From contig CALJES010000002.1 in the NCBI GenBank assembly GCA_938074205.1, positions 186,001 to 250,000 on the forward strand: a stretch of 64,000 nt of DNA, written 5' to 3'. Shown here piece by piece: positions 1-64,000 of this stretch. The notes under the pieces are model-generated. The model saw only the letters and a program-made list of their open reading frames with translations, made no database searches and had not been told where the DNA came from. The stretch's first letter is position 1. Each line of letters opens with the position of its first letter. Origin of the DNA: an uncultured bacterium. Its GTDB lineage: Bacteria > Armatimonadota > UBA5829. The translations under genes were made by a program, and so were the position numbers.

Positions 1-1
1 C

Positions 2-817
2 GGTACGTTCTACATAAATGGTATAGCAATATCTTATTCCACCGACGATACAGTGGCCGTTCTTAGGTCTGCGATCAATGCTGTTTCTAATGAAACTGGT
101 GTCGTTGCTATGCTGACTACCGCTGGAGTGATCGACTTCGTATCTAGGCAATATGGGCACGAGGCAAGTATAGCGATTACGAACGGCGGCGACATACTGG
201 ACGGCGTAGTTTCCGCGGCTGCAATTGGCCAGGACGCGGCTGCGCGAGTCCGGATAAACGGCATAGACATCTCGGATGCTTTGTGGACATCAGGTAATGG
301 TTTAATCCTGAAGGATTCTCTGGGTAACCAGATCGTCCTGACGGAAGTAGGCGGTACGGCAACTGGCGACCTTGGTGCGCAGTTTCAACTTGATGTTGGT
401 ACGTTAGTGTTCCAGGTCGGAGCATATGCAGGCCAGACAAGGGAGCTCAACATACCTTCGGTTTATGCTCACGATCTCGGTACCGACGCCATTCCTGGTG
501 AGAACGTCTCTACTATCGATTTGCTGACCGCGGAAGGGGCTCAAAATGCCATACTCATCCTGGATGCTGCTATACGGCAGATCTCTTCGGTGAGAGCTTC
601 TTTGGGAGCAATGCAAAAAAACGTGTTCGAATCGAGCATAAATTCACTGACCATTGCCAAAGAGAATATTGCAGCTTCGGAATCCACTATAAGGGATGCC
701 GACATGGCTTCAGAAGTGATGGAGCTGACCAGAAATCAGATTCTTGAGCAAGCCGGCGTAGCAATGCTTGCTCAGGCAAACATGACTCCGCAGACGCTAC
801 TGAAACTCTTGCAATAG
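2..817 (+). CDS. Flagellin, 5' end cut off by the window
   Basis: This is the C-terminal part of a flagellin, the filament subunit exported through the flagellar secretion system. The frame is open from base 2, so the start lies outside the window. It carries a Flagellin_IN-type stretch (FYINGIAISYSTDD...INAVSNETGVV) and the conserved C-terminal D0/D1 helices (SSINSLTIAKENIAASESTIRDAD, ending GVAMLAQANMTPQTLLKLLQ; the first string is at about 630-700). It is closely similar along its whole visible length to the complete flagellin that follows, so the two are tandem paralogues. A hairpin terminator follows 38 bases after the stop. Confidence 0.93.
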   Translation, partial: GTFYINGIAISYSTDDTVAVLRSAINAVSNETGVVAMLTTAGVIDFVSRQYGHEASIAITNGGDILDGVVSAAAIGQDAAARVRINGIDISDALWTSGNGLILKDSLGNQIVLTEVGGTATGDLGAQFQLDVGTLVFQVGAYAGQTRELNIPSVYAHDLGTDAIPGENVSTIDLLTAEGAQNAILILDAAIRQISSVRASLGAMQKNVFESSINSLTIAKENIAASESTIRDADMASEVMELTRNQILEQAGVAMLAQANMTPQTLLKLLQ

Positions 818-854
818 AGCTTATACTAACATCAGGCAAATCGCCCAGAACTGG

Positions 855-892
855 AAAGCCGGCGCAGTTTTTAAGTGCTGCACCGGCTTTTT
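855..892 (+). terminator. Rho-independent terminator of the first flagellin
   Basis: A 13-bp stem with one mismatch (AAAGCCGGCGCAG at 855-867 with CTGCACCGGCTTT at 878-890) and a 10-base loop runs into a short T-rich tail. It separates the first flagellin transcript from the next gene. Confidence 0.8.
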
Positions 893-1186
893 GTCGTTGT
901 GATTGGTCTTTCAACCTCTCTTTCTAGCATAAAAAGTTTGTGTAATTCTGCATTATTTTCAGGATGGTATGTGGAAAAACTGCAAGTGGAGGTGCATGCA
1001 AAGCCGACGCGGATCTACGCTCAGACCGGTTCTGGCACGCAGTGCTCAAGTATTGACGTCTGCACGTCGATACGTAATCTGGAACCGAGAGTGGCTCGCG
1101 GTGAGGACGGTTCTGGGTTGAGAAATTGATCCGCCAATGGCTTTGAAAATGACTCAAAACAGGCCACGGACTGGCCGGAAAACCTC
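893..1186 (+). other. Non-coding leader region of the second flagellin gene
   Basis: There is no convincing gene between the terminator and the flagellin SD. I looked for a flagellar sigma-28-type promoter and found no clear match. The region holds small inverted repeats, for example GACGT-CTGC-ACGTC near 1054-1067 and GGCC-N7-GGCC near 1162-1176, which may fold in a leader RNA. A very strong SD, AAGGAGG at 1187-1193, lies 7 bases before the ATG. Confidence 0.4.
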
Positions 1187-1200
1187 AAGGAGGAATCGAA

Positions 1201-2613
1201 ATGAGTCTGAGGATCAATCTCAATTCCGCTAGCCTGACAGCACATAGAACACTGTCGGCAACGGACGCCGCGTTGGGCAAGAGCATTGAGCGCTTGTCCT
1301 CGGGCTTCCGGATCAACTCAGCAGGTGACGATCCTGCGGGGTTGGTCATCTCCGAAAAATTGCGTGCGCAGATAAGCGGCTTGGGACAGGCAATTCGCAA
1401 CGCTGGTGACGCGGTTAACATGGTAAAGACAGCAGAAGGAGCTCTGAACGAAGTTCACAGACTGCTCCGCTCGATGAGAGATCTAGCCGTTCATGCAGCA
1501 AACACTGGTGCAACTGACGCTGCTTCGGTTGCGGCCGACCAAGCCCAGATTGCCAACGCCATCCAGTCTCTGAACAAGATAGCTGCGGAGACGATGTTCG
1601 GTCAGAAGACGTTGCTGGACGGGTCCGCAGGAATCAAAGCAACGGTAATCGGCGACAAGGTTGTCTCAGCCGACTTTTCCTATGCAACCGGTTTGACAAA
1701 CGGTGCGCAGATATCGATCAATGTCACGTCGGCAGCAACTAAGGGAGTTGTGTATTCGAAAAACTTCGGTAACGAGAACAGCACAGTTGGCGCAGCTGGA
1801 ACGTTCTACATAAATGGCGTGGCCATTTCTTACTCTACTAACGACACCGTGACGCAGCTTAGAGCCGCAATCAACGCCGTTAGCAATCAGACCGGCGTGG
1901 TCGCCGCTCAAACAACAGCCGGCATAATTGACTTCAGGACGGTCAGATACGGTCACTCAGCCACTGTGGCAATATCCAGTGCCGGCGACATTCTTAACGG
2001 TGTTGTGTCGGCTGCAGCTGTCGGTACTGACGCGGCAGCTCAGGTCACGGTTGGCGGCACTGCGGTTTCCGATGCGCTGTGGACCTCTGGCGACGGCTTA
2101 GTCCTCAAAGATTCTTTGGGGAACCAAATAGTGTTGACTGAAGCAGGTGGTACAGTCACCGGTAACAAGGGCGCGCAGTTCCAAGTATCTGTGGGTACGC
2201 TGATATTCCAGGTGGGAGCATACTCTGGACAAACTAGAGAGCTCAACATTCCGGACGTCCACGCTTACAATCTTGGAACTGCTAGCTATGCGGGCGAGTC
2301 TGTTGCAACAATCGACGTTACGACCGCCGAGGGTGCACAGAAAGCCATAGATATCTTGGACGAAGCTATCTCCACCATATCCACTATCAGAGCGAATCTG
2401 GGCGCTACTCAGAAGAACGTCCTCGAGTCAAGCATCAACAGCTTGACAATCGCAAAGGAAAACATTGCAGCTTCTGAGTCAACGATTCGCGACACGGATA
2501 TGGCTGCAGAGATGGTGGAGTTTATGAAGTATCAGATACTGCAGCAGGCTGGCGTGGCAATGTTGGCTCAAGCGAACCAGACGCCGCAAGCATTGCTGGC
2601 ATTGCTTAGATAA
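1201..2613 (+). CDS. Flagellin
   Basis: A full-length filament subunit of 470 residues, with conserved D0/D1 domains at both ends. The N-terminal part (1-140) has INLNSASLTAHRTLSATD and IERLSSGFRINSAGDDPAGLVISEKLR motifs; the C-terminal part (about 390-470) ends GVAMLAQANQTPQALLALLR. The middle is longer than in minimal flagellins and contains a Flagellin_IN-like segment near 198-240 (FYINGVAISYSTNDTV...NQTGVV). ATG 1201 is fixed by the AAGGAGG SD 7 bases upstream. It is a tandem paralogue of the preceding partial gene and is followed by fliD and fliS. Two flagellins suggest a mixed filament or antigenic alternatives. Confidence 0.97.
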   Translation: MSLRINLNSASLTAHRTLSATDAALGKSIERLSSGFRINSAGDDPAGLVISEKLRAQISGLGQAIRNAGDAVNMVKTAEGALNEVHRLLRSMRDLAVHAANTGATDAASVAADQAQIANAIQSLNKIAAETMFGQKTLLDGSAGIKATVIGDKVVSADFSYATGLTNGAQISINVTSAATKGVVYSKNFGNENSTVGAAGTFYINGVAISYSTNDTVTQLRAAINAVSNQTGVVAAQTTAGIIDFRTVRYGHSATVAISSAGDILNGVVSAAAVGTDAAAQVTVGGTAVSDALWTSGDGLVLKDSLGNQIVLTEAGGTVTGNKGAQFQVSVGTLIFQVGAYSGQTRELNIPDVHAYNLGTASYAGESVATIDVTTAEGAQKAIDILDEAISTISTIRANLGATQKNVLESSINSLTIAKENIAASESTIRDTDMAAEMVEFMKYQILQQAGVAMLAQANQTPQALLALLR

Positions 2614-2624
2614 AGCAGGCTTTA

Positions 2625-2654
2625 ACCCCCAGGGCAGGAATCTGCCCTGGGGGT
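2625..2654 (+). terminator. Hairpin after the flagellin gene
   Basis: A perfect 13-bp stem (ACCCCCAGGGCAG at 2625-2637 with its complement at 2642-2654) has a 4-base loop and starts 11 bases after the stop. There is no T-run behind it, so it may act as an attenuator or an RNA-stabilising 3' end as much as a terminator, giving more flagellin than FliD message. Confidence 0.65.
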
Positions 2655-2747
2655 GCCCATCTTGGATCAAGGTGTTCTGAGCGCAGTCAATAGGTAGCAG
2701 GTTTTGGCTTGGCTGCGCTCAGAACCGCAGATAGCGGGAGGAACGGT

Positions 2748-4745
2748 ATGTCTGGCACAATGTCCGTTAGCGGTCTAATTTCCGGGCTCAAAACCGACGA
2801 GATAGTTGCCAAGATAATGGAATACGCGGCTAGGCCTAAAACAAGGTTGCAAGCCCAGAAGGCGGAAATGCAAACGAGATTAGCCGCGTGGCAGGACATT
2901 AATACGCGACTTCTCGCGCTCAAGGTCAAGTCCGAATCCATTGCTGACCTAGCCGATTTTCAAGTTATGAAGGTTAGTACCAGCGACTCAAATGTGATGA
3001 CCGCAACGGCTGCTGCCAACGCATCGCCAGGCGTTTACTACATAAAAGTTGTTTCAAAAGCTCAAAATCATCAAGTATCATCACAAACTGGTGCCTACAC
3101 CAGTCTGAACGCTATTGTCGGAACAGGCGTAGTACGCATAGCCTTAGCAAACGGTAATAGCTTTGAGGTCGTTGTTGATTCTGCTAACAATACCCTTTCC
3201 GGTTTGGCGAGCCTTATTAACAAGGCTGACAAGGGAGTGAAGGCTACTATCATAAATGCGGGTACTGCATCGTCTCCAGATTACCGCTTGATACTTACAA
3301 GCGCTGAAGCTGGAACGGATAACCAGATAACTTTGGTCGACACGAGTGGCCTGGAAGGAGGTACTGCGCCAGTTTTTGACTTGGAAAACCCGCTGCAGGC
3401 AGCGAGTTCAGCTGTACTAGAAATGGGGGAAGGTAGCGGGAAAATAACTGTCGTTAAGAACAGCAACGTTGTAACGGATCTGATCCCCGGTGTCACCCTG
3501 AATATACTGGCAGCCAATTCTTCCAATGGTGTCAGGCTGGAAGTGTCTGCAGACACTGCTTCGATCCAAAAGGCAATAGAAAGCTTCGTCGAACAATACA
3601 ATGACGTAGCTAAGGTAATTGGCAGCCATTTCGATTTTGATGCAAACACGGGCGAGACGCCACCGCTTTTTGGAGACTTTCGTCTGCAGGCTGTTCAAGC
3701 CGACATGATCAGTACGTTGACTGGTCAGGTTAAAGGGCTAACTTCGAGCATCAACGCTCTCGCTACCATCGGTATTACTCAGGATACTACCGGTCAGCTT
3801 GTGATCGATTATTCCACGCTGGATTCAGCTCTTCAGAACAATCTTCCACAGGTCGCACGCGTTTTTGGGGCCGGAATCGAGTCCTCGAGTGTGCACATAA
3901 CATTTCTGGCCTCGACGACCGATACCAAGCCCTCAGGCAATGTAGGATGGCAGGTCCAAGTTACTCAACCAGCACGCCGTGCACAGGTTACGGCTGGCGC
4001 GGCGATGTCCGAACCACTGACTGCTGACGAAACGCTGTACGTGAATGGAAAGTCCGTAAAGTTGACAGCTGGAATGACCATTGAAGAGGTCGTAGCAACT
4101 ATAAACAGCTATTCAAACCAGACAGGCGTTGTTGCTCTCAAGACTGGACCTGATGGCTCTGGTTCTGGAAACTACCTCACGTTCCGCCACTTGCAGTACG
4201 GCTCTGCGTATAAGGTTACGGTTGTGAGCAGCCGTTCACTGTCAGGAGGAGGAACCACCGGTGTCGGCAATGTTCTGGTTTCGTCTGATGAGCCCGCGGG
4301 AGAAAGCGGCCAGGGACAAGGGCTCTCCGGTTTAGATGTGGCCGGCACTATTAACGGCGAGACGGCGGTAGGTCGTGGCCAAATTCTAACCTTGCGAAGC
4401 AGTAATAGCGGAAATCCTGCAAACGGATTATCGCTTCTTGTGACAAGCACGGAGCCGCTCAGCGGAGAAAGGGTTATATTTACAAAGGGTGTGGGTTCTG
4501 CTCTGAGAGAATTGCTGGACGTAATGACTTCATCATCAGGATCTGTTTCCCAGGCTCAGAACTCGTTGAACGATACTATCTCTAAGATAGATAAGGAGAT
4601 TGCCGACTGGAATACTCGACTATCAGAACAGGAGGCGAGACTTTACGAGCAGTTCAACAAGTTGGAGGTGCAGCTGTCGAAGCTACAGCAACAGGGCAAT
4701 TATATCTCGGCACAACTGGCGGCGCTCACCGGTGGAAAGAAGTAG
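2748..4745 (+). CDS. fliD: Flagellar filament cap protein FliD
   Basis: FliD (HAP2) caps the growing filament and helps flagellin fold into place. The 665-residue product has the FliD N-terminal signature (VSGLISGLKTDEIVAKIMEYAARPKTRLQ), a Flagellin_IN-like segment in the second half (LYVNGKSVKLTAGMTIEEVV...SNQTGVV) and a C-terminal coiled-coil region (DTISKIDKEIADWNTRLSEQ and on) ending near ISAQLAALTGGKK. ATG 2748 is chosen because GGGAGG at 2736-2741 lies 6 bases upstream; an in-frame TTG at 2709 has no SD. It lies between flagellin and fliS, the usual order in many flagellated bacteria. The Flagellin_IN segment resembles that of the neighbouring flagellins. Confidence 0.95.
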   Translation: MSGTMSVSGLISGLKTDEIVAKIMEYAARPKTRLQAQKAEMQTRLAAWQDINTRLLALKVKSESIADLADFQVMKVSTSDSNVMTATAAANASPGVYYIKVVSKAQNHQVSSQTGAYTSLNAIVGTGVVRIALANGNSFEVVVDSANNTLSGLASLINKADKGVKATIINAGTASSPDYRLILTSAEAGTDNQITLVDTSGLEGGTAPVFDLENPLQAASSAVLEMGEGSGKITVVKNSNVVTDLIPGVTLNILAANSSNGVRLEVSADTASIQKAIESFVEQYNDVAKVIGSHFDFDANTGETPPLFGDFRLQAVQADMISTLTGQVKGLTSSINALATIGITQDTTGQLVIDYSTLDSALQNNLPQVARVFGAGIESSSVHITFLASTTDTKPSGNVGWQVQVTQPARRAQVTAGAAMSEPLTADETLYVNGKSVKLTAGMTIEEVVATINSYSNQTGVVALKTGPDGSGSGNYLTFRHLQYGSAYKVTVVSSRSLSGGGTTGVGNVLVSSDEPAGESGQGQGLSGLDVAGTINGETAVGRGQILTLRSSNSGNPANGLSLLVTSTEPLSGERVIFTKGVGSALRELLDVMTSSSGSVSQAQNSLNDTISKIDKEIADWNTRLSEQEARLYEQFNKLEVQLSKLQQQGNYISAQLAALTGGKK

Positions 4746-4839
4746 AATGTTCGATTTTCTGAGTAGTTGTCGGGAGTACAACTCGGCTTTTCCTTCTTGA
4801 TACACAGGATTCGCATTGTTTAGAGGTAGGTTCCTATAA

Positions 4840-5274
4840 ATGGTACTGGACGGATATTCACAATATCAGCACAACCAGCTCCTTACTGCTTCGCCTGCGA
4901 AATTGCTCTTGGCGGCTTACGATGGCGCCATCAGGTTCTGTAGAATCGCCGCCGAAAAAATGCAAGAGGGGAAACTGGATGAGCAAAGCGTGAACATAAA
5001 CAAGGCTATGGCTATCGTCTGTGAGCTCTTGTCAACTCTACGCGAGGACGTGCATCCGCAGTTAGTCTCGCGATTGAAGATGCTTTATACCTATGTGATC
5101 GAGAAACTCGCCCACGCAAATCTTAACCAAGACGAGGGTTCTCTTCAGGAGGCACTTAGAGTACTGACTTCCTTGCGTGAAACGTGGGCGAAGGCAGATG
5201 AGATATTGCAACAGCAAGCAAGTCAAAGTGGAGCCGTCGCGAATTCTGCAGCAGGCGAGGAGATGGCTGCTTGA
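4840..5274 (+). CDS. fliS: Flagellin export chaperone FliS
   Basis: FliS binds the C-terminal helix of flagellin in the cytoplasm and keeps it unpolymerised until export. The 144-residue helical protein has the typical YSQYQHNQLLTASPAKLLLAAYDGAIRF start and the later SLREDVHPQLVSRLKMLYTYV region of the family. It follows fliD by 94 bases. Its TGA stop overlaps the TTG start of the next gene (TTGA), so the two are probably translationally coupled. Confidence 0.94.
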   Translation: MVLDGYSQYQHNQLLTASPAKLLLAAYDGAIRFCRIAAEKMQEGKLDEQSVNINKAMAIVCELLSTLREDVHPQLVSRLKMLYTYVIEKLAHANLNQDEGSLQEALRVLTSLRETWAKADEILQQQASQSGAVANSAAGEEMAA

Positions 5275-5756
5275 AAGGTAAGCTGTTCTTTGCCGGTATG
5301 GATAGTAATGTAGACTCTCTAGTCTGTTGGCTTGAATTGCTCCAGGAGCAAAAAGAGGCCATTCTTCGCTTGCTGGCGACAACTTCAGCTATTAGGGACT
5401 CGCTGGAGGCCGGCGAGGATGTGTCGGAGCTTTTGGAGAGACGTGATGTGGAGTGTAGGATTCTGAAACGAGCGTTGGAAAAAGGCACCATTGCTCCATA
5501 CGAGTTGACAAATCAGACAGATAACGAATCCTCGAAACAGATCACTGAGCGCATCTATTCTTTGCAGGATGAGATTACTAGACTAGGCGAGGAGCTCTTA
5601 CTTGCTCAATCTGAGTGCGAGACTATTATGAGAAACCGTTTACAGATCCTCGCTGGTGCTCTAAGAGAATCTGCTCAACGTCGTTTAGTAGAGTACGCTT
5701 ACGGACCCGCGTGCAACGGCACAGACAGCCCGGTCTTTATCGATAGGCAGCAGTAG
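5271..5756 (+). CDS. FliT/FlgN-like flagellar chaperone, putative
   Basis: A 161-residue, almost entirely helical and highly charged protein with no signal peptide or membrane segment. Primary sequence does not identify it firmly, but its position directly after fliS, its size and its coiled-coil character (LLEQ/LEERRDVECRILKRALEKG-type heptads; second helix around residues 85-130) fit a FliT/FlgN-type export chaperone for FliD or hook-associated proteins. TTG 5271 is preferred: it overlaps the fliS stop by 4 bases and has GAGGAG about 8 bases upstream, while the internal ATG 5298 has no SD. Confidence 0.6.
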   Translation: MKGKLFFAGMDSNVDSLVCWLELLQEQKEAILRLLATTSAIRDSLEAGEDVSELLERRDVECRILKRALEKGTIAPYELTNQTDNESSKQITERIYSLQDEITRLGEELLLAQSECETIMRNRLQILAGALRESAQRRLVEYAYGPACNGTDSPVFIDRQQ

Positions 5757-5767
5757 AAAATTCAAAG

Positions 5768-6913
5768 ATGTGTTCTATATTCTCCTCGCTCCTTCAATAT
5801 AGTAGCACCCTTGCCGTTACCATTTTGTTTTGTTTGCTCTGCAGTGTAGCCTCAGCAAGTTCGTTTGAAATGGTGATGTCTCGATGCAACTCACTTGCCG
5901 CGCTATCCTGCATTCGTCCGATTTCGTCCGGGAAGTCCTTCGAGGGACGTCCTATCCCAGCTTACTTGATCACTGATTTCGACAGATTTCATCTCAGCAA
6001 GGTCAGGATTTTAGTCCTGGCTGGACAACACGGAAGTGAACCAAACCCTGTCTGGTCCGCGGTATCACTTATGAGAAAACTGGCTTCGGGAAACAATCGC
6101 AATCTGCTTAGGCGATGTCTTTTTGTGGTTGTTCCTGTCGCAAATCCTGATGGATTTGAGCGACGAAGCCGGGAAAACGCACAGGGTTTGGATATAAATC
6201 GCGATTGGAAGAATTTCAGAACGCTCGAGGCGAGATTTGTGGACAGCTTAATCGAAAAATGGAAACCGCACATTTTGATCGATTTGCACGAGTGGACAGC
6301 AGTAGATAGTTCTAACGCCAATGAGATAGAGTTGCCGTGGATTACTACTCCCAGTCGCAGGTGGCTTGTCCAGGATTTCGTGCGACCTGTTGCCTCTCAG
6401 CTTGGCATTTCAGTAGCGCAAAGTAGCGAAAGTAGCAATTTGGCCTTATTCCATCGTCACTACACCACAAGAGGGTTTACGGCATTCTTGGTAGAAACGC
6501 GAGCTGGTGTAGATCCTGCTAAAAAGCGGCGCCTCTACGAAGACCTGATCCTAGCTGTCGCGCACAGGGCCTCTTACTCGGATTGCATCACCGATATTTC
6601 TCCCTCCGCAAGAGGGTTTTACATATCAACCGTCCGCTCATATCTGCAGCCGCCCGTTACAGAATCCGACGATGGTTGGACTGGGCAATTGCTTCTACTT
6701 ATCGGTGCGGTGTTTTGCATTCTGGTATACGCTGCGAGATGGTCTGAAGGCGACACTTCGCCCTCGCCTGAGCGGAACGTACTGCTAGTAATGAGTTTGA
6801 TCCGCTGCAACCCCCGCAAAGGGCGAACTAGCAGCTATTCAACGATTGTACATCTTATCCTCGAGTACCGGCGCCACAGCTGCGTCTACATCGATCACCT
6901 AAGTGCCAGGTGA
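5768..6913 (+). CDS. Membrane-anchored M14-family zinc carboxypeptidase
   Basis: A predicted exported metallopeptidase of 381 residues. An N-terminal hydrophobic signal (about 10-32) precedes an M14 fold with zinc ligands H88 and E91 (GQHGSEP) and H174 (DLHEW), the NPDG and DINRDW motifs near 126-147, and a likely catalytic E243 (LVETRAG). A hydrophobic helix near 310-327 (LLLLIGAVFCILVYAARW) could anchor it outside the membrane. M14 enzymes of this kind trim C-terminal residues or cell-wall peptides; the substrate is unknown. It starts 11 bases after the chaperone gene with no clear SD. The last about 55 residues look unlike a conserved domain and overlap a protein-like antisense frame (see findings). 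Confidence 0.78.
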   Translation: MCSIFSSLLQYSSTLAVTILFCLLCSVASASSFEMVMSRCNSLAALSCIRPISSGKSFEGRPIPAYLITDFDRFHLSKVRILVLAGQHGSEPNPVWSAVSLMRKLASGNNRNLLRRCLFVVVPVANPDGFERRSRENAQGLDINRDWKNFRTLEARFVDSLIEKWKPHILIDLHEWTAVDSSNANEIELPWITTPSRRWLVQDFVRPVASQLGISVAQSSESSNLALFHRHYTTRGFTAFLVETRAGVDPAKKRRLYEDLILAVAHRASYSDCITDISPSARGFYISTVRSYLQPPVTESDDGWTGQLLLLIGAVFCILVYAARWSEGDTSPSPERNVLLVMSLIRCNPRKGRTSSYSTIVHLILEYRRHSCVYIDHLSAR

Positions 6914-6937
6914 TGTGGGTTCTACCGCATACTTTTT
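6913..6937 (+). terminator. Weak terminator after the peptidase gene
   Basis: ATGTGG (6913-6918) can pair with CCGCAT (6925-6930), including one G-U pair, and is followed by ACTTTTT. The stem is short, so this is a tentative end of the flagellar-peptidase transcript. Confidence 0.35.
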
Positions 6938-7012
6938 CAGCCTCCCAGTATGAACCGTAACATTGCTCGGCTGTTTTCCAGAGTTGTAGACTTCGATTTC
7001 TTTGGGGTTGTA

Positions 7013-7041
7013 TTGTTGATGTTCTGCAGTTTCTGTATAAT
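7013..7041 (+). promoter_or_regulatory. Sigma-70-type promoter of hemC
   Basis: TTGTTG at 7013-7018, a 17-base spacer and a perfect TATAAT at 7036-7041. The expected transcription start (about 7048) is only some 5 bases before the hemC ATG, and no SD is present, so hemC is probably translated from a nearly leaderless mRNA. Confidence 0.75.
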
Positions 7042-7052
7042 GAACTCTAAGA

Positions 7053-8000
7053 ATGCGTGAACTGGTTGTAGGTTCCAGAGGAAGCTTGTTAGCGCTTGCT
7101 CAAACGAGAGAAGTAATTGAGCAATTGAGAAGTCGAGTCCCCAATGTCCGTGTTCGAACAGAGATCATTCAAACAGCTGCTGATAGAGATAAACATACGG
7201 CTTTGACTGAATTTGGTCGGACCGGTGTTTTCGTCAAGGAGATCGAGCAGGCTTTATTGGTGGGCAAAATCGACTTCGCAGTACATAGCGCGAAGGACGT
7301 GCCGTCCGAAATGGACCCCAAGCTTTGCATTGCAGCTTATCCTGCCAGAAGCAATCCGGCAGACGTGTTGGTTTCCAAAGTTGGTCCTTTACTCAATGCT
7401 CCAACTGGAGCTAGGATCGGCACCAGCAGTATTCGGCGGCGAGCTCAACTGCTGGCTCTTAGAGCAGACTTAACTCCCGTTAATGTGCGAGGAAATCTTG
7501 ATACACGCCTGGCTAAACTCCAAAGAGGCGACTGCGATGCCGTAGTCCTAGCGTATGCAGGGTTAGCCCGCCTGGGATTGAAAGATCTGGTAACTGAAGA
7601 GTTCGATCCAAACACTTGGCTTCCGGCTGCTGGTCAGGGAGCTCTTGCTGTACAGTGTAGAGCAGACGATGAAATTCGGGAGATCATCGCACAGATAGAT
7701 GACTGGACGACCAGGACCTGCGTAACTGCCGAGCGTGCCTTTGTCAGAAGTCTGCGCTCCGGCTGCCTTGCTCCGGTAGGGGTGTTAGCGACTATCGTTG
7801 ACGGTATGCTGAGACTTAGCGGTATGGTGGCTGCGCCAGATGGTTCAGCGGTAGTGCGATATTCTGAGTTTGGAGATTGTGATGAACCGGAATCGGTAGG
7901 AATTCGCTTAGCTGATCGCTTTTGGGATTCGCTGGCGCGAGAATTTCTCCCATGCAGGCCGGATAATTACAAGGGCGAGAACGACACGGTCGAGGACTAG
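7053..8000 (+). CDS. hemC: Hydroxymethylbilane synthase (porphobilinogen deaminase)
   Basis: HemC joins four porphobilinogen molecules into hydroxymethylbilane in the tetrapyrrole (haem, corrin) pathway in the cytoplasm. The 315-residue protein has the family start (ELVVGSRGSLLALAQTREV), catalytic D82 in HSAKDVPS, GTSSIRRRAQL, NVRGNLDTRLAKL, and the dipyrromethane-cofactor cysteine C238 in RSGCLAPVGV. ATG 7053 follows the promoter almost directly. nadB follows 7 bases after the stop, probably in one transcript. No other haem gene is adjacent. Confidence 0.97.
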   Translation: MRELVVGSRGSLLALAQTREVIEQLRSRVPNVRVRTEIIQTAADRDKHTALTEFGRTGVFVKEIEQALLVGKIDFAVHSAKDVPSEMDPKLCIAAYPARSNPADVLVSKVGPLLNAPTGARIGTSSIRRRAQLLALRADLTPVNVRGNLDTRLAKLQRGDCDAVVLAYAGLARLGLKDLVTEEFDPNTWLPAAGQGALAVQCRADDEIREIIAQIDDWTTRTCVTAERAFVRSLRSGCLAPVGVLATIVDGMLRLSGMVAAPDGSAVVRYSEFGDCDEPESVGIRLADRFWDSLAREFLPCRPDNYKGENDTVED

Positions 8001-8007
8001 TCTAAAA

Positions 8008-9672
8008 GTGGTAATCGATGTAGACATACTGGTATTGGGCACAGGTATTGCCGGACTTAGCTTTGCTCTTCACGCTTCCAAGTGTGGTCGGGTGGCGCTT
8101 GTGACAAAGAAGCGCGATACCGAATCCAATACCAACTACGCGCAAGGCGGCGTAGCCGCCGTAATGGATCCAGACGACAGCTTCGAAGCACACATTCGCG
8201 ACACCCTCACAACTGGAGTTGGTCTTTGCCATGAGGACGCAGTGGAGATACTAGTCCACGAGGGTCCAGATCGAGTTAAAGAACTCATAGAGCTTGGGGT
8301 GAGGTTTACGCGAAACAATAAAGCCAAAAACCCTCTGCGTCTTCACCTAGGCCGCGAGGGCGGTCATTCTGCTAGACGTATCGTTCACGCAGCAGATTTG
8401 ACCGGACGTGAAATAGAAAGAGCCCTCGTTGCTCAGGTCAAAGCTAACCACGATATTCGCCTCTTCGAGCACGACCACGCTATAGATCTGATAGTAGACA
8501 GGATAGGCGGCAAGAGTATTTGCAGAGGAGCATACGTGCTAGATTCTGAGACCGGCGATGTTACGGCATTCAGAGCGAAGGTTACAATGCTTGCCACAGG
8601 TGGTCTTGGCCGGGTGTACCTTCACACGACGAATCCTGAAATCGCGACTGGCGATGGAGTAGCAATGGCATATCGAGCTGGCGCTGTCATCGCGAATATG
8701 GAGTTCATCCAGTTTCATCCCACGACTCTTTACCATACCGGTGCAAGATCATTCTTGATTTCAGAGGCGGTGCGCGGTGAAGGCGGCATCTTGAGACTGA
8801 GCAATGGCGATACATTTATGGAAAAGTATCACGAGATGGGCAATTTGGCGCCTAGGGACGTCGTTGCAAGGGCTATCGATGCCGAGCTGAAAAAAAGTGG
8901 TGACGAGTGCGTGTATTTAGATGTTACGCACCTGTCACCTGATTTCATAAAGGAGCATTTTCCACACATTTACGAGACCTGCCTCAGCGTGGGTATAGAC
9001 ATCACCAAAGAATGGATACCGATCGTGCCAGCTGCCCACTATGCTTGTGGCGGAGTTCTTACTGACACGAATGGTCGTACAAGCATTGATAACCTATATG
9101 CATGCGGCGAAGTGGCTTGTACTGGGGTGCACGGGGCCAATCGACTTGCCAGTAATTCGCTGCTTGAGGCTATTGTCTTTGCTCGGAGAGCTGCGCTGGA
9201 CGCGCAAGAACGGATAGACAAGATTTCATTCGGCGAGGTTCAAGAATTTCCTATGGACAAACACTCATATGTGATCCCAGAGGAGCAGTTAGACGAGCTC
9301 ACTCTAAAGCTTCGCACGGCAATGTGGAAATACGTGGGTATAGTAAGAACAGACGAACGCTTGCTGAGAGCTCAGCAGATAATAGAAAATATTCGAGAAC
9401 GTGCTGAAGAGCTATACGAGTTCGGCAAGCTGTCTCCTAAACTCCTGGAGCTTAGGAATATGGCACAAACTGCGGAACTCATCGTGCTTTCAGCTCTGTG
9501 GCGGAAGGAAAGCAGAGGTCTACATTATAACCTAGACTATCCTTATACTGACGATCTCAACTTCAAACGTGATACTCTCCTCGTGAGAAATGGCGAGGTG
9601 CCGGAACAACTGGTGTCGCCACCGATCCCATCAGGTATGACTCAGAGCGCACGCCTACAAAGCCCGCTATAG
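8008..9672 (+). CDS. nadB: L-aspartate oxidase
   Basis: NadB oxidises L-aspartate to iminoaspartate, the first step of de novo NAD synthesis. The 554-residue flavoprotein has the FAD-binding GTGIAGLSFALHASK near the N-terminus, YAQGGVAAVMDPDDS, the HSARRIVHAADLTG active-site region, EFIQFHPTTLY, and the C-terminal FAD motif HGANRLASNSLLEAIVF. The helical C-terminal domain carries MWKYVGIVR. The GTG start has no strong SD and lies 7 bases after hemC, suggesting coupling. nadA and nadC are not nearby. The stop codon sits in the loop of a hairpin shared with the convergent gene. Confidence 0.96.
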   Translation: MVIDVDILVLGTGIAGLSFALHASKCGRVALVTKKRDTESNTNYAQGGVAAVMDPDDSFEAHIRDTLTTGVGLCHEDAVEILVHEGPDRVKELIELGVRFTRNNKAKNPLRLHLGREGGHSARRIVHAADLTGREIERALVAQVKANHDIRLFEHDHAIDLIVDRIGGKSICRGAYVLDSETGDVTAFRAKVTMLATGGLGRVYLHTTNPEIATGDGVAMAYRAGAVIANMEFIQFHPTTLYHTGARSFLISEAVRGEGGILRLSNGDTFMEKYHEMGNLAPRDVVARAIDAELKKSGDECVYLDVTHLSPDFIKEHFPHIYETCLSVGIDITKEWIPIVPAAHYACGGVLTDTNGRTSIDNLYACGEVACTGVHGANRLASNSLLEAIVFARRAALDAQERIDKISFGEVQEFPMDKHSYVIPEEQLDELTLKLRTAMWKYVGIVRTDERLLRAQQIIENIRERAEELYEFGKLSPKLLELRNMAQTAELIVLSALWRKESRGLHYNLDYPYTDDLNFKRDTLLVRNGEVPEQLVSPPIPSGMTQSARLQSPL

Positions 9673-9678
9673 AGCGGG
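9663..9678. terminator. Hairpin at overlapping convergent stops
   Basis: CCCGCT (9663-9668) and AGCGGG (9673-9678) flank ATAG. The palindrome holds the TAG stops of both nadB (plus) and the amidohydrolase (minus). It could act as a small two-way 3' end, but there is no clear T-run. Confidence 0.4.
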
Positions 9679-10503
9679 ATTCTTGCGCTCTAAGCAGTTT
9701 CCCAACAATTCCCTTGCGTTTCGCCAGAAGATTCGCTCTAGTTCTGTGTCGTTAAGGCCAAGTGCTTGGAGACGCTGAATATCGCTTTCGGCGCTTCCAA
9801 ATGGCGAATCCGTGGCAAACAGCACGTGTTCCGGGTCGTGCTGCCGGATAAATTTCAGAAAGCGTTCGTCGGGAAAATGGTCATGTGAACACGCTGATGT
9901 ATCGAAATACACGTTCTTTCCTAACAGATATGTCTCGACCTCATCCCACATCAGGTAACCGCCCATGTGGGCAGCAATCATGGTCAGGTTAGGAAAATCT
10001 CGATGCACTCTCGCTAATCGTTCCGGCGTTGCTCTGATTTCTTCAGTCGGCGCTAGCTCATTTCCGGCGTGGAACATGACTATGAGCCTGCCCTGTGCTG
10101 CTTCGTAGATCGGGTACATTCTGGTGTTATCATCAACATATGTTCCTTGCCAGTTGGCTTGTATTTTGATACCCGGCAGGCCAAGAGAGATTATCCGTTC
10201 TACTTCCTCAGCTACATTTTCGCAATCGGGATGTATGGCCGCAAAGCTTATGATTCCTGGTTCCTCGCGACTCGCAGCCCATTCGTTAATGCTTTTTACT
10301 TGACTAGGTTTTGTGGCCACAGGTTGGATAACTGAGTAGCTTACACCGCAGGCTTTCATATGCTCGACGAGTCCCGACACTGTGCCATCGGTTATAGCCG
10401 GCACACCATACGTCGCGATAAGATTCTGAAGAGCCCGCTGAGCCAACTCATCCGGAAATGCGTGTACATGAAAGTCCACTATTTGGTATCTTAATTTAGT
10501 CAT
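9667..10503 (-). CDS. Amidohydrolase-2-family metal-dependent hydrolase
   Basis: A 278-residue TIM-barrel hydrolase of the Amidohydrolase_2 (PF04909) type. It has the metal-binding DFHVHAF near the N-terminus, a second-strand MFHAG histidine, AAHMGG, and a late DSPFG aspartate. Such proteins hydrolyse or decarboxylate small organic acids; the substrate cannot be read from the sequence. ATG 10503 is preferred over an upstream in-frame start because an extended -10 element ends 6 bases before it, which would place transcription at the start codon. It is convergent with nadB, overlapping it by 6 bases. Confidence 0.82.
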   Translation of the reverse strand: MTKLRYQIVDFHVHAFPDELAQRALQNLIATYGVPAITDGTVSGLVEHMKACGVSYSVIQPVATKPSQVKSINEWAASREEPGIISFAAIHPDCENVAEEVERIISLGLPGIKIQANWQGTYVDDNTRMYPIYEAAQGRLIVMFHAGNELAPTEEIRATPERLARVHRDFPNLTMIAAHMGGYLMWDEVETYLLGKNVYFDTSACSHDHFPDERFLKFIRQHDPEHVLFATDSPFGSAESDIQRLQALGLNDTELERIFWRNARELLGNCLERKNPAL

Positions 10504-10509
10504 AGTGAA

Positions 10510-10518
10510 ATTGTAACA
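10510..10518 (-). promoter_or_regulatory. Extended -10 promoter, probably leaderless
   Basis: Read leftward the sequence is TGTTACAAT, an extended -10 (TGn plus TACAAT), followed by exactly six bases and then the amidohydrolase ATG. No SD is present. No good -35 is visible, as is common with extended -10 promoters. Confidence 0.55.
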
Positions 10519-10647
10519 CAACCTATATGCACGTCGTAGCACCAGGAAGGACATTGGGCGAGCGATGTCTAACCACTTGTTGCGCAAGCGGCAGAAACTC
10601 GCGTGCACGCTTCGCAGGTGCTGGATGCGGGTGCAGGAGGAGATCAG

Positions 10648-10878
10648 TTGATCGACCTGAAGGACATAGCGGCGAGGCTTGATGCAGAAGAAAAGATGAA
10701 ACTCAGGTATCGCTTTCCTGTAAACTTGCCTGACGGGGAGGTACGCTACGAGGTCCGAGAGGATCGTCTCTTGGACGTTGCTGAGGAGGCTCGGATCTTG
10801 TATGTCTCCCGCGGTGGGGAGGTTCTCTGGGTCAAGCTGGAGGAAGCGATCGAGGTTATTCCGGACACAGGCGATTGA
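10648..10878 (+). CDS. Small acidic protein of unknown function
   Basis: A 76-residue soluble protein (MIDLKDIAARLDAEEKMKLR...) rich in Glu, Asp and Arg with an alternating pattern that suggests a small alpha/beta fold; no family recognised. The TTG start at 10648 is chosen because AGGAGGAG (10635-10642) lies 5 bases upstream; an in-frame GTG at 10603 has none. Its stop overlaps the TTG of another short frame (TTGA). It is transcribed divergently from the amidohydrolase. Confidence 0.6.
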   Translation: MIDLKDIAARLDAEEKMKLRYRFPVNLPDGEVRYEVREDRLLDVAEEARILYVSRGGEVLWVKLEEAIEVIPDTGD

Positions 10879-11000
10879 GTCTTATTGTGTGTTTCCGGGC
10901 TGCCATGCTTACTTTACTGGCGCTGCCAGAGCACGTTAGTCTTGCCGCCCCCAATATACCCTGGTCAAGCGCGCTGGCGAAGCAAATCTCAACGCTGTAG
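10875..11000 (+). CDS. Possible 41-residue secreted peptide
   Basis: The frame opens with TTG overlapping the stop of the previous gene by 4 bases, like the fliS/fliT and pstA/pstB junctions here. The product begins with a positively charged, then hydrophobic stretch (FRAAMLTLLALP...VSLAAPNIPW) that resembles a signal peptide with an Ala-x-Ala-like end, and stops soon afterwards. It may be a tiny exported peptide, or the truncated start of a lost secreted protein. No homologue is recognised. Confidence 0.3.
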   Translation: MSLIVCFRAAMLTLLALPEHVSLAAPNIPWSSALAKQISTL

Positions 11001-11030
11001 GATGGCGAATCGAAGCACCGAGGAAGAGTG

Positions 11031-11699
11031 CTAAGCGTTGAATACTTCCGGCTGATGCCGGACAATTTCACCTTCAACCATGTATATTACGTCCTCTGCA
11101 ATGTTGGTTGCCTGATCGGCTATTCGCTCAAGATGCCGCGAAGCCGAAAGCCAATGAATTGCCTCCGCTACGTGTTCGGGGTACGACTTTATGTAATCTT
11201 GAACCACTGTAAACATATTCCTATTCATCTCATCGACGTCATCGTCCCGTGTGCGTACCTGCCTAGCCAGGGATGAGTCTGAATTCACCAACGCGTCCAA
11301 GCTGCATTTAAGCATATACTTCGTCAAGTCAGCCATCGTTCGGAGGTCCAATTCGAGATCGATAGGAGGCTTTTGCGATAGATAAACCGCGCGCTCCGAT
11401 ATGTCTACCGCAAGGTCGCCTATGCGTTCAAGATCGTTGTTCATTTTGAGTACAGCGATCACGTACCTTAGGTCTACAGCCACTGGCTGGTGCAGAGCCA
11501 GAATCTTAAGACATTCTTCTTCGATCTCGACTTCTAGGTGGTCAAGAGCTTCGTCATGGTCGATCACTTCCTGCGCCTGTTTTATGTTTCTCGACATCAG
11601 TGCTTCTACCGATTTCCTGACAGCTTCTTCTACTTCGGCTCCCATGTACAGAATTCGCCGTCTTAGCTTTTCAATTTCTTTGTGCAAATGAGTCGTCAT
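11031..11699 (-). CDS. phoU: Phosphate transport regulator PhoU
   Basis: PhoU is a cytoplasmic three-helix-bundle protein that links the Pst transporter to the PhoR kinase and lowers kinase signalling when phosphate is plentiful. The 222-residue product has two PhoU repeats with the metal-binding E/DxxxD patterns (HLEVEIEEECLKILALHQPVAVDLR..., MNNDLERIGDLAVDIS; second repeat ASRHLERIADQATNIAEDVIYM). The ATG has AAGGAGC about 7 bases upstream. It is the last gene of the pst operon, 39 bases after pstB. Confidence 0.97.
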   Translation of the reverse strand: MTTHLHKEIEKLRRRILYMGAEVEEAVRKSVEALMSRNIKQAQEVIDHDEALDHLEVEIEEECLKILALHQPVAVDLRYVIAVLKMNNDLERIGDLAVDISERAVYLSQKPPIDLELDLRTMADLTKYMLKCSLDALVNSDSSLARQVRTRDDDVDEMNRNMFTVVQDYIKSYPEHVAEAIHWLSASRHLERIADQATNIAEDVIYMVEGEIVRHQPEVFNA

Positions 11700-11738
11700 G
11701 TGGTTGCTCCTTTGATAATTAAGGACTTTTGATATCTG

Positions 11739-12512
11739 CTAACCGAATCTGCCGGTTATGTAATCCTCGGTTTGTTTCTTTTGTGGGCGAGTAAAGATAT
11801 CCGTGGTTCTGCCGAACTCCACAACTTCGCCGTTATAGAAGAAAGCCGTGTAGTCCGATACGCGCGCTGCTTGCTGCATATTATGAGTTACAATGACTAT
11901 TGTGTAGTCGCTCTTGAGTGCAAATATTAGGTCCTCAATCTTCGCTGTACCTACTGGATCGATTGCAGAAGCAGGTTCGTCCATCAAAATAACCTCGGGT
12001 TCCACAGCTATTGCGCGTGCTATGCACAAACGCTGCTGCTGGCCACCCGATAGGTGAGTTCCGGGCTCATACAACTTGTCAGCCACCTCATCCCACAGCG
12101 CAGCGTCCCGCAGTGCCTTCTCCACCCGGGCCTCGAGTTCGCTTCGTGACAGTTTCGCTTTCAAGCGCAGGCCGTAAGCAACGTTGTCAAAGATGGACAT
12201 CGGAAACGGAGTAGGTCTTTGAAAGATCATCCCCACTCGCATGCGTAGTTGGATAAGATCTACGGATGGGTCAAGAATGTTTTTTCCATCCAAGAGTATC
12301 TCGCCTGTCGCAGTTTGACCCTTGTACATTTCGTAGATTCTGTTATAACAACGGATATGCGTGGACTTGCCGCATCCGGAGGGCCCTATTATGGCGGTTA
12401 CAGCCTTTTCGGCAATGTCCAGATTGTTGTCTTTCAGTGCTTGTTGACTGCCGTAGTAAAAGTTGAGGTGTCGAACCGATATCTTCGGCCTCTGGACAAG
12501 TCCTTCAGTCAA
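11739..12512 (-). CDS. pstB: Phosphate ABC transporter ATP-binding protein PstB
   Basis: PstB powers high-affinity phosphate import by PstSCAB. With the TTG start at 12512 it has 257 residues, the normal length: Walker [10 protein letters not shown] at 43-51, signature LSGGQQQR at about 154-161, Walker B VILMDEP at about 174-180, then the switch histidine in IVTHNMQQA. The TTG overlaps the pstA stop by four bases (TTGA) and has CGGAGG 8 bases before it; a longer in-frame ATG would overlap pstA by 91 bases. Residues after Walker A (HIRCYNRI) and in the D-loop (ASAIDPVGT) differ slightly from the usual PstB consensus. Confidence 0.96.
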
Positions 12513-13360
12513 CTTGTCAACCTCCGTTCGCGCGCTAGTGCTCTGGCTGCGAGGTTCATTATCAGCACGGCCGCCGTTATTAGGAGCGATGCTCCCCAAG
12601 CCTTGGCCTGCCAGTCCGCGTATGGTGACATCGCGTAATTGAAAATAGTCACAGTTAGATTTGCCATTGGTTTATCCAAGGCAAGACTCCAATACGGGCT
12701 GTTCAGGGTTGTGAAAAGCAGGGGAGCAGTTTCGCCGCTCACACGTGCCACTGCAAGTATGATGCCGGTGAGCATTCCCGATCTCGCGGCGCGAAATACA
12801 ACTTGGACTATCATATTGTGTTCTGGTGCGCCCAGAGCAAGGGCCGATTCGCGTAGGGAGTTTGGTACAAGCCTTAGCATGTCCTCAGTGGTACGCGCAA
12901 CTATAGGCAACATGATTGTGGCGAGTGCTACCGATCCTGCCAGACCCGAAAACCGTCCCATTGGTATAACAATAAGGGTATAAACGAATACGCCTATCAC
13001 AATAGATGGTGCTCCCATAAGGGTATTGGCGCAGAACCTAATGGCAGTGGCAAGACGGGTTTCTCTGCCGAACTCAGCAACATATGTGCCCGCCAAAATC
13101 CCTATTGGCACGCCCATCAAGGTGGCGACTAGGGTAATAATAAAGGTTCCTGCTATTGCATTTGACACGCCGCCGCCGAGTTCTCCAGGCGGTGCAGGCA
13201 ACCGCGTAAAGAATTCCCAGTCGATTGCTGTAATTCCACGTTGAACTACCACGCCCAATATCCAAAGTAGCATTCCTATACCTGCTACTGCAGCTGCACC
13301 TGCAACGCCTGTCACAACGCCATTGACGATTTTTCTGAGAACGATTGATCGCTTCTTCAT
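12509..13360 (-). CDS. pstA: Phosphate ABC transporter permease PstA
   Basis: One of the two membrane permeases of the phosphate importer. The 283-residue protein has about six transmembrane helices and the permease EAA-type loop ([26 protein letters not shown]) that contacts PstB. It starts with an ATG overlapping the pstC stop by 4 bases (ATGA) and ends with a TTGA overlap into pstB, so pstC-pstA-pstB are tightly coupled. Confidence 0.96.
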
Positions 13361-14334
13361 TGTGTTCCCATTCTAACAGCTGCAGCTCTTAGCCACAGTT
13401 GTGCAATTAGCTGAAATGCCGATGCCATCAGAAAAAGCACAAGTCCTAGTTCTACCAATGCGCTTAGGTAGAGCGGTTCGGAAGCTTCTGTGAACTCGTT
13501 TGCTAGGGTGGACGCGATCGTGTTGCCGCTAGCAAATAGCGAGACACTCAAGCTGTGGTCGTTACCGATAACGAATGTTACCGCCATAGTTTCTCCTATC
13601 GCTCTACCCAGCCCCAAGAATATCGCGCCTACCATACCAGCCCTACCATACTTCAAAGATACGTCTTTCGTAACTTCCCACGTAGTTGCGCCTAGTCCAT
13701 AGGCAGACTCTTTTAGTACTGGGGGTATCATTTCTAAGACATCACGCATCACCGACGAAACAAAGGGCAGTATCATGAGCGCGAGTATAACGCCAGCCGT
13801 AAGCATTCCTATTCCCATTGGCGGGCCTTGGAACAGAGGTGTGAAACCGAGATATTTTCCCATTACCGGCTGTACGTACCTTGCCATAAAGGGCGCCAGC
13901 ACAAACAAACCCCACATTCCGTATATTATGCTTGGAATGGCAGCCAGTAGTTCGATTGCGGTGCGGAAGAAACCGCTCAAGCCTTTCGGGCATAGTTCCA
14001 CAAGGAACAGGGCTATCACCAGACTCGTAGGTACCGCGATAACAAGGGCTATGAGTGTAGATACTGCCGTGCCATATATGCTGCTTAGGGCACCGAATTT
14101 GCCAGCGACTGGATCCCACTGTGCGGTTACGAGGAATCGCCAGCCAAGTGTGGCCATAGCTTGACTAGAGTTCAACAAGAGTTCAAATAGAATTGCGGCC
14201 ATGACCACAATGATTGAGCATCCACACAATCCGGCACAGCTGCGAAATACCTGGCTGGCTAGCTTCTGGTTCTGGCGAAGTCTTGTTCCTGGCATTGCAA
14301 CAATGATTTCAGAACCGCTAGCGCTGCTGGTCAT
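13357..14334 (-). CDS. pstC: Phosphate ABC transporter permease PstC
   Basis: The second permease of the importer, 325 residues with about six hydrophobic helices and a cytoplasmic coupling loop (LKESAYGLGATTWEVTKDVSLKYGRAG). The ATG at 14334 is preferred because AGGTG lies 4-5 bases upstream, after the pstS stop; a TTG six codons earlier lacks an SD. It follows pstS by 7 bases. Confidence 0.95.
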   Translation of the reverse strand: MTSSASGSEIIVAMPGTRLRQNQKLASQVFRSCAGLCGCSIIVVMAAILFELLLNSSQAMATLGWRFLVTAQWDPVAGKFGALSSIYGTAVSTLIALVIAVPTSLVIALFLVELCPKGLSGFFRTAIELLAAIPSIIYGMWGLFVLAPFMARYVQPVMGKYLGFTPLFQGPPMGIGMLTAGVILALMILPFVSSVMRDVLEMIPPVLKESAYGLGATTWEVTKDVSLKYGRAGMVGAIFLGLGRAIGETMAVTFVIGNDHSLSVSLFASGNTIASTLANEFTEASEPLYLSALVELGLVLFLMASAFQLIAQLWLRAAAVRMGTQ

Positions 14335-14341
14335 AAAACAC

Positions 14342-15415
14342 CTATTGCACAACTATTTCCGATTTCCATTTCTTGATTACTAGCTCGTATACTTCTTTGG
14401 GCATCGGCACATAGTGCAGATCCGAAGCCATCTGCTGGCCGTGCTTGTAGCACCATTCGAAGAAATCGAGCATGGCACGAGCAAGCTTCGGATCTTTTTG
14501 TTTCTTGTGGATGATTATATATGACGCGCCGGTGACGGGCCAGCTGTTTATTCCTGGTTGGTCGGTAAGCACTACGTAGAAGCCCGGAGCTTTTTCCCAC
14601 GCTGCATTTGCGGCTGCAGCTTGGAACGAGTCCGCACTGGGATCGACGTAATTTCCCGCTCGGTTTTTCAATCTCACGTGCCTCATTTTGTTTTGTAGAG
14701 CGTACGCATATTCGACGTAGCCAATTGAGCCCTCCAGTCGCTGCACGTACGCTGAAACTCCTTCATTACCCTTTCCAGCGACACCGACAGGCCAATTTAC
14801 AGCTTTGCCATATCCGATCTTAGAGTGCCATTCAGGGGAGACTTTGTCGAGGTAGTTTGTGAATATCCAAGTTGTACCGGATCCATCGGCTCGGTGCACA
14901 ACAGTTATGGCTTTGTCCGGGAACTTTACGCTTGGGTTCTCTTTTGCAATCGCAGGGTCGTTCCAACGCTTCACTTTGCCGAGGAATATGTCAGCTAGTA
15001 ATTTTCCAGACATTCTTAAGTTTCCAGATTTGATACCTGGGAGGTTAACAACTGGTACCACACCGCCGATAACCATTGGGAATTGAAACAGGCCAGCTTC
15101 AGCTAGTTCATCAGGGGTCAACGGCGAATCGGACGCACCGAAGTGTACAGTCCCGGCTTTGATCTGTTGAACTCCTCCTCCAGAGCCGATAGACTGGTAG
15201 TTCACCTTTACGCGGGTCAACTGATAGTACTCATCTGCCCATTTGGCATAGATTGGGTAGGGGAAAGTTGCGCCTGCGCCATTGATTGTGACTACGCCAG
15301 AACCATTTGATGATGTAGCTGGTTTTCCAGGCGGGGTTGCCTGCTTTGCGCAGCCCGAAAGCGCGAAAGGGATAACTACGATCAGAACTGCGAATACCTT
15401 AGCTTTAAGCATCAT
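14342..15415 (-). CDS. pstS: Phosphate-binding lipoprotein PstS
   Basis: The extracytoplasmic phosphate receptor of the Pst importer. A lipoprotein signal ends at LSGC with the lipidated Cys at residue 22, followed by a flexible Pro/Ser/Gly linker. The binding-protein fold starts at VTINGAGATFPYPIYAKWADEY, with the phosphate-contact motifs SIGSGGGVQQI, GASDSPLT and HRADGSGTTWIFTNYL. The 357-residue length is normal. AAGGAAG lies 5-6 bases before the ATG. It is the first gene of pstS-C-A-B-phoU and has a Pho-box-like repeat upstream. Confidence 0.97.
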   Translation of the reverse strand: MMLKAKVFAVLIVVIPFALSGCAKQATPPGKPATSSNGSGVVTINGAGATFPYPIYAKWADEYYQLTRVKVNYQSIGSGGGVQQIKAGTVHFGASDSPLTPDELAEAGLFQFPMVIGGVVPVVNLPGIKSGNLRMSGKLLADIFLGKVKRWNDPAIAKENPSVKFPDKAITVVHRADGSGTTWIFTNYLDKVSPEWHSKIGYGKAVNWPVGVAGKGNEGVSAYVQRLEGSIGYVEYAYALQNKMRHVRLKNRAGNYVDPSADSFQAAAANAAWEKAPGFYVVLTDQPGINSWPVTGASYIIIHKKQKDPKLARAMLDFFEWCYKHGQQMASDLHYVPMPKEVYELVIKKWKSEIVVQ

Positions 15416-15551
15416 GGTTTCTTCCTTTCTATTAGCATTAATTGCCGCGTCGTAAAAAAGCTGCCTGCAACGAGCCTAAGGTTTACAACTCAACATGAGA
15501 CCTGGTTTCGTTTAGCGGTTTAAAACCATTTGGTGTCTTGTCCCAGGTAAA

Positions 15552-15594
15552 ATGGTACCTTCGTTTTGTTAGATATCTGTTAGGAAACTGTTAG
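15552..15594 (-). promoter_or_regulatory. Triple Pho-box-like repeat and -10 of the pst operon
   Basis: Three copies of TGTTAG at 15567-15572, 15578-15583 and 15589-15594 (CTAACA on the transcribed strand) recur with an exact 11-base period. This matches the spacing of PhoB/PhoP sites (E. coli CTGTCAT units; B. subtilis TTAACA-like units). On the minus strand a -10-like TACCAT (15552-15557) follows the last unit by 9 bases, with no -35, as in activator-dependent Pho promoters. The genes' own PhoB is the obvious candidate binder. Confidence 0.75.
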
Positions 15595-15623
15595 TAATGC
15601 GCAATTCTTGTATAGGGGCTGTT

Positions 15624-17414
15624 CTAATTGTGCGCAGAAGTGGCGGCGGGGATATAGATACTGAAGGTGGAGCCTACGCCGACGTGGCTGATGACATCCA
15701 CACGTCCTCCGTGAGCCTGGGCTACGTGTTTTACTATTGCCAAACCCAAGCCTGTGCCGCTGATCCTTCGACTTCGCGAGCTGTCGACTCTATAAAACCT
15801 CTCGAAGATCCTGGGAAGATGTTCGGCAGGGATTCCAGGTCCATTGTCTTTTACCCGAATGACTATTTCTCCATTAGTTCGCTCAGCAGAGATATGTACT
15901 CGGGAATTCTCCGGGCAGTACTTTACTGCATTGTCTACAAGATTAGTTATTGCGCGTTCAAGGAGTGGAGCATTCACTGGCGCGACGATGTCTTCGGGGC
16001 ATTCGACCTCTATCTCTATATGTTTTTCAGAAGCTGCAGGCTCGAGGCTAGAGGTTGACATCTCAATCAGCGGTTTGAGAGGCGTTGATTCCAATTCTAT
16101 TCGGGCTTCTTCTGTTTGCTGCTCGATCTCGGCAAGCTTGAGAAGGTCGTCAATAATTGCATTTAGTCTGTCAGTCTGACGCAGCGCAGTCTCGAGAAAG
16201 TCCTTGGTTTTCTCCGGGGGCATCTTTCGTAGGTCAAGTAGAGTTTCAAGACAGCACTTGACCGCTGTCAGAGGCGTTTTCAACTCGTGCGAAACGTTGG
16301 CTACAAAGTCTCTGCGCATACGCTCCAGTCTGCGTGTCTCAGTGACATCGCTAACAACGATGAGAATACCGCCCAGCCTTCTTCCATCAGAATCGGTTAG
16401 GAGCGCGTGACTCATCCGGAGGGTCACACCGTCTTCCATCTCAAACATACGATCTTCGGATTTGGGCTCAATGCCTTGTCTAACCAGTTCAACGAATCTG
16501 TGAAGCGCCGATCGCCTTATGACTTGTTGCAGAGGCTTGCCGACAGCTGAGTGCGGATCGATTCCAAGGAGGCGTCGGCAGGCTGCGTTTGCGATCAGGA
16601 TAGTGTCGTCGTCGCCTACGACCAGAACTGCTTCTCTCATGCTTGTCAGAATAGCTTCCAACGTTGCTGCGTGACTCTTGATGTCGCGAATCTGACTTTC
16701 GATCTTGGAAGACATGACATTTAGACTGTCGGCCAGACTGGCAAGCTCACTTATTTCGCAAGTCGGAGCCCGCACGCGAAAGTCGCCTGATGCTAACAAA
16801 CGAGCTGCATTCTGCAGCTCCAACAAAGGAACCGCCAGTCTGCGGGCTGCTGTGAAACTAAGAGCCGCGGCAAGCACAACAGCAGCCAACAGGACCGCTA
16901 TTAATTCGGTTCCCAATGCGGCTGCGGGAGCATCAATCGTCCTACTCATCTGAGCAGCGCGCACGACTGCCTCCACCTGTCCGTCACTTTTTACCGGAAT
17001 AGCCACATAGTACATATAGGATCCGAGAGTTGAGCTTTTGTGTCTAGAAATGCCTATCTTACCGGAAAATGCTGCTCGAATCTCCGGCCTATCGCCGTGG
17101 TTCTGCATTCGTGAGCCTTCTGCTTCAGAGTCAGCAATGACTTTCCCCGAGCGGTCTACTACGGTGACGCGAGTGTTAGAGAGTTCAGCGAGTTTTTGAA
17201 CTGTTCGTTGGAGGTTAATTCGGTTTCTAAGGATGTGCTTACCGCCGACCGCGTGCGCGACCAGCCGCGCTTTTGTGATAAGTTCTTCCTGTGCACGTTG
17301 GTGTTCATAGTTTGTGACGAGAAGCACGGAGAATATTCCCAGCACAAGAATGCCCAGCAGAGAAATAGCAACAAATGTCGGGAAAAGCTTTGCAACAAGC
17401 GGTCGCCTACGCAT
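15624..17414 (-). CDS. phoR: Phosphate-responsive sensor histidine kinase PhoR
   Basis: A 596-residue membrane sensor kinase. Segments in order: transmembrane helix 11-33, extracytoplasmic sensor domain about 35-165, second helix about 168-188, HAMP about 189-245, PAS about 250-355, HisKA with phospho-acceptor H376 (VANVSHELKTPL), and HATPase with the N box (NLVDNAVKYC), G1 (DNGPGIP), F box (FERFYRVD) and G2 (GTGLGLAIV). It phosphorylates PhoB when phosphate is scarce. It overlaps the end of phoB by 8 bases, and the pst operon lies just downstream in the same direction. Confidence 0.93.
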   Translation of the reverse strand: MRRRPLVAKLFPTFVAISLLGILVLGIFSVLLVTNYEHQRAQEELITKARLVAHAVGGKHILRNRINLQRTVQKLAELSNTRVTVVDRSGKVIADSEAEGSRMQNHGDRPEIRAAFSGKIGISRHKSSTLGSYMYYVAIPVKSDGQVEAVVRAAQMSRTIDAPAAALGTELIAVLLAAVVLAAALSFTAARRLAVPLLELQNAARLLASGDFRVRAPTCEISELASLADSLNVMSSKIESQIRDIKSHAATLEAILTSMREAVLVVGDDDTILIANAACRRLLGIDPHSAVGKPLQQVIRRSALHRFVELVRQGIEPKSEDRMFEMEDGVTLRMSHALLTDSDGRRLGGILIVVSDVTETRRLERMRRDFVANVSHELKTPLTAVKCCLETLLDLRKMPPEKTKDFLETALRQTDRLNAIIDDLLKLAEIEQQTEEARIELESTPLKPLIEMSTSSLEPAASEKHIEIEVECPEDIVAPVNAPLLERAITNLVDNAVKYCPENSRVHISAERTNGEIVIRVKDNGPGIPAEHLPRIFERFYRVDSSRSRRISGTGLGLAIVKHVAQAHGGRVDVISHVGVGSTFSIYIPAATSAHN

Positions 17415-18108
17415 TGGTCGACTCTTCTGTGAAGCGGTAACCTACACCTCGCACGGTCTCTATGCTGTTACCAAGGGCACCTAGTTTTCGGCGCAGGGCA
17501 ACTACGTGGACATCTACTGATCTGTCTGTTACGTCAACCTCATCTCCTCTCGATGCTCGCACCAGTTGATCGCGGGTGAACACCCAGCCAGGTCTTCTAG
17601 CAAGCGCGTGTAGAATGCGAAACTCCGTAAGAGTCAGCTCTACTGACTTGCCGTCTGCAAATACTTGCATGCGTTGGGGATCTATAGATATCCGTCCCAA
17701 CCTAATCGGCTGGTCCGGTTGAACCTCCGGCTGCTTTGCCCGTCTAAGCGCCACTCGAATTCGAGCTGTCAGCACTTTCAGGCTAAATGGCTTAACTACG
17801 TAGTCTTCGGCCCCCAGCTCGAGCCCCGTTACTATATCTGCTTCATCTCCCCGGGCCGTAAGCATGATAATTGGGATCGTAGCTGTAGCCTGATCTCTCT
17901 TTAGTATCCGACATACGTCCAGCCCGTCTAAACCTGGCAGCATCAAGTCGAGTATTATCAGGTCCGGCCGCTCTGAGCGTGCCATTGATATGCCGGCTTC
18001 ACCTGTCTTGGCCCGCAGCACCGTGTAGCCCTCAGCCGACAAATAATTCTCCACTAAACGCGATATATCTTCGTCGTCGTCTATCAATAGTACGCGTTCT
18101 TTGGCCAA
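17407..18108 (-). CDS. phoB: Phosphate regulon response regulator PhoB
   Basis: An OmpR/PhoB-family two-component regulator of 233 residues. The receiver domain (1-120) has D10-D12, the phospho-acceptor D54 (LIILDLMLPGLDG), the switch Thr in MLTARG and the lysine in VKPFS. The winged-helix DNA-binding domain (about 135-230) has LTLTEFRILHALARRPGWVFTRDQL and VDVHVVALRRKLG. It starts with TTG preceded by GGGGA. Partner of the adjacent phoR; predicted to bind the 11-base repeats before pstS. Confidence 0.93.
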   Translation of the reverse strand: MAKERVLLIDDDEDISRLVENYLSAEGYTVLRAKTGEAGISMARSERPDLIILDLMLPGLDGLDVCRILKRDQATATIPIIMLTARGDEADIVTGLELGAEDYVVKPFSLKVLTARIRVALRRAKQPEVQPDQPIRLGRISIDPQRMQVFADGKSVELTLTEFRILHALARRPGWVFTRDQLVRASRGDEVDVTDRSVDVHVVALRRKLGALGNSIETVRGVGYRFTEESTNA

Positions 18109-18180
18109 CTTGTTCCCCGATTACATAGGACTGTGCCGCTACTAACTTTTACTTGTGCTAAATGTAAGTCGCACTAGTGT

Positions 18181-20331
18181 CTATTGCGAGGTGCACTTGA
18201 TAGCAGTTAACATTCCATCGAACCCAGTTACGTAAGCTCGCTCCCCGTCAGAAACCACTGAGGACATAACGTAGAGCTTCGGAGATGCTTGATATTGCCA
18301 AAGGATTTTTCCGTCCGACGCCGAAACCGCTGAAACCAGACCTAACGCGCTTGCTACATATACCACCCCGTCCTTTTCGAAGGGCGCTGCCGGAATGTAT
18401 CCCATCTTGCATGGAGTGCTCCACATAACGTTGCCGCTTAGGTCGATCTTTTCCAAATTCCCATTGGTTCGGCGCAGGTAGATGAATCTACCGTCTTCTG
18501 ACAAACCTGTAGCTGCAACGCCACTTCTTGCATCCACACGTTCGCCGGTTTCGGCATCTAGTATTGTCAGCATATAATCACGGTCGGCAACGAATACCTT
18601 ATTGTCTGCAACTACTGGTCCTGCGTCGGCCGGGCTATAGTAACGTCTTACACCAAGGCTTTCCTTGGTGCGACTTCCTTCGCCTATCTGCTTCCACACC
18701 AAACTACCATCCTTCGCATTGACACAGCGGATATACTCGTCCCAAGCACCGAAGTATACTCTGCCTTTTGAGGCGAAGGGTTTCGATTCTATCGAGTATG
18801 TTGCGTCTTCGTTTTTGGTTATAAGACTTCCTTGGGCGGGGTCAAGGATATAAAACTTCCCGCTGTTGCACCCAAAAGCTATGCGTCCTTCCACCTCTGT
18901 AGGCGATGAATAGACGGCATCATCCGCACGGAACTCCCATATCTTATCGCCCTTCAACGTGTATGCTTGAACAAAGCCCAAACCGTTGGCGATTATGACT
19001 TTGTCGCCGACCACTAGCGGCTCGGCGACTATCTCCGCTCCAGTTTCAGCTGTCCATAGGACATTCCCTGTCTTTGCTTCTATTGCCCAAAGCTTGCCGT
19101 CATTGGCGCCGACGTAAACCATTCCGTTTGCGACGGTGGGAGTGCATCTCGACGAGGCTCCCAAGTAGACTCGCCACGCTGTCGGCTTATTGGTGGGTTC
19201 GTAGAAGAATTCGACGCTTTTCTTAAACTGACTCTCTGCTGCCTCAAACTCCACACGCAAATAGTGGGCGCCGGGTAGGAGTGTATCCAGATTCACTGTG
19301 CCGGTTGCGGTCCATCGTCCGTTCGAATGTTTCACCTGTAGGTCAGTACTAATCTCATCATCTATTGTGCAGTACGCTTTTCCTACTATGCCTTCAAAGT
19401 CCGTGCTAGCGGATATTTCCATCACTTGTCCTACGCTGACCCGGGGTTGCGGCGAAAGGATTTCTACGTTGTGATAAACCCGCTTTGGTGGAATCGCCTT
19501 TTGAAAAATTTTTACACCGGCCGATTGATCGCTTGCTTTCTTATAGGCGACCTTGATGACTTTGTCATGAATATAGATGAGAGTCAGCCCGGGGTCATTT
19601 GGACCGTACGTAGACCCTCCCGTTATCTGATCGAAATCTTCAAAGGGTCTGTAAACATGTCCATGAGAATGGCCCGCCATCAGCAGGACGGTATTTCTTG
19701 TCCGAAGGACATCCAGGAGTCTATCATAATCGAATCGACTCGCGAACTCCGTGCCTCCAATGGGATGATGGAAAAACACAAACACTGGAGTTTCCAGGTC
19801 CAAACTCGCCAAGTCCTTCTCCAGCCACCTGATCTGTTCTTCGCCTATCGAAGGGCGAGGGTCTTGCACGGTAGCAGTCATCAGGCCCACGAAATGGCAT
19901 CCGTTCCGGTCGAATGAATAACATGGTCCGAATCCCAACTCGCGTAGACTCTTGACCAGGGCTGCCCAGGTGTTATCGTGATTTCCAAGCTGGTAGTAAA
20001 CAGGGATACCGCAATCCGCCCAATAGTTGAGGAATTGTTCCCACCAACCTGACCCGCCGCCGAACTCGGTCAGATCTCCCGTTACCAATACAAACTCCGG
20101 TTTTGGAGCTTTGACTTCGAATGCAGACATGTCTATCTGACTCAAGTACTTGATCTGCCCGATAACTTCTTGGCTCTTGGAGTTGGGTGCATGCACATCG
20201 CTTGCCTGAATGAACGAAAAGTCGGGTATTTCCCCAGCTTGTGCATTTGACACCAGTCCAGTTGCTGCGAGAGCTAGTACCCATACCAGTGAAATGTATC
20301 TGGCAACCCTGTTTAATTTCAGACTTTGCAT
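18181..20331 (-). CDS. Secreted metallophosphoesterase with PQQ-type beta-propeller
   Basis: A 716-residue exported protein. A signal peptide (about 1-32, ending NAQAG) is followed by a calcineurin-like phosphoesterase domain with its metal ligands in order: D45/H47 (SDVHAP), D86 (GDLTE), N117-H118 (GNHDN), H188/H189 (FFHHP) and H221/H223 (AGHSHGH). A linker domain around 290-385 leads into a C-terminal PQQ-like propeller (about 388-715; repeats such as GMVYVGANDGKLWAIEAKTGNVLW). It probably cleaves phosphate esters outside the membrane. It lies directly upstream of phoB, consistent with phosphate scavenging, but I see no Pho-box repeat at its own start. Confidence 0.85.
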   Translation of the reverse strand: MQSLKLNRVARYISLVWVLALAATGLVSNAQAGEIPDFSFIQASDVHAPNSKSQEVIGQIKYLSQIDMSAFEVKAPKPEFVLVTGDLTEFGGGSGWWEQFLNYWADCGIPVYYQLGNHDNTWAALVKSLRELGFGPCYSFDRNGCHFVGLMTATVQDPRPSIGEEQIRWLEKDLASLDLETPVFVFFHHPIGGTEFASRFDYDRLLDVLRTRNTVLLMAGHSHGHVYRPFEDFDQITGGSTYGPNDPGLTLIYIHDKVIKVAYKKASDQSAGVKIFQKAIPPKRVYHNVEILSPQPRVSVGQVMEISASTDFEGIVGKAYCTIDDEISTDLQVKHSNGRWTATGTVNLDTLLPGAHYLRVEFEAAESQFKKSVEFFYEPTNKPTAWRVYLGASSRCTPTVANGMVYVGANDGKLWAIEAKTGNVLWTAETGAEIVAEPLVVGDKVIIANGLGFVQAYTLKGDKIWEFRADDAVYSSPTEVEGRIAFGCNSGKFYILDPAQGSLITKNEDATYSIESKPFASKGRVYFGAWDEYIRCVNAKDGSLVWKQIGEGSRTKESLGVRRYYSPADAGPVVADNKVFVADRDYMLTILDAETGERVDARSGVAATGLSEDGRFIYLRRTNGNLEKIDLSGNVMWSTPCKMGYIPAAPFEKDGVVYVASALGLVSAVSASDGKILWQYQASPKLYVMSSVVSDGERAYVTGFDGMLTAIKCTSQ

Positions 20332-20355
20332 TGAAAAACTAATCCTCCATTCTAA

Positions 20356-20559
20356 TCAGCGCTGGCACTGGTGGAGCTCGCGTAGCTTGATCGGAGATAT
20401 CTGACCGCAGTTCTTACAAACAAAATGCGTGGCCATATTGCAGTCCGAGTCCCGGACCAGTCTTGCTAACCCAGGCGACAGACGCTTGAGTACCTTGAAA
20501 TCTCTTTCACTGATGCGGTAGCTCTGTCTGTCGCGCAACACGAGCTCCTTTACGTTCAT
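20356..20559 (-). CDS. Small zinc-ribbon-like protein
   Basis: A 67-residue basic protein. Its C-terminal third has CKNCGQISPIK...LHQC, a Cys-x2-Cys plus His/Cys arrangement typical of a small zinc knuckle; the N-terminal part (YRISERDFKVLKRLSPGLARLV) is helical. GGAGG lies just before the ATG at 20559, and the metallophosphoesterase gene follows 24 bases downstream in the same direction. The family is unknown to me; a nucleic-acid or protein-binding regulator is possible. Confidence 0.6.
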   Translation of the reverse strand: MNVKELVLRDRQSYRISERDFKVLKRLSPGLARLVRDSDCNMATHFVCKNCGQISPIKLRELHQCQR

Positions 20560-20685
20560 CAACCTCCGTCGGCCGGTAAAAGCTTAGCATCACTCGACCT
20601 TTGCGGGCAACTCTGCTTTGACTGCAGCTTGCCAACCGGAATCCGTCAAAAACAGCTTTGGCAAACGGTTTGGTACTCTAGCACA

Positions 20686-20722
20686 TAAAAAAGAGGCACG
20701 GACCTGCCCTCTCCGCACCTCT
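20686..20722 (-). terminator. Terminator of the surface-protein gene
   Basis: On the minus strand, AGAGGTGCGG pairs with CCGTGCCTCT (10 bp, two G-U pairs; 20713-20722 with 20692-20701) and is followed by TTTTTT. It lies 36 bases after the end of the surface-protein reading frames. Confidence 0.78.
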
Positions 20723-20758
20723 CGTATGTAACGGTCGGAATCTATTTGTTGTTAATGC

Positions 20759-21319
20759 CTACGGTTTGGGAATCTCCGTGAACACAGGGCACAGGATCGT
20801 CCGCACAGTCTTGGTTACCTCGGTTTCGTCCTGCGTCTCAGTCCAAGTCTCGTAAGCTGCGATTCCATCTATCTGATAATACTTGCCGACTTCGATGTCG
20901 AACGGGAACTCAGTAGCTACTATTCTAATACCCTTAGCAAAAGGATCGCCGTATTGGGTTCTTCCGTCGATAAGCCCGCTGCCGTCGTCAATATAGATCA
21001 CCATCTCACCTTCAGGCGTTATCATAAGGGATGTGACTTCGCCCCAAATCCGCACGAACATTCCTACGTTGTCGGTGCCCCAACCGGCTTCGTCAACGCA
21101 CGAACCACCAACCAAAGCCTTTTGCGTCATCCCCAGAGGCTTTGCTTCCGCCATGTCGCTCGTCACCGTGAAGCTCGGGTTAGAAAGCACGGCACCAATA
21201 CTTTCACTGCGTCCTATGATCCCTGAAATGCCCGTCACAACAGCTCCAACCATAACGTTCGTCGGATCACCGCTCGGAATATACAGCCCGGAGTGGTCCT
21301 TGGTGTCCACATCTTGCAC
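20759..21319 (-). CDS. Surface protein, C-terminal fragment (OB-like module)
   Basis: Piece 3 of the broken gene, open from just after the in-frame TAG. Its content (NVGMFVRIWGEVTS...IYIDDGSGLIDG...EVGKYYQIDGIAAYE) matches the end of the 1295-residue surface protein (NVGMLITTWGKVTY...FWIDDGSNLIEG...NVGDYLSVTGIL), defining a shared C-terminal beta-rich module. A GTG follows the TAG directly, but no SD precedes it, so independent translation is doubtful. Confidence 0.5.
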   Translation of the reverse strand: MQDVDTKDHSGLYIPSGDPTNVMVGAVVTGISGIIGRSESIGAVLSNPSFTVTSDMAEAKPLGMTQKALVGGSCVDEAGWGTDNVGMFVRIWGEVTSLMITPEGEMVIYIDDGSGLIDGRTQYGDPFAKGIRIVATEFPFDIEVGKYYQIDGIAAYETWTETQDETEVTKTVRTILCPVFTEIPKP

Positions 21320-22681
21320 CTAGAATCCAAGCTGTGACCCGGTGATGTCTTTCCGAACTGCCGTGATCACAGCATTACCAATGATCACGCAGGGCTTAGT
21401 CTCACCGCCAGCTTTCGCTTCACTGATGGAAGCATAGGTTCCGCCGAATGGCGTCCACTCGCCAGGCGCATAGTCTCCAGCAGTGTTGACTGCAGTCCAA
21501 TCAAACTGCGCCTGTGTCGCCAGACCATAGCAGCCTTGTCCGATCACTATGCCGTCCGTCATCCAACCTGGGCTGTCCACAAGTGATTCGTCAACAGAAC
21601 CCGTGCCCGTTACCACCGGCGTAGGGCTTTCGTTGATATACAGCTTCCAAACAGCAGTCCTCGGATCACCTACAACCTGGTTCCGACCCGTGATGCGAAT
21701 GATTCGCCAGTCGTTGCTTGGCGGAATGGGAGTCGTCGTCCAGGTCAGGCTGTCCGTGCATACACCGGCTTGCTCCAGGAATACTCGGAATGCTGCTAGG
21801 CATTTGCCGGTTCCGTAGTCATCGGCAATATAGATGTTGCTCTTTTGAAGCTGGTTCCTGGCAACATAATCACCTGTTTCCCAAAGGATCCTGTGCGCCA
21901 AAACCAGTGTCACGCCTTGGTCTAGGCTGATGTTAGCTACTCGATGCAAACGCATGGTTTCGGATTTGATTACAGGCTGCCAATCATAAATGTCCCAAAC
22001 AGTATTGCCGCCGGTGCATCGACTGGTTAGGTACATTTCGATGAAACGCCATTCCATAGGTAACACTTCCACAGCGAACCCGTCATCCGGTGCGGGAGCA
22101 TTTCGCTGAAGTATGTTTTGCGTGGTATTACCTACCTGCCACGTTTCATCGAAGTGCCTGATATCAGTGCCTTCACCCTCACGGGTTACCGTGAATGCGG
22201 AGGCAGAACTCCAGTTGCTCCACCCTGCAGCGTTACCTACGCGCGCGAACGCATAGTACTGTGTTCCCGTATCCAAAAGCACACTACACGATGCGCCGTT
22301 GGACATCGTATGTATTTCGCCTGAGTCCCAAACAGGGGTGCCGGACCCATCTGGAGTCGTAGTGATCTTCGCCTGGATCTTGTTGTGCAGCTCTGCAGTA
22401 AAGACCACCGATGGTTTTGCACCGACAACAACACCTGCAGGCGAAGTAACAGTCGGAGCAGCAGGCGGGGTTGTGGTTACATAGAACCCACCATTGCCTT
22501 TGACTGAGAATCCAGTCCACACATTGCCATACTGTTCGTTGACGAAAACCCAAAGTTGTTGGTTTTCTGGAAGCTCTCCGGTTTGATGGCTTGTAGCCGT
22601 GCCGCTGATCGGACCGCTGTCGTAGACGATTGGTCCGCTCGGGTCGTCAACGCTGCATACTCTAACTTGATACCCGGTCAT
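21320..22681 (-). CDS. Surface protein, middle fragment (Fn3-like and lectin-like domains)
   Basis: Piece 2, 453 residues. It begins inside one fibronectin-III-like domain, then has a second one (PAAPTVTSPAGVVV...GWSNWSSASAFTVTREGEG, about 70-170) and a jelly-roll-like region (about 175-430). It ends at the TAG. The ATG overlaps the stop of piece 1 (ATGA), so re-initiation could express it, but without a signal peptide it could not be exported by Sec. Confidence 0.5.
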   Translation of the reverse strand: MTGYQVRVCSVDDPSGPIVYDSGPISGTATSHQTGELPENQQLWVFVNEQYGNVWTGFSVKGNGGFYVTTTPPAAPTVTSPAGVVVGAKPSVVFTAELHNKIQAKITTTPDGSGTPVWDSGEIHTMSNGASCSVLLDTGTQYYAFARVGNAAGWSNWSSASAFTVTREGEGTDIRHFDETWQVGNTTQNILQRNAPAPDDGFAVEVLPMEWRFIEMYLTSRCTGGNTVWDIYDWQPVIKSETMRLHRVANISLDQGVTLVLAHRILWETGDYVARNQLQKSNIYIADDYGTGKCLAAFRVFLEQAGVCTDSLTWTTTPIPPSNDWRIIRITGRNQVVGDPRTAVWKLYINESPTPVVTGTGSVDESLVDSPGWMTDGIVIGQGCYGLATQAQFDWTAVNTAGDYAPGEWTPFGGTYASISEAKAGGETKPCVIIGNAVITAVRKDITGSQLGF

Positions 22682-23475
22682 GCCTGTGCCGCGTTTGTCC
22701 AGCTCACGGTTGGTGTCTTGGTATTAACGAACGTGCCTCCGATCGGGAAGGTCACAACCGGCCTGGCAGTCGTACCGACTGCCAGGTCGTCGAGAAACAA
22801 AGTGTCGTTGGGGCAAAGCGGTGCCTTGACATAGTCTCTTACGTAGACCTTGTTTACTGCAAGCCCGGGTGTGGTGTAAGTCGACCAATTGAGGTTTCCG
22901 TCGACATAGAACTCGACTAATCCAGTGTCTGGATAGTAGTAGCAGTCGAAGTCGTGGTAGGTCCAGTCGTTCGGGTCAAAATCATACGACACGCCTTCTG
23001 CACCCGTAAAGCTCAACCGGGAAATCATCCTGTGGGTTCCACCGGTCCATCCGCAAATGGGGTTGTTGCTGGCGTCTATAAGGAAGATATTGGCGTGATC
23101 ATAAGGTTGCGTGGCTTCGTCAGACCAAGCTCTCCTGATCCGGAAATGCAGAATTTGCACGTTGCCTGCAGATATTGAAGCCCAATTATATTTAGTTTGT
23201 GCTCGGCTCGTGGCACCGGTCCCGCTAGAACCCTTCAGCCGAACGAACTGTGTGCCATTATATGCGCACCCAGCAGTGTTCTGAATTAGGTTCTCAGGTC
23301 CCGCGCCGTCAAAACCGTCTTGCCAATTCGTGGTGCACTGCCGCAGCCTAGTCCCAACTCCATAACTCTCAAAGTCATCCTGGAACCATATTGTCTGCGG
23401 AGGAACCGCAACGGCGGTGCTAGCGGCAATTAGCAGCACAAATATTGCTATGAGTATTGCCCTCAACATCCTCAT
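22678..23475 (-). CDS. Surface protein, N-terminal fragment with signal peptide
   Basis: Piece 1, 265 residues. A signal peptide (MRMLRAILIAIFVLLIAASTAVAV) precedes a concanavalin-like domain (WFQDDFESYGVGTRL...FYVDGNLNW...VYVRDYVKAPLCPNDTLFLDDLAVG, about 28-225) and the first strands of an Fn3-like domain. AGGAGG lies just before the ATG. If the frameshift is real, this truncated piece may still be secreted. Confidence 0.6.
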   Translation of the reverse strand: MRMLRAILIAIFVLLIAASTAVAVPPQTIWFQDDFESYGVGTRLRQCTTNWQDGFDGAGPENLIQNTAGCAYNGTQFVRLKGSSGTGATSRAQTKYNWASISAGNVQILHFRIRRAWSDEATQPYDHANIFLIDASNNPICGWTGGTHRMISRLSFTGAEGVSYDFDPNDWTYHDFDCYYYPDTGLVEFYVDGNLNWSTYTTPGLAVNKVYVRDYVKAPLCPNDTLFLDDLAVGTTARPVVTFPIGGTFVNTKTPTVSWTNAAQA

Positions 23476-23788
23476 TCCTCCTATTTCTCACGTGAATCGA
23501 AAGGTTTATAGGACCAAGCCGAAGGTTATTAGGTCCAAAACGCAATACGAAGTTGGCTCCTTTTTGTAAGCACTACCACCTCCCCCCACTATATTCGGCC
23601 ACTAGACGAAGCACAAAATCGAACAAACCACTCCAACCAGTCGCAGAATATCCTCAAACTGCGTGTTTGTCAAGCGCAGGTAGGGCTTGGTTTAAATGAT
23701 TGTTCCATATTTCCACGCGAGGGAGCAAGGCTTTTTTGCTTTAACAATGAGGTGAATGATGTGCAGTGTGCGGCTTGGTGGCTTACAA
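23476..23788. other. Intergenic region and leader before the surface-protein gene
   Basis: There is no gene here. It holds the minus-strand promoter at 23645-23673 and its leader, which includes a short inverted repeat (GGACC/GGTCC, about 23511-23536). The part between the promoter and cysK (23674-23788) shows only an A/T-rich imperfect repeat near 23727-23743. Confidence 0.5.
23645..23673 (-). promoter_or_regulatory. Strong promoter of the broken surface-protein gene
   Basis: On the minus strand TTGACA (23668-23673), a 17-base spacer and TATTCT (23645-23650). It gives a leader of about 160 bases. The core TTGACAAACACGCAGTT nearly repeats the promoter of the 1295-residue surface protein at 55667. 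Confidence 0.75.
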
Positions 23789-24745
23789 TTATGTGATGTG
23801 CTCGAATAAAGAAGTACTTAAGTATCGCTCAGCGCTGTCCGGCAGAATCACAACAATCGTTTTTTTCTCAAACTCGTCTAGCCGGGCGATCCTGTCAGCC
23901 ACGGCCATTGCTGCTCCAGAGGATATTCCTGCCAATATTCCTTCTTCACGAGCAAGGCGACGAGCATATTCGATAGCCTCTTGAGAACTGACGGTTTCTA
24001 CTCTGTCGATGAGAGACAGATCCAGAACTTCCGGTACGAATCCCGCCCCGATGCCTTGGATTCGATGGGGAGACGGTTTGACTTCTTCCCCACGAATAGT
24101 TTGGGTCAGCACGGGCGACTCTTCTGGTTCGACAGCGATCGAGGTGATCGATTTTGATTGCCTGCACTTGATGTAGCGCGATACACCAGTGATCGTACCA
24201 CCAGTACCCACACCGGCAACTAATACGTCGACTAAGCCATCGGTATCATGCCATATTTCAGGGCCTGTTGTTTCTTCGTGGATTGCAGGGTTGGCTGGAT
24301 TTTTGAATTGCTGAGGCATAAAGTATCTTTCAGGGTCTGACGCCAGAATCTCTTCGGCTTTTTCAACTGCCCCTCGCATACCCTTAGAACCTTCCGTCAG
24401 TATCAGCTTAGCGCCAAAGAACGCTAGTAGTTTTCGGCGCTCGATGCTCATTGTCTCAGGCATGGTTAGTGTAACGGGATAACCGCGTGCCGATCCAACG
24501 AAGGCAAGCGCAAGCCCAGTGTTTCCACTGGTAGGTTCAATAATTTCCTTGCCTGGACTCAGCACACCGCGCTTCTCGGCGTCGTGAATCATCGAGAATC
24601 CGATTCTGCACTTCACTGAGTAAGAGGGGTTTCGCCCCTCAATCTTCGCCAATACGACTGCCTTCGCACCTTTCGTTATCTTGTTTATTCGCACAAGAGG
24701 GGTTCGGCCTATACTGAAAGAGTTGTCTTCATACCAATTTGCCAA
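23789..24745 (-). CDS. cysK: Cysteine synthase (O-acetylserine sulfhydrylase)
   Basis: A PLP enzyme making cysteine from O-acetylserine and sulfide. With the TTG start at 24745 it has 318 residues, as usual for CysK, beginning [19 protein letters not shown]. The PLP lysine is in NPSYSVKCR (K45), the substrate loop is TSGNTG (72-77), the phosphate-binding glycine loop is [10 protein letters not shown], and ISSGAAMA lies near the end. The TTG has CGGAGG 8 bases upstream; a longer in-frame start would overlap the upstream gene by 53 bases instead of 17. Last gene of the eda-led operon. Confidence 0.92.
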
Positions 24746-25739
24746 TTGAGCCACCTCCGAGATTGTGGTTTCCAAGCTCAACCCATCGTCCTTCTGTACC
24801 TCTTACGAAAGCGTAGGCTGCATCCACGATTTCCGCAGCGCGCCAGCCGTCTTTACCATCTACTATCGGTTCGCGCTCTCCGCGCACGCACGCTACAAAG
24901 TGCCTTGCCTGTTCTACGAATCGGTCGGCGTTGGGACAAGGTTCGTATTCCCAAGTGCCGGAGTTGTCGACTGTGAATCTTATCCCGCCCGTAGCATAGT
25001 CAATTATGATCGCACCTTCAGTGCCGTACACTTCAACTACATTAGCAGATCCCGGGCTTGTCCAACTTGCTTCGATGACACCTATAGCACGGTTTGCGCT
25101 TTGCACCATAATAGCACTGCAGTCTTCTACTTTGTATCTGTGATCTGCAGTCTCTACAGCAGCCGATATTCTCACCGCGTCTCCAACAAGATATCTGAAA
25201 AGGTCTATAGAATGCACGGAAGTATCAACTATCGTACCGCCGCCGCTGATCTCGGGGTCGGAAAACCAAGTTTTTGTCATGTCTATTTTCCCACCGTACC
25301 GGTTTCTAAACATGATCACTTTCCCAATACGTCCCGCACGAATAAGTTCTTTAGCCTTCATAATGGGTTCATGGAACCGGTGGCAGAATGCCGTGACCAG
25401 AAGTTTGCCTGTCTGAGAAGCGCACTCCACCATTTCGCGTGCTTCGGCTGAATTCAAAGCCAACGGTTTTTCGCACAGCACAGAAGCCCCAGACTGCAGC
25501 GATGCAATAACTTGTTCTTTATGAAATTTAGGGGGCGTACATATACTGACCGCATCCAATCTTTCTCGGGAAAGCATATCACGGTAATCGCAATATGCGT
25601 GCTTGCCATCCACAACTCTTACAGCACGCTCTAAATCAACATCCGCCGCCGCTGCAATTTCTACGTCTTCGCAGGCCTTGTACCCTCGGATATGTTCTGC
25701 AGCTATCCCTCCGCAGCCTATGATGCCTATTCTCAACAA
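24729..25739 (-). CDS. Gfo/Idh/MocA-family NAD(P)-dependent oxidoreductase
   Basis: A 336-residue dehydrogenase of the glucose-fructose oxidoreductase family. It has the N-terminal Rossmann motif ([18 protein letters not shown]), the [11 protein letters not shown] signature with its conserved Lys, and the C-terminal beta-sheet domain ([20 protein letters not shown]). It probably oxidises or reduces a sugar or inositol derivative; the substrate is unknown. TTG 25739 is chosen because AAGGAGG lies 8 bases before it. The operon context with KDG kinase and KDPG aldolase suggests uronate or sugar-acid metabolism. Confidence 0.85.
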
Positions 25740-25804
25740 ATCTAAATCCTCCTTACTTAATCTTTTAATCCTCTTGTTTGTGAGCATTTTTCGTGGTTTA
25801 GCTC

Positions 25805-26677
25805 TTATATAGCCGCTGGCTTCGTCCCTCGCACAAATGCACTGACAAACGAATCCGCCAATTCTCGAACCTCTTGATCGTTCATTTGGTTGACAACTTC
25901 GTCGGGGATCATTTCCAGAACATCCGCGTATGTATACTCGCGTACTATCTCAACGGTGGGATTGACGAAGCCGGCTTTCAGGAGCTTTTCTTTGTACTCC
26001 TCGATTTCCAATGCGCCGGCTATACAACCCGCCCACAAGACAAGATGTTTTTTCGCTTTGGGTTCGAGCGGCTTCTTAAGCACGATGTCCGCTACTGCAA
26101 ATCTGCCGCCCGGTTTGAGTACTCTGTAGGCTTCATAAAGTACCTTGTCCTTGTCAAGGGACAGATTGATAACACAGTTTGAGATGATCACATCCACGCT
26201 GGAATCGGGTAATGGGATGTTTTCGATCTCACCTTTCAAAAACTCGACGTTTTCGATACCTGCCTTTCGTTGATTCTCACGGGCTAGTTCAAGCATTTCG
26301 TCGGTCATGTCGAGGCCGTATGCTTTTCCACTGGGACCTACGCGTTGAGCCGACAGAAGCACATCAAGTCCGCCGCCGCTACCGAGGTCCAGAACAACTT
26401 CCCCTGACTTGAGCTCTGCGAGTGCCAGCGGGTTAGCGCAACCCAGCGACGCAGCAACTGCCTCGGTCGGCACACCTGCTAGCAGTTCTGCGGGATATAA
26501 ATCTCTGGTAATGGGATCTTTTTGCGTGTTGGACCCACAGCAACTCGCTCTTCCAGAGTGTGCTTCTCTGGCAGCTCTGCTGTATGTATGCTTGATATAT
26601 TCCTTAATGGTGGCTGGCGCAGCTGTGTCACATGGCTCGGTTGAACCACAGCACGAACAGCACTTCTTGTCCCTCAT
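25805..26677 (-). CDS. arsM: Arsenite S-adenosylmethionine methyltransferase
   Basis: ArsM methylates arsenite stepwise using SAM, giving volatile or less toxic forms. The 290-residue protein begins with a Cys-rich segment (KKCCSCCGSTEPC), followed by the SAM-binding VLDLGSGGGLDVLL and DMTDEMLELAR. It has the three conserved arsenic-binding cysteine positions: SCCGS near residue 68, SNCVINL, and WAGCIAGALE. GGGAGGG lies 4 bases before the ATG at 26677. No arsR, arsB or arsC is nearby; it sits in a sugar-acid operon, which is unusual. Confidence 0.9.
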   Translation of the reverse strand: MRDKKCCSCCGSTEPCDTAAPATIKEYIKHTYSRAAREAHSGRASCCGSNTQKDPITRDLYPAELLAGVPTEAVAASLGCANPLALAELKSGEVVLDLGSGGGLDVLLSAQRVGPSGKAYGLDMTDEMLELARENQRKAGIENVEFLKGEIENIPLPDSSVDVIISNCVINLSLDKDKVLYEAYRVLKPGGRFAVADIVLKKPLEPKAKKHLVLWAGCIAGALEIEEYKEKLLKAGFVNPTVEIVREYTYADVLEMIPDEVVNQMNDQEVRELADSFVSAFVRGTKPAAI

Positions 26678-26714
26678 TTTGCCCTCCCGATATTCTACTG
26701 GCGGTTGGATTGTT

Positions 26715-27698
26715 CTATCGTTGGATTCGCGATCCCGCTCCCTTAAGTAGGTTTTCAACTTCATCGAGCGTCGCCCAGTTTAGGTCGCCTGGGATAGAAT
26801 GCTTGATTGCAGAATAAGCAGTTCCATAATCAACACCCTTTTGCACGTCTGCAGTTAGATAACCATAAATGAAACCTGCGGTGAATGAATCACCTGCGCC
26901 GACACGGTCCACAAGCTCACACTGGTACTTGGCGCCTTCATAGAATCGCCCATTCGAGTAGGCGAAAGCCGACCAGTCGTTTCTTAGAACGGATAAGTCT
27001 TCACGAAGCGTAATTGCAACCACCTCAAACCCAAATCTTTCGTTCAGCTTTACGGCTACCTGCTGGTAGCTCGGCTCTCTTATGCCGAAAACAACGCCAG
27101 TGTCTTCCTCTGTGGTTATTAGGATATCGACGAATTTCATCATCGGAACCAGGCACGCGTTCGCTTCTTCGGGAGACCACAGCTTTCGCCGGTAGTTGAC
27201 ATCGAAGCTGACTTTCGCCCCTGCCTCTTTTGCAGCCTTTATGGCCTCAGCTGTTGCCTCCGCGCAAGACTTCGACAGAGCAGGCGTTATTCCACTCACG
27301 TGAAACAGCTTGCAGCCACTAAACACCTGCATCCAATTAACTTCTCCTGGCTCAAGCGTGCTCATTGCTGATCCTGAGCGGTCATATAACACGCTCGAAG
27401 CTCGCGGGTTAGCACCAAACTCTAGGAAGTATATTCCAACTCGTCCCGAATCAGACCATACAATGTGGGAGGTGTCTACTCCCTGTTCTCGCGCTTTGTT
27501 TCGCACCATTCTGCCAAGAGGGTTCTTGGGCAGTTTAGATACCCAGGCACTTTCCAGACCTAATCTCGAAACACCTACCGCCACATTCAATTCTCCGCCG
27601 CCAACCTTCACGTCGAAAGAATTCGTTTGTTCCAAACGCTGAAAGTCGGGCGGCGACAGTCTGAGCATAGCTTCGCCAAGCGTAACCACTTGCGCCAT
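26715..27698 (-). CDS. kdgK: PfkB-family sugar kinase, probably 2-keto-3-deoxygluconate kinase
   Basis: A ribokinase-fold (PfkB) kinase of 327 residues with the N-terminal sugar-binding GGGELNVAVGVSRLG and the C-terminal catalytic RVGAGDSFTAGFIYG. Similarity to KDG kinases (VTLGEAMLRLSPPDFQRLEQ start) and the adjacent KDPG aldolase gene support phosphorylation of 2-keto-3-deoxygluconate to KDPG. GGAGG lies 8 bases before the ATG. It follows eda by 69 bases. Confidence 0.85.
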   Translation of the reverse strand: MAQVVTLGEAMLRLSPPDFQRLEQTNSFDVKVGGGELNVAVGVSRLGLESAWVSKLPKNPLGRMVRNKAREQGVDTSHIVWSDSGRVGIYFLEFGANPRASSVLYDRSGSAMSTLEPGEVNWMQVFSGCKLFHVSGITPALSKSCAEATAEAIKAAKEAGAKVSFDVNYRRKLWSPEEANACLVPMMKFVDILITTEEDTGVVFGIREPSYQQVAVKLNERFGFEVVAITLREDLSVLRNDWSAFAYSNGRFYEGAKYQCELVDRVGAGDSFTAGFIYGYLTADVQKGVDYGTAYSAIKHSIPGDLNWATLDEVENLLKGAGSRIQR

Positions 27699-27767
27699 CA
27701 GTCGACCTCCGCTGCTCGTATCTTACAGGGTAAAATAAGGAGCGAACACTCCGGGTTTGCAATCAAT

Positions 27768-28418
27768 CTACTTTTGGGATCTGAACTGCACTATGATTTC
27801 TCGGAACTTCCTGGCGCGCTCTGTTATTTCCGCAAAGTTTCCTTCATTCATCAATTTCTTATCAATCAACGCGCTACCGACTCCAAGGGCTACGGCGCCG
27901 TGTTCGAGCCAGGTTCGTGCTGTGGAGAGATCTACACCGCCAGTGGGCATGAGCGGTATCTCCGGGAAAGGTCCATGGAGGTCCTTGAAGTATGTCGGAC
28001 CAACAACGTTTGCGGGGAATATCTTGATAATGTCGCCGCCTGCTTGCCACGCCGTGATAACTTCCGTCGGTGTGAATGCTCCCGGAAAAACGGCGGCGCC
28101 CTTCGATTTTGCTGCTTCTATAGTTGAGACATTTGTGTTCGGGCTTACGATGAATTTCGCTCCCGCTTCGATTGCGTTCAGCGCTGTTTGTGCATCAAGC
28201 ACCGTACCTGCTCCTAAGACAATCTCGTCGCTCACCTCCTTCGCGAGCGTGCGTATCAATTCGAGAGCACCAGGTACTGTGAACGTGACTTCTATAGCCG
28301 TCACCCCACCTGCCATTGCAGCTTCTACTGCTTTGAGTGCCAGATCGGCAGACTCTGCTCTGATGACGGCCACAATACCGCATTCCTCTACTGCTTCAAT
28401 AACTTGCTTTTTGTCCAT
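27768..28418 (-). CDS. eda: KDPG/KHG aldolase
   Basis: Splits 2-keto-3-deoxy-6-phosphogluconate to pyruvate and glyceraldehyde 3-phosphate (Entner-Doudoroff step). The 216-residue class I aldolase has R20 (VAVIRAES), catalytic E43 (AIEVTFT), GAGTVLD and the Schiff-base lysine K132 (DIIKIFPA). First gene of a five-gene leftward operon with kdgK, arsM, a MocA-type oxidoreductase and cysK; no 6-phosphogluconate dehydratase is present, so the pathway probably serves uronate- or pectin-derived KDG. Confidence 0.95.
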   Translation of the reverse strand: MDKKQVIEAVEECGIVAVIRAESADLALKAVEAAMAGGVTAIEVTFTVPGALELIRTLAKEVSDEIVLGAGTVLDAQTALNAIEAGAKFIVSPNTNVSTIEAAKSKGAAVFPGAFTPTEVITAWQAGGDIIKIFPANVVGPTYFKDLHGPFPEIPLMPTGGVDLSTARTWLEHGAVALGVGSALIDKKLMNEGNFAEITERARKFREIIVQFRSQK

Positions 28419-28503
28419 ACGATTCCTCTTAATGAGAAAGAACTCTTCTTTTTTACGGCGATGCTGTCTTGCACCTTGGCCCGTGGTATCAGTGGCGTTT
28501 GTA

Positions 28504-28533
28504 ACTGTACCATTTATCAGGACGGGCAGTCAA
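28504..28533 (-). promoter_or_regulatory. Promoter of the eda operon
   Basis: On the minus strand TTGACT (28528-28533), an 18-base spacer and TACAGT (28504-28509), about 85 bases before the eda start. Confidence 0.5.
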
Positions 28534-28540
28534 GGATGAC

Positions 28541-28615
28541 ATGGCGGACTGCTCTGCTTCTGAGCATAATGAAACAACGTGCGTGGAGCACAAATTTGTT
28601 CCTCATTGTATTTGA
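28541..28615 (+). CDS. Possible 24-residue Cys/His-rich peptide
   Basis: An ATG with AAGGA five bases upstream opens a 24-codon frame whose product has C4, H9, C14, H17, H22 and C23, a density that suggests metal binding. Its stop lies inside the -35 of the ispG promoter. It could be a leader peptide sensing metal or cysteine, or chance. Confidence 0.3.
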   Translation: MADCSASEHNETTCVEHKFVPHCI

Positions 28616-28641
28616 AATACTGGTGCTTGGTGCGGTAGCAT
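28612..28641 (+). promoter_or_regulatory. Promoter of ispG, probably leaderless
   Basis: TTGAAA (28612-28617), an 18-base spacer and TAGCAT (28636-28641), followed by exactly six bases and the ispG GTG. No SD is present. Confidence 0.5.
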
Positions 28642-28647
28642 ATCTGC

Positions 28648-29736
28648 GTGATACGAAGAAAGATCACAAGAACTGTTCGGGTCCGAAATAAGCTGATTGG
28701 AGGCGGTGCGCCGATCTCGGTCCAATCAATGACCACTACAGATACATCAGACATCGCCGCCACTGTTTCGCAGATCAGAGTGCTAGAATCTGCAGGGTGT
28801 GATATAGTTCGCGTTGCTGTGCCTAACCGAACTGCAGCCAAAGCCATTGGAAAGATCAAGTCTCAAACAGCAGTTCCCATAGTCGCTGATGTCCATTTCG
28901 ACTACAGGCTTGCGCTTGAGGCTATAGAATCCGGTGCGGATAAGCTCAGGATTAATCCGGGAAATATCGGTTCCAAGGAGAAGGTGAAAGCTGTTGCTAG
29001 GGCGGCTAAAGAATGCGGAGTCCCAATTCGGGTTGGCGCCAATGCAGGGTCAATAGATCGCTCTAAGTACGGGTTGCCCACCGCTCAAGCTCTTGTTGAG
29101 AGCGTCTTTGACGAAGTGCGCATTCTAGAAAGCGTTGGATTTGAGGACATAGTGATATCGCTAAAGTCATTTGATGTTTGTACGACAATTGAAGCTTATC
29201 GGAGGGCAAGTGAGCTGTGTGACTATCCACTCCATCTGGGTATCACGGAGGCGGGTTTGGCGTGGGAAGGCGCTATCAGAAGCGCTGTGGGTTTGGGCGC
29301 CCTGCTTGCTGAGGGAATCGGAGATACCATAAGGGTTTCTTTGACGGCAGATCCAGTTGAGGAGGTCAAAGCTGGTATAGAGATACTGGCAGCGCTGGGT
29401 TTAAGGCATAAACCCTTTACTCTGATATCTTGTCCTACTTGTGGCAGGTGCGAGATTGATGTCCAGGCAATAGCCCGTGAAGTACGCAGTCGGCTGGAAG
29501 CTAGCCCTCCAGTGAAGCCTTTAACTGTGGCTGTAATGGGTTGTGTAGTAAACGGTCCTGGCGAAGCTTCACTTGCAGATATAGGAATTGCTGGCGGGCG
29601 TGGTTTTGGTGCAATCTTTGCCAAAGGGTTGAAGCTGCGTAACGTACCTGAGAGCAATCTTGTCGAGGAGCTGATGAAAGAAATAAACAGGCTCAAGCGG
29701 GAACAAACAGCATCCGATGTGGATTTTCAAGCATAG
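28648..29736 (+). CDS. ispG: 4-hydroxy-3-methylbut-2-enyl diphosphate synthase
   Basis: IspG (GcpE) is the iron-sulfur enzyme of the methylerythritol phosphate isoprenoid pathway that makes HMBPP from MEcPP. The 362-residue protein has the TIM-barrel part (PISVQSMTTTDTSD, VADVHFDYRLAL, RINPGNIG) and the C-terminal [4Fe-4S] domain with C262 and C265 (SCPTCGRC), C299 and E306 (GCVVNGPGEA). The GTG start has no SD; a -10-like element ends six bases upstream. It is followed 44 bases later by a GNAT gene and proS. Confidence 0.96.
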   Translation: MIRRKITRTVRVRNKLIGGGAPISVQSMTTTDTSDIAATVSQIRVLESAGCDIVRVAVPNRTAAKAIGKIKSQTAVPIVADVHFDYRLALEAIESGADKLRINPGNIGSKEKVKAVARAAKECGVPIRVGANAGSIDRSKYGLPTAQALVESVFDEVRILESVGFEDIVISLKSFDVCTTIEAYRRASELCDYPLHLGITEAGLAWEGAIRSAVGLGALLAEGIGDTIRVSLTADPVEEVKAGIEILAALGLRHKPFTLISCPTCGRCEIDVQAIAREVRSRLEASPPVKPLTVAVMGCVVNGPGEASLADIGIAGGRGFGAIFAKGLKLRNVPESNLVEELMKEINRLKREQTASDVDFQA

Positions 29737-29780
29737 CATGTAGGCCGTGTCGGTCTGATTGTATCATTAAGGTGCAAGGA

Positions 29781-30233
29781 ATGCAAATACGAAAGGCGAG
29801 AGTGCCGGACGTGCCGGCTGTTCAGAATCTTATCAATACTTTTGCACAAAGAGACGTAATGCTGCCCAGATCATTGTCTGCGCTGTACGAAAACGTCAGA
29901 GATTTCTTTGTAATGGAAGAGGATGGTAGAATCGTTGGTTGTTGCGCGCTGCACGTAACATGGGAGGATCTGGCAGAGATAAAATCTCTGGCGGTAGATG
30001 AATCGGTACAGGGGAGAGGCTATGGCCGAGCTTTGGTTGAAGCGTGTCTGGAAGAGGCACGCTCAATTGGCGTTCCTAAAGTCTTTGCACTGACCTATAT
30101 CCCAGGCTTTTTCGAAAAACTAGGCTTTACCAGGATAGACAAAAGCAAATTACCACACAAGGTGTGGACAGAATGCATCAATTGCCCTAAGTTTCCGAAC
30201 TGCGGGGAAGAGGCAGTCGTATTGGAGTTGTGA
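29781..30233 (+). CDS. GNAT N-acetyltransferase, ArgA-like
   Basis: A 150-residue acetyl-CoA-dependent acetyltransferase with the acetyl-CoA loop VQGRGYGRALVEACL and the C-terminal LPHKVWTECINCPKFPNCGEEAVVLEL. That Cys-containing tail is typical of short ArgA-type N-acetylglutamate synthases, so a role in arginine synthesis is likely but unproven. The ATG at 29781 is preferred to a GTG three codons earlier (AAGGTG precedes it). proS follows 7 bases downstream. Confidence 0.75.
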   Translation: MQIRKARVPDVPAVQNLINTFAQRDVMLPRSLSALYENVRDFFVMEEDGRIVGCCALHVTWEDLAEIKSLAVDESVQGRGYGRALVEACLEEARSIGVPKVFALTYIPGFFEKLGFTRIDKSKLPHKVWTECINCPKFPNCGEEAVVLEL

Positions 30234-30240
30234 GGTGCAT

Positions 30241-31998
30241 ATGCGAGCGTCGCAGCTTTTCTTTCCGACACTTCGAGAAGTTCCCTCAGAAGCCGAGATG
30301 GTAAGCCATCAGCTGTTGCTGCGCGGCGGGTTCATCAGGCGTGTCGGCGCAGGGATTTACGATTATCTTCCGTTGGGCTATCGCGTTATCAAGAAGATTG
30401 AGCAGATTGTGCGCGAGGAAATGGATGCTCAGGGCGCTCAAGAACTGCTTATGCCGATGATCATTCCTGCGGAGCTCTATCAGGAAACGGGTCGTTGGCA
30501 AGAAGATGTGCTTTTCCGTCTCAAAGATCGTGCTGATCGCGAGTATGCTCTGGGTTTCACGCACGAAGAGGTTATCACAGACATAGTCCGCCGCGACGTT
30601 CGTTCTTATCGAGAGTTACCCCTAAACCTGTATCAGATTCAGACAAAAGGAAGAGACGAACCGCGTCCGCGGGGCGGCGTAGTGCGAGGCCGGGAGTTCA
30701 TAATGCTGGATGCTTATTCCTTCGACCGCACCTTTGATGAAATGGACCTCGCCTATGAAAAAATGCGGGTCGCGTTCTCGCGTATAATCGCGCGCTGTGG
30801 CCTGGACGCCATACTCGTGGAAGCTGAATCCGGAGCAATCGGTGGGAAGGAAAATGAAGAATTCATGATACTTGCTGAGTCCGGTGAGGATACAGTGCTT
30901 CGTTGTGCGGACTGCGGTTACGCGGCTAATGTGGAGAGGTGCGAAATTGGGCACCGAAACGGCGAAAAACCGCGACTCCACGAAGAACATCTTCGCATGG
31001 TTGATACTCCTGGACAGCGCACCATCGAAGAAGTTACCCAATTCTTGGGAAGGAAGCCGGAGGAACTAGTCAAGACACTTATCTATACAGCTGGCGGAGA
31101 GATAATTGCGGCTCTTGTTCGTGGCAACCGGGACTTGAACGAGTCTAAGCTTGCTAGGCTTATAGGGGCAAAGCGTGTGGAGATGGCTGACGCTGAGACG
31201 ATAGAGCGCATCACCGGTGCTGAAGTGGGCTTCACAGGGCCAATCGGGCTGAACAACGTCAGAATAGTCGCTGATAGAGAGATAGCATCGATGACTAACT
31301 TCGTCGTTGGTGCGAACAAGACTGATGCTCATTATTTGAATGCCAATCTAGACCGAGACTTCAAGGTTGATCTGTGGGGCGATATAAGAATAGCTTCCTC
31401 GGGAGACCCATGCCCACGGTGTCCCGGAACGCTGGATAGTCTTCGCGCAATAGAAATAGCTCATATATTCAAACTGGGCACGCTGTATTCTGAAGCGATG
31501 GGTGCGAAGTTCCTGGATTCCGACGGGTGCGAGAAGCCGTTTGTTATGGGCTGCTACGGTATAGGGGTTAGCAGGATGCTGGCAGCCATTCCAGAGGTCT
31601 ACCACGACTCCGACGGTATGATCTGGCCTATATCGGTTGCTCCTTTTGAGGTTGCTATTCTGCTTCTTAACCCGGAAGACGATCAGCAGTGCGACGCAGC
31701 TGCAAGGATATACGAAGAACTCCAGATGAAAGGTGTAGACGTTCTCCTTGACGACCGCGACGAACGTCCCGGCGTCAAGTTCAAGGATGCAGATCTCATC
31801 GGAATACCAATCCAGGTAGTATGTGGAAAGCTGGCATCAGAGGGTAGGGTGGAGGTTCGACTGAGATCTCAAAAGGACAAGCAAGCAGTCGCTTTAGATA
31901 CCGCTTCGAGTCAAGTAATGTTTCTAAGGGAAGCCCTTTTCCGAGAATTGCAAGAAAAAGCCGATAGGTTTTATATTGGAAGGGTACTAAAAGTCTGA
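30241..31998 (+). CDS. proS: Prolyl-tRNA synthetase
   Basis: Charges tRNA-Pro. The 585-residue class II synthetase is of the bacterial type: motif 1 region (RRVGAGIYDYLPLGYRVI), motif 2 (FRLKDRADREYALGFTHEE), the YbaK-like editing insertion (about 225-390, with VVGANKTDAHYLNANLDRDF), motif 3 (VMGCYGIGVSRMLAAI) and the anticodon-binding domain (VAILLLNPEDDQQ...GVDVLLDDRDERPGVKFKDADLIG). ATG 30241 gives the usual MRASQLFFPTL start; a GTG two codons earlier is less likely. Confidence 0.97.
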   Translation: MRASQLFFPTLREVPSEAEMVSHQLLLRGGFIRRVGAGIYDYLPLGYRVIKKIEQIVREEMDAQGAQELLMPMIIPAELYQETGRWQEDVLFRLKDRADREYALGFTHEEVITDIVRRDVRSYRELPLNLYQIQTKGRDEPRPRGGVVRGREFIMLDAYSFDRTFDEMDLAYEKMRVAFSRIIARCGLDAILVEAESGAIGGKENEEFMILAESGEDTVLRCADCGYAANVERCEIGHRNGEKPRLHEEHLRMVDTPGQRTIEEVTQFLGRKPEELVKTLIYTAGGEIIAALVRGNRDLNESKLARLIGAKRVEMADAETIERITGAEVGFTGPIGLNNVRIVADREIASMTNFVVGANKTDAHYLNANLDRDFKVDLWGDIRIASSGDPCPRCPGTLDSLRAIEIAHIFKLGTLYSEAMGAKFLDSDGCEKPFVMGCYGIGVSRMLAAIPEVYHDSDGMIWPISVAPFEVAILLLNPEDDQQCDAAARIYEELQMKGVDVLLDDRDERPGVKFKDADLIGIPIQVVCGKLASEGRVEVRLRSQKDKQAVALDTASSQVMFLREALFRELQEKADRFYIGRVLKV

Positions 31999-32040
31999 CA
32001 ATTAATAAGTGGCTATATAAGCACTGTGTGAAGGCCAGCG

Positions 32041-32703
32041 ATGCTGGAACCTGGCGTTTGGGAAATGCTCATGAAGCTGATAGTATCCGTGCTTCTTGGG
32101 GGTCTGATTGGCCTCGAGAGGGAAACTCACGGAAGACCCGCTGGGTTACGCACGCATATACTTGTTTGTCTCGGCTCCACACTCTTTGGACTATGTTCAC
32201 ACACTATTGCTGGTACGCGCTTCGACCCCGGCCGTATCAGTGCCCAAATTGTTACCGGAATCGGCTTCTTGGGTGCCGGAACGATTATGCGACAAGGTAG
32301 CGTTGTGCGAGGGCTGACTACGGCGGCCAGCATATGGACTGTAGCTGCCATAGGCTTAGCAGTAGCCATTGGTGGCAACATGCTTATTCTGGCACTTGCA
32401 GCGAGTATTCTAGTCGTAGCGACACTTAATCTAGTCCCCCATTTCGAGCGTAGGGTGTTGCAGAAAGGCAGCGAGAGGATACTGAACGTTATTTTGTCTC
32501 CCGGAGTCGAAACGACCTGTCACGCTTTGGGCGTTTTAACAAACCACGGAGCAAGAATACGTGTGCTGGGCATCGAGGAGAGTCCTGACGCCACTAGGCG
32601 GGTACTCAGGGTTCGGGTTCGGTTGCCCGACTCGTTTGATGAAGCGGCATTCGATAGTGATATCCGGTCTCGGGACGGGGTTTATGGTTACAGTTGGGAA
32701 TAA
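32041..32703 (+). CDS. MgtC/SapB-family membrane protein
   Basis: A 220-residue protein with about four to five N-terminal transmembrane helices carrying the MgtC signatures (LLGGLIGLERE, RPAGLRTHILVCLGS, GIGFLGAGTIM, GLTTAASIWTVAAIGLAVAIGG) and a soluble ACT-like C-terminal domain (about 145-220). MgtC proteins help survival at low magnesium or acid stress, in some bacteria by inhibiting ATP synthase. GAAGG lies about 6 bases before the ATG. Confidence 0.9.
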   Translation: MLEPGVWEMLMKLIVSVLLGGLIGLERETHGRPAGLRTHILVCLGSTLFGLCSHTIAGTRFDPGRISAQIVTGIGFLGAGTIMRQGSVVRGLTTAASIWTVAAIGLAVAIGGNMLILALAASILVVATLNLVPHFERRVLQKGSERILNVILSPGVETTCHALGVLTNHGARIRVLGIEESPDATRRVLRVRVRLPDSFDEAAFDSDIRSRDGVYGYSWE

Positions 32704-32721
32704 CTGGGGGAGGTGTTTAGG

Positions 32722-33702
32722 TTGGGTGAGACCACACGCAGGGATTTCTTGAAACAGATGGCGGCGACGGGTGCTGTAGTTGCCGGTTTTCCTGAGGTGT
32801 TGAGTGCAGCTGAGAGTCTAGTTGGTGCTTCGCCTTCCAAATCGCGAGTAGTGATAGCAACTGATAGGGAAGTTCTTCGTGGCAACGGGGAAGTCGTGGC
32901 GGACGTGCTCCAGAAGATGTTGGATCGCGGGATTGCGAAGTTGACCGGCTCGCGCACAGCCGTGGAAGGTTGGAAAAAACTCTTCAAGCCGTCTGACGTT
33001 GTCGGGATAAAGGTCAACTGCCTTTTCGGGAAAGGGGTTTCTACTCGACCTGAGGTTGCGCAGGCGGTAGTTCGCGGGTTGATCGCTGCCGGTGTCAAAC
33101 CGGACAACATCATAATTTGGGATCGTTCCACCAGCGACCTTGTCAAAGTAGGCTACAAACCGAACTCGGGCAGTGGCGTAAAATGCTACGGTGACGATGG
33201 CGATTGGGGTCCCCTGCTAGAGCAAGGTGCCTTCAAAGGGCGAATAACAAAAGTCATAAGCGAGAGAATTACTGCACTGGTCAACGTGCCCATACTTAAG
33301 ACTCACGGACTAACAGGTATTTCAAACGCTCTCAAGAATCACTACGGTTCTTTCGACAACCCCGGCAGTCATCACAGCAACCACTGCAATCCCGCTATGG
33401 CCGATTTCAATTCGCTGCCGGTCGTGAAAAGAAAGACGCGCCTGGTGATAGTCGACGCTCTGCGCCCACAGTACGACGGTGGTCCCGGTTTCAAAGGTGA
33501 TGCGCAGTGGGACCTATGGAGTCTCATTCTCGGCACAGATCCGGTTGCTGTCGACTATCAAGGTCTGCAGATAATTCAGGAGCAGCGTGCCAAAGCGGGT
33601 CTGCCAGCGATAAAGCCCGAGGTTACAGCTTGGCTGCAATCAGCCCAAGAACGCGGTGTCGGCACGTGTGATCCGTCAAAGATCGAGGTTCTGCGCGTGT
33701 GA
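32722..33702 (+). CDS. Tat-exported DUF362-domain protein
   Basis: A 326-residue protein starting with a twin-arginine signal (ETTRRDFLKQMAATGAVVAG) and continuing with a DUF362 domain (GIKVNCLFGKGVSTRPEVAQAVV, VNVPILKTHGLTGISNALKNHYG, VDALRPQYDGGPG). Tat export implies it folds, possibly with a cofactor, before leaving the cytoplasm. Function unknown. The TTG start at 32722 is preferred because GGGGGAGG lies 8 bases before it. The next gene starts within its stop (GTGA). Confidence 0.85.
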   Translation: MGETTRRDFLKQMAATGAVVAGFPEVLSAAESLVGASPSKSRVVIATDREVLRGNGEVVADVLQKMLDRGIAKLTGSRTAVEGWKKLFKPSDVVGIKVNCLFGKGVSTRPEVAQAVVRGLIAAGVKPDNIIIWDRSTSDLVKVGYKPNSGSGVKCYGDDGDWGPLLEQGAFKGRITKVISERITALVNVPILKTHGLTGISNALKNHYGSFDNPGSHHSNHCNPAMADFNSLPVVKRKTRLVIVDALRPQYDGGPGFKGDAQWDLWSLILGTDPVAVDYQGLQIIQEQRAKAGLPAIKPEVTAWLQSAQERGVGTCDPSKIEVLRV

Positions 33703-34733
33703 TTATAAACCTCCGCAGCGATACACAGACCCTGCCGACGGAGGCCATGCTTCGGGCAATGGTCTCTGCGCCTTTGGGGGACGATGTGTTAGGTGAAGAC
33801 CCTACGGTGCGCAAGCTTGAGGATATGGCTGCGCGTATGCTCGGCAAGGAAGCGGGGTTGCTGGTCGTCAGCGGAACAATGGGCAACTTGGTTTCGCTGA
33901 TGGCGCATTCGAACCGGGGAGATGAGGTTATTCTGGATCCCGATTCCCACATCTTCTATCACGAGGCCGGCTCGATGGCGGCAATCGCCGGGCTAATGCC
34001 GATGCCAGTGAAGAGCTGCGATGGTATGCTGGATCCGGATGCTGTGGCCGCAGCGATACGGAAACCCAACGTTCACTATCCCATACCGCGAATTCTATGT
34101 CTCGAGAACACCCACAATCGAAGCGGCGGGCGCGTCGTGCCTTTGGATCTGCATAGGGAGTTGTGCGCCGTGGCTCACGATAGAGGTCTGAAGGTTCATC
34201 TCGACGGTGCTCGGATATTCAACGCGCAAGTTGCCGCGGGCATACCAGCGTACGAATGGGCCCGGGAAGCTGACTCTGTGATGTTTTGTCTATCGAAAGG
34301 TTTAAGTTGTCCCATCGGATCGATCGTCGTTGGTGATGCTGATTTCATTGAAAGAGCAAGAAGGTATCGTAAGCAGATAGGCGGTGGAATGCGGCAGGCG
34401 GGAATCATAGCGGCTTGCGGAATAGTAGCGCTTGAAACAATGATAGATCGTCTAGCAGAGGATCATACCAATGCCAGGCTGTTGGCACAGGGTCTTGCGG
34501 ATATCAAAGGTTTCAAAGTGGACCCGGGTAAGGTCGAGACGAACATGGTCTACGTGGACCATTGCGCAACTGGTTTGTCTACCGAAGAGGTGCTTCTCCG
34601 TTTGGAATGCCAGGGGGTTCTCGCAAGCGGCTCGCCGCCGAGTAGAATTCGATTTGTTACTCATAGACACATCGACAGAGCCATTGTTGACGAAGCTGTT
34701 CGCAGAATCAAGCGGGCGATGGAGACTTCGTGA
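33699..34733 (+). CDS. ltaE: Low-specificity L-threonine aldolase
   Basis: A PLP enzyme that cleaves threonine or allo-threonine to glycine and acetaldehyde. The 344-residue protein has the family start NLRSDTQTLPTEAML and GDDVLGEDPTVRKLE, the HLDGARIFNAQ motif, and the PLP lysine in FCLSKGLSCPIGS. The GTG start overlaps the preceding stop by 4 bases and the next gene begins within its stop, so 32722-36439 reads as one operon. Confidence 0.93.
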   Translation: MIINLRSDTQTLPTEAMLRAMVSAPLGDDVLGEDPTVRKLEDMAARMLGKEAGLLVVSGTMGNLVSLMAHSNRGDEVILDPDSHIFYHEAGSMAAIAGLMPMPVKSCDGMLDPDAVAAAIRKPNVHYPIPRILCLENTHNRSGGRVVPLDLHRELCAVAHDRGLKVHLDGARIFNAQVAAGIPAYEWAREADSVMFCLSKGLSCPIGSIVVGDADFIERARRYRKQIGGGMRQAGIIAACGIVALETMIDRLAEDHTNARLLAQGLADIKGFKVDPGKVETNMVYVDHCATGLSTEEVLLRLECQGVLASGSPPSRIRFVTHRHIDRAIVDEAVRRIKRAMETS

Positions 34734-36439
34734 TGCGGGTGGCCGTCCCTGCTGTGTGTGCAATAACGCTCGCGGGTTGTGTTGCGGCAGCCGGAACTAA
34801 GCCGCTCGTAGGGGTCTACTATTTTCCGGGTTGGCATGTCAAACCTCCGATAAAGCCGCTGTGCCCTGGTGGATCACCAGAACGCGTTGGCGAGTGGCGG
34901 TACGCGATCATGAATGCGGCAAAACCCCGTCCCCTGTGCGGTTTCTACGACGATTCGGATGTTCGGTTGTGGGATTTCTACGTGGACTGGATGGCTGGCT
35001 GCGGAATCGACTTTATAGCTTTTGACTGGTACTACAATGCGCGACAGCAGTTTTTATATGAGGCGCTTGACCGTGGCTTTCTGCATTCGCCAAAACGAAA
35101 TATGTTGAAGTTTTGCTTACACTGGTGCAACCACGGAGGCAACTGGTGGCACAAGTCGCTAGACCAGTCTCGGTCCGCGCTGAGCGAGATGATCGACGAA
35201 ATCTGCCACAGGTATTTTCATTTGCCGAACTATCTCAAGATCGACGGCAAACCTGTTTTTATGATTTACGAAATCGATACTCTGCTCGGATTCGGTGGCC
35301 GAAACGGAGTCCGCGAGTCATTGCGGGCAATGCGCAATATTGCAAAAAAGCACGGGCACCGCGGGCTTTACCTGGTCGCCGTATATTCCTCTTGTAGCGC
35401 AGCTTACATCAGAATGCTCAAAGACCTTGGTTTTGACGCATTTTGTGCTTATACCTACGCGTGGGTGAGACCTCCAGGTGTAGCCTGGTATTCCAAAGCT
35501 TGGCCTTATCGAGAAACTGTAGATATGACTTGCAGTGACATGCATCCGTTTCTCAAGCGTATAGGCGTCAAATATGGCATACCGTATTGGCCTACGGTCT
35601 TCTCGGGTTGGGATGATCGTCCGCGAGCTGGTTTAGAAAACGCTTTCGTTCTGACCGAAAACGATCCCAGGGAGTTCGCTAGGATGTTTCGGTCGGCACT
35701 CGAGAGCGTTGATCCTAAATCTGGCGTGGTCATAGTCGAAGCTTGGAACGAATGGGGTGAGGGCGCTTATATCGAACCTTCTCTGGAGCATGGTTTCGGC
35801 TATCTAGAGCAGATCGCCTCCACGCTCGGTAAGGACTTCAAGAATCCAAGGGTTCCTTCGGTTGAGGAAATCCGCTCCTGGAGTATCCTGAACGAAGATG
35901 AACTGAGAACGGCACACGAGAACGAATCGAAGCCCTGGCCTGTGAAAAAGGTTGAGCGTGTTCACTTGTCGTCGAGTTACAGCGTGCCTGATGTGTCAAT
36001 GCCTGTTGTGTTTGACTTTACCACCGGCGGAATTCCTCTCGAGAGCGTGGTGTTCAGCGGCCTTCAGGTTTTGGAACGCTCAGAACGAGGATTGGTCTTG
36101 GTCTCGACTGCCGTTGATCCCCAAGTGATATTGCCAAGGATATCGATTCCTGCCAAACAAGTTAAGCTCATAAGCGTAGAAGCGCGCGTGCTTGAAAAAC
36201 AGCCTGGAAACCCGGAACCGGCTATCGAGCTGTATTGGCAGACAGGTCGAATCCAAGAGTTCACACCGTACTGCTCGGTGAGATTGCCCTTTGTGGTGGA
36301 CGGCAGGAGCACATTGTCGACAGATGATATAATGACTTGGCGGTCTGGTGGCGACCCCATTTTGCGCATTCGCCTTGACCTTGGAGACCACCCGGGAAAC
36401 AAGTTTCTGCTGACAAGGCTTACTCTGTCCGCGATATAA
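34733..36439 (+). CDS. Lipoprotein with WbsX/GH99-like catalytic domain
   Basis: A 568-residue predicted lipoprotein: signal MRVAVPAVCAITLAGC with lipidated Cys, then a TIM-barrel domain of the glycosyltransferase-WbsX/GH99-like type (VGVYYFPGWH near 20-40, FIAFDWYYN, FCLHWCNHGGNWW, and EAWNEWGEGAYIEPS near 335-350 as the likely acid/base region). The last about 165 residues form a beta-sandwich, possibly carbohydrate binding. It probably acts on glycans outside the cell membrane. The ATG shares a base with the ltaE stop (TGATG). Substrate unknown. Confidence 0.75.
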   Translation: MRVAVPAVCAITLAGCVAAAGTKPLVGVYYFPGWHVKPPIKPLCPGGSPERVGEWRYAIMNAAKPRPLCGFYDDSDVRLWDFYVDWMAGCGIDFIAFDWYYNARQQFLYEALDRGFLHSPKRNMLKFCLHWCNHGGNWWHKSLDQSRSALSEMIDEICHRYFHLPNYLKIDGKPVFMIYEIDTLLGFGGRNGVRESLRAMRNIAKKHGHRGLYLVAVYSSCSAAYIRMLKDLGFDAFCAYTYAWVRPPGVAWYSKAWPYRETVDMTCSDMHPFLKRIGVKYGIPYWPTVFSGWDDRPRAGLENAFVLTENDPREFARMFRSALESVDPKSGVVIVEAWNEWGEGAYIEPSLEHGFGYLEQIASTLGKDFKNPRVPSVEEIRSWSILNEDELRTAHENESKPWPVKKVERVHLSSSYSVPDVSMPVVFDFTTGGIPLESVVFSGLQVLERSERGLVLVSTAVDPQVILPRISIPAKQVKLISVEARVLEKQPGNPEPAIELYWQTGRIQEFTPYCSVRLPFVVDGRSTLSTDDIMTWRSGGDPILRIRLDLGDHPGNKFLLTRLTLSAI

Positions 36440-36440
36440 C

Positions 36441-36602
36441 CTATGAGTCGGTCTCCGCTTGCGTCTGAGCCTCCGGTTTCCAATAGTCTTTTCCGTGAGC
36501 GATGTGACTGATGGCCACCCATCTATGAGCCGTTACTTGCTCCGGGTGGTCCGACGGCACCAAATTCTTTACCGCCCATAGTCGGCTCCTGACAGGCCGC
36601 AC
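36441..36602 (-). CDS. Small protein of unknown function (53 residues)
   Basis: A compact, coding-like frame with GTG start at 36602 (AGGAA five bases upstream) and product RLWAVKNLVP...HRWVAISHIAHGKDYW... in its middle. It ends one base from the stop of the convergent lipoprotein gene and follows another small leftward gene by 15 bases, which supports a real gene packed into the gap. It is soluble, with three Trp and five His. It could also be the tail of a decayed gene. Family unknown. Confidence 0.45.
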   Translation of the reverse strand: MRPVRSRLWAVKNLVPSDHPEQVTAHRWVAISHIAHGKDYWKPEAQTQAETDS

Positions 36603-36617
36603 GCGTTCCTAATGCAA

Positions 36618-36800
36618 CTACCTAACCGCCGCTGCTTCGTGTCGAATGTCGAGTGCTTCATTGCGCTCCTTGAGCTGTTCTCTCGGAGTCTTCTTCTCAG
36701 GTTCGGCGTACTCGTACTCCTCGCATTGAACTACGATGACGTTCCGAGGGAATGTGCAAGTGGATACGTGCTTACACGCATGGCATACGTTAGAGCTCAT
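36618..36800 (-). CDS. Small Cys-rich zinc-ribbon-like protein (60 residues)
   Basis: The product begins SSNVCHACKHVSTCTFPRN and continues VVQCEEYEYAE, giving four cysteines in a C-x2-C-x5-C-x12-C arrangement, followed by a charged helical tail. The ATG at 36800 is fixed by GAGGAGG 8 bases upstream. I have seen this style of short four-Cys protein in anaerobic and environmental bacteria, without assigned function; zinc or iron-sulfur binding is inferred. It is followed by the 53-residue gene. Confidence 0.65.
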   Translation of the reverse strand: MSSNVCHACKHVSTCTFPRNVIVVQCEEYEYAEPEKKTPREQLKERNEALDIRHEAAAVR

Positions 36801-36965
36801 TATATATACCTCCTCATTGAGTCCCTTGAGCATCGCCGTCGATGCCCCCATACGAGCTCAATTTCTGCTGCAATTTAGAGATCGGTAGGCGGAACCTACT
36901 TCGTTACCCTAACACGGGCTATTTTATTTGCATTTAGTTTGGCGTGTGCCGATCCCACACCCATA

Positions 36966-39062
36966 CTATCCCAAATCCAGGAGTTTTGCAACTTTCGCCG
37001 CGTATTTTTCGTTATAGCGTGCTTTCAATTTTGACCTCAAATCAGGATTGCTGGTCACTACAATAAGCCGCGTTAATTTCGTGTCGTTCAGTCTGATGTC
37101 CAAAGTCTTTTTGCTACTCCAGTCAACATCTGCGATACCTTTGTATGTTACCTCGAAGACGTCCTTGGGTTTCAGCCACTGGGGAATACTAACTCGCAAG
37201 TCAGCTTGCTCAATAGGGGTATAAACAGTCCCAAGTCGGTCACACACAAGGTTTTCATTGATACAAAGGAGTATTAGAGTATCGATACCACTAAGTAGAG
37301 CTCGTGCCCAAAGGCTCGGTTCCAACTCCTTGCATCCTCCGACAACCGTTGCTGCAGCCACCATCAGATCCAAAGGACAACTCTCCGCGATCAATTCGCT
37401 TATCGTTCCGAACTCCGCTCCAAGGAGTCCTATTTCTGTCCACAGGGCTTTGGCTGCCGGCTGATCTGCACCACAGCCGTTTGCGCCCTTTTTACCGGGC
37501 GGCGTCGGCGTGTACCACCAGAACGATATCTGCTTTGCGCCACCTGCCAGCGCATAATAAACCTCGGTTCGTTTTTCTTCCGGGGTTGGGAACCTGAATT
37601 TCACAAGTCCCTGACCGGACTGTGCGCTGACAGCATACAACACCATATGCAGCGGTCGAGGCATACACGCCAGTCTTGGCAGGCATGTAAGCGCATATAT
37701 GCAACTTGCATTTGCATACAGAGGAACTCTCCGAGGGCTGCGGTCGTACGCGTGGCTCAAGCGGGCTTGGTAGTAGGGATCACACATCAAGATGTCAGGG
37801 ACTTGCCCATAGGCGTAGGTGCTGTGAGGTCTGAAAGTGTAGTTTATGTTTACCGCGCTTGGGGTCAACGGGTCTTTCTCGTGGAGCGATTGGGCCTTGT
37901 TAACCATGCCTTGTGTCAAGCAGCCCATCTTGTGTTGTGGTGGAACACCCGTGACATAAAAATCGGCAGACTCGGGTTCATCTGCTAGGAAGTACAGGTA
38001 GGGATTCGTAGTCCCTTGCTTGAGATACTCGTTTACTGTCCGCCGAATGCCGAGCGAGGCTATGTATTCACGGCCTTCTTGCGTCTTAAGAAACTCAATC
38101 ACGCATGCCGAACCTATCTGCTCCATCTGCGTGTTTATATTGTGCGCGGCAAGGTCAGCAAAGTATCGTTTAGCAGTTTCCTTGTCATTTGGGTCGCCTG
38201 GCATGCCGCCCCAAATTCCGTATGCAGGTTCATCGCTCCACACCTTTATCAATTCTGTGGCTTTCGATCCGTCAGGATACACGGCCTGTAGGCAGCAATA
38301 CGATCCGCGCTTCAGAGGTACTTCGAGTTTTGCCACTACAGGACACACATCTAGCTCAGGGTCAAAGCGAATTACGCAAACTTTAGTTATATCTTGACCG
38401 TTTAGAAATATTCTCTGCGGCGGCTTTGATAATACAGTGGAGCAAAAGGCTGTAATCCCCTTCAGATCTCTCGAGAAACTTATGTATTCGAACCTGGGTC
38501 GCGGCTTCATTGGAATAGTCACTTCCAGCGGAGCGTTATCCTTCGTGTTTATCGTAAGCTTGACGGTACCCGAAGTCGGATTTGCTCGAAATCGAACCGT
38601 GACCTCGCAAGTCTCATCGGGAAGCACACGTGAAGGTCGTGCGCGCCACCATATAGGATCGCCAGCTGCTATAAGCTTATTACGTTCTGCTTCGCTGAGA
38701 TCTGAAAAGAAAACGGATGCCGGATCAGCTTCTCGCCTGACGTCTTGATCTGAGAACGCGATGGCTCTTTTTAAGCTGATGCCCGCAAACTCGACGTCCT
38801 CGATTGATAACGGATTGGTTCCAGTGTTCTTCAAGTATACGTGTGCGCTTCCTGCCAGCGGCTTCTCCCACAACCGTAGGTCGAGGGCCCATTCCCGAGG
38901 ACTCATATCTTTCAGAAATTCCGTGAACTCCTTCGGGTAGGGAACGTCGAACCGATAGTACGCATCAACTACCCGCCAGCCAGCTGTTTCTGCAGTTACG
39001 ATGGATTTTGCTAGAGTAGTCAAGACCACTAGCGCGGCAAAAACACCGAATCGATGACTCAT
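36966..39062 (-). CDS. Secreted glycosidase-like protein of unknown family
   Basis: A 698-residue exported protein: signal peptide MSHRFGVFAALVVLTTLAKS..., a beta-sandwich region (about 30-230, LKNTGTNPLSIEDVEFAG), and a likely TIM barrel (about 270-600) with motifs such as YLYFLADEPES, DILMCDPYYQ and YYALAGGAKQISFWWYTP. These recall large glycoside-hydrolase-like proteins, but no family could be assigned and the catalytic acids are uncertain. The ATG overlaps the stop of the transaldolase-like gene by 4 bases. Third gene of the LacI set, so probably induced by a sugar. Confidence 0.6.
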   Translation of the reverse strand: MSHRFGVFAALVVLTTLAKSIVTAETAGWRVVDAYYRFDVPYPKEFTEFLKDMSPREWALDLRLWEKPLAGSAHVYLKNTGTNPLSIEDVEFAGISLKRAIAFSDQDVRREADPASVFFSDLSEAERNKLIAAGDPIWWRARPSRVLPDETCEVTVRFRANPTSGTVKLTINTKDNAPLEVTIPMKPRPRFEYISFSRDLKGITAFCSTVLSKPPQRIFLNGQDITKVCVIRFDPELDVCPVVAKLEVPLKRGSYCCLQAVYPDGSKATELIKVWSDEPAYGIWGGMPGDPNDKETAKRYFADLAAHNINTQMEQIGSACVIEFLKTQEGREYIASLGIRRTVNEYLKQGTTNPYLYFLADEPESADFYVTGVPPQHKMGCLTQGMVNKAQSLHEKDPLTPSAVNINYTFRPHSTYAYGQVPDILMCDPYYQARLSHAYDRSPRRVPLYANASCIYALTCLPRLACMPRPLHMVLYAVSAQSGQGLVKFRFPTPEEKRTEVYYALAGGAKQISFWWYTPTPPGKKGANGCGADQPAAKALWTEIGLLGAEFGTISELIAESCPLDLMVAAATVVGGCKELEPSLWARALLSGIDTLILLCINENLVCDRLGTVYTPIEQADLRVSIPQWLKPKDVFEVTYKGIADVDWSSKKTLDIRLNDTKLTRLIVVTSNPDLRSKLKARYNEKYAAKVAKLLDLG

Positions 39063-41041
39063 CCCTTTCTGGCTTCCTCCGCAAATCTCTTGGCTCGCTC
39101 TACGTTCTCGTTCCACATACCTATGAACTGCTTAAGAGTGGGAACGACATATATGGCACTGCTGTACTCTTCCGGTTTAACGCTGTCTTTCTCAAAAACC
39201 CGCTTCCAATCTGGCCATATCCTTGCAAGGATCTCGCATCTTTTCGCCCAGATCGTTCCTGGGACAGGATATCCGTTTTCATCCATACCTTCATAGAGCG
39301 ACTTCCAGTTATCAATCTTCAGTGGCATCAAATCAAGATACATCCTCTGTATGTTGCCGAAATCGGTCGAGTACGGCACGTCTAGAAGTTCAGTGTTTTG
39401 GAAGAAGTTACGCTTCGATGCTGTTAGAATACGGGTCCGCTTGAGAGCACTCTCCTTCTCTAGCAAGATCACGACGCGTTTTGTACAGAGCGTCCCGGCT
39501 CTGTCTATAGCATCTTCTTCAGCTACCGGATCAAATTCGATTCCAGCTTGCTTGAGCGCAGAGATGAACTCGGGATTGTTGATGACCGAATCCGTAAGCT
39601 TCTTAACCGAACTGGGGTCGATCGAAGCGAACTTGCTGTCTTTGGGCAGGGCGTTGAGCAGAGTCCTGACTCTGTAGTCTCGTATGGCGTCGTTGAAGCG
39701 TCCTATCATGCTCGTTACAACCGAACCACCTTCGCCGTCGTCCACCTTTTCACCGGTACGCCGTTCGTATTCGGTGATGCCTTCGTCTGTAGCAATATGC
39801 GCCGCGTACATTTGTGACACTTCGTAAGAAAGCGTGGTATTGGTGAACATCCGTTCTTTCAACGCGTCGGGATACTTGGGGCTGTAGCCTGCGTTGAAGC
39901 TGCGAATCACGTTCAATGCAGCCTGTCCTGTGCAGGCAACCTTGAAGTGGTTGTTTGATTTCCCTATTCTAGGTTCAACTAGCTCCACGTAGAAGCTGTT
40001 AACTCCATCGGTCAGGATCTCATCGAACGCTCTAACTCTCTCACACAGCCGCGCATAGATTTCCCCTCCAGCGTAGGTGAGTTTTTCTTCATCGTCGTGC
40101 CAGTCCGGGCGCAACTGAAAAGCTACTCGACCCAGCCCTCTGAGCAGAAAAACCGAGCGCAGCCCAAGCATAGCATCCACTACAACCCATTCAGTGAATC
40201 TTGTTGCTCCCCAGTCGTCCGGATGCCCGCCCGCAACTTGTTCTTTTGCAATAAGCCTGCGCACCTCGTGCCACTTATTCGGAAACTGGCATATGAACTT
40301 GGTCGCTTCTTCGCCCCATATACAGCCTATGCCGGACATGTCGTCCTCGCCGGCCACGGCGATCACGGGATTTGTGGTACCTCCCAGGCTTCCCATTCGT
40401 CGACATCGGGCCGCTTGCAGGCCGTAGTCGTTGAAGAACTGAGTCTTTGTCTTACCTTCCTCTCGAGCAAAGTAGAGATCAGGGTAATACATTCCGGGCT
40501 GGTAAAGCGCGCTGAAGCAGGCCAGGTAGTCGGTGGGATTTGAATAAGGATCTCGTCCATTCTCTGCTTCCCATTTCTTCGCCCAACCAGCGAATAGGTT
40601 ATCTCCCTTGTTTGCAGCCAGGTCTTCAGCTTTGATTCTCGCCGTGACTGCCAGGAACGACTCACGATCTTGGTCAAACCACTTCTTAACCTGATTTGAT
40701 GCTTTTTCTTGCAGCGTGACAGCTTGCTCTCGAGACAATGCATCGTTACCGTGAAACTTGCGCCGCGAAAGATTGTGATCCAGTTCAACTGGTGATAAAA
40801 GCGATTCCGCTACACCCAACATATATGCTACGAGTCTCTCGCGGAGTTTGGAATCACCATTTGCGAATTCCTGGTCAAGTGCGGCTGATATAAATTCCAA
40901 AATCTTGACAAACTCGCTTGGAAGAGTGAAGAATAAAGTCTTTTGAAGAGCCAGTTCAATGTCCCATCCCGGCATCATCCCTTTGGTACGCTTATCTCGA
41001 TTGCAGATCAGATTGAGAATAGTATCTACGTGACGTGTCAT
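39059..41041 (-). CDS. Large transaldolase-like protein
   Basis: A 660-residue cytoplasmic protein. Its second half recalls the transaldolase fold: SLGGTTNPVIAV near the barrel start, a candidate Schiff-base lysine in HFKVACTGQAALNVI, then FTNTTLSYEVSQMYAAHIA and GSVVTSMIGRFNDAIRDY, which follow the order of the family's KIPxTxxGLxAI, NVTLxFS and SxFVGRxxD motifs. It is more than twice the length of TalB or TalC, with a helical N-terminal region of about 200 residues. The start at 41041 has AAAGGGG 6 bases upstream. It lies between a LacI regulator and a secreted glycosidase-like gene. The reaction is unknown. Confidence 0.55.
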   Translation of the reverse strand: MTRHVDTILNLICNRDKRTKGMMPGWDIELALQKTLFFTLPSEFVKILEFISAALDQEFANGDSKLRERLVAYMLGVAESLLSPVELDHNLSRRKFHGNDALSREQAVTLQEKASNQVKKWFDQDRESFLAVTARIKAEDLAANKGDNLFAGWAKKWEAENGRDPYSNPTDYLACFSALYQPGMYYPDLYFAREEGKTKTQFFNDYGLQAARCRRMGSLGGTTNPVIAVAGEDDMSGIGCIWGEEATKFICQFPNKWHEVRRLIAKEQVAGGHPDDWGATRFTEWVVVDAMLGLRSVFLLRGLGRVAFQLRPDWHDDEEKLTYAGGEIYARLCERVRAFDEILTDGVNSFYVELVEPRIGKSNNHFKVACTGQAALNVIRSFNAGYSPKYPDALKERMFTNTTLSYEVSQMYAAHIATDEGITEYERRTGEKVDDGEGGSVVTSMIGRFNDAIRDYRVRTLLNALPKDSKFASIDPSSVKKLTDSVINNPEFISALKQAGIEFDPVAEEDAIDRAGTLCTKRVVILLEKESALKRTRILTASKRNFFQNTELLDVPYSTDFGNIQRMYLDLMPLKIDNWKSLYEGMDENGYPVPGTIWAKRCEILARIWPDWKRVFEKDSVKPEEYSSAIYVVPTLKQFIGMWNENVERAKRFAEEARKG

Positions 41042-41073
41042 TTTGAACCCCTTTCGTTTGGCGAATTGACTTC

Positions 41074-42117
41074 CTATAGCTGCGCCTTGGCAATCGATGT
41101 TGAACTTCTCACTATCAGCTCGACAGGCAACCACGCAGGCTTGTCCGGGCCCTTGCCGAGCTGTATGGTGTCGTTCAACGTTTGAACGCACATTGCTCCG
41201 ACTTGCTCAGCTGGAACGCGAACGGTTGTCAGAGGCGGTTCTTCTAGAGCTGCTATTTCATCATCGTCGAAACCGACGATACTCACTTCCTCAGGCACCT
41301 TTAGACCATGTTCTCTTAAAACATTTATAGCGCCGTGTGCAGTACGATCACTGCCTGCCACCAATGCGGTGAACCTTATGCCAATATTTAGAAGCTCTCG
41401 GACAGCGTTTTCTCCCATTCTTACCGCGTCTGCGCTGTTATCGCCGATAGGTGGCAATGGCGACAAACCGGCTTCGCGAAGCGCATCACAGTAGCCTTGA
41501 TAGCGCCTTCGGTACCACGGCAGATACGTGTCTCCGATAAAAACTATTTGTGAATGACCTAAGGAGATCAGATGCTCAGTAGCGCGCCGCGAACCTTCCT
41601 GCTCGTCTACGTAAACTGCACTTTGGGGAGCAGGTTTATTACCGTTTACAAGATTGGTTCCGAAAACAACATATGGCAGATCAAGCTGTTCCACGGCTTC
41701 GATAATATTCGGATAATTCGTGCCTGCCAAAATGACTCCGTCAATAAGACCTTGGACAGCAAGCAGCTGCGGAAATCGGATTTCTGAAGGCGGAGTGTTC
41801 GGTTCGTAAGAGCACCAGGCATACACGATCTGGACACCGATCAAATCCGCTTGTGCCGCGGCCCCCTGAAGTACCTGACCGTGAATCGCATGCGCGAAAG
41901 GTCGGTTAGATAGGAGGAAGCAAATTATGCCAGAGTTGCCGCGTGCGAGAAGTCGTGCCCGAAAGTTTGGCTTATAGCCCAGTTTTTGAATGCTCAGTTT
42001 TACTCGCTCAGCCGTTTCCGGACTAACTCGCCACGGTTCATTCAGAACCCTGGAAACAGTTGCTGTTCCAACTCCGGCGTTTGCAGCCACTTCGCGGATT
42101 GTGACGGGTTTAGGCAT
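41074..42117 (-). CDS. LacI-family transcriptional regulator
   Basis: A 347-residue sugar-responsive repressor. The helix-turn-helix and hinge are VTIREVAANAGVGTATVSRVLNEPWRVSPETAERV...LGYKPNFRARLLA; the periplasmic-binding-type effector domain runs about 60-340 (SNRPFAHAIHGQVLQGAA, HLISLGHSQIVFIGD, SIVGFDDDEIA). The ATG at 42117 is preferred to one 10 codons upstream because a LacI-type operator and promoter lie between. It reads into the transaldolase-like gene 32 bases later and probably controls itself and both downstream genes. Confidence 0.93.
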   Translation of the reverse strand: MPKPVTIREVAANAGVGTATVSRVLNEPWRVSPETAERVKLSIQKLGYKPNFRARLLARGNSGIICFLLSNRPFAHAIHGQVLQGAAAQADLIGVQIVYAWCSYEPNTPPSEIRFPQLLAVQGLIDGVILAGTNYPNIIEAVEQLDLPYVVFGTNLVNGNKPAPQSAVYVDEQEGSRRATEHLISLGHSQIVFIGDTYLPWYRRRYQGYCDALREAGLSPLPPIGDNSADAVRMGENAVRELLNIGIRFTALVAGSDRTAHGAINVLREHGLKVPEEVSIVGFDDDEIAALEEPPLTTVRVPAEQVGAMCVQTLNDTIQLGKGPDKPAWLPVELIVRSSTSIAKAQL

Positions 42118-42131
42118 ATGGGCAATGCAGT

Positions 42132-42146
42132 ATGGAAACGTTTTCA
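42132..42146. promoter_or_regulatory. LacI/cre-type operator
   Basis: ATGGAAACGTTTTCA matches the catabolite-responsive-element consensus WTGNAANCGNWWNCA at every defined position and is nearly palindromic. It lies just downstream of the expected transcription start of the LacI gene, a roadblock position suited to autoregulation. Confidence 0.75.
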
Positions 42147-42159
42147 TTGGCCGGCGTCA

Positions 42160-42189
42160 ATTCTACAACCCGTACAGCGAAGTGGTCAA
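42160..42189 (-). promoter_or_regulatory. Promoter of the LacI-led operon
   Basis: On the minus strand TTGACC (42184-42189), an 18-base spacer and TAGAAT (42160-42165). The cre-like operator begins 13 bases after the -10. Confidence 0.65.
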
Positions 42190-42207
42190 GAAAGAATATG
42201 TATCTGC

Positions 42208-43080
42208 CTAGGTTTTCAAACGCGAGGCGAGCGCCTTTATATGTTCTGGGGTAGTACCACAACATCCACCTACCAACCTAGCACCTGCTTCTACGCATTT
42301 GATAACGCCTTCTGCAAACTGGTTGGGGTTAAGCTTGAAAATGACTCTACCGGCCGTCAGCTCCGGTTTACCGGCATTCGGCTCTGCAGCCAAAGGTACG
42401 TTCGTTAGTGCCCTCATTTGACGTATTATCTCGCTTGCCTCGTACGGATCGACGGTTCCGCAGTTCGTACCTATTGCGTCAGCACCGGCTTTCGTAAGTT
42501 CCGATACAGCTTTTTCAATTGTGTCGCCCATCATAGTTCGAAACCCATTGACCGTAGAATCAAACGAAATGCACGCTATGACCGGCAGACCGGTTTCTTC
42601 CTTAGCAGCTTTCGCGCATATAGCTGCCTCCCTTATGTCGGTCATCGTTTCGATGATAATGCAGTCGACACCGGCATCGCAGAGTACCCTCGCTTGCTCC
42701 GCAGCATTTTCAAAAAACTGTTCCTCCGTATAGTCACCCAGCGGCTCGAGAAACTGGCCGGTTGAGCCCATGTCGCCGCACACATAACATTTGTCACTGG
42801 CTGCGCGCTTGCACAATTCAACGCCTCTGCGGTTGAGCTCGTCGAACTTGTCTTCCTGACCTGCGTGCCGTAGGTAGATTCTGTTGGCTGTGAGCGTATT
42901 AGTGAGCAATATGTCAGCGCCTGCATCTCGATAAGATGCGTGAATCTGGAAGACGATATCTGGATGCTGCAGATTTGCTATTGGTCCTGGCTCACCTCCG
43001 CGCTCAGCTATCTGGGTTCCAGTAGCGCCGTCAAATAGAAGTGATCGCCCAGATCTAAGTGCTTCGTAGAAGCTTATCAT
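42208..43080 (-). CDS. Homocysteine S-methyltransferase domain protein
   Basis: A 290-residue free-standing homocysteine-methyltransferase barrel, like the first domain of MetH or BhmT. It has LLFDGATGTQIAERGG at the start, the zinc ligands in GTNCG and GGCCGT near the C-terminus, and EPNAGKPEL. It transfers a methyl group to homocysteine (or a similar thiol); without cobalamin or folate domains in this window it must use separate partners or S-methylmethionine-like donors. Its promoter is near-consensus, and GAGGA lies 8 bases before the ATG. Confidence 0.85.
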   Translation of the reverse strand: MISFYEALRSGRSLLFDGATGTQIAERGGEPGPIANLQHPDIVFQIHASYRDAGADILLTNTLTANRIYLRHAGQEDKFDELNRRGVELCKRAASDKCYVCGDMGSTGQFLEPLGDYTEEQFFENAAEQARVLCDAGVDCIIIETMTDIREAAICAKAAKEETGLPVIACISFDSTVNGFRTMMGDTIEKAVSELTKAGADAIGTNCGTVDPYEASEIIRQMRALTNVPLAAEPNAGKPELTAGRVIFKLNPNQFAEGVIKCVEAGARLVGGCCGTTPEHIKALASRLKT

Positions 43081-43098
43081 ATAGCGCGTCCTCGTGCT

Positions 43099-43116
43099 CT
43101 TTAGTTGTCGCTAAAG
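43099..43116. promoter_or_regulatory. Inverted repeat at the transcription start, possible operator
   Basis: CTTTAGTTGTCGCTAAAG, two perfect 6-base arms around 6 bases, overlaps the end of the -10 and the expected start point. It is well placed for a repressor, or could form a 5'-end hairpin in the RNA. Confidence 0.5.
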
Positions 43117-43143
43117 TATAAGATTGCTCGCTCGCATTGTCAA
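43115..43143 (-). promoter_or_regulatory. Near-consensus promoter of the homocysteine methyltransferase gene
   Basis: On the minus strand TTGACA (43138-43143), a 17-base spacer and TATACT (43115-43120), giving a leader of about 28 bases. Confidence 0.85.
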
Positions 43144-43279
43144 AAGCTTGGACCTGAAATTTGCTAGCCAACTCTTCAAAGACTCCTGGCCTTTTCTCGA
43201 CGTGTTTCAAAGTTTGTCCGTGTAATTCGATGGGAATACTTTACTTGCACTTTATAGGTGTCTCAATACGAGGTGGAGT

Positions 43280-43909
43280 ATGAATGTCAACGTTCTAGTG
43301 ATATTCTATAGTCGCTATGGAAACACGAGGCTGCTGGCGGATGCTGTTGCTGATGGAGCTCGTCAAGCAGGAGCTGAAGTCCGAGTGCGTCGAGTTATCG
43401 ACTTGGCACCTGAAAACGTTATGCGCCAGGACCAGGATTGGTGGACTGCACGTACTCAGATGTCACAAATCTACGCAGAGCCGACGGAAGACGATCTTTT
43501 GTGGGCTGACGCCGTCATATTCGGCTGTCCAACCCGGTTTGGTTCTCCGCCTGCTGAATTGAAGCTTTTCATCGACAAGCTGGGTTCTCTTTGGGTACAG
43601 GGGAAGCTAGTGGACAAGATCGGCTCAGCTTTCGTCACCACGGGTACTGTTCACGGCGGAAACGAGATTACTGTGCACTCTCTGCTTACAACAATGATGC
43701 ACTTCGGTATGATCATCGTCCCGCCCGGATATGCTGATTCCTCTGTGTTTATTGCGGGCTGCCCATATGGCGCAAGTGCAGTGACGGGTCCCGAAAGCGA
43801 CAAGCCGCCGACCGAGGCTGATATCGCGGCAGCACATTTTCAGGGTAGGCGTGTTGCTGAACGCGCTTTGGTGTTTAAAGTAGGCAAGACTTCGCTTACA
43901 TCCGAGTGA
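43280..43909 (+). CDS. wrbA: WrbA-type NAD(P)H:quinone oxidoreductase
   Basis: A 209-residue flavodoxin-fold FMN protein that reduces quinones by two electrons, limiting redox stress. It has the FMN phosphate loop YSRYGNTRLLADAV, the GCPTRFGSPPAELKLFID segment, TTGTVHGGNE and the later MIIVPPGYAD. GAGGTGGAG lies just before the ATG. It is transcribed divergently from the homocysteine methyltransferase gene. Confidence 0.93.
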   Translation: MNVNVLVIFYSRYGNTRLLADAVADGARQAGAEVRVRRVIDLAPENVMRQDQDWWTARTQMSQIYAEPTEDDLLWADAVIFGCPTRFGSPPAELKLFIDKLGSLWVQGKLVDKIGSAFVTTGTVHGGNEITVHSLLTTMMHFGMIIVPPGYADSSVFIAGCPYGASAVTGPESDKPPTEADIAAAHFQGRRVAERALVFKVGKTSLTSE

Positions 43910-44091
43910 GCAAGAACTGACGGGTTCAATAGCAGTTGTTCTGGCTGCCCATTTTGATGTATGCGTGATTGTACGACAATGGGTCGCGGTGCTCATATTT
44001 TTGCATTGCTCTTGACACCATCTCGGGAGTAAAATGCAAGCGTTGAGCTTTGCAGTATGCAGGCAAGGTATTGGGTCAGAGGTACGATAGG

Positions 44092-44856
44092 ATGGGGAGA
44101 CGAAATAAGGGGTTTACCCTGGTAGAACTACTGGTTGTGATTGCGATAATAGCGACACTTGCAGCGATTCTGTTTCCCGTTTTTGTTGCGGCGAGCGAGC
44201 GGAGCAGGGAAGCCTCCTGCAAGTCCAACATGAAACAGTTGGCTATGGCTGTGCAGCTATATCTGGGAGATTGGGATTATTGCTATCCAGATCACACCAG
44301 CGTCGGCTTGCCATACACCGGCCACGTGTATAATAACTCAATCGGCGGCGAATGGATTAAGCAATACGCTCACAGATACATGTCGGTTACTGCCCTTGGC
44401 AAGAGTCCTGCTGGCTTGGGTAAGGTGCTGGGAAAATATCTGAAAAATCTGAACGTTTTCAAGTGTCCCAGCGAGTGGAAAAAGAGACCTTCAAATGTCT
44501 GGGATTGGCTTCCTTACGAGGAGGGGTCCACGTATTACTACAAGCACGCTCTTTGTTTCTATGCCAACTACCATCAGAAGCCTCTTAGAGTGTCGGCAGC
44601 AAAGTATCCTACAAAGGTTGCGATGATGTACGAAGCCGCCTGGCATTCTCGCGGGGTTTGGCCGTTTATATGGGACATAAACTACTGGCGGCAGCAAACG
44701 GAGCGACCCGACGTAATTCGTATCAACTGCATCTTTCTTGATTGCCACGTGGGAACAATCGACCTGCGTTATAACAACATCAGTGCCTACGACGGAAACT
44801 GGTTCTTATTCGTTCACGGGTGGGATCCCACTGTGGGAGGTCGAGACAAACTCTAG
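44092..44856 (+). CDS. Pseudopilin-like protein with prepilin cleavage signal
   Basis: A 254-residue protein beginning [29 protein letters not shown], a type IV prepilin signal cut between G and F by a prepilin peptidase, followed by the hydrophobic assembly helix and a globular domain (SCKSNMKQLAMAVQLYLGDWDYCYP). This resembles the DUF1559-like proteins abundant in Planctomycetes and Armatimonadota, but the usual C-terminal H-x9-DG motif is not clear (FLDCHVGTIDL instead). ATG 44092 has GAGG upstream; an earlier in-frame start would add 14 residues. Function unknown; surface or secretion role. Confidence 0.8.
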   Translation: MGRRNKGFTLVELLVVIAIIATLAAILFPVFVAASERSREASCKSNMKQLAMAVQLYLGDWDYCYPDHTSVGLPYTGHVYNNSIGGEWIKQYAHRYMSVTALGKSPAGLGKVLGKYLKNLNVFKCPSEWKKRPSNVWDWLPYEEGSTYYYKHALCFYANYHQKPLRVSAAKYPTKVAMMYEAAWHSRGVWPFIWDINYWRQQTERPDVIRINCIFLDCHVGTIDLRYNNISAYDGNWFLFVHGWDPTVGGRDKL

Positions 44857-44901
44857 TTTGCGTCGGCTGTCATTTGCTTGATTCCTATTACCACTAGCCC
44901 T

Positions 44902-46317
44902 TCAGGCCTTCAGCACTCTGATTAAGCTGGTATTGCCAGGCACTCCTACGGGCACGCCCGCGATTACGAGAACAGTTTCACCTTTTTTAATAAGTTTTGC
45001 GTCAAGAGAAGCTTCCAGAGCGTTTTCGATCAATGCGTCCGTGTCTCGCGCCATCTCGACGCATATTGCTGTAACACCCCAACACAAAGACAGTCTGCGG
45101 GTTGTATCTTCGCTGGATGCTGCGGCGATAATTTTCGCTTCCGGCCTATACTTAGCAACAAGGCGAGCAGTCGTACCTCCGTAGGTGCACGTGATGATTG
45201 CCGAAACCTTTAGATCTGCAGAGAGTTTTGCCGCTGCCTCACTTATCGCTTCAGTGACATCGTGAGTTGGATACTCCATACGTTGTGCGCAGCAAGCCCT
45301 GTACTCTGGGGACTGCTCTGTTCGCCTTGCTATCGCATCCATCATTTTTACAGCTTCAACTGGGAATGCGCCGACAGCCGTCTCGCCTGATAGCATAGTC
45401 GCGTCTGTACCGTCGATGATGGCGTTTGCCACGTCTGTCACTTCCGCGCGAGTCGGACGAGGATTAGAGATCATTGAATCAAGCATTTGCGTGGCGGTTA
45501 TCACAGGTTTTCCAGCGCGGTTGCAGTGCTTAATAATGGTTTTTTGAATCACAGGCACTTCGTGTATTGGGAGTTCTATTCCAAGATCGCCTCGAGCTAC
45601 CATTACACCGTCGTAAGCTTCGACTATGCTCGAAATGTTTCGAACAGCTTCGCGCCGCTCGATCTTTGCCACCACGGCGGCGCGTTTTCCAACTTCTCGC
45701 ATCACCTTCTTTAGTGGCAAGAGATCGTCGGCGGACCGAACAAACGAACTTGCGACCCAATCTACCCCTTGTTCTAGACCGAAACGCAGGTGTTCCTTGT
45801 CTTCTTCGGTAACTCCAGGAATGTCGAAACTGACCCCCGGAGCCGTAAATCCCTTGCGTGAGCTGAGTTCGCCTCCGATGACTACAGTTGTTGTGATATC
45901 CGTGTCAGTTACGGCTGTAACTCTGAATTCCAGTTTGGCATCGTCTACATAGATCAATTGCCCACTCTTAACCTGCTTGAAAACCTCAGGGTGGGGCAGA
46001 TTCACTTCCTGAGCATTGCCAAGGACCTGCCGTGCAGTAAACACAAACTGCTGACCAGGCTCCAGTTTGACGGGTGAGTTTTCAATGGTGCTAATTCGAA
46101 TCTTGGGTCCCGGCAGGTCCTGCAGGATACCTACGTTGCGGCCAAGCTTCGAGCTTATTTGCCTTATCAGCTTTATCTTTTCGGCGTGTTCTGCATGTGT
46201 CCCGTGAGAGAAGTTCAGCCGAGCTACGTCCATCCCCGCCTGTATCAGCTTCTCTATCATTTCCGGTGATTCAGTAGCCGGCCCGATGGTGCATACGATT
46301 TTCGTCCTACGTGTCAC
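44902..46317 (-). CDS. pyk: Pyruvate kinase
   Basis: Makes pyruvate and ATP from phosphoenolpyruvate in glycolysis. The 471-residue protein has the N-terminal TKIVCTIGPATES and RLNFSHGTHAEH, the active-site IEAYDGVMVARGDLGIELP region with the catalytic lysine in VAKIERREAV, and AVITATQMLDSM-type sequence (PVITATQMLDSM). The regulatory C-domain is complete; no extra PEP-utiliser domain follows. The GTG start overlaps the DUF1638 gene stop by 4 bases. Confidence 0.97.
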   Translation of the reverse strand: MTRRTKIVCTIGPATESPEMIEKLIQAGMDVARLNFSHGTHAEHAEKIKLIRQISSKLGRNVGILQDLPGPKIRISTIENSPVKLEPGQQFVFTARQVLGNAQEVNLPHPEVFKQVKSGQLIYVDDAKLEFRVTAVTDTDITTTVVIGGELSSRKGFTAPGVSFDIPGVTEEDKEHLRFGLEQGVDWVASSFVRSADDLLPLKKVMREVGKRAAVVAKIERREAVRNISSIVEAYDGVMVARGDLGIELPIHEVPVIQKTIIKHCNRAGKPVITATQMLDSMISNPRPTRAEVTDVANAIIDGTDATMLSGETAVGAFPVEAVKMMDAIARRTEQSPEYRACCAQRMEYPTHDVTEAISEAAAKLSADLKVSAIITCTYGGTTARLVAKYRPEAKIIAAASSEDTTRRLSLCWGVTAICVEMARDTDALIENALEASLDAKLIKKGETVLVIAGVPVGVPGNTSLIRVLKA

Positions 46318-47057
46318 TGCTGTCGTCCCTGTCGGACTATTGTACCGTCGTACGCTTCGAGAATTGAACTTCTAGGCTGTACGATAAGAAACTCGTCTTC
46401 GTTCCAGTCGGCGCAGGCGAGTCGATTGAGCAGACTCGTATCGCCTTCAATCTCAGCATATTCCCAACCTCTTTCTGCGGCAAGGTCCCGTGTGAACCGG
46501 CGGTAAGCATCTATGTTACCTAGCCCTGTGTTTATAAAGGCCGCCCGGGTATAATGTTTCATCCACAGTGATTCCTGTTGTATCAGAAAGCGCGCGTTGT
46601 CCTCTCCGTATTTCCTTGCGTATTCCTCAAACCTTTCCTGTGTGAGCTTTGCGTATGCGTTATCGATAACCTCTTGCTGCACTTCGCCTATCTTGCGCTC
46701 GATCCAACCAGGGCTGTAATAATATGTTCCAGGATGTTGGGAGAACTCTTCGTTGTAGCGCTTGCGCGAACCGAGCAGCAGTGTTATGCAGTCGTGTGCT
46801 CGCGGAATGACGAGTGGAATGTGTTCTGTGCGAATTCCTACCGTCCCTCGGCTGCAAAGACCATAGCACAGTGCTATGAAGTCATATCGTTCGGAACGAG
46901 TGGCACTAACCTCTTTCTGTAGTTCTTTGCGCAGCTCCTCAGGTGTGTCGTGCAGTCCGAATGGCATCAGCGTGAGATCTACAACGTGGGGACTAACTGC
47001 CCCGGCTAACATGAGTTCGCGGGCGAATACTTCACACGCGATTATTCTAATTCTCAT
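46314..47057 (-). CDS. DUF1638-family protein
   Basis: A 247-residue cytoplasmic protein with the DUF1638 pattern: IRIIACEVFARELM start, FIALCYGLCSRG, IPRAHDCITLLLGSR and TYYYSPGWIE. The family occurs with corrinoid and methyltransferase systems in anaerobes, but no reaction is established. Conserved Cys and His suggest metal or thiol chemistry. The ATG at 47057 is preferred because a -10 ends exactly six bases upstream. Coupled to pyk (GTGA overlap). Confidence 0.8.
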   Translation of the reverse strand: MRIRIIACEVFARELMLAGAVSPHVVDLTLMPFGLHDTPEELRKELQKEVSATRSERYDFIALCYGLCSRGTVGIRTEHIPLVIPRAHDCITLLLGSRKRYNEEFSQHPGTYYYSPGWIERKIGEVQQEVIDNAYAKLTQERFEEYARKYGEDNARFLIQQESLWMKHYTRAAFINTGLGNIDAYRRFTRDLAAERGWEYAEIEGDTSLLNRLACADWNEDEFLIVQPRSSILEAYDGTIVRQGRQQ

Positions 47058-47063
47058 AGCCTC

Positions 47064-47093
47064 ATTGTAATTGCTATGGAAACTCAGCGTCAA
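47064..47093 (-). promoter_or_regulatory. Promoter of DUF1638-pyk, probably leaderless
   Basis: On the minus strand TTGACG (47088-47093), an 18-base spacer and TACAAT (47064-47069), followed by six bases and the ATG. The -35 overlaps the end of the epimerase gene. Confidence 0.6.
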
Positions 47094-48025
47094 CGCAGCG
47101 GTTCTATGGAAAATGTTGCCGAGAAGAACATCGCCTTACCCGGCTGAAGTATTCTGATAGCATCCGTCTTTTCCCAATCGGGATGATTAAGGTTCATAAA
47201 CGCTCCCAAACCACGGGTCCACGGTTCTATACATACAAACTCAGAGTTGTCGGGAGCATACACTACCAAAAATTCCGTATTCAGGTCAAAATCAACGTGG
47301 ACAACCCTCCTAGCTTGCTTATCTACTAGAGACATTCTTGTGCCTACCAATCCAGTATAGAGGTTGTCATAGGAAACCCCCGTGGCCAGCTTCAACACAC
47401 CATCAAAATCCCTTGTCTCGCCTGTCGGTAAAACTGTGTCGGGAGTAAGTATAATCTCTTTCGTAGCAGGCAATCTTATTTCCACGTCGGTTCTATCAGG
47501 ATTTGAAACCCTGAAGTAAGGGTGATAGCCGAACGCAACAGGGGCAGGTCGGGTATCGGCATTGACGATACGTGCCCACAAATCTATTCTGTCGGGCTTA
47601 GCGGTGAAACTCTGTGTAAGCCGAACCTCAAACGGGTAGTTTTCCTCAAGGACTTGTTCCGGTATCTGCATATCATAAGTCGCTGTGACGAGATAGGGGG
47701 TTTCCATTAATCCAGTTCGTTCGAAGAGCGATTTGAACACGATACCGTGGTTCGGCATTTGATACAACCGATTCGTTCCGTAGATGCGATATGGTCCGAG
47801 CACGGGTTTTTCTCCTGACAATTCCCAAGTTCGCCCCACCGCCGGAAATAGTATTGGATTTCCTCCCCCTGTGATCTTACTTGCTGATTCGGGTAGTTCG
47901 GGCGGACAGTACATCAGTTCTGCGTTGTCCACTATCCAGGATATCAGGTTGCAGCCCCAAGTGCGCGCTACCGCACATCGGCATCCACTGACTAGCCGAT
48001 ACTCGTCTATAACGTGCTCGCTCAT
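47090..48025 (-). CDS. Aldose 1-epimerase family protein
   Basis: A 311-residue beta-sandwich mutarotase-like protein that interconverts alpha and beta anomers of a sugar. It has NPILFPAVGRTW near the start, the catalytic histidine region FGYHPYFRV and PNHGIVF, and a late catalytic Glu in VCIEPWTRGLGAFMN. The ATG at 48025 has GGGGAGG 8 bases upstream. It lies 32 bases before the DUF1638-pyk pair. Sugar specificity unknown. Confidence 0.85.
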   Translation of the reverse strand: MSEHVIDEYRLVSGCRCAVARTWGCNLISWIVDNAELMYCPPELPESASKITGGGNPILFPAVGRTWELSGEKPVLGPYRIYGTNRLYQMPNHGIVFKSLFERTGLMETPYLVTATYDMQIPEQVLEENYPFEVRLTQSFTAKPDRIDLWARIVNADTRPAPVAFGYHPYFRVSNPDRTDVEIRLPATKEIILTPDTVLPTGETRDFDGVLKLATGVSYDNLYTGLVGTRMSLVDKQARRVVHVDFDLNTEFLVVYAPDNSEFVCIEPWTRGLGAFMNLNHPDWEKTDAIRILQPGKAMFFSATFSIEPLR

Positions 48026-48134
48026 CGTGAGTCGCCTCCCCAAAATATCATAACACGGCTTTCTATTTTACATTATCGATTTACGTTTGTGCCGGTCCTA
48101 CCTACACACGGCTTGTCGATCGAAAACTAATTCG

Positions 48135-48143
48135 TGATATAAT
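48135..48143 (+). promoter_or_regulatory. Extended -10 promoter of dedA
   Basis: TGATATAAT is a perfect extended -10 element. A TTGTCG lies 19 bases upstream. The SD GGAGG follows at 48171-48175. Confidence 0.6.
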
Positions 48144-48185
48144 GCCCGAAAACCGGTATTTGAACAGTGCGGAGGCATTCGTTAT

Positions 48186-48809
48186 TTGGATCACTTATTG
48201 CACGCAGTTACGACCTGGATAACGGTCAACATAACAAATCTTGGTTATCTTGGCATAGTGATTATGATGGGGATCGAAAGCGCCTGTATACCTCTGCCTA
48301 GCGAGGTAATAATGCCATTTGGTGGTTATCTCGTTTACAGGGACCCATCTCGATTCAACATATGGCTGATGGGAGCTGCCGGTGCACTTGGGTGCGTGTG
48401 GGGATCGGTGGTAGCCTACTGGGTCGGCTCGTATGGCGGCCGGCCGTTCATTGAAAAATATGGCAAGTACGTGCTCATTAGGCGCAAGGACCTTGACAAA
48501 GCCGATGCGTTCTTTGCGAAGTACGGCGACGCTGCGATATTCATAAGTCGTCTACTGCCGGTGATTCGGACTTTTATCTCGTTTCCAGCTGGCATAGCAC
48601 GCATGCGGTTCGGAAGATTTGTGGTCTACACGTTTTTGGGCTCTTTTCCGTGGTGTTTGGGACTAGCTTACCTAGGGAAGATACTTGGCAAGCAGTGGGA
48701 TACCAGACTGCGTACCTATTTTCATAAGGCAGACGTGATCGTCGTTGCGGTTATTCTAATTTTGGTTGCCCTCTACATCTATCACCACATCAAGTCAGAC
48801 AAAGAATAG
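48186..48809 (+). CDS. DedA-family membrane protein
   Basis: A 207-residue inner-membrane protein of the DedA/SNARE-associated (VTT) family, related to scramblases or flippases of undecaprenyl phosphate and other lipids. It shows several hydrophobic helices, the GIESACIPLPSEVIMPFGGYLV motif, the conserved-Arg segment FISRLLPVIRTFISFPAGIARM, and a final helix VIVVAVILILVALYIY. TTG 48186 is supported by GGAGG 10 bases upstream. Confidence 0.9.
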   Translation: MDHLLHAVTTWITVNITNLGYLGIVIMMGIESACIPLPSEVIMPFGGYLVYRDPSRFNIWLMGAAGALGCVWGSVVAYWVGSYGGRPFIEKYGKYVLIRRKDLDKADAFFAKYGDAAIFISRLLPVIRTFISFPAGIARMRFGRFVVYTFLGSFPWCLGLAYLGKILGKQWDTRLRTYFHKADVIVVAVILILVALYIYHHIKSDKE

Positions 48810-48820
48810 CCGTTAAACGA

Positions 48821-48854
48821 GAGACGGCGGCCACATCCGTGCGACCGCCGTCTC
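48821..48854. terminator. Two-way hairpin between dedA and mraZ
   Basis: A perfect 10-bp stem (GAGACGGCGG with CCGCCGTCTC) with a 14-base loop lies between two convergent genes. No long T-run is visible on either side. Confidence 0.65.
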
Positions 48855-48878
48855 CCTACTGCCTTGCTCTTAGGTCAG

Positions 48879-49316
48879 TTATCGCGGTTCTGCGACTTCC
48901 ATGCCCAGTTCCGCAATAACATCGTCAGTAAGCGATTTGTTGAACGCGTCCCACCTCGACTTTTCCCACACCTCTATCTTGTCGGTGAGACCTATAAGCC
49001 AAACGTTGTCTCCCGGCTTTATTCCTGCGTGCTGCATCAGCATCGGGGGAATCGCAATTCTCCCCTGCCTGTCCGGGCTGCATTCGGCCGCAGCACCCAA
49101 GAAGAATCTTTCCAGCTTGAGAGCACGCTCGTCCCATAGAGATTTCGGAGTTAGTGTTTCCTGGACTCTTGGCCACGTTGCCTGTGAGAATATCCAAAGG
49201 CAGCCGTGGAGGCCCCTGGTTATGTAGAACTTGTCTCCAAGCTTCTGCCGCAGACGCGCGGGAATCACCGTTCGTCCCTTGTCGTCGACAGTATGCTCGT
49301 ATGCGCCGGAGAACAT
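48879..49316 (-). CDS. mraZ: Transcriptional regulator MraZ
   Basis: A 145-residue DNA-binding protein of two tandem SpoVT-AbrB-like domains (MFSGAYEHTVDDKGRTVIPARLRQKLG at the start; DRQGRIAIPPMLMQHAGI in the second). MraZ normally heads the division and cell-wall (dcw) cluster and represses it. Here no mraW, ftsL or ftsI follows: the next gene is the convergent dedA. GGAG, in the last codons of the upstream gene, acts as SD, so the two are coupled. Confidence 0.95.
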   Translation of the reverse strand: MFSGAYEHTVDDKGRTVIPARLRQKLGDKFYITRGLHGCLWIFSQATWPRVQETLTPKSLWDERALKLERFFLGAAAECSPDRQGRIAIPPMLMQHAGIKPGDNVWLIGLTDKIEVWEKSRWDAFNKSLTDDVIAELGMEVAEPR

Positions 49317-49319
49317 CGG

Positions 49320-49985
49320 CTACTCCATAAGATTCCTGCTCGTGCAAGCGATCGTGAATGCCATATCGCGTCGCGACTTCCTCCGCACGAGCTTAGCTTG
49401 CCTGGAACCTTTCAAATTTCGTGCGTCTGCGTCAAGAAGAGCACGCACGAAGTCCTTTATCTTTGGTCTACACTTGTCTGCAGTGCAGCTTGGGCAGTAG
49501 TGTCTGATGATCGGACGGGAGCCCCTGCCGTTTACAACTACCATGGTAGGTGGAAACAGAACTCGTTTGCCGCATATTCCACATTGCGGAACAGGCAGCA
49601 TCTTGCTGTGCGTTGCGCGACAAATGTCCGAAATCACATCAACGGCAACTTCGTCAGCCGGATGAACGTATAGCACGTGTTCATAAGTGGCATACAAAGC
49701 CCCAGCTATTTCATCCAAGAGCTCAGCAAACACCGTCTGTACTGCGTAGCTTACAAGCCGACCAGTGGAAAGTTTGCTTGTTTGAGCGACTGCTCCAATT
49801 TCCGCAAAGAACTCGTCGATCTCTTTTCTTTGTGAAGCGCTTGATGCTTCTACAGCGTAGATCGCATGGGCTTCCACGAGTTGCTGTCGGAATGCTGCAC
49901 CGCTCGCGCTTGTTGTGGGCTCATATGTTACCGTATCACCACTTTGTTTGCTCAGCGAACAGGAACGCATGGGATTATCTACCAT
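49320..49985 (-). CDS. Zinc-finger protein of unknown function upstream of mraZ
   Basis: A 221-residue soluble protein. The N-terminal two thirds are helical (EAHAIYAVEASSASQRKEIDEFF...SYAVQTVFAELLDEI). The C-terminal part has two Cys pairs, CGICGK and CPSCTADKC, that should bind zinc, followed by a basic tail (RQAKLVRRKSRRD) suited to nucleic acid contact. The family is unknown to me. It has a perfect consensus promoter and ends 3 bases before mraZ. Confidence 0.6.
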   Translation of the reverse strand: MVDNPMRSCSLSKQSGDTVTYEPTTSASGAAFRQQLVEAHAIYAVEASSASQRKEIDEFFAEIGAVAQTSKLSTGRLVSYAVQTVFAELLDEIAGALYATYEHVLYVHPADEVAVDVISDICRATHSKMLPVPQCGICGKRVLFPPTMVVVNGRGSRPIIRHYCPSCTADKCRPKIKDFVRALLDADARNLKGSRQAKLVRRKSRRDMAFTIACTSRNLME

Positions 49986-50008
49986 TTCATACCACTACTT
50001 ACCCCAGA

Positions 50009-50037
50009 ATTATATTTCGTTACCACATGCCTGTCAA
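50009..50037 (-). promoter_or_regulatory. Perfect consensus promoter of the zinc-finger gene and mraZ
   Basis: On the minus strand TTGACA (50032-50037), a 17-base spacer and TATAAT (50009-50014), with a leader of about 17 bases. Confidence 0.9.
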
Positions 50038-50138
50038 TAGGTTGCGTGGAAATTTTTTCTGGTGTTTTTTCGTGCTAGAATTGCAAGTGAGAAGGTTGGC
50101 TCGGCAAGACTAGCACAGAATCTGAAGGGAGAAAGAAA

Positions 50139-51356
50139 ATGCCCAAGTTAGCCGCTCTAGGAGGTACACCGGTTGTAGAAAACGGAATCCGCATCAAGTG
50201 GCCCGAAATTGGTCCGGAAGAGCGCGAAGCTATCTTGGCTACATTGGAGCGCGGGGAATGGTGCAGACTTTGGTCTGATGAATGCTCTGAGGCATCCTTG
50301 TTCGAGGCGGAGTGGGCTCGTTACCACGATGCGCGTTTCTGTGTAGCAATGGCAAATGGCACGGTAGCATTGATGTGTGCATTTCGGGCTCTAGGGGTTT
50401 GGCACGGAAACGAGGTCATAGTGCCCGCGGTAACATTTGTTGCTACTGCTGATGCGGTAGGTTTGTGCGGCGCGACACCTGTGTTTGTTGACATTGATCC
50501 GGACACATACCAGATAGATCCTGCAGCCATTGAGTCTGCAATTACCGAACGCACAAAAGCGATTTGTGTCGTTCATTACGCCGGCTACCCGGCAGACCTG
50601 GATCGCATTAGAGAACTCTCTGAGCGAACAGGATTGCCGGTGGTCGAAGATTGTGCTCACGCACACGGCACGGAGTGGCGCGGCCGCAAAGTTGGAGCCC
50701 ATATAACTCTTGGCTGTTTCAGTTTCCAGCAGTCGAAAAGTCTTACTGCAGGTGAGGGTGGGGCGGTTATTACTGACTCTCAAGAACTTGCTGACCTCCT
50801 TTGGGCTGTGCACAACGTTGGACGCACGCGCGATGCAGCGCGGTACACTCACACATCCCTCGGCGGAAACTTCAGGATGAGTGAGTGGCAGGCGACAGTC
50901 CTGCGGTCTCAGCTTGCCAGACTGCAAGAGCAGACTGAGCGCCGCATGAGGAGCGCTCAGATAATCGCGGAAGGTTTAGCTCAAATAGAGGGCCTGTCGG
51001 TGCTGAAACCGGACAGCCGCATTACTCAGAGAGGGTTCTATTTCTTTATTATTCGCTACGAATCGTCGAAGTGGGATGGTGTTCATAGAGACGTTTTTCT
51101 TAAGGCGCTGCAAGCGGAAGGTATTCCCTGCGGTACCGCCTACGGGTGGCCTGTCTATAAGAATCCGAGTTATGCTTCAGGTAGCGTGCCACACAAGGTT
51201 GCGGGATGCCCCAATGCAGATCGGATTACCGCTGAAGAACAGATTGCAATGTCGAATCACCTATTGCTAGATACTCAAAATGCACGTCTACTGGTAGAAG
51301 CTTGCGCCAAAATTAGAGAGAGTATCGAAGAACTCCATCGACTTGTTCAAAACTAG
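50139..51356 (+). CDS. DegT/DnrJ/EryC1/StrS-family aminotransferase
   Basis: A 405-residue PLP-dependent sugar aminotransferase. It has the start PKLAALGGTPVVENGIR, the aspartate region VVEDCAHAHG, and the PLP lysine in FQQSKSLTAGEGGAVIT, then GGNFRMSEWQA. Enzymes of this family make amino sugars for glycans or antibiotics, or act on inositol-like compounds; the substrate is open. GAAGGGAGAAAG lies before the ATG. No nucleotide-sugar genes are adjacent. Confidence 0.88.
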   Translation: MPKLAALGGTPVVENGIRIKWPEIGPEEREAILATLERGEWCRLWSDECSEASLFEAEWARYHDARFCVAMANGTVALMCAFRALGVWHGNEVIVPAVTFVATADAVGLCGATPVFVDIDPDTYQIDPAAIESAITERTKAICVVHYAGYPADLDRIRELSERTGLPVVEDCAHAHGTEWRGRKVGAHITLGCFSFQQSKSLTAGEGGAVITDSQELADLLWAVHNVGRTRDAARYTHTSLGGNFRMSEWQATVLRSQLARLQEQTERRMRSAQIIAEGLAQIEGLSVLKPDSRITQRGFYFFIIRYESSKWDGVHRDVFLKALQAEGIPCGTAYGWPVYKNPSYASGSVPHKVAGCPNADRITAEEQIAMSNHLLLDTQNARLLVEACAKIRESIEELHRLVQN

Positions 51357-51412
51357 GTGGTGGTTTACAACTGGAGGGACTACAAATTAGTACCAATCGC
51401 CCGAAAATAATG

Positions 51413-51418
51413 TATAAT
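51413..51418 (+). promoter_or_regulatory. -10 element of the second pseudopilin gene
   Basis: A perfect TATAAT preceded by TG; the -35 is poor (GTACCA at 17 bases). It lies 49 bases before the ATG at 51468. Confidence 0.5.
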
Positions 51419-51467
51419 ACAGTGGGACTGGTAATTAGCTTATCACCAGGTGGGAGGTGGGTTTGCA

Positions 51468-52286
51468 ATGAAAGCTCATAGCAGAGGCCGCGGCTTTACC
51501 CTTATTGAATTACTAGTGGTCATCGCGATAATAGCCGTGTTGGCGGGAATACTCTTTCCCGTGTTCCTGCGCGCGCGCGAGACAGCCCGCCGCGGACAGT
51601 GTACTTCAAACTTGAAACAGATTGGTTATGCGCTTGCAATGTACCGCGACGACTACGGCCGAATGCCCAGCATATGGCATGCCCAAGGCGGTGCCACACT
51701 TGAGCAAAACAATTTCTTCTTCGTAATCACACGCTATGTCGGCCAGAAAATTGAGCGGGAAAATAACGGAGCAGGGAACGCGTCACGGTATACTGTGTAC
51801 AAGTGTCTGAGCGCTCCGTGGCTCAAGCAAGATGTCACTCCTCGATCCAGCGAGAACAATGGCCGCACAAATGTCGGATTCGCCTACACTATGAACGAAA
51901 CGGGCTGGCGGGTAACAAGCGGCCCGGTCATACCATGGGTCGGATGTGGACTGCGAGACTCGCAGGTTGCTATGCCGCACAAGCTGATCTTCGTAGCAGA
52001 GGGTATGGGTTGGCAGTATTACGGCGTTGCTTACGGGGACGGCAAGATCATCGACAACGAGAATCCGACTGGCAACGATGGTTGGGTCAGTAATAATCCG
52101 CGTGCAGATGAAGACATTCCCCTCTCAGATGGCCAGGTGGGTAGACACGGTGGTTCGCGAAGCAAAGTCTACAACATTCGTGTGAGTCACGGCGGAGGTG
52201 CCATGTGCCTCTTCTACGACGGCCACATTGAATGGAGAAACCGAACCAAGGGCATCAATTGGACAACCAAGCCCTGCTACTACTAG
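51468..52286 (+). CDS. DUF1559-type pseudopilin-like protein
   Basis: A 272-residue protein with a prepilin signal ([28 protein letters not shown]; cut after the second G), the family motif [25 protein letters not shown], and a C-terminal H-x9-DG motif ([13 protein letters not shown]). Such proteins occur in large numbers in Planctomycetes and Armatimonadota and are thought to be surface or secretion pseudopilins. ATG 51468 has GGGAGG upstream (about 10 bases). It is a distant paralogue of the gene at 44092. Confidence 0.88.
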
Positions 52287-52565
52287 TCCTGGACAGTGTG
52301 GTTGCTAGCCGTTTGATTACGGTTCAGTAAGCTCGGGGTTGGACCTGCACCAGAACTGTCACCGTCGGAACAACAGGATCGTGCCGAAATTGACTCACTG
52401 TTCTGAGCAGACCTGCTTCCGCTCCAAATAGGTTCCGCAGTGCTGAGGCACGGGCCGCTTGCTCCCTTCAATTCTGAACAACACTTCCCAGCGTGATTCG
52501 CGTGCGCTGTCTGTTTGAGTCGTTGTATCATAATGCATCATATTCGATCGGGTGGAGTTGGACTA

Positions 52566-55500
52566 ATGATGCATGAAGACACACGGCCGGCTTTATTGTC
52601 TGCCACCGGCACGCTCTTCTTTATCAATAGTTCTGGCGGTCTCCTACAAGGTTACGACCTCGCCATGAGAAACCCGGGTCCTCCTTTCGAAGCTCGTCTC
52701 GCTGTAGAGTGGGGCGGCGGAAAGTTCCATACTCAGCCATTTCTAGTAGATTCCGGAAGTTCAACAGTCCGCGTGTTCATACCCGACATAAGGGAGGCTG
52801 TGGAATTGCGTTTGTCGCTGGTTGGAGGTCAATATCAGCCTCTCATTGTGCAACACAAACCGCGACGCCACTGGACGATACATCTGATTCAGTTTGCGCA
52901 TCATGATTTGGGATACACTGATCTGCCGTCCAACGTTCTTCGGGAGTATTGTGAGTTCTACGATAGAGTGCTCCAATTCTGCAGAGAAACTGATGAATTT
53001 CCGGAGGAAAGCAAGTTTAGGTACACGATAGAACAGGGCTGGTCTCTACTTTATTACTTGGAGCACAGACCTCCAGATGTTTGTTCAGAGATTATTAGTC
53101 GTATCGAAGAGGGTAGAATCGAAGTCAACGCCCTGCTTGGAAATATGATTACCGAACTGCTCGGCCCAGAGCAGATGATCCGTTTGCTGTATCCGATTTT
53201 CGAGCTCAAACGAAGATACGGCATACCTGTTGTGTGTGCGGAGCACAACGACATCCCGGGAATAAGCTGGGGTCTAGCCGCAGCGCTAGCTGCTGCAGGT
53301 ATCAAATGGTTTGCTCCAGCTCTGCCTGACTACTTCCGATGGTGCGATATGAACTTCCACACGTTCTGGGACGAAGACACGATCGCACCCAATGGAATCC
53401 CTCACGCTTTTTATTGGGAGGCGCCCGCAGGGCAAAAAGTGCTGTTCTGGTACGGCAGACAGGGTGCTGGAGGGGATGTCGATGTTAGATTGAGCAAAGT
53501 CTTCCCATACTTGGAAGAGTTGGAGCAGCGCGGTTATCCATACGATGTTCTCAGATATCTAGTCATGGGCGGTTTTCGTGACAATGCCCCTCCTAGACTT
53601 GAATTCGCACTGACGGCTCGCGAATGGAACTCCAAATGGGCCTATCCGAGGTTGGTCCAATCACTTAATGCTCGCTTCTTTCCGGAGCTAGAGCAGCGAC
53701 TTGGTTCACACATCCCTACCTACCGCGGAGAGCTGCCAGGAACCGACTATCCGGTAGGTGCGTGCAGCACGGCGTACGTCTCAAGCCTCAACCGTGCCAC
53801 TCACGATCAGCTATTGATAGCTGAGCGACTTGCTTCTATGGCATCCACCCTTTGTGGATGTGAGTATCCGGGTGAGTCTCTCAAAGAAGCGTATTACTGT
53901 ACTCTGATTGGAGACGAGCACACGTGGGGACTTGCGCATCCTGTTGGTCCGGGACAAGAGGCGTGTGTCGCTCAGCTTAGCGAGTATCCGTACCGAGCAG
54001 CTGCGTTAACCTATGACGTTGTGACAAAAGCAACTAACGCAATAGCAGATTTTGTTGAACGAGATGACGACGGCTTGTATGTTGTCGTGTTCAACCCTGC
54101 CAACTGGCAGAGAACAGACGTTGCGAGAGTTCCTGCCAAACCCATTGAGCCTTGTTCGAGACCTATGTATCCTGTTCGCAATCAGGCAGAGGAAGATGCT
54201 CGATTTGCAGTCTTGGCGAGCTATCCCGTCCGTCAGCGCCATCTGGTCGAAATACCTCATTCGTTGCTCAGATCCGAAATGGAAGTAATCGACGTCTCTA
54301 CAGGCAAGGTCGTGCCACATGAGGTGTATGAAATAAGTAGTTCTTCCACCCCTGTGCCTTATGCGTCTCAACGTTACTCGCTCGGTCAGTTCTGCCCGGA
54401 AGAGCTCCTAGAGCTTCGATTCGTTGCCAGAAACGTTCCGCCCTGTGGATGGAGGATATACAAAATACAACCTGCTGCCGAGCAAACACCACAGGTTGCA
54501 TGTCCGTCTCCAGCTTGCGCAGTACTGGAAAACCGATTCTACCGGGTAGAAGTCGATGAATCGTTGGGAGGTATTAGCAGCATTTACGACAAGGAGCTGG
54601 GGCGTGAACTCGTCGACACTACGAGTGAGCGCCTCTTGAACCAAATTGTAGTTCGTTCTTCGGTCACCGGCCAAGTGACCCTTTCCGCGGGTGCTGTCCT
54701 CGAATGCCATAGGACCAGTCCGGTTTCCGAAAGCCTGGTGATCAAAACTTCTGCTAAGGGGTGTCCGCAGGTTGTCCAGGAAATTGTGCTGTACAACGAT
54801 ATCAAGCGAATAGATATCGCGAATAGGCTCCTGAAAGATTCCACACCCTTGCTGGAGACATATTTTGCGTTTCCTTTTGCGCTGGAGAGTCCGCGGTTCA
54901 GATACGAGGGTTCGCTGTGCCAAGTCGAACCGTTCAAAGATCAGTTTCCCGGTTCCAATACTGATTATTATGCAGTGCAGCATTGGGTTGAGATTTCGGA
55001 TGGGAAATCGAGCGTAGTTTTGACAAGCCTGGATGCACCGGTGATGCAGTTCGGCGGCCACTGGCCCCTTTACGTTTCCCAAGCTCATCACGGGGTCATG
55101 CCGCTCGGCTTTGATCACCCATTTCACAAACCGGAAGATGTGACCAAGGGTCATGTTTATTCCCTAGTATTGCTAAACAACTTCCGAACGAATTTTTCCC
55201 CTGCGCAATGCGGAGACTTGCTCTTTCGATACTCGCTGACGTCGGGTAGCGATGTTAGAGCTTCGGAGTTTGGATATTCCGGTTCCCTTCCTTTGACTTG
55301 TGCCACCGTGCAGGGAGAAACTGGGGGTCATCTGCCACAGTCCGCAAGCTTTTGCTATGTCGAGCCTGTCGACGTGCTTCTACTCACCGTTAAACAAGCG
55401 GAAGACGGCAATGGGCTGATCGTGCGTGTGCTGGAAACCGGAGGTAGACGCACAGCGTTCGCGCTTACGTTGCCATTACTCAAGCCTAGGGCTGCATATA

Positions 55501-55607
55501 TTACCAATGCCGTAGAGGAGACGCGTGGTCCAGCCGAAGTTGTCGGTAATGCAGTATGTGGTGAAATTGGAGCCTATGAGGTCATCACCCTTCGGGTCTT
55601 AATCTGA
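52566..55607 (+). CDS. Glycoside hydrolase family 38-type alpha-mannosidase
   Basis: A 1013-residue protein without a signal peptide. It fits the GH38 layout: a catalytic barrel (about 100-400) with metal-binding FAHHDLGYTDL, a likely nucleophile in HNDIPGISWG, and HTFWDED; a helical middle domain; and large C-terminal beta-sandwich domains (about 640-1010, with VEVDESLGGISSIYDKELGREL). It probably cuts alpha-mannose or related sugars in the cytoplasm. GGTGGAG lies 8 bases before the ATG at 52566; an earlier in-frame start adds 17 residues without an SD. Confidence 0.82.
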   Translation: MMHEDTRPALLSATGTLFFINSSGGLLQGYDLAMRNPGPPFEARLAVEWGGGKFHTQPFLVDSGSSTVRVFIPDIREAVELRLSLVGGQYQPLIVQHKPRRHWTIHLIQFAHHDLGYTDLPSNVLREYCEFYDRVLQFCRETDEFPEESKFRYTIEQGWSLLYYLEHRPPDVCSEIISRIEEGRIEVNALLGNMITELLGPEQMIRLLYPIFELKRRYGIPVVCAEHNDIPGISWGLAAALAAAGIKWFAPALPDYFRWCDMNFHTFWDEDTIAPNGIPHAFYWEAPAGQKVLFWYGRQGAGGDVDVRLSKVFPYLEELEQRGYPYDVLRYLVMGGFRDNAPPRLEFALTAREWNSKWAYPRLVQSLNARFFPELEQRLGSHIPTYRGELPGTDYPVGACSTAYVSSLNRATHDQLLIAERLASMASTLCGCEYPGESLKEAYYCTLIGDEHTWGLAHPVGPGQEACVAQLSEYPYRAAALTYDVVTKATNAIADFVERDDDGLYVVVFNPANWQRTDVARVPAKPIEPCSRPMYPVRNQAEEDARFAVLASYPVRQRHLVEIPHSLLRSEMEVIDVSTGKVVPHEVYEISSSSTPVPYASQRYSLGQFCPEELLELRFVARNVPPCGWRIYKIQPAAEQTPQVACPSPACAVLENRFYRVEVDESLGGISSIYDKELGRELVDTTSERLLNQIVVRSSVTGQVTLSAGAVLECHRTSPVSESLVIKTSAKGCPQVVQEIVLYNDIKRIDIANRLLKDSTPLLETYFAFPFALESPRFRYEGSLCQVEPFKDQFPGSNTDYYAVQHWVEISDGKSSVVLTSLDAPVMQFGGHWPLYVSQAHHGVMPLGFDHPFHKPEDVTKGHVYSLVLLNNFRTNFSPAQCGDLLFRYSLTSGSDVRASEFGYSGSLPLTCATVQGETGGHLPQSASFCYVEPVDVLLLTVKQAEDGNGLIVRVLETGGRRTAFALTLPLLKPRAAYITNAVEETRGPAEVVGNAVCGEIGAYEVITLRVLI

Positions 55608-55666
55608 ACAACTAACCCTGCCAGCGCCCAATTTTTATGATTTAAGTAATTTATTGAAAACAACCC

Positions 55667-55695
55667 TTGACAAACCCGCAATTAGCGGGTACTGT
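55667..55695 (+). promoter_or_regulatory. Promoter of the 1295-residue surface protein, with operator-like repeat
   Basis: TTGACA (55667-55672), a 17-base spacer and TACTGT (55690-55695). The spacer holds CCCGC-AATTA-GCGGG (55675-55689), an inverted repeat between -35 and -10 that could bind a regulator. Confidence 0.7.
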
Positions 55696-55814
55696 GCGTG
55701 CATATCGAACTAGTACGTGAACGAGCTGTCCAGTTTGTATAGTTTACACAAACCCGTCGTCAACATTGAGCTGGTTTGTTGGCAGGACAATAAAGAAAGG
55801 AGGAGGATAACTGC

Positions 55815-55853
55815 GTGTGTCCTGTCGAGAGGATGGTGAGTCTTTCTGAGTGA
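55815..55853 (+). CDS. Possible 12-residue leader peptide
   Basis: A GTG 8 bases after an exceptionally strong SD (AAAGGAGGAGG, 55796-55806) opens a frame of 12 codons (MCPVERMVSLSE). Its stop overlaps an in-frame GTG (55850) of the large surface-protein frame (GTGA). It may be a leader peptide controlling the gene below, or the overlap may mark an alternative start that adds 28 residues to that protein. Confidence 0.4.
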   Translation: MCPVERMVSLSE

Positions 55854-55933
55854 CGGCCATGCAAGATATTTGGACGCGCGAAAGACCTGTGAGCCTGGTA
55901 GTGCGGATTAGGAAAAAGAGAGGAGACAAGGCG

Positions 55934-58900
55934 ATGTTGCCGTGGAGAGTTACGCAGCTTCATGTAGTAATTGCAGTGTTCTTTTTGTTGCTGGCTGCTC
56001 CTTTGTGTGCGACCCCGTACTTTCTCGTTGACTCCCAAGTCGAATGGCTAGAAGCGTTTAGCACAGGCCACGTCCAACCTATGGATCAGTTTGAGTGGTC
56101 TGACTACATGTTGACTTGGAGTCTGCACTTAGTCGAGGGAGAGCCATATCCGCCAACCCAATTTGTTGATCCGATTCTTTACGTTTGGCCTGGGGGTGGT
56201 GGTGGAGGTTTAGAGCCGGAGGACGCAGGCCTAGTTATGGTCTGGCACCCTCCGATGATACCACAAATCGAGCACAACTTCGCTAGCGCTTGGAAATACG
56301 AATACTTGATAGATCCGGATCTTACTGGATCAACTATTACTGTTACTGTGACACCTCCGCAGTTCAGTCCGGTTAACGGTAATCAAATCACCAATGTGTC
56401 GGTCGGCATTCAGGATATAAACGGGTTTCAAAGGTCGTGGCATTGGAATGTTGGACCTTTTGGTCCTCTTCCGTGGAACGTGCCTACAACGATTACGATT
56501 AACCCTATGATCTTGGGCGTTAACGCAACTAATCCGCCGGCTACAGGGTTTGCCAATCACCCAGGATTCAACCTTGCCACATCGACGCTTTTGATATTCG
56601 ACGAAAACGCCAGGTGGGTCGCCAATGTAGGAGTTCCGCCTCCGGGGCAACAGCTGCCGGGAGCGTGGAACTATTGGCACAACCTAATCATAACGCCTCC
56701 TATCCCCGGCAAGCCGCCTGATCCGGTCAAATGGAGCCAGCCGCCTGTCCCGGCGGACGTTCCTGGTCCCACTCAGCCCCCTAAGTTCTTTGGATGGGAC
56801 GAAAGATCACTTTACCTTCTGCCGCCGATTTGTGCCGACGACTGGAAATGCACAGATGAGCGGCCGATCACGGACATCCATTGGTGGGGCTCCTTTATCA
56901 ACTGGACGCAGCCATATCCGCCGCCTCAAATGCCCAAGGTATTTCATATAGGCATCTGGACAGATGTGCCGGCGGCTCCCCCGCAGGAGCCGTTTAGCCA
57001 TCCCGGAGTGCTTGTCTGGGAGCACTTCTGCGATAATTATACCGTAAACTTCGCAGGTTACGACGTAGATCCCAGGAACCAAACAGAAAACGAGGCATGC
57101 TTCCAGTTTCATCAATATTTGCCTCCTGGGCATTGGTTCTATCAGGAGCCTGGTCCCAGTGGACGCAATGTGTACTGGTTGTCAATCGCGGCGATATATG
57201 ACTCGACGGAAGTTCCGTTCCCTTGGGGTTGGAAGACAAGACCGCACTTCTGGAACGACGATGCTGTTCGGATTTGGCAGGTGGCGGATACGTCAGGTAT
57301 TGGTGACTGGCCGCCCAAGGTCGGGTCTTCTTGGCTCCAAGGCCAAGAGATCCAGTATCCGAGCGATGTTAGTTGGGACCTGGCATTCGAATTAACCACG
57401 ACTGAAGTGGTCGAGGAATGGGATTGGGGAGACGCACCGGATGGAGCAACAGCCCCCATATATCCTACGCTCGCAATTAACAACGGTGCCGCCCACAAGA
57501 TTATTCCCGGACTGTGCTTGGGACAATTGGTAGATGCCGAAGGCGACGGTCAGCCGACGGCCGGCGCGGACGGGGACGATAACAACCCACCCGCTGGACC
57601 AGACGATGAGGATGGCGTGGTCTTCAATTCGCCGCTGATTCCCGGCCAGATGGCGACTTGCATGGTTACCGTCACAGCGATGCCAGGCGTGAACCCAGTG
57701 CTGAACGCTTGGATCGACTTCGACAACAACGGCAAGTGGAGCGACCCAGGTGAACAGATTGCCGTGGACGTGCCTATGGCAAATGGACCCAACGCGCTTG
57801 CTTTCCAAGTTCCCGCTGCAGCAGTCTCAGGCGTCGACACCTTTGCCAGGTTTAGGCTCAGCACTGTCCAGGGATTGTCGTTTACTGGGCAGGCGCCGGA
57901 CGGCGAAGTCGAAGACTACAAGGTAAGCATTGGCTACAAATGGGTGCAGGAGCCAGATCTGAGCCCGCTTGGCATCGATGTGAACTGCACGCTTCCATTC
58001 ATACTGGCTGATGACTTCAGATGTGAGGTTACTGGTCCTATCACCGATATCCATATTTGGTGTTCGTGGTATCACGATCTGTTTTTGCCTGATCCTGGTG
58101 CTGTAAAGTTTCGACTGTCCATCCATAAGGATATACCTGCTGGTCCTCAGAACTACAGCATGCCCGGTGAGGTTCTGTGGTGGCGAGAGTTTGGTCCTAA
58201 AGAGTTCACATGGCAGTGGGCCGGAGTGGATATGATAGAGGGTTGGATGAATCCTCCTCAGGGATATGAGTTCCCGGGCGACCACAACTGCGTCCGCTAC
58301 GATTTCCAGATTAACGAAAAGCCATTCATACAAAGAGGTACTCCCGATCAGCCTGTGGTCTACTGGTTCAACGTGCAAGCTGAACCGCTCAACGCAGATG
58401 CAAAAATAGGTTGGAAGACCTCTATGCGGCACTGGAACGATGACGCCGTGTGGGGCCAGGGAACCGAGCCATATCCTGGTCCGTGGCAGGAGCTCAGGTA
58501 TCCTCCTAGACACGAGCTGCAGGGTCAGTCAATCGATTTAGCCTTCGCCATAACAGGCAAAGCACAGCAGCAAGTAGGCACGCTTACTGTCAAGTATAAC
58601 CACAGTTTATACGACCACTTCTGGTGGCGAGGTCACCCCGATCCTGATAACGAGATGATAAGCGTCCTGGGTGCTGCGGACGCTGTTGAAAATATTCTGT
58701 GGACTGATGTCACCCTCCAGGCGTATGGTACCGGCAATGACGCAACCGATATTGCAGCAGTAAAAGTCTGGGCTGACAACGATAACAACGGCGCCGTTTC
58801 TCCGGGAGACATCCTGTTGGGCAGCGGAACCTATCCCGTCGACAATGGGACAGTCACAATTGCATTTGCTCCGGCACCAGTCGTTCCAGCAAACGGAGTA

Positions 58901-59821
58901 CTGCCGATTGTGATTTCCTACTCAATGGCTGGTGGTTCTGTCGGCAGCACGTACTGGTTCGATTTGATAGGGGCCAGCGGGGTAGGGCAATCGAGTGGTA
59001 CGCCGGTGAACGTAGTGATCAGTCCGAGTCCTCTAACCAGTGCCAAGAAAATTATCGGATCAAAACCCATTACTATTGGCCAGGCCAAGCTGTTGCCTAT
59101 TGGGACCCAGTTTTTGTTGGAAGGTAAGATATGTACCGCCAACTTCCAGACGAATATGAGCCTTATCTACATTGAGGAGCCGGATCGAACAGCTGGAATA
59201 GGCATCTTGACCAATGTGATCCCAGTTCCTTTCGCATCGGTCTGGGATCGCGTGTCGGTTCTCGGTATGTGCCAGCTCATCAATCGATCCGAGCTTGTAG
59301 TGGTTCCTCATGAGATCGTGGTGACGCCTGGTGTGGCGCCGCCCCCTGGCTCGGCTAGGTTTGCTGTGGGTATGAACAACAAGTATACAGGCGGCGGTGA
59401 CTTCGGCAGTCAACCTGCCGTTTTCGATATTGCTGGTCCGCTCTTTACCAAGAAATCGGTAGGTCTGAACAACGTGGGAATGCTCATAACCACGTGGGGA
59501 AAGGTTACTTATCACGAGGGGTTATTCCCATGGCGCCCGTTCCCTCTGCCGCCGTTCGTGCCGCCTATACCAGCCGGGAATATGTTCTGGATAGACGACG
59601 GCTCGAACTTGATAGAAGGGTTCCTCAAAGCTGATGGCTCCCTCAACACCGGGATTGCATGCTGGGTTGGAGCAGGAAGATTGCCGAATGTAGGAGATTA
59701 CTTGTCGGTCACAGGTATTCTGCGGGCTATACCCAGTCCCTTTGGTTGGCCCACGTATCCAGAACCGGTTCGGCTGTTGGTTCCGAGGACTTGGGCAGAC
59801 TTGGTAACGTATAGGCCGTGA
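55934..59821 (+). CDS. Large secreted multi-domain surface protein (GEVED domain)
   Basis: A 1295-residue exported protein. Signal peptide (LHVVIAVFFLLLAAPLCAT); two similar repeats of about 200 residues (near 240-450 and 640-860, sharing ADDW/FxC...GPITDIHxW and WKTxxxxWNDDAVW); between them a GEVED-type domain (DWGDAPDG...GADGDDNNPPAGPDDEDGV...GEVEDYKVSI, about 495-630); a calcium-loop-like ADNDNNGAVSPGD near 950; and a C-terminal OB-like module (about 1045-1295) shared with the broken gene at 20.8-23.5 kb. ATG 55934 has AGAGGAG 8 bases upstream. Likely cell-surface or matrix protein; ligand unknown. Confidence 0.85.
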   Translation: MLPWRVTQLHVVIAVFFLLLAAPLCATPYFLVDSQVEWLEAFSTGHVQPMDQFEWSDYMLTWSLHLVEGEPYPPTQFVDPILYVWPGGGGGGLEPEDAGLVMVWHPPMIPQIEHNFASAWKYEYLIDPDLTGSTITVTVTPPQFSPVNGNQITNVSVGIQDINGFQRSWHWNVGPFGPLPWNVPTTITINPMILGVNATNPPATGFANHPGFNLATSTLLIFDENARWVANVGVPPPGQQLPGAWNYWHNLIITPPIPGKPPDPVKWSQPPVPADVPGPTQPPKFFGWDERSLYLLPPICADDWKCTDERPITDIHWWGSFINWTQPYPPPQMPKVFHIGIWTDVPAAPPQEPFSHPGVLVWEHFCDNYTVNFAGYDVDPRNQTENEACFQFHQYLPPGHWFYQEPGPSGRNVYWLSIAAIYDSTEVPFPWGWKTRPHFWNDDAVRIWQVADTSGIGDWPPKVGSSWLQGQEIQYPSDVSWDLAFELTTTEVVEEWDWGDAPDGATAPIYPTLAINNGAAHKIIPGLCLGQLVDAEGDGQPTAGADGDDNNPPAGPDDEDGVVFNSPLIPGQMATCMVTVTAMPGVNPVLNAWIDFDNNGKWSDPGEQIAVDVPMANGPNALAFQVPAAAVSGVDTFARFRLSTVQGLSFTGQAPDGEVEDYKVSIGYKWVQEPDLSPLGIDVNCTLPFILADDFRCEVTGPITDIHIWCSWYHDLFLPDPGAVKFRLSIHKDIPAGPQNYSMPGEVLWWREFGPKEFTWQWAGVDMIEGWMNPPQGYEFPGDHNCVRYDFQINEKPFIQRGTPDQPVVYWFNVQAEPLNADAKIGWKTSMRHWNDDAVWGQGTEPYPGPWQELRYPPRHELQGQSIDLAFAITGKAQQQVGTLTVKYNHSLYDHFWWRGHPDPDNEMISVLGAADAVENILWTDVTLQAYGTGNDATDIAAVKVWADNDNNGAVSPGDILLGSGTYPVDNGTVTIAFAPAPVVPANGVLPIVISYSMAGGSVGSTYWFDLIGASGVGQSSGTPVNVVISPSPLTSAKKIIGSKPITIGQAKLLPIGTQFLLEGKICTANFQTNMSLIYIEEPDRTAGIGILTNVIPVPFASVWDRVSVLGMCQLINRSELVVVPHEIVVTPGVAPPPGSARFAVGMNNKYTGGGDFGSQPAVFDIAGPLFTKKSVGLNNVGMLITTWGKVTYHEGLFPWRPFPLPPFVPPIPAGNMFWIDDGSNLIEGFLKADGSLNTGIACWVGAGRLPNVGDYLSVTGILRAIPSPFGWPTYPEPVRLLVPRTWADLVTYRP

Positions 59822-59833
59822 TGCAGCACTGAT

Positions 59834-59889
59834 CCGGTACGCTCTAAGCGTGCCGGTTGGGGCGGGGCAACTTATCCAGCTCCGCCCCA
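59834..59889 (+). terminator. Tandem hairpins after the surface-protein gene
   Basis: The first stem is CCGGTACGC (59834-59842) with GCGTGCCGG (59848-59856); the second is TGGGGCGG (59858-59865) with CCGCCCCA (59882-59889), followed by TTTCG. Together they probably end transcription. Confidence 0.6.
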
Positions 59890-60026
59890 TTTCGTATCTA
59901 GATTGCGCGCGGGTGGTGACGCGGATGTCTAAATTTGCAGAGCACGGCACTCAAGCACCAATACGAAAGACTCGAGAAATCAATATGGGCCGATTACAAC
60001 CGACCGGGGTCGCGGCAGCGGTTTGC

Positions 60027-61106
60027 TCAGTGCTGTGCCAAGACCTGAATTGCGCTCTTGCTGATAACTGCCGCTTCTATCGTACGCCTTTCTCGGCAGT
60101 AGTAAACACAGAAGATACTTCCGTCCAACAGCTCAACTGAGCTAGGATAGCCTACATCGCCTCTGACCACAGTTATGTCAAACTCGCGAGTGGGGTCCCA
60201 GGGTTTGTCGGGATGAGCGAAAATCCCCGCTACTCCTCTGACCTTCCACTTTTCCGACCAGCTCCTATACGCTTGGAATACCAGCCCACTTGAGTGGTAA
60301 AGAAGGCCAGCAGCGTGGCCGTGTAAGAAGGTATCTCGAGGATCAGACCAGGTTATTCCTCCGTCGGTGGACTCGCATTGGTATGCGTGAAAGCCGGCGT
60401 TTGTCGTCCGCAGGCTACATATGATCTTTCCACTCGGCAATCTAACCAGTGCCGGCTCCTGAAAATCGACCCTGCCCGACGAGTCATAAGCTATCGTTGC
60501 TTCGTTCCCCCAAGTCTGCCCGTTGTCTTTGCTGAAGACGACCGCAGCTCGGTCCCCGATGTCTCCTCGTTTTCTTCCGTAAATGGGCATTACGAGTGTT
60601 CCATCAGGCAGCTCCAAAACTTCATCCGATGTTGCGGTCCACAGCCAATCTATCTCGAGTGGTAAAGGCTTGCAGAATGTTCTTGCGTTGTCGTCGGAAT
60701 ATGCCCAGTGAACGCGGGGAGATGTTCGCGCTTCGCGGGAATCTTTGTTGCCATCATAAACGAAGAACGTGACTATGACACGGCCCGTCTTTGTTTGCAT
60801 AATGGAAGGATCGCGGTCGTCGAGCGGGGTATCGATAATGATCTCCGGCAGGCTCCAACTCCGACCTTCATCGGAAGACCGGACTGCCGCGATATGGCCG
60901 TCCGGAGACACATTCCCCGTGCCCAGGTAAAAAACACAAACCAGCTCGCCGCTGTAGAGCTTACAAACAGATGGAAACACGAAGTATTCCTTGTCGCTGC
61001 TCTTAGCTACAATGCGGGTTTCGATCAAGTCGGGGTACTCGCCTGCCAAGATTTGCGTTGCACATACCAAGACTATACACAGTGCACCCATACCCAATCT
61101 GTTCAC
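60027..61106 (-). CDS. Exported sialidase-like (BNR/Asp-box) protein
   Basis: A six-bladed-propeller protein of about 359 residues with three Asp boxes (SSDEGRSW, SKDNGQTW, STDGGITW) and a sialidase-family RDPSIM and FQEPALVRLPSGKI pattern. An N-terminal hydrophobic signal (GALCIVLVCATQILAG) implies export. It may be a glycosidase or a carbohydrate-binding propeller; full sialidase catalytic residues could not be confirmed. The start is uncertain: GTG 61106 gives a normal signal peptide, while a TTG at 61148 would overlap glmM. It lies 16 bases after glmM. Confidence 0.75.
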   Translation of the reverse strand: MNRLGMGALCIVLVCATQILAGEYPDLIETRIVAKSSDKEYFVFPSVCKLYSGELVCVFYLGTGNVSPDGHIAAVRSSDEGRSWSLPEIIIDTPLDDRDPSIMQTKTGRVIVTFFVYDGNKDSREARTSPRVHWAYSDDNARTFCKPLPLEIDWLWTATSDEVLELPDGTLVMPIYGRKRGDIGDRAAVVFSKDNGQTWGNEATIAYDSSGRVDFQEPALVRLPSGKIICSLRTTNAGFHAYQCESTDGGITWSDPRDTFLHGHAAGLLYHSSGLVFQAYRSWSEKWKVRGVAGIFAHPDKPWDPTREFDITVVRGDVGYPSSVELLDGSIFCVYYCRERRTIEAAVISKSAIQVLAQH

Positions 61107-61122
61107 ATCGGGGGGCTTGTGA

Positions 61123-62520
61123 CTAAGTATGCCCCAGTCTTCTCGCAACTAGCTCGCTCAGGTCCGCTGCAATAGACTTCAGTTCAGTTTCGTTTGGTCC
61201 TTCGACCATTATCCTGATAACTTTTTCCGTGCCAGACGGTCTGACTACCACACGACCTTTGCCAGAAAGTCTTTTTTCAGCATTCTTGATTGCAGTAGTT
61301 ATCTCAGGATCCGTCTTCCAACCGTCCTTGTTTTGGACCCTTACGTTGACCAGCACTTGCGGGAACTCTTCCATTTGAGCGGCGAGTTCAGAGAGCCGCT
61401 TGCCTGTAGTGACCATTATTTGCAGTATTTGGAGTGCAGTTATCATGCCGTCGCCTGTGGTAGTGAAATCTGAGAGGATGATATGACCTGACTTTTCTCC
61501 TCCCACCACCGCTCCGATGGATCGCATTTTGTCGGAGACGTACCGGTCACCCACTGGAGTCCTAACCAGCTGAATATTTTCCTTTGCCAGCGCGAGCTCC
61601 AACCCAATGTTGCTCATAACTGTTGCCACTACTGTGTTAAATGGTAGGCCGCTTGTCTTAGCTCTATGGAGAGCATAGATAGCCATCAGCCGATCTCCGT
61701 CAACTATTTGCCCTCGCTCATCAGCCATGATAACGCGGTCTGCATCTCCGTCGAATGATAAGCCGGCATCGGCTCCCGTCTGCTTGACGAGTGTTGCCAT
61801 TTGCTGTGGGTGCAGCGACCCGCAGGATTCGTTTATGTTGATACCTGTTGGGGTGCAGTTGACGTAAGTAGCTTTTGCGCCTAGTTCATGGAATACACGC
61901 GGAGCAAGCTCACTTGCGGCCCCGTTAGCACAGTCGATAACAATATTCATCCCGTCCAGCGGCGCCCGTACAGTTTTCTTAACGTGGTAGGCGTAGTCCC
62001 ATATCAGCTCGTGTTTGCGAAAGATGTTGCCCACATCCTTACCTATTGGTCTGGTAAAGGAATCGAAACCCTCTATTTCCCGCTCAATTTGAGCTTCAAC
62101 AGAGTCATCAAGCTTGTACCCGTCGGGACCGAAGAACTTAATTCCGTTGTCCTCAACAGGATTATGCGAGGCTGAAATCACAGTGCCTATTGCGCATCCG
62201 GTCCGGATGGTCAGGTACGCTACACCGGGAGTCGGAATAACTCCCACTAGCAGAGCATCTACTCCCTGAGAGCATATTCCCGATATCAGTGCGCTCTCAA
62301 GGATATCACCTGAGATTCGCGGGTCTCGTCCCACCAATACAGTTGGACGATTTCGAGTGCGTCTGAGACCCTCATCGGCGGGTTGGTTGAATGAAACGTG
62401 CGAGTTTCTGGCCACGAGAACGTGCGCCGCTGTAGTGCCGAGCTTCAGTGCAAGAAGCGGCGAAAGCTCTGCGTTAGCTAAACCACGAACCCCGTCTGTC
62501 CCAAAAAGCTTTCTATTCAC
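61123..62520 (-). CDS. glmM: Phosphoglucosamine mutase
   Basis: GlmM converts glucosamine 6-phosphate to glucosamine 1-phosphate for peptidoglycan precursors. The 465-residue protein has FGTDGVRGLAN, the phosphoserine S118 in ISASHNP, the magnesium loop SFDGDADR, GGEKSGHII and the phosphate-binding RPSGTEKVIRIM. An extra segment of about 20 residues near 38-58 (NSHVSFNQPADEGLRRTRNR) lengthens it beyond the usual 445. The GTG start follows the cdaR stop directly. CdaA-CdaR-GlmM is a known cluster in which GlmM modulates c-di-AMP synthesis. Confidence 0.96.
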   Translation of the reverse strand: MNRKLFGTDGVRGLANAELSPLLALKLGTTAAHVLVARNSHVSFNQPADEGLRRTRNRPTVLVGRDPRISGDILESALISGICSQGVDALLVGVIPTPGVAYLTIRTGCAIGTVISASHNPVEDNGIKFFGPDGYKLDDSVEAQIEREIEGFDSFTRPIGKDVGNIFRKHELIWDYAYHVKKTVRAPLDGMNIVIDCANGAASELAPRVFHELGAKATYVNCTPTGININESCGSLHPQQMATLVKQTGADAGLSFDGDADRVIMADERGQIVDGDRLMAIYALHRAKTSGLPFNTVVATVMSNIGLELALAKENIQLVRTPVGDRYVSDKMRSIGAVVGGEKSGHIILSDFTTTGDGMITALQILQIMVTTGKRLSELAAQMEEFPQVLVNVRVQNKDGWKTDPEITTAIKNAEKRLSGKGRVVVRPSGTEKVIRIMVEGPNETELKSIAADLSELVARRLGHT

Positions 62521-63456
62521 TCATTCCCCCTGTTCAATGGTTATTGTCACGTGGACCCTAGATGGTCCGAGTACGCGGATGCCAGGAGGCACACGCAGTG
62601 AAACTTGCTTCGTCACGCTAGTTGTGGCACCTTCTATTGATATCTCTTCGGTTTCGATAGTACTGATGCCAATAAGAATCTTCGGCTTACCTTCTATTGT
62701 CACGGAGGGTGGAGCTACGGAAACTCTCACAACCTTTGCCGGATATTTCGGTCGACCGACTATGTTCTCACTTACAATTACTGTCTTTGTAGCCGGCACC
62801 TCAACGACGTTTATTTTCAGGTGTACTGTCTTAGTATCAAGAGTTACGTCGTCCACCCTGTTTCCGTTTGCATCCACCGGAGTCACTTCAAAGTCGTCGT
62901 CGATGGGTTTACCCAACGTGTTGTAAAACAGCGGAAGGATAACGTGTCTTACGCGGGCGACGTCGCTTGCTTTGCCCGATACACCGACGAACGCAGGGCG
63001 CAGAACCGGCTCTGCAAAGGTATATCCCAGAGGGGGCGCCGTCATCAGGCGCAGCTCAACAGGCAGGCGTTTGGATTGTATCGCCTCAACCCGAACATTG
63101 ACTACACTGGGTCTTGCTGCAACTGTCAAATTACTGTCGCTGGCACCAATAACTCGTACTGATACCTTTGCTCGACTGACTACTGTACCTCGCACTAAGC
63201 GCAGCCGAGAAAGATCTATCCACGCACTCACATCCGAGGACCGCACCGAGTCCACTGCCAGTTTCGGACCTGTGACCGTCACGCTTACTTCCGAAGCGGA
63301 TGGTTCAGCAGTATATCCGGAGGCAAGATTGCGAATCTGGAGCGGAACGCTGACTACCTTGACGGTCTGCGGGTTGCGCTCTGCGTTTACGTAAGCCCAC
63401 AGAAATACAGCTATAACGAGAGCGAGAATCTTGTAAATGAGATTGTGCCGAATCAT
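62521..63456 (-). CDS. cdaR: CdaA regulator CdaR (YbbR domains)
   Basis: A 311-residue protein with one N-terminal transmembrane helix (IYKILALVIAVFLWAYVNAE) and about three YbbR repeats outside the membrane (PLQIRNLASGYTAEPSASEVSVTVTGP; VELRLMTAPPLGYTFAEPVLRPAFVGVSG; VSVAPPSVTIEGKPKILIGISTIETEEISI). CdaR controls the membrane diadenylate cyclase CdaA. The ATG overlaps the cdaA stop by 4 bases and glmM starts right after its own stop. Confidence 0.93.
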   Translation of the reverse strand: MIRHNLIYKILALVIAVFLWAYVNAERNPQTVKVVSVPLQIRNLASGYTAEPSASEVSVTVTGPKLAVDSVRSSDVSAWIDLSRLRLVRGTVVSRAKVSVRVIGASDSNLTVAARPSVVNVRVEAIQSKRLPVELRLMTAPPLGYTFAEPVLRPAFVGVSGKASDVARVRHVILPLFYNTLGKPIDDDFEVTPVDANGNRVDDVTLDTKTVHLKINVVEVPATKTVIVSENIVGRPKYPAKVVRVSVAPPSVTIEGKPKILIGISTIETEEISIEGATTSVTKQVSLRVPPGIRVLGPSRVHVTITIEQGE

Positions 63457-64000
63457 CTGTGCCTGAGCTTGGCCTTACGAAGAGTACTGTCGAGCGTACT
63501 GGCGAGCCACGTCGCGCGGTAACGCTTTTCCGGAGTTGCGAGAAGCTGGGTGAGAGCATCTGTTAGCGAATGCTCGTTTAGCCCTCTGTGTAGTTTGCCT
63601 TCTACTGCCAACGAGATCGTTCCAGTCTCTTCGGAGACTACTACTACTGCTGCGTCACTTTCTTCGGCGACACCCAACGCTGCTTTGTGACGGGTATGAA
63701 TCATCGTCCCCAGATGGGTGGTTTCAGACAAAGGCAGTATGCACCCGGCAGCAACAATCCTATTGCCCCTGATCAATACAGCGCCGTCGTGCAGCGGTGC
63801 TCCCGGATTGAAGATCGACAGTATAAGCTCTTCGGTCGCAGCCGCATCGAGTTTTGTTCCTGTTGATGCAATGTCTTCGAGAGCATCTTCGCGCTCTATC
63901 ACGATCAACGCGCCGATCTGTCGCCTTGACATCTCGCAAGCTGCTCTCACTATCACTGGAACTATGGGTGCTGCGTCCTCCTTTTCTAGAAGTGCAAACC
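63453..64000 (-). CDS. cdaA: Diadenylate cyclase CdaA, 5' end outside the window
   Basis: The C-terminal DAC domain of a membrane c-di-AMP synthase; the frame is open to the window edge, so the N-terminal membrane part is missing. Visible motifs are GALIVIERED, FNPGAPLHDGAVLIRGN (DGA motif) and HTRHKAALGVAEESD, where the family's RHR motif reads RHK. It converts two ATP to c-di-AMP, a signal for cell-wall and osmotic control. First visible gene of cdaA-cdaR-glmM. Confidence 0.92.
   Translation of the reverse strand, partial: FALLEKEDAAPIVPVIVRAACEMSRRQIGALIVIEREDALEDIASTGTKLDAAATEELILSIFNPGAPLHDGAVLIRGNRIVAAGCILPLSETTHLGTMIHTRHKAALGVAEESDAAVVVVSEETGTISLAVEGKLHRGLNEHSLTDALTQLLATPEKRYRATWLASTLDSTLRKAKLRHR

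Follow-up and report, generated by a model that had tools for sequence, protein, structure and literature searches.

Organization of the locus

The window, a 64-kb stretch of a 387-kb contig from an environmental Armatimonadota genome (3.02 Mb, 19 contigs), contains one protein distributed over three minus-strand ORFs (23475–22678, 22681–21320 and 21319–20759), as identified from the ORF list and the alignment with the corresponding gene of a sister species. Piece 1 (22678–23475; 265 aa) encodes a signal peptide, an N-terminal beta-rich domain (modelled with low confidence) and the start of a first Fn3-like domain, and ends at a TGA codon (22680–22678). Piece 2 (21320–22681; 453 aa) contains the remainder of this domain, a second Fn3-like domain and a second beta-rich domain, and is closed by an in-frame TAG (21322–21320). 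Piece 3 (20759–21319; 186 aa) encodes the C-terminal domain (beta-rich, probably of the OB-like type and bearing a DDGSG motif) and also terminates at a TAG (20761–20759). Pieces 2 and 3 share a common frame and are parted by the TAG alone, with piece 1 offset by one base.

A promoter-like site (TTGACA-17-TATTCT; 23645–23673, minus strand) has both hexamers identical in the sister species; the count of such sites was not by itself above that in shuffled sequences. Immediately upstream of the −35 hexamer lies a 25-bp block, GAAATATGGAACAATCATTTAAACC (23689–23713, minus strand), which is also identical in the sister and occurs, as a genome-wide motif search showed, only once in either genome; it is possibly a regulator site. 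Downstream, a terminator-like hairpin with a T run (20694–20709, minus strand) was within chance expectation, and its sequence is not conserved in the sister. No Rfam match was obtained around the gene. Between the gene and a phosphoesterase gene there is a small ORF (20356–20562; 68 aa, with CxxC and the sequence FVCKNCGQ), the DNA of which is 77% identical in the sister.

An intact orthologue in a sister species

The sister genome of the same genus (G002; Armatimonadota MAG A05DMB-I-24) carries, on contig C13 and between the same neighbours, a single uninterrupted ORF of 906 aa (L041:3342–6068 in JARYME010000111.1); it was the sole match in a scan of the named-genome collection. The three pieces align end to end with residues 1–262, 267–718 and 720–905 of this protein, confirming the proposal that they are parts of one protein. 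Relative to the sister gene, in which the frame is unshifted, the first lesion is a net one-base frame change (22678–22690, minus strand), at a site that is neither a homopolymer nor a slippery heptamer, and the second is the in-frame TAG (21320–21322, minus strand), in place of which the sister has a Trp. Beyond the one-base change, alignment gaps are confined to the signal-peptide region and have no net effect on the frame.

Divergence between the two genes is 20% at the DNA level (80% identity), with protein identities of 86%, 93% and 94% for pieces 1, 2 and 3, respectively, and of 93% for pieces 2 and 3 combined. Third codon positions account for 134/188, 221/262 and 73/84 of the differences in the three pieces, and NG86 estimates of dN were 0.10, 0.04 and 0.03, with dS between 1 and 2.5 and dN/dS of approximately 0.04, 0.02 and 0.03 (about 0.03 overall). 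A dN/dS this low at 20% divergence indicates that the gene was under selection until lately, and the excess of third-position differences and low dN relative to dS that its full length, including the part behind both lesions, was subject to purifying selection for nearly the whole time since the split.

Protein family and domain structure

Additional homologues were found in G002 (on contig C180), in G018 and, in several copies, in G016. All nine intact family members, counting the sister orthologue, consist of one ORF with no stop and no frame change, although some are incomplete at the ends of the compared stretch or of contigs. Neither lesion is present in any homologue found, and none of the homologues is divided into the three separate genes that would have indicated a real operon; the search for an intact gene proposed in the earlier note was answered by the 906-aa orthologue. 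The residue at the TAG position is a Trp in the orthologue and in the C180 paralogue and a Phe or Tyr in the other members. The suggestion that the TAG occupies an aromatic site therefore stands (W/F/Y in 9/9 members), but the sequence at 59.1 kb originally cited for it is a weak match (101 residues of the C-terminal domain, 29% identical), and the real evidence comes from the sister orthologue.

In a third congener (G001), the flanking genes are only 58 bp apart, with no trace of the broken gene between them, and the C180 paralogue of the sister was not found in the genome studied here; the family is therefore dispensable and turning over. In G016, which belongs to another family of the same order, five paralogues of this protein lie within about 20 kb (C224:11065–31566), a local expansion.

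An AlphaFold model of the sister protein had a mean pLDDT of 65, with good quality confined to the Fn3-like pair (residues about 240–430) and fair quality for the C-terminal domain. In this model, the frame change maps to a loop that joins two strands of Fn3-like domain 1, in agreement with the earlier placement of the shift inside such a domain, and the TAG falls inside a strand of the C-terminal domain. Pfam searches with the pieces and nine homologues identified no family covering the protein, the sister protein having no match, and no solved structure in the PDB matched the family by sequence. Whole-chain Foldseek matches to the sister model were rejected (TM <0.2), and at the domain level only generic Fn3 tandems were recovered. 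The C-terminal domain (20762–21319) matched no Pfam model above its cut-off; that it is probably OB-like is suggested by the arrangement of its strands and by a weak Pfam match to Stn1 (E 0.1). This DDGSG-motif domain has about 26 matches in the genome.

Lesions elsewhere in the genome

The frequency of comparable lesions was assessed by setting 504 kb of sequence from this genome against 594 kb from that of the sister; 113 sister ORFs of at least 150 aa (39,541 codons) were matched. Two kinds of apparent lesion were excluded: stops near the 5′ end of a matched frame, which were assumed to precede the start codon, and the disruption in the second half of a 193-residue sister ORF (L052:6833–7411 vs L048:798–1368), the coding status of which is doubtful. 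Across the approximately 38,000 other codons (about 114 kb), internal lesions were found nowhere except at one further locus (G000:C1:47968–50627; L054:7968–10627). It comprises two neighbouring genes for secreted proteins, one LamG-like with a PEP-CTERM motif and the other endonuclease/phosphatase-like with a Big_7 domain, which are clearly decayed, with five internal stops (three TAA, one TAG and one TGA) and one frameshift, and both of which are whole in the sister (L096:2079–4830). A TGA at 7983, just ahead of where the first gene probably starts, was left out of this count. If errors occurred uniformly, at the 95% upper limit set by the lesion-free 114 kb or so, two of them would fall in the broken gene with a probability of about 0.002, indicating that lesions gather in particular genes, as expected for pseudogenes.

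Alternative explanations

Consensus or assembly errors, with the gene whole in the organism, would be compatible with the MAG-like nature of the genome (19 contigs, completeness 97.9%, contamination 1.1%) and with a coding sequence that otherwise looks selected, but the clean comparison over the rest of the matched coding sequence, the location of the frame change outside any homopolymer and the fact that the other disrupted locus likewise encodes secreted proteins make this possibility, raised in the earlier note, unlikely. Passage of both lesions in translation, by amber suppression or readthrough together with ribosomal frameshifting, to yield the full protein would account for the low dN/dS, the intact promoter and the good conservation of pieces 2 and 3. 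However, TAG is the commonest terminal stop among the 115 matched genes whose end could be read (TAG 49, TGA 37, TAA 29) and also terminates the broken gene's own reading frame, and RF1 is present (529 bits). A search by pattern only for tRNAs with a CTA anticodon, rather than a full tRNA census, gave nine places and no amber suppressor: two of these places lie within ARAGORN tRNAs, identified as Arg(tct) and Glu(ctc), and the others correspond to no tRNA. Nor does the frame break resemble programmed frameshifting, as no slippery heptamer occurs at the site or within 100 bases of it, and the homologues are unbroken. Suppression or recoding, considered at the outset, is contradicted by these observations and appears highly improbable.

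Bacterial surface proteins are frequently phase-variable, and a reversible loss of this one had also been envisaged. However, no simple repeat accompanies the frame change to drive switching, the in-frame TAG is a point mutation, and the second decayed locus, with at least six lesions, illustrates irreversible decay; of all the explanations considered, this is the one to which we attach the least credence. A genuine operon of three translationally coupled proteins would be in keeping with the stop-start junctions, an ATGA overlap at 22681–22678 and a TAG followed by a GTG at 21319, coupling at such junctions having been reported for ABC transporters and others (Antonov et al. 2013, PMC3711429). 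Against this, the ATG and GTG lie in frame inside the intact gene of the sister, and neither is preceded by a Shine-Dalgarno sequence clearly recognizable by eye. A signal peptide is found on neither piece 2 nor piece 3, an Fn3 domain is halved by the first break and no split homologue was found; three functional proteins seem as improbable as recoding. Even jointly, all forms of recoding, coupling and phase variation seem very unlikely.

Timing of the probable inactivation

With the closest paralogue (C180 of G002) as the outgroup, 34 amino-acid differences between the two orthologues were informative: the outgroup residue agreed with the sister at 28 sites and with the broken gene at six, and the 28 sites are distributed along the whole gene. 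For three flanking genes, with G001 as the outgroup, the corresponding values were 47 and 66, a significantly different ratio (28:6 vs 47:66, Fisher P=3×10−5). With seven more distant family members as outgroups, there was no excess on the branch of this species, and deviations at conserved columns were equal (56 vs 56). The concentration of changes on this lineage, seen with the nearest outgroup only, is suggestive of a brief period of relaxed selection. If the entire excess reflected neutral drift, the time free of selection would amount, as a rough estimate, to a few per cent of the branch.

Discussion

The interrupted gene, which encoded a secreted protein that is dispensable and turns over fast, is very probably a recent pseudogene; an assembly error or a strain mixture is a less probable source of the lesions, which are known from one assembly. 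The pseudogene explanation, already among those listed in the earlier note, is supported by the intact syntenic orthologue, the absence of the lesions from homologues, strong past purifying selection and normal use of TAG. The original product would have been a secreted multidomain surface protein, with a signal peptide, a beta-rich domain, two Fn3-like domains, a further beta-rich domain and a C-terminal OB-like domain, and its gene would have lost its function through a nonsense mutation and a frame change of one base, both acquired in the lineage of this species, very recently relative to the split from the sister. The promoter probably still fires, in which case at most a truncated secreted fragment, corresponding to piece 1, would be produced, and the locus would be expected to be lost in time. 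The case is one of ordinary gene decay and involves no new mode of gene reading.

Small frameshifts and premature stops are common causes of young pseudogenes in Salmonella, where a single inactivating mutation was found in 346 of 378 pseudogenes (Kuo and Ochman 2010, PMC2916853). The locus described here resembles these young pseudogenes in combining a small frameshift and a premature stop in an otherwise selected gene that is intact in a near relative, but belongs to an environmental member of the Armatimonadota rather than a host-associated pathogen and carries two lesions instead of the usual one, a number that counts against a recent pseudogene. It also resembles the pseudogene class of genes with frame transitions (PMC3711429) in having a frame transition without a recoding motif, and differs in that the frame change occurs in no homologue and is accompanied by a nonsense mutation. 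The domain order is that of the secreted Fn3/OB-like proteins of Armatimonadota (the sister gene and those of G002, G016 and G018), all of which are intact, whereas the window gene is broken.

An apparent oddity, for which automatic annotation would list three hypothetical proteins, is thereby resolved as ordinary recent gene loss. More speculatively, and with little confidence on our part, the lineage may be shedding its set of secreted Fn3/OB-domain proteins in a shift of lifestyle, the broken gene capturing the initial stage of that process; less likely still, the pieces may continue to be made separately through coupling at their stop-start junctions. The locus also draws attention to a family of multidomain secreted proteins in Armatimonadota that has no name and turns over rapidly, the gene being whole, broken or absent across three species.
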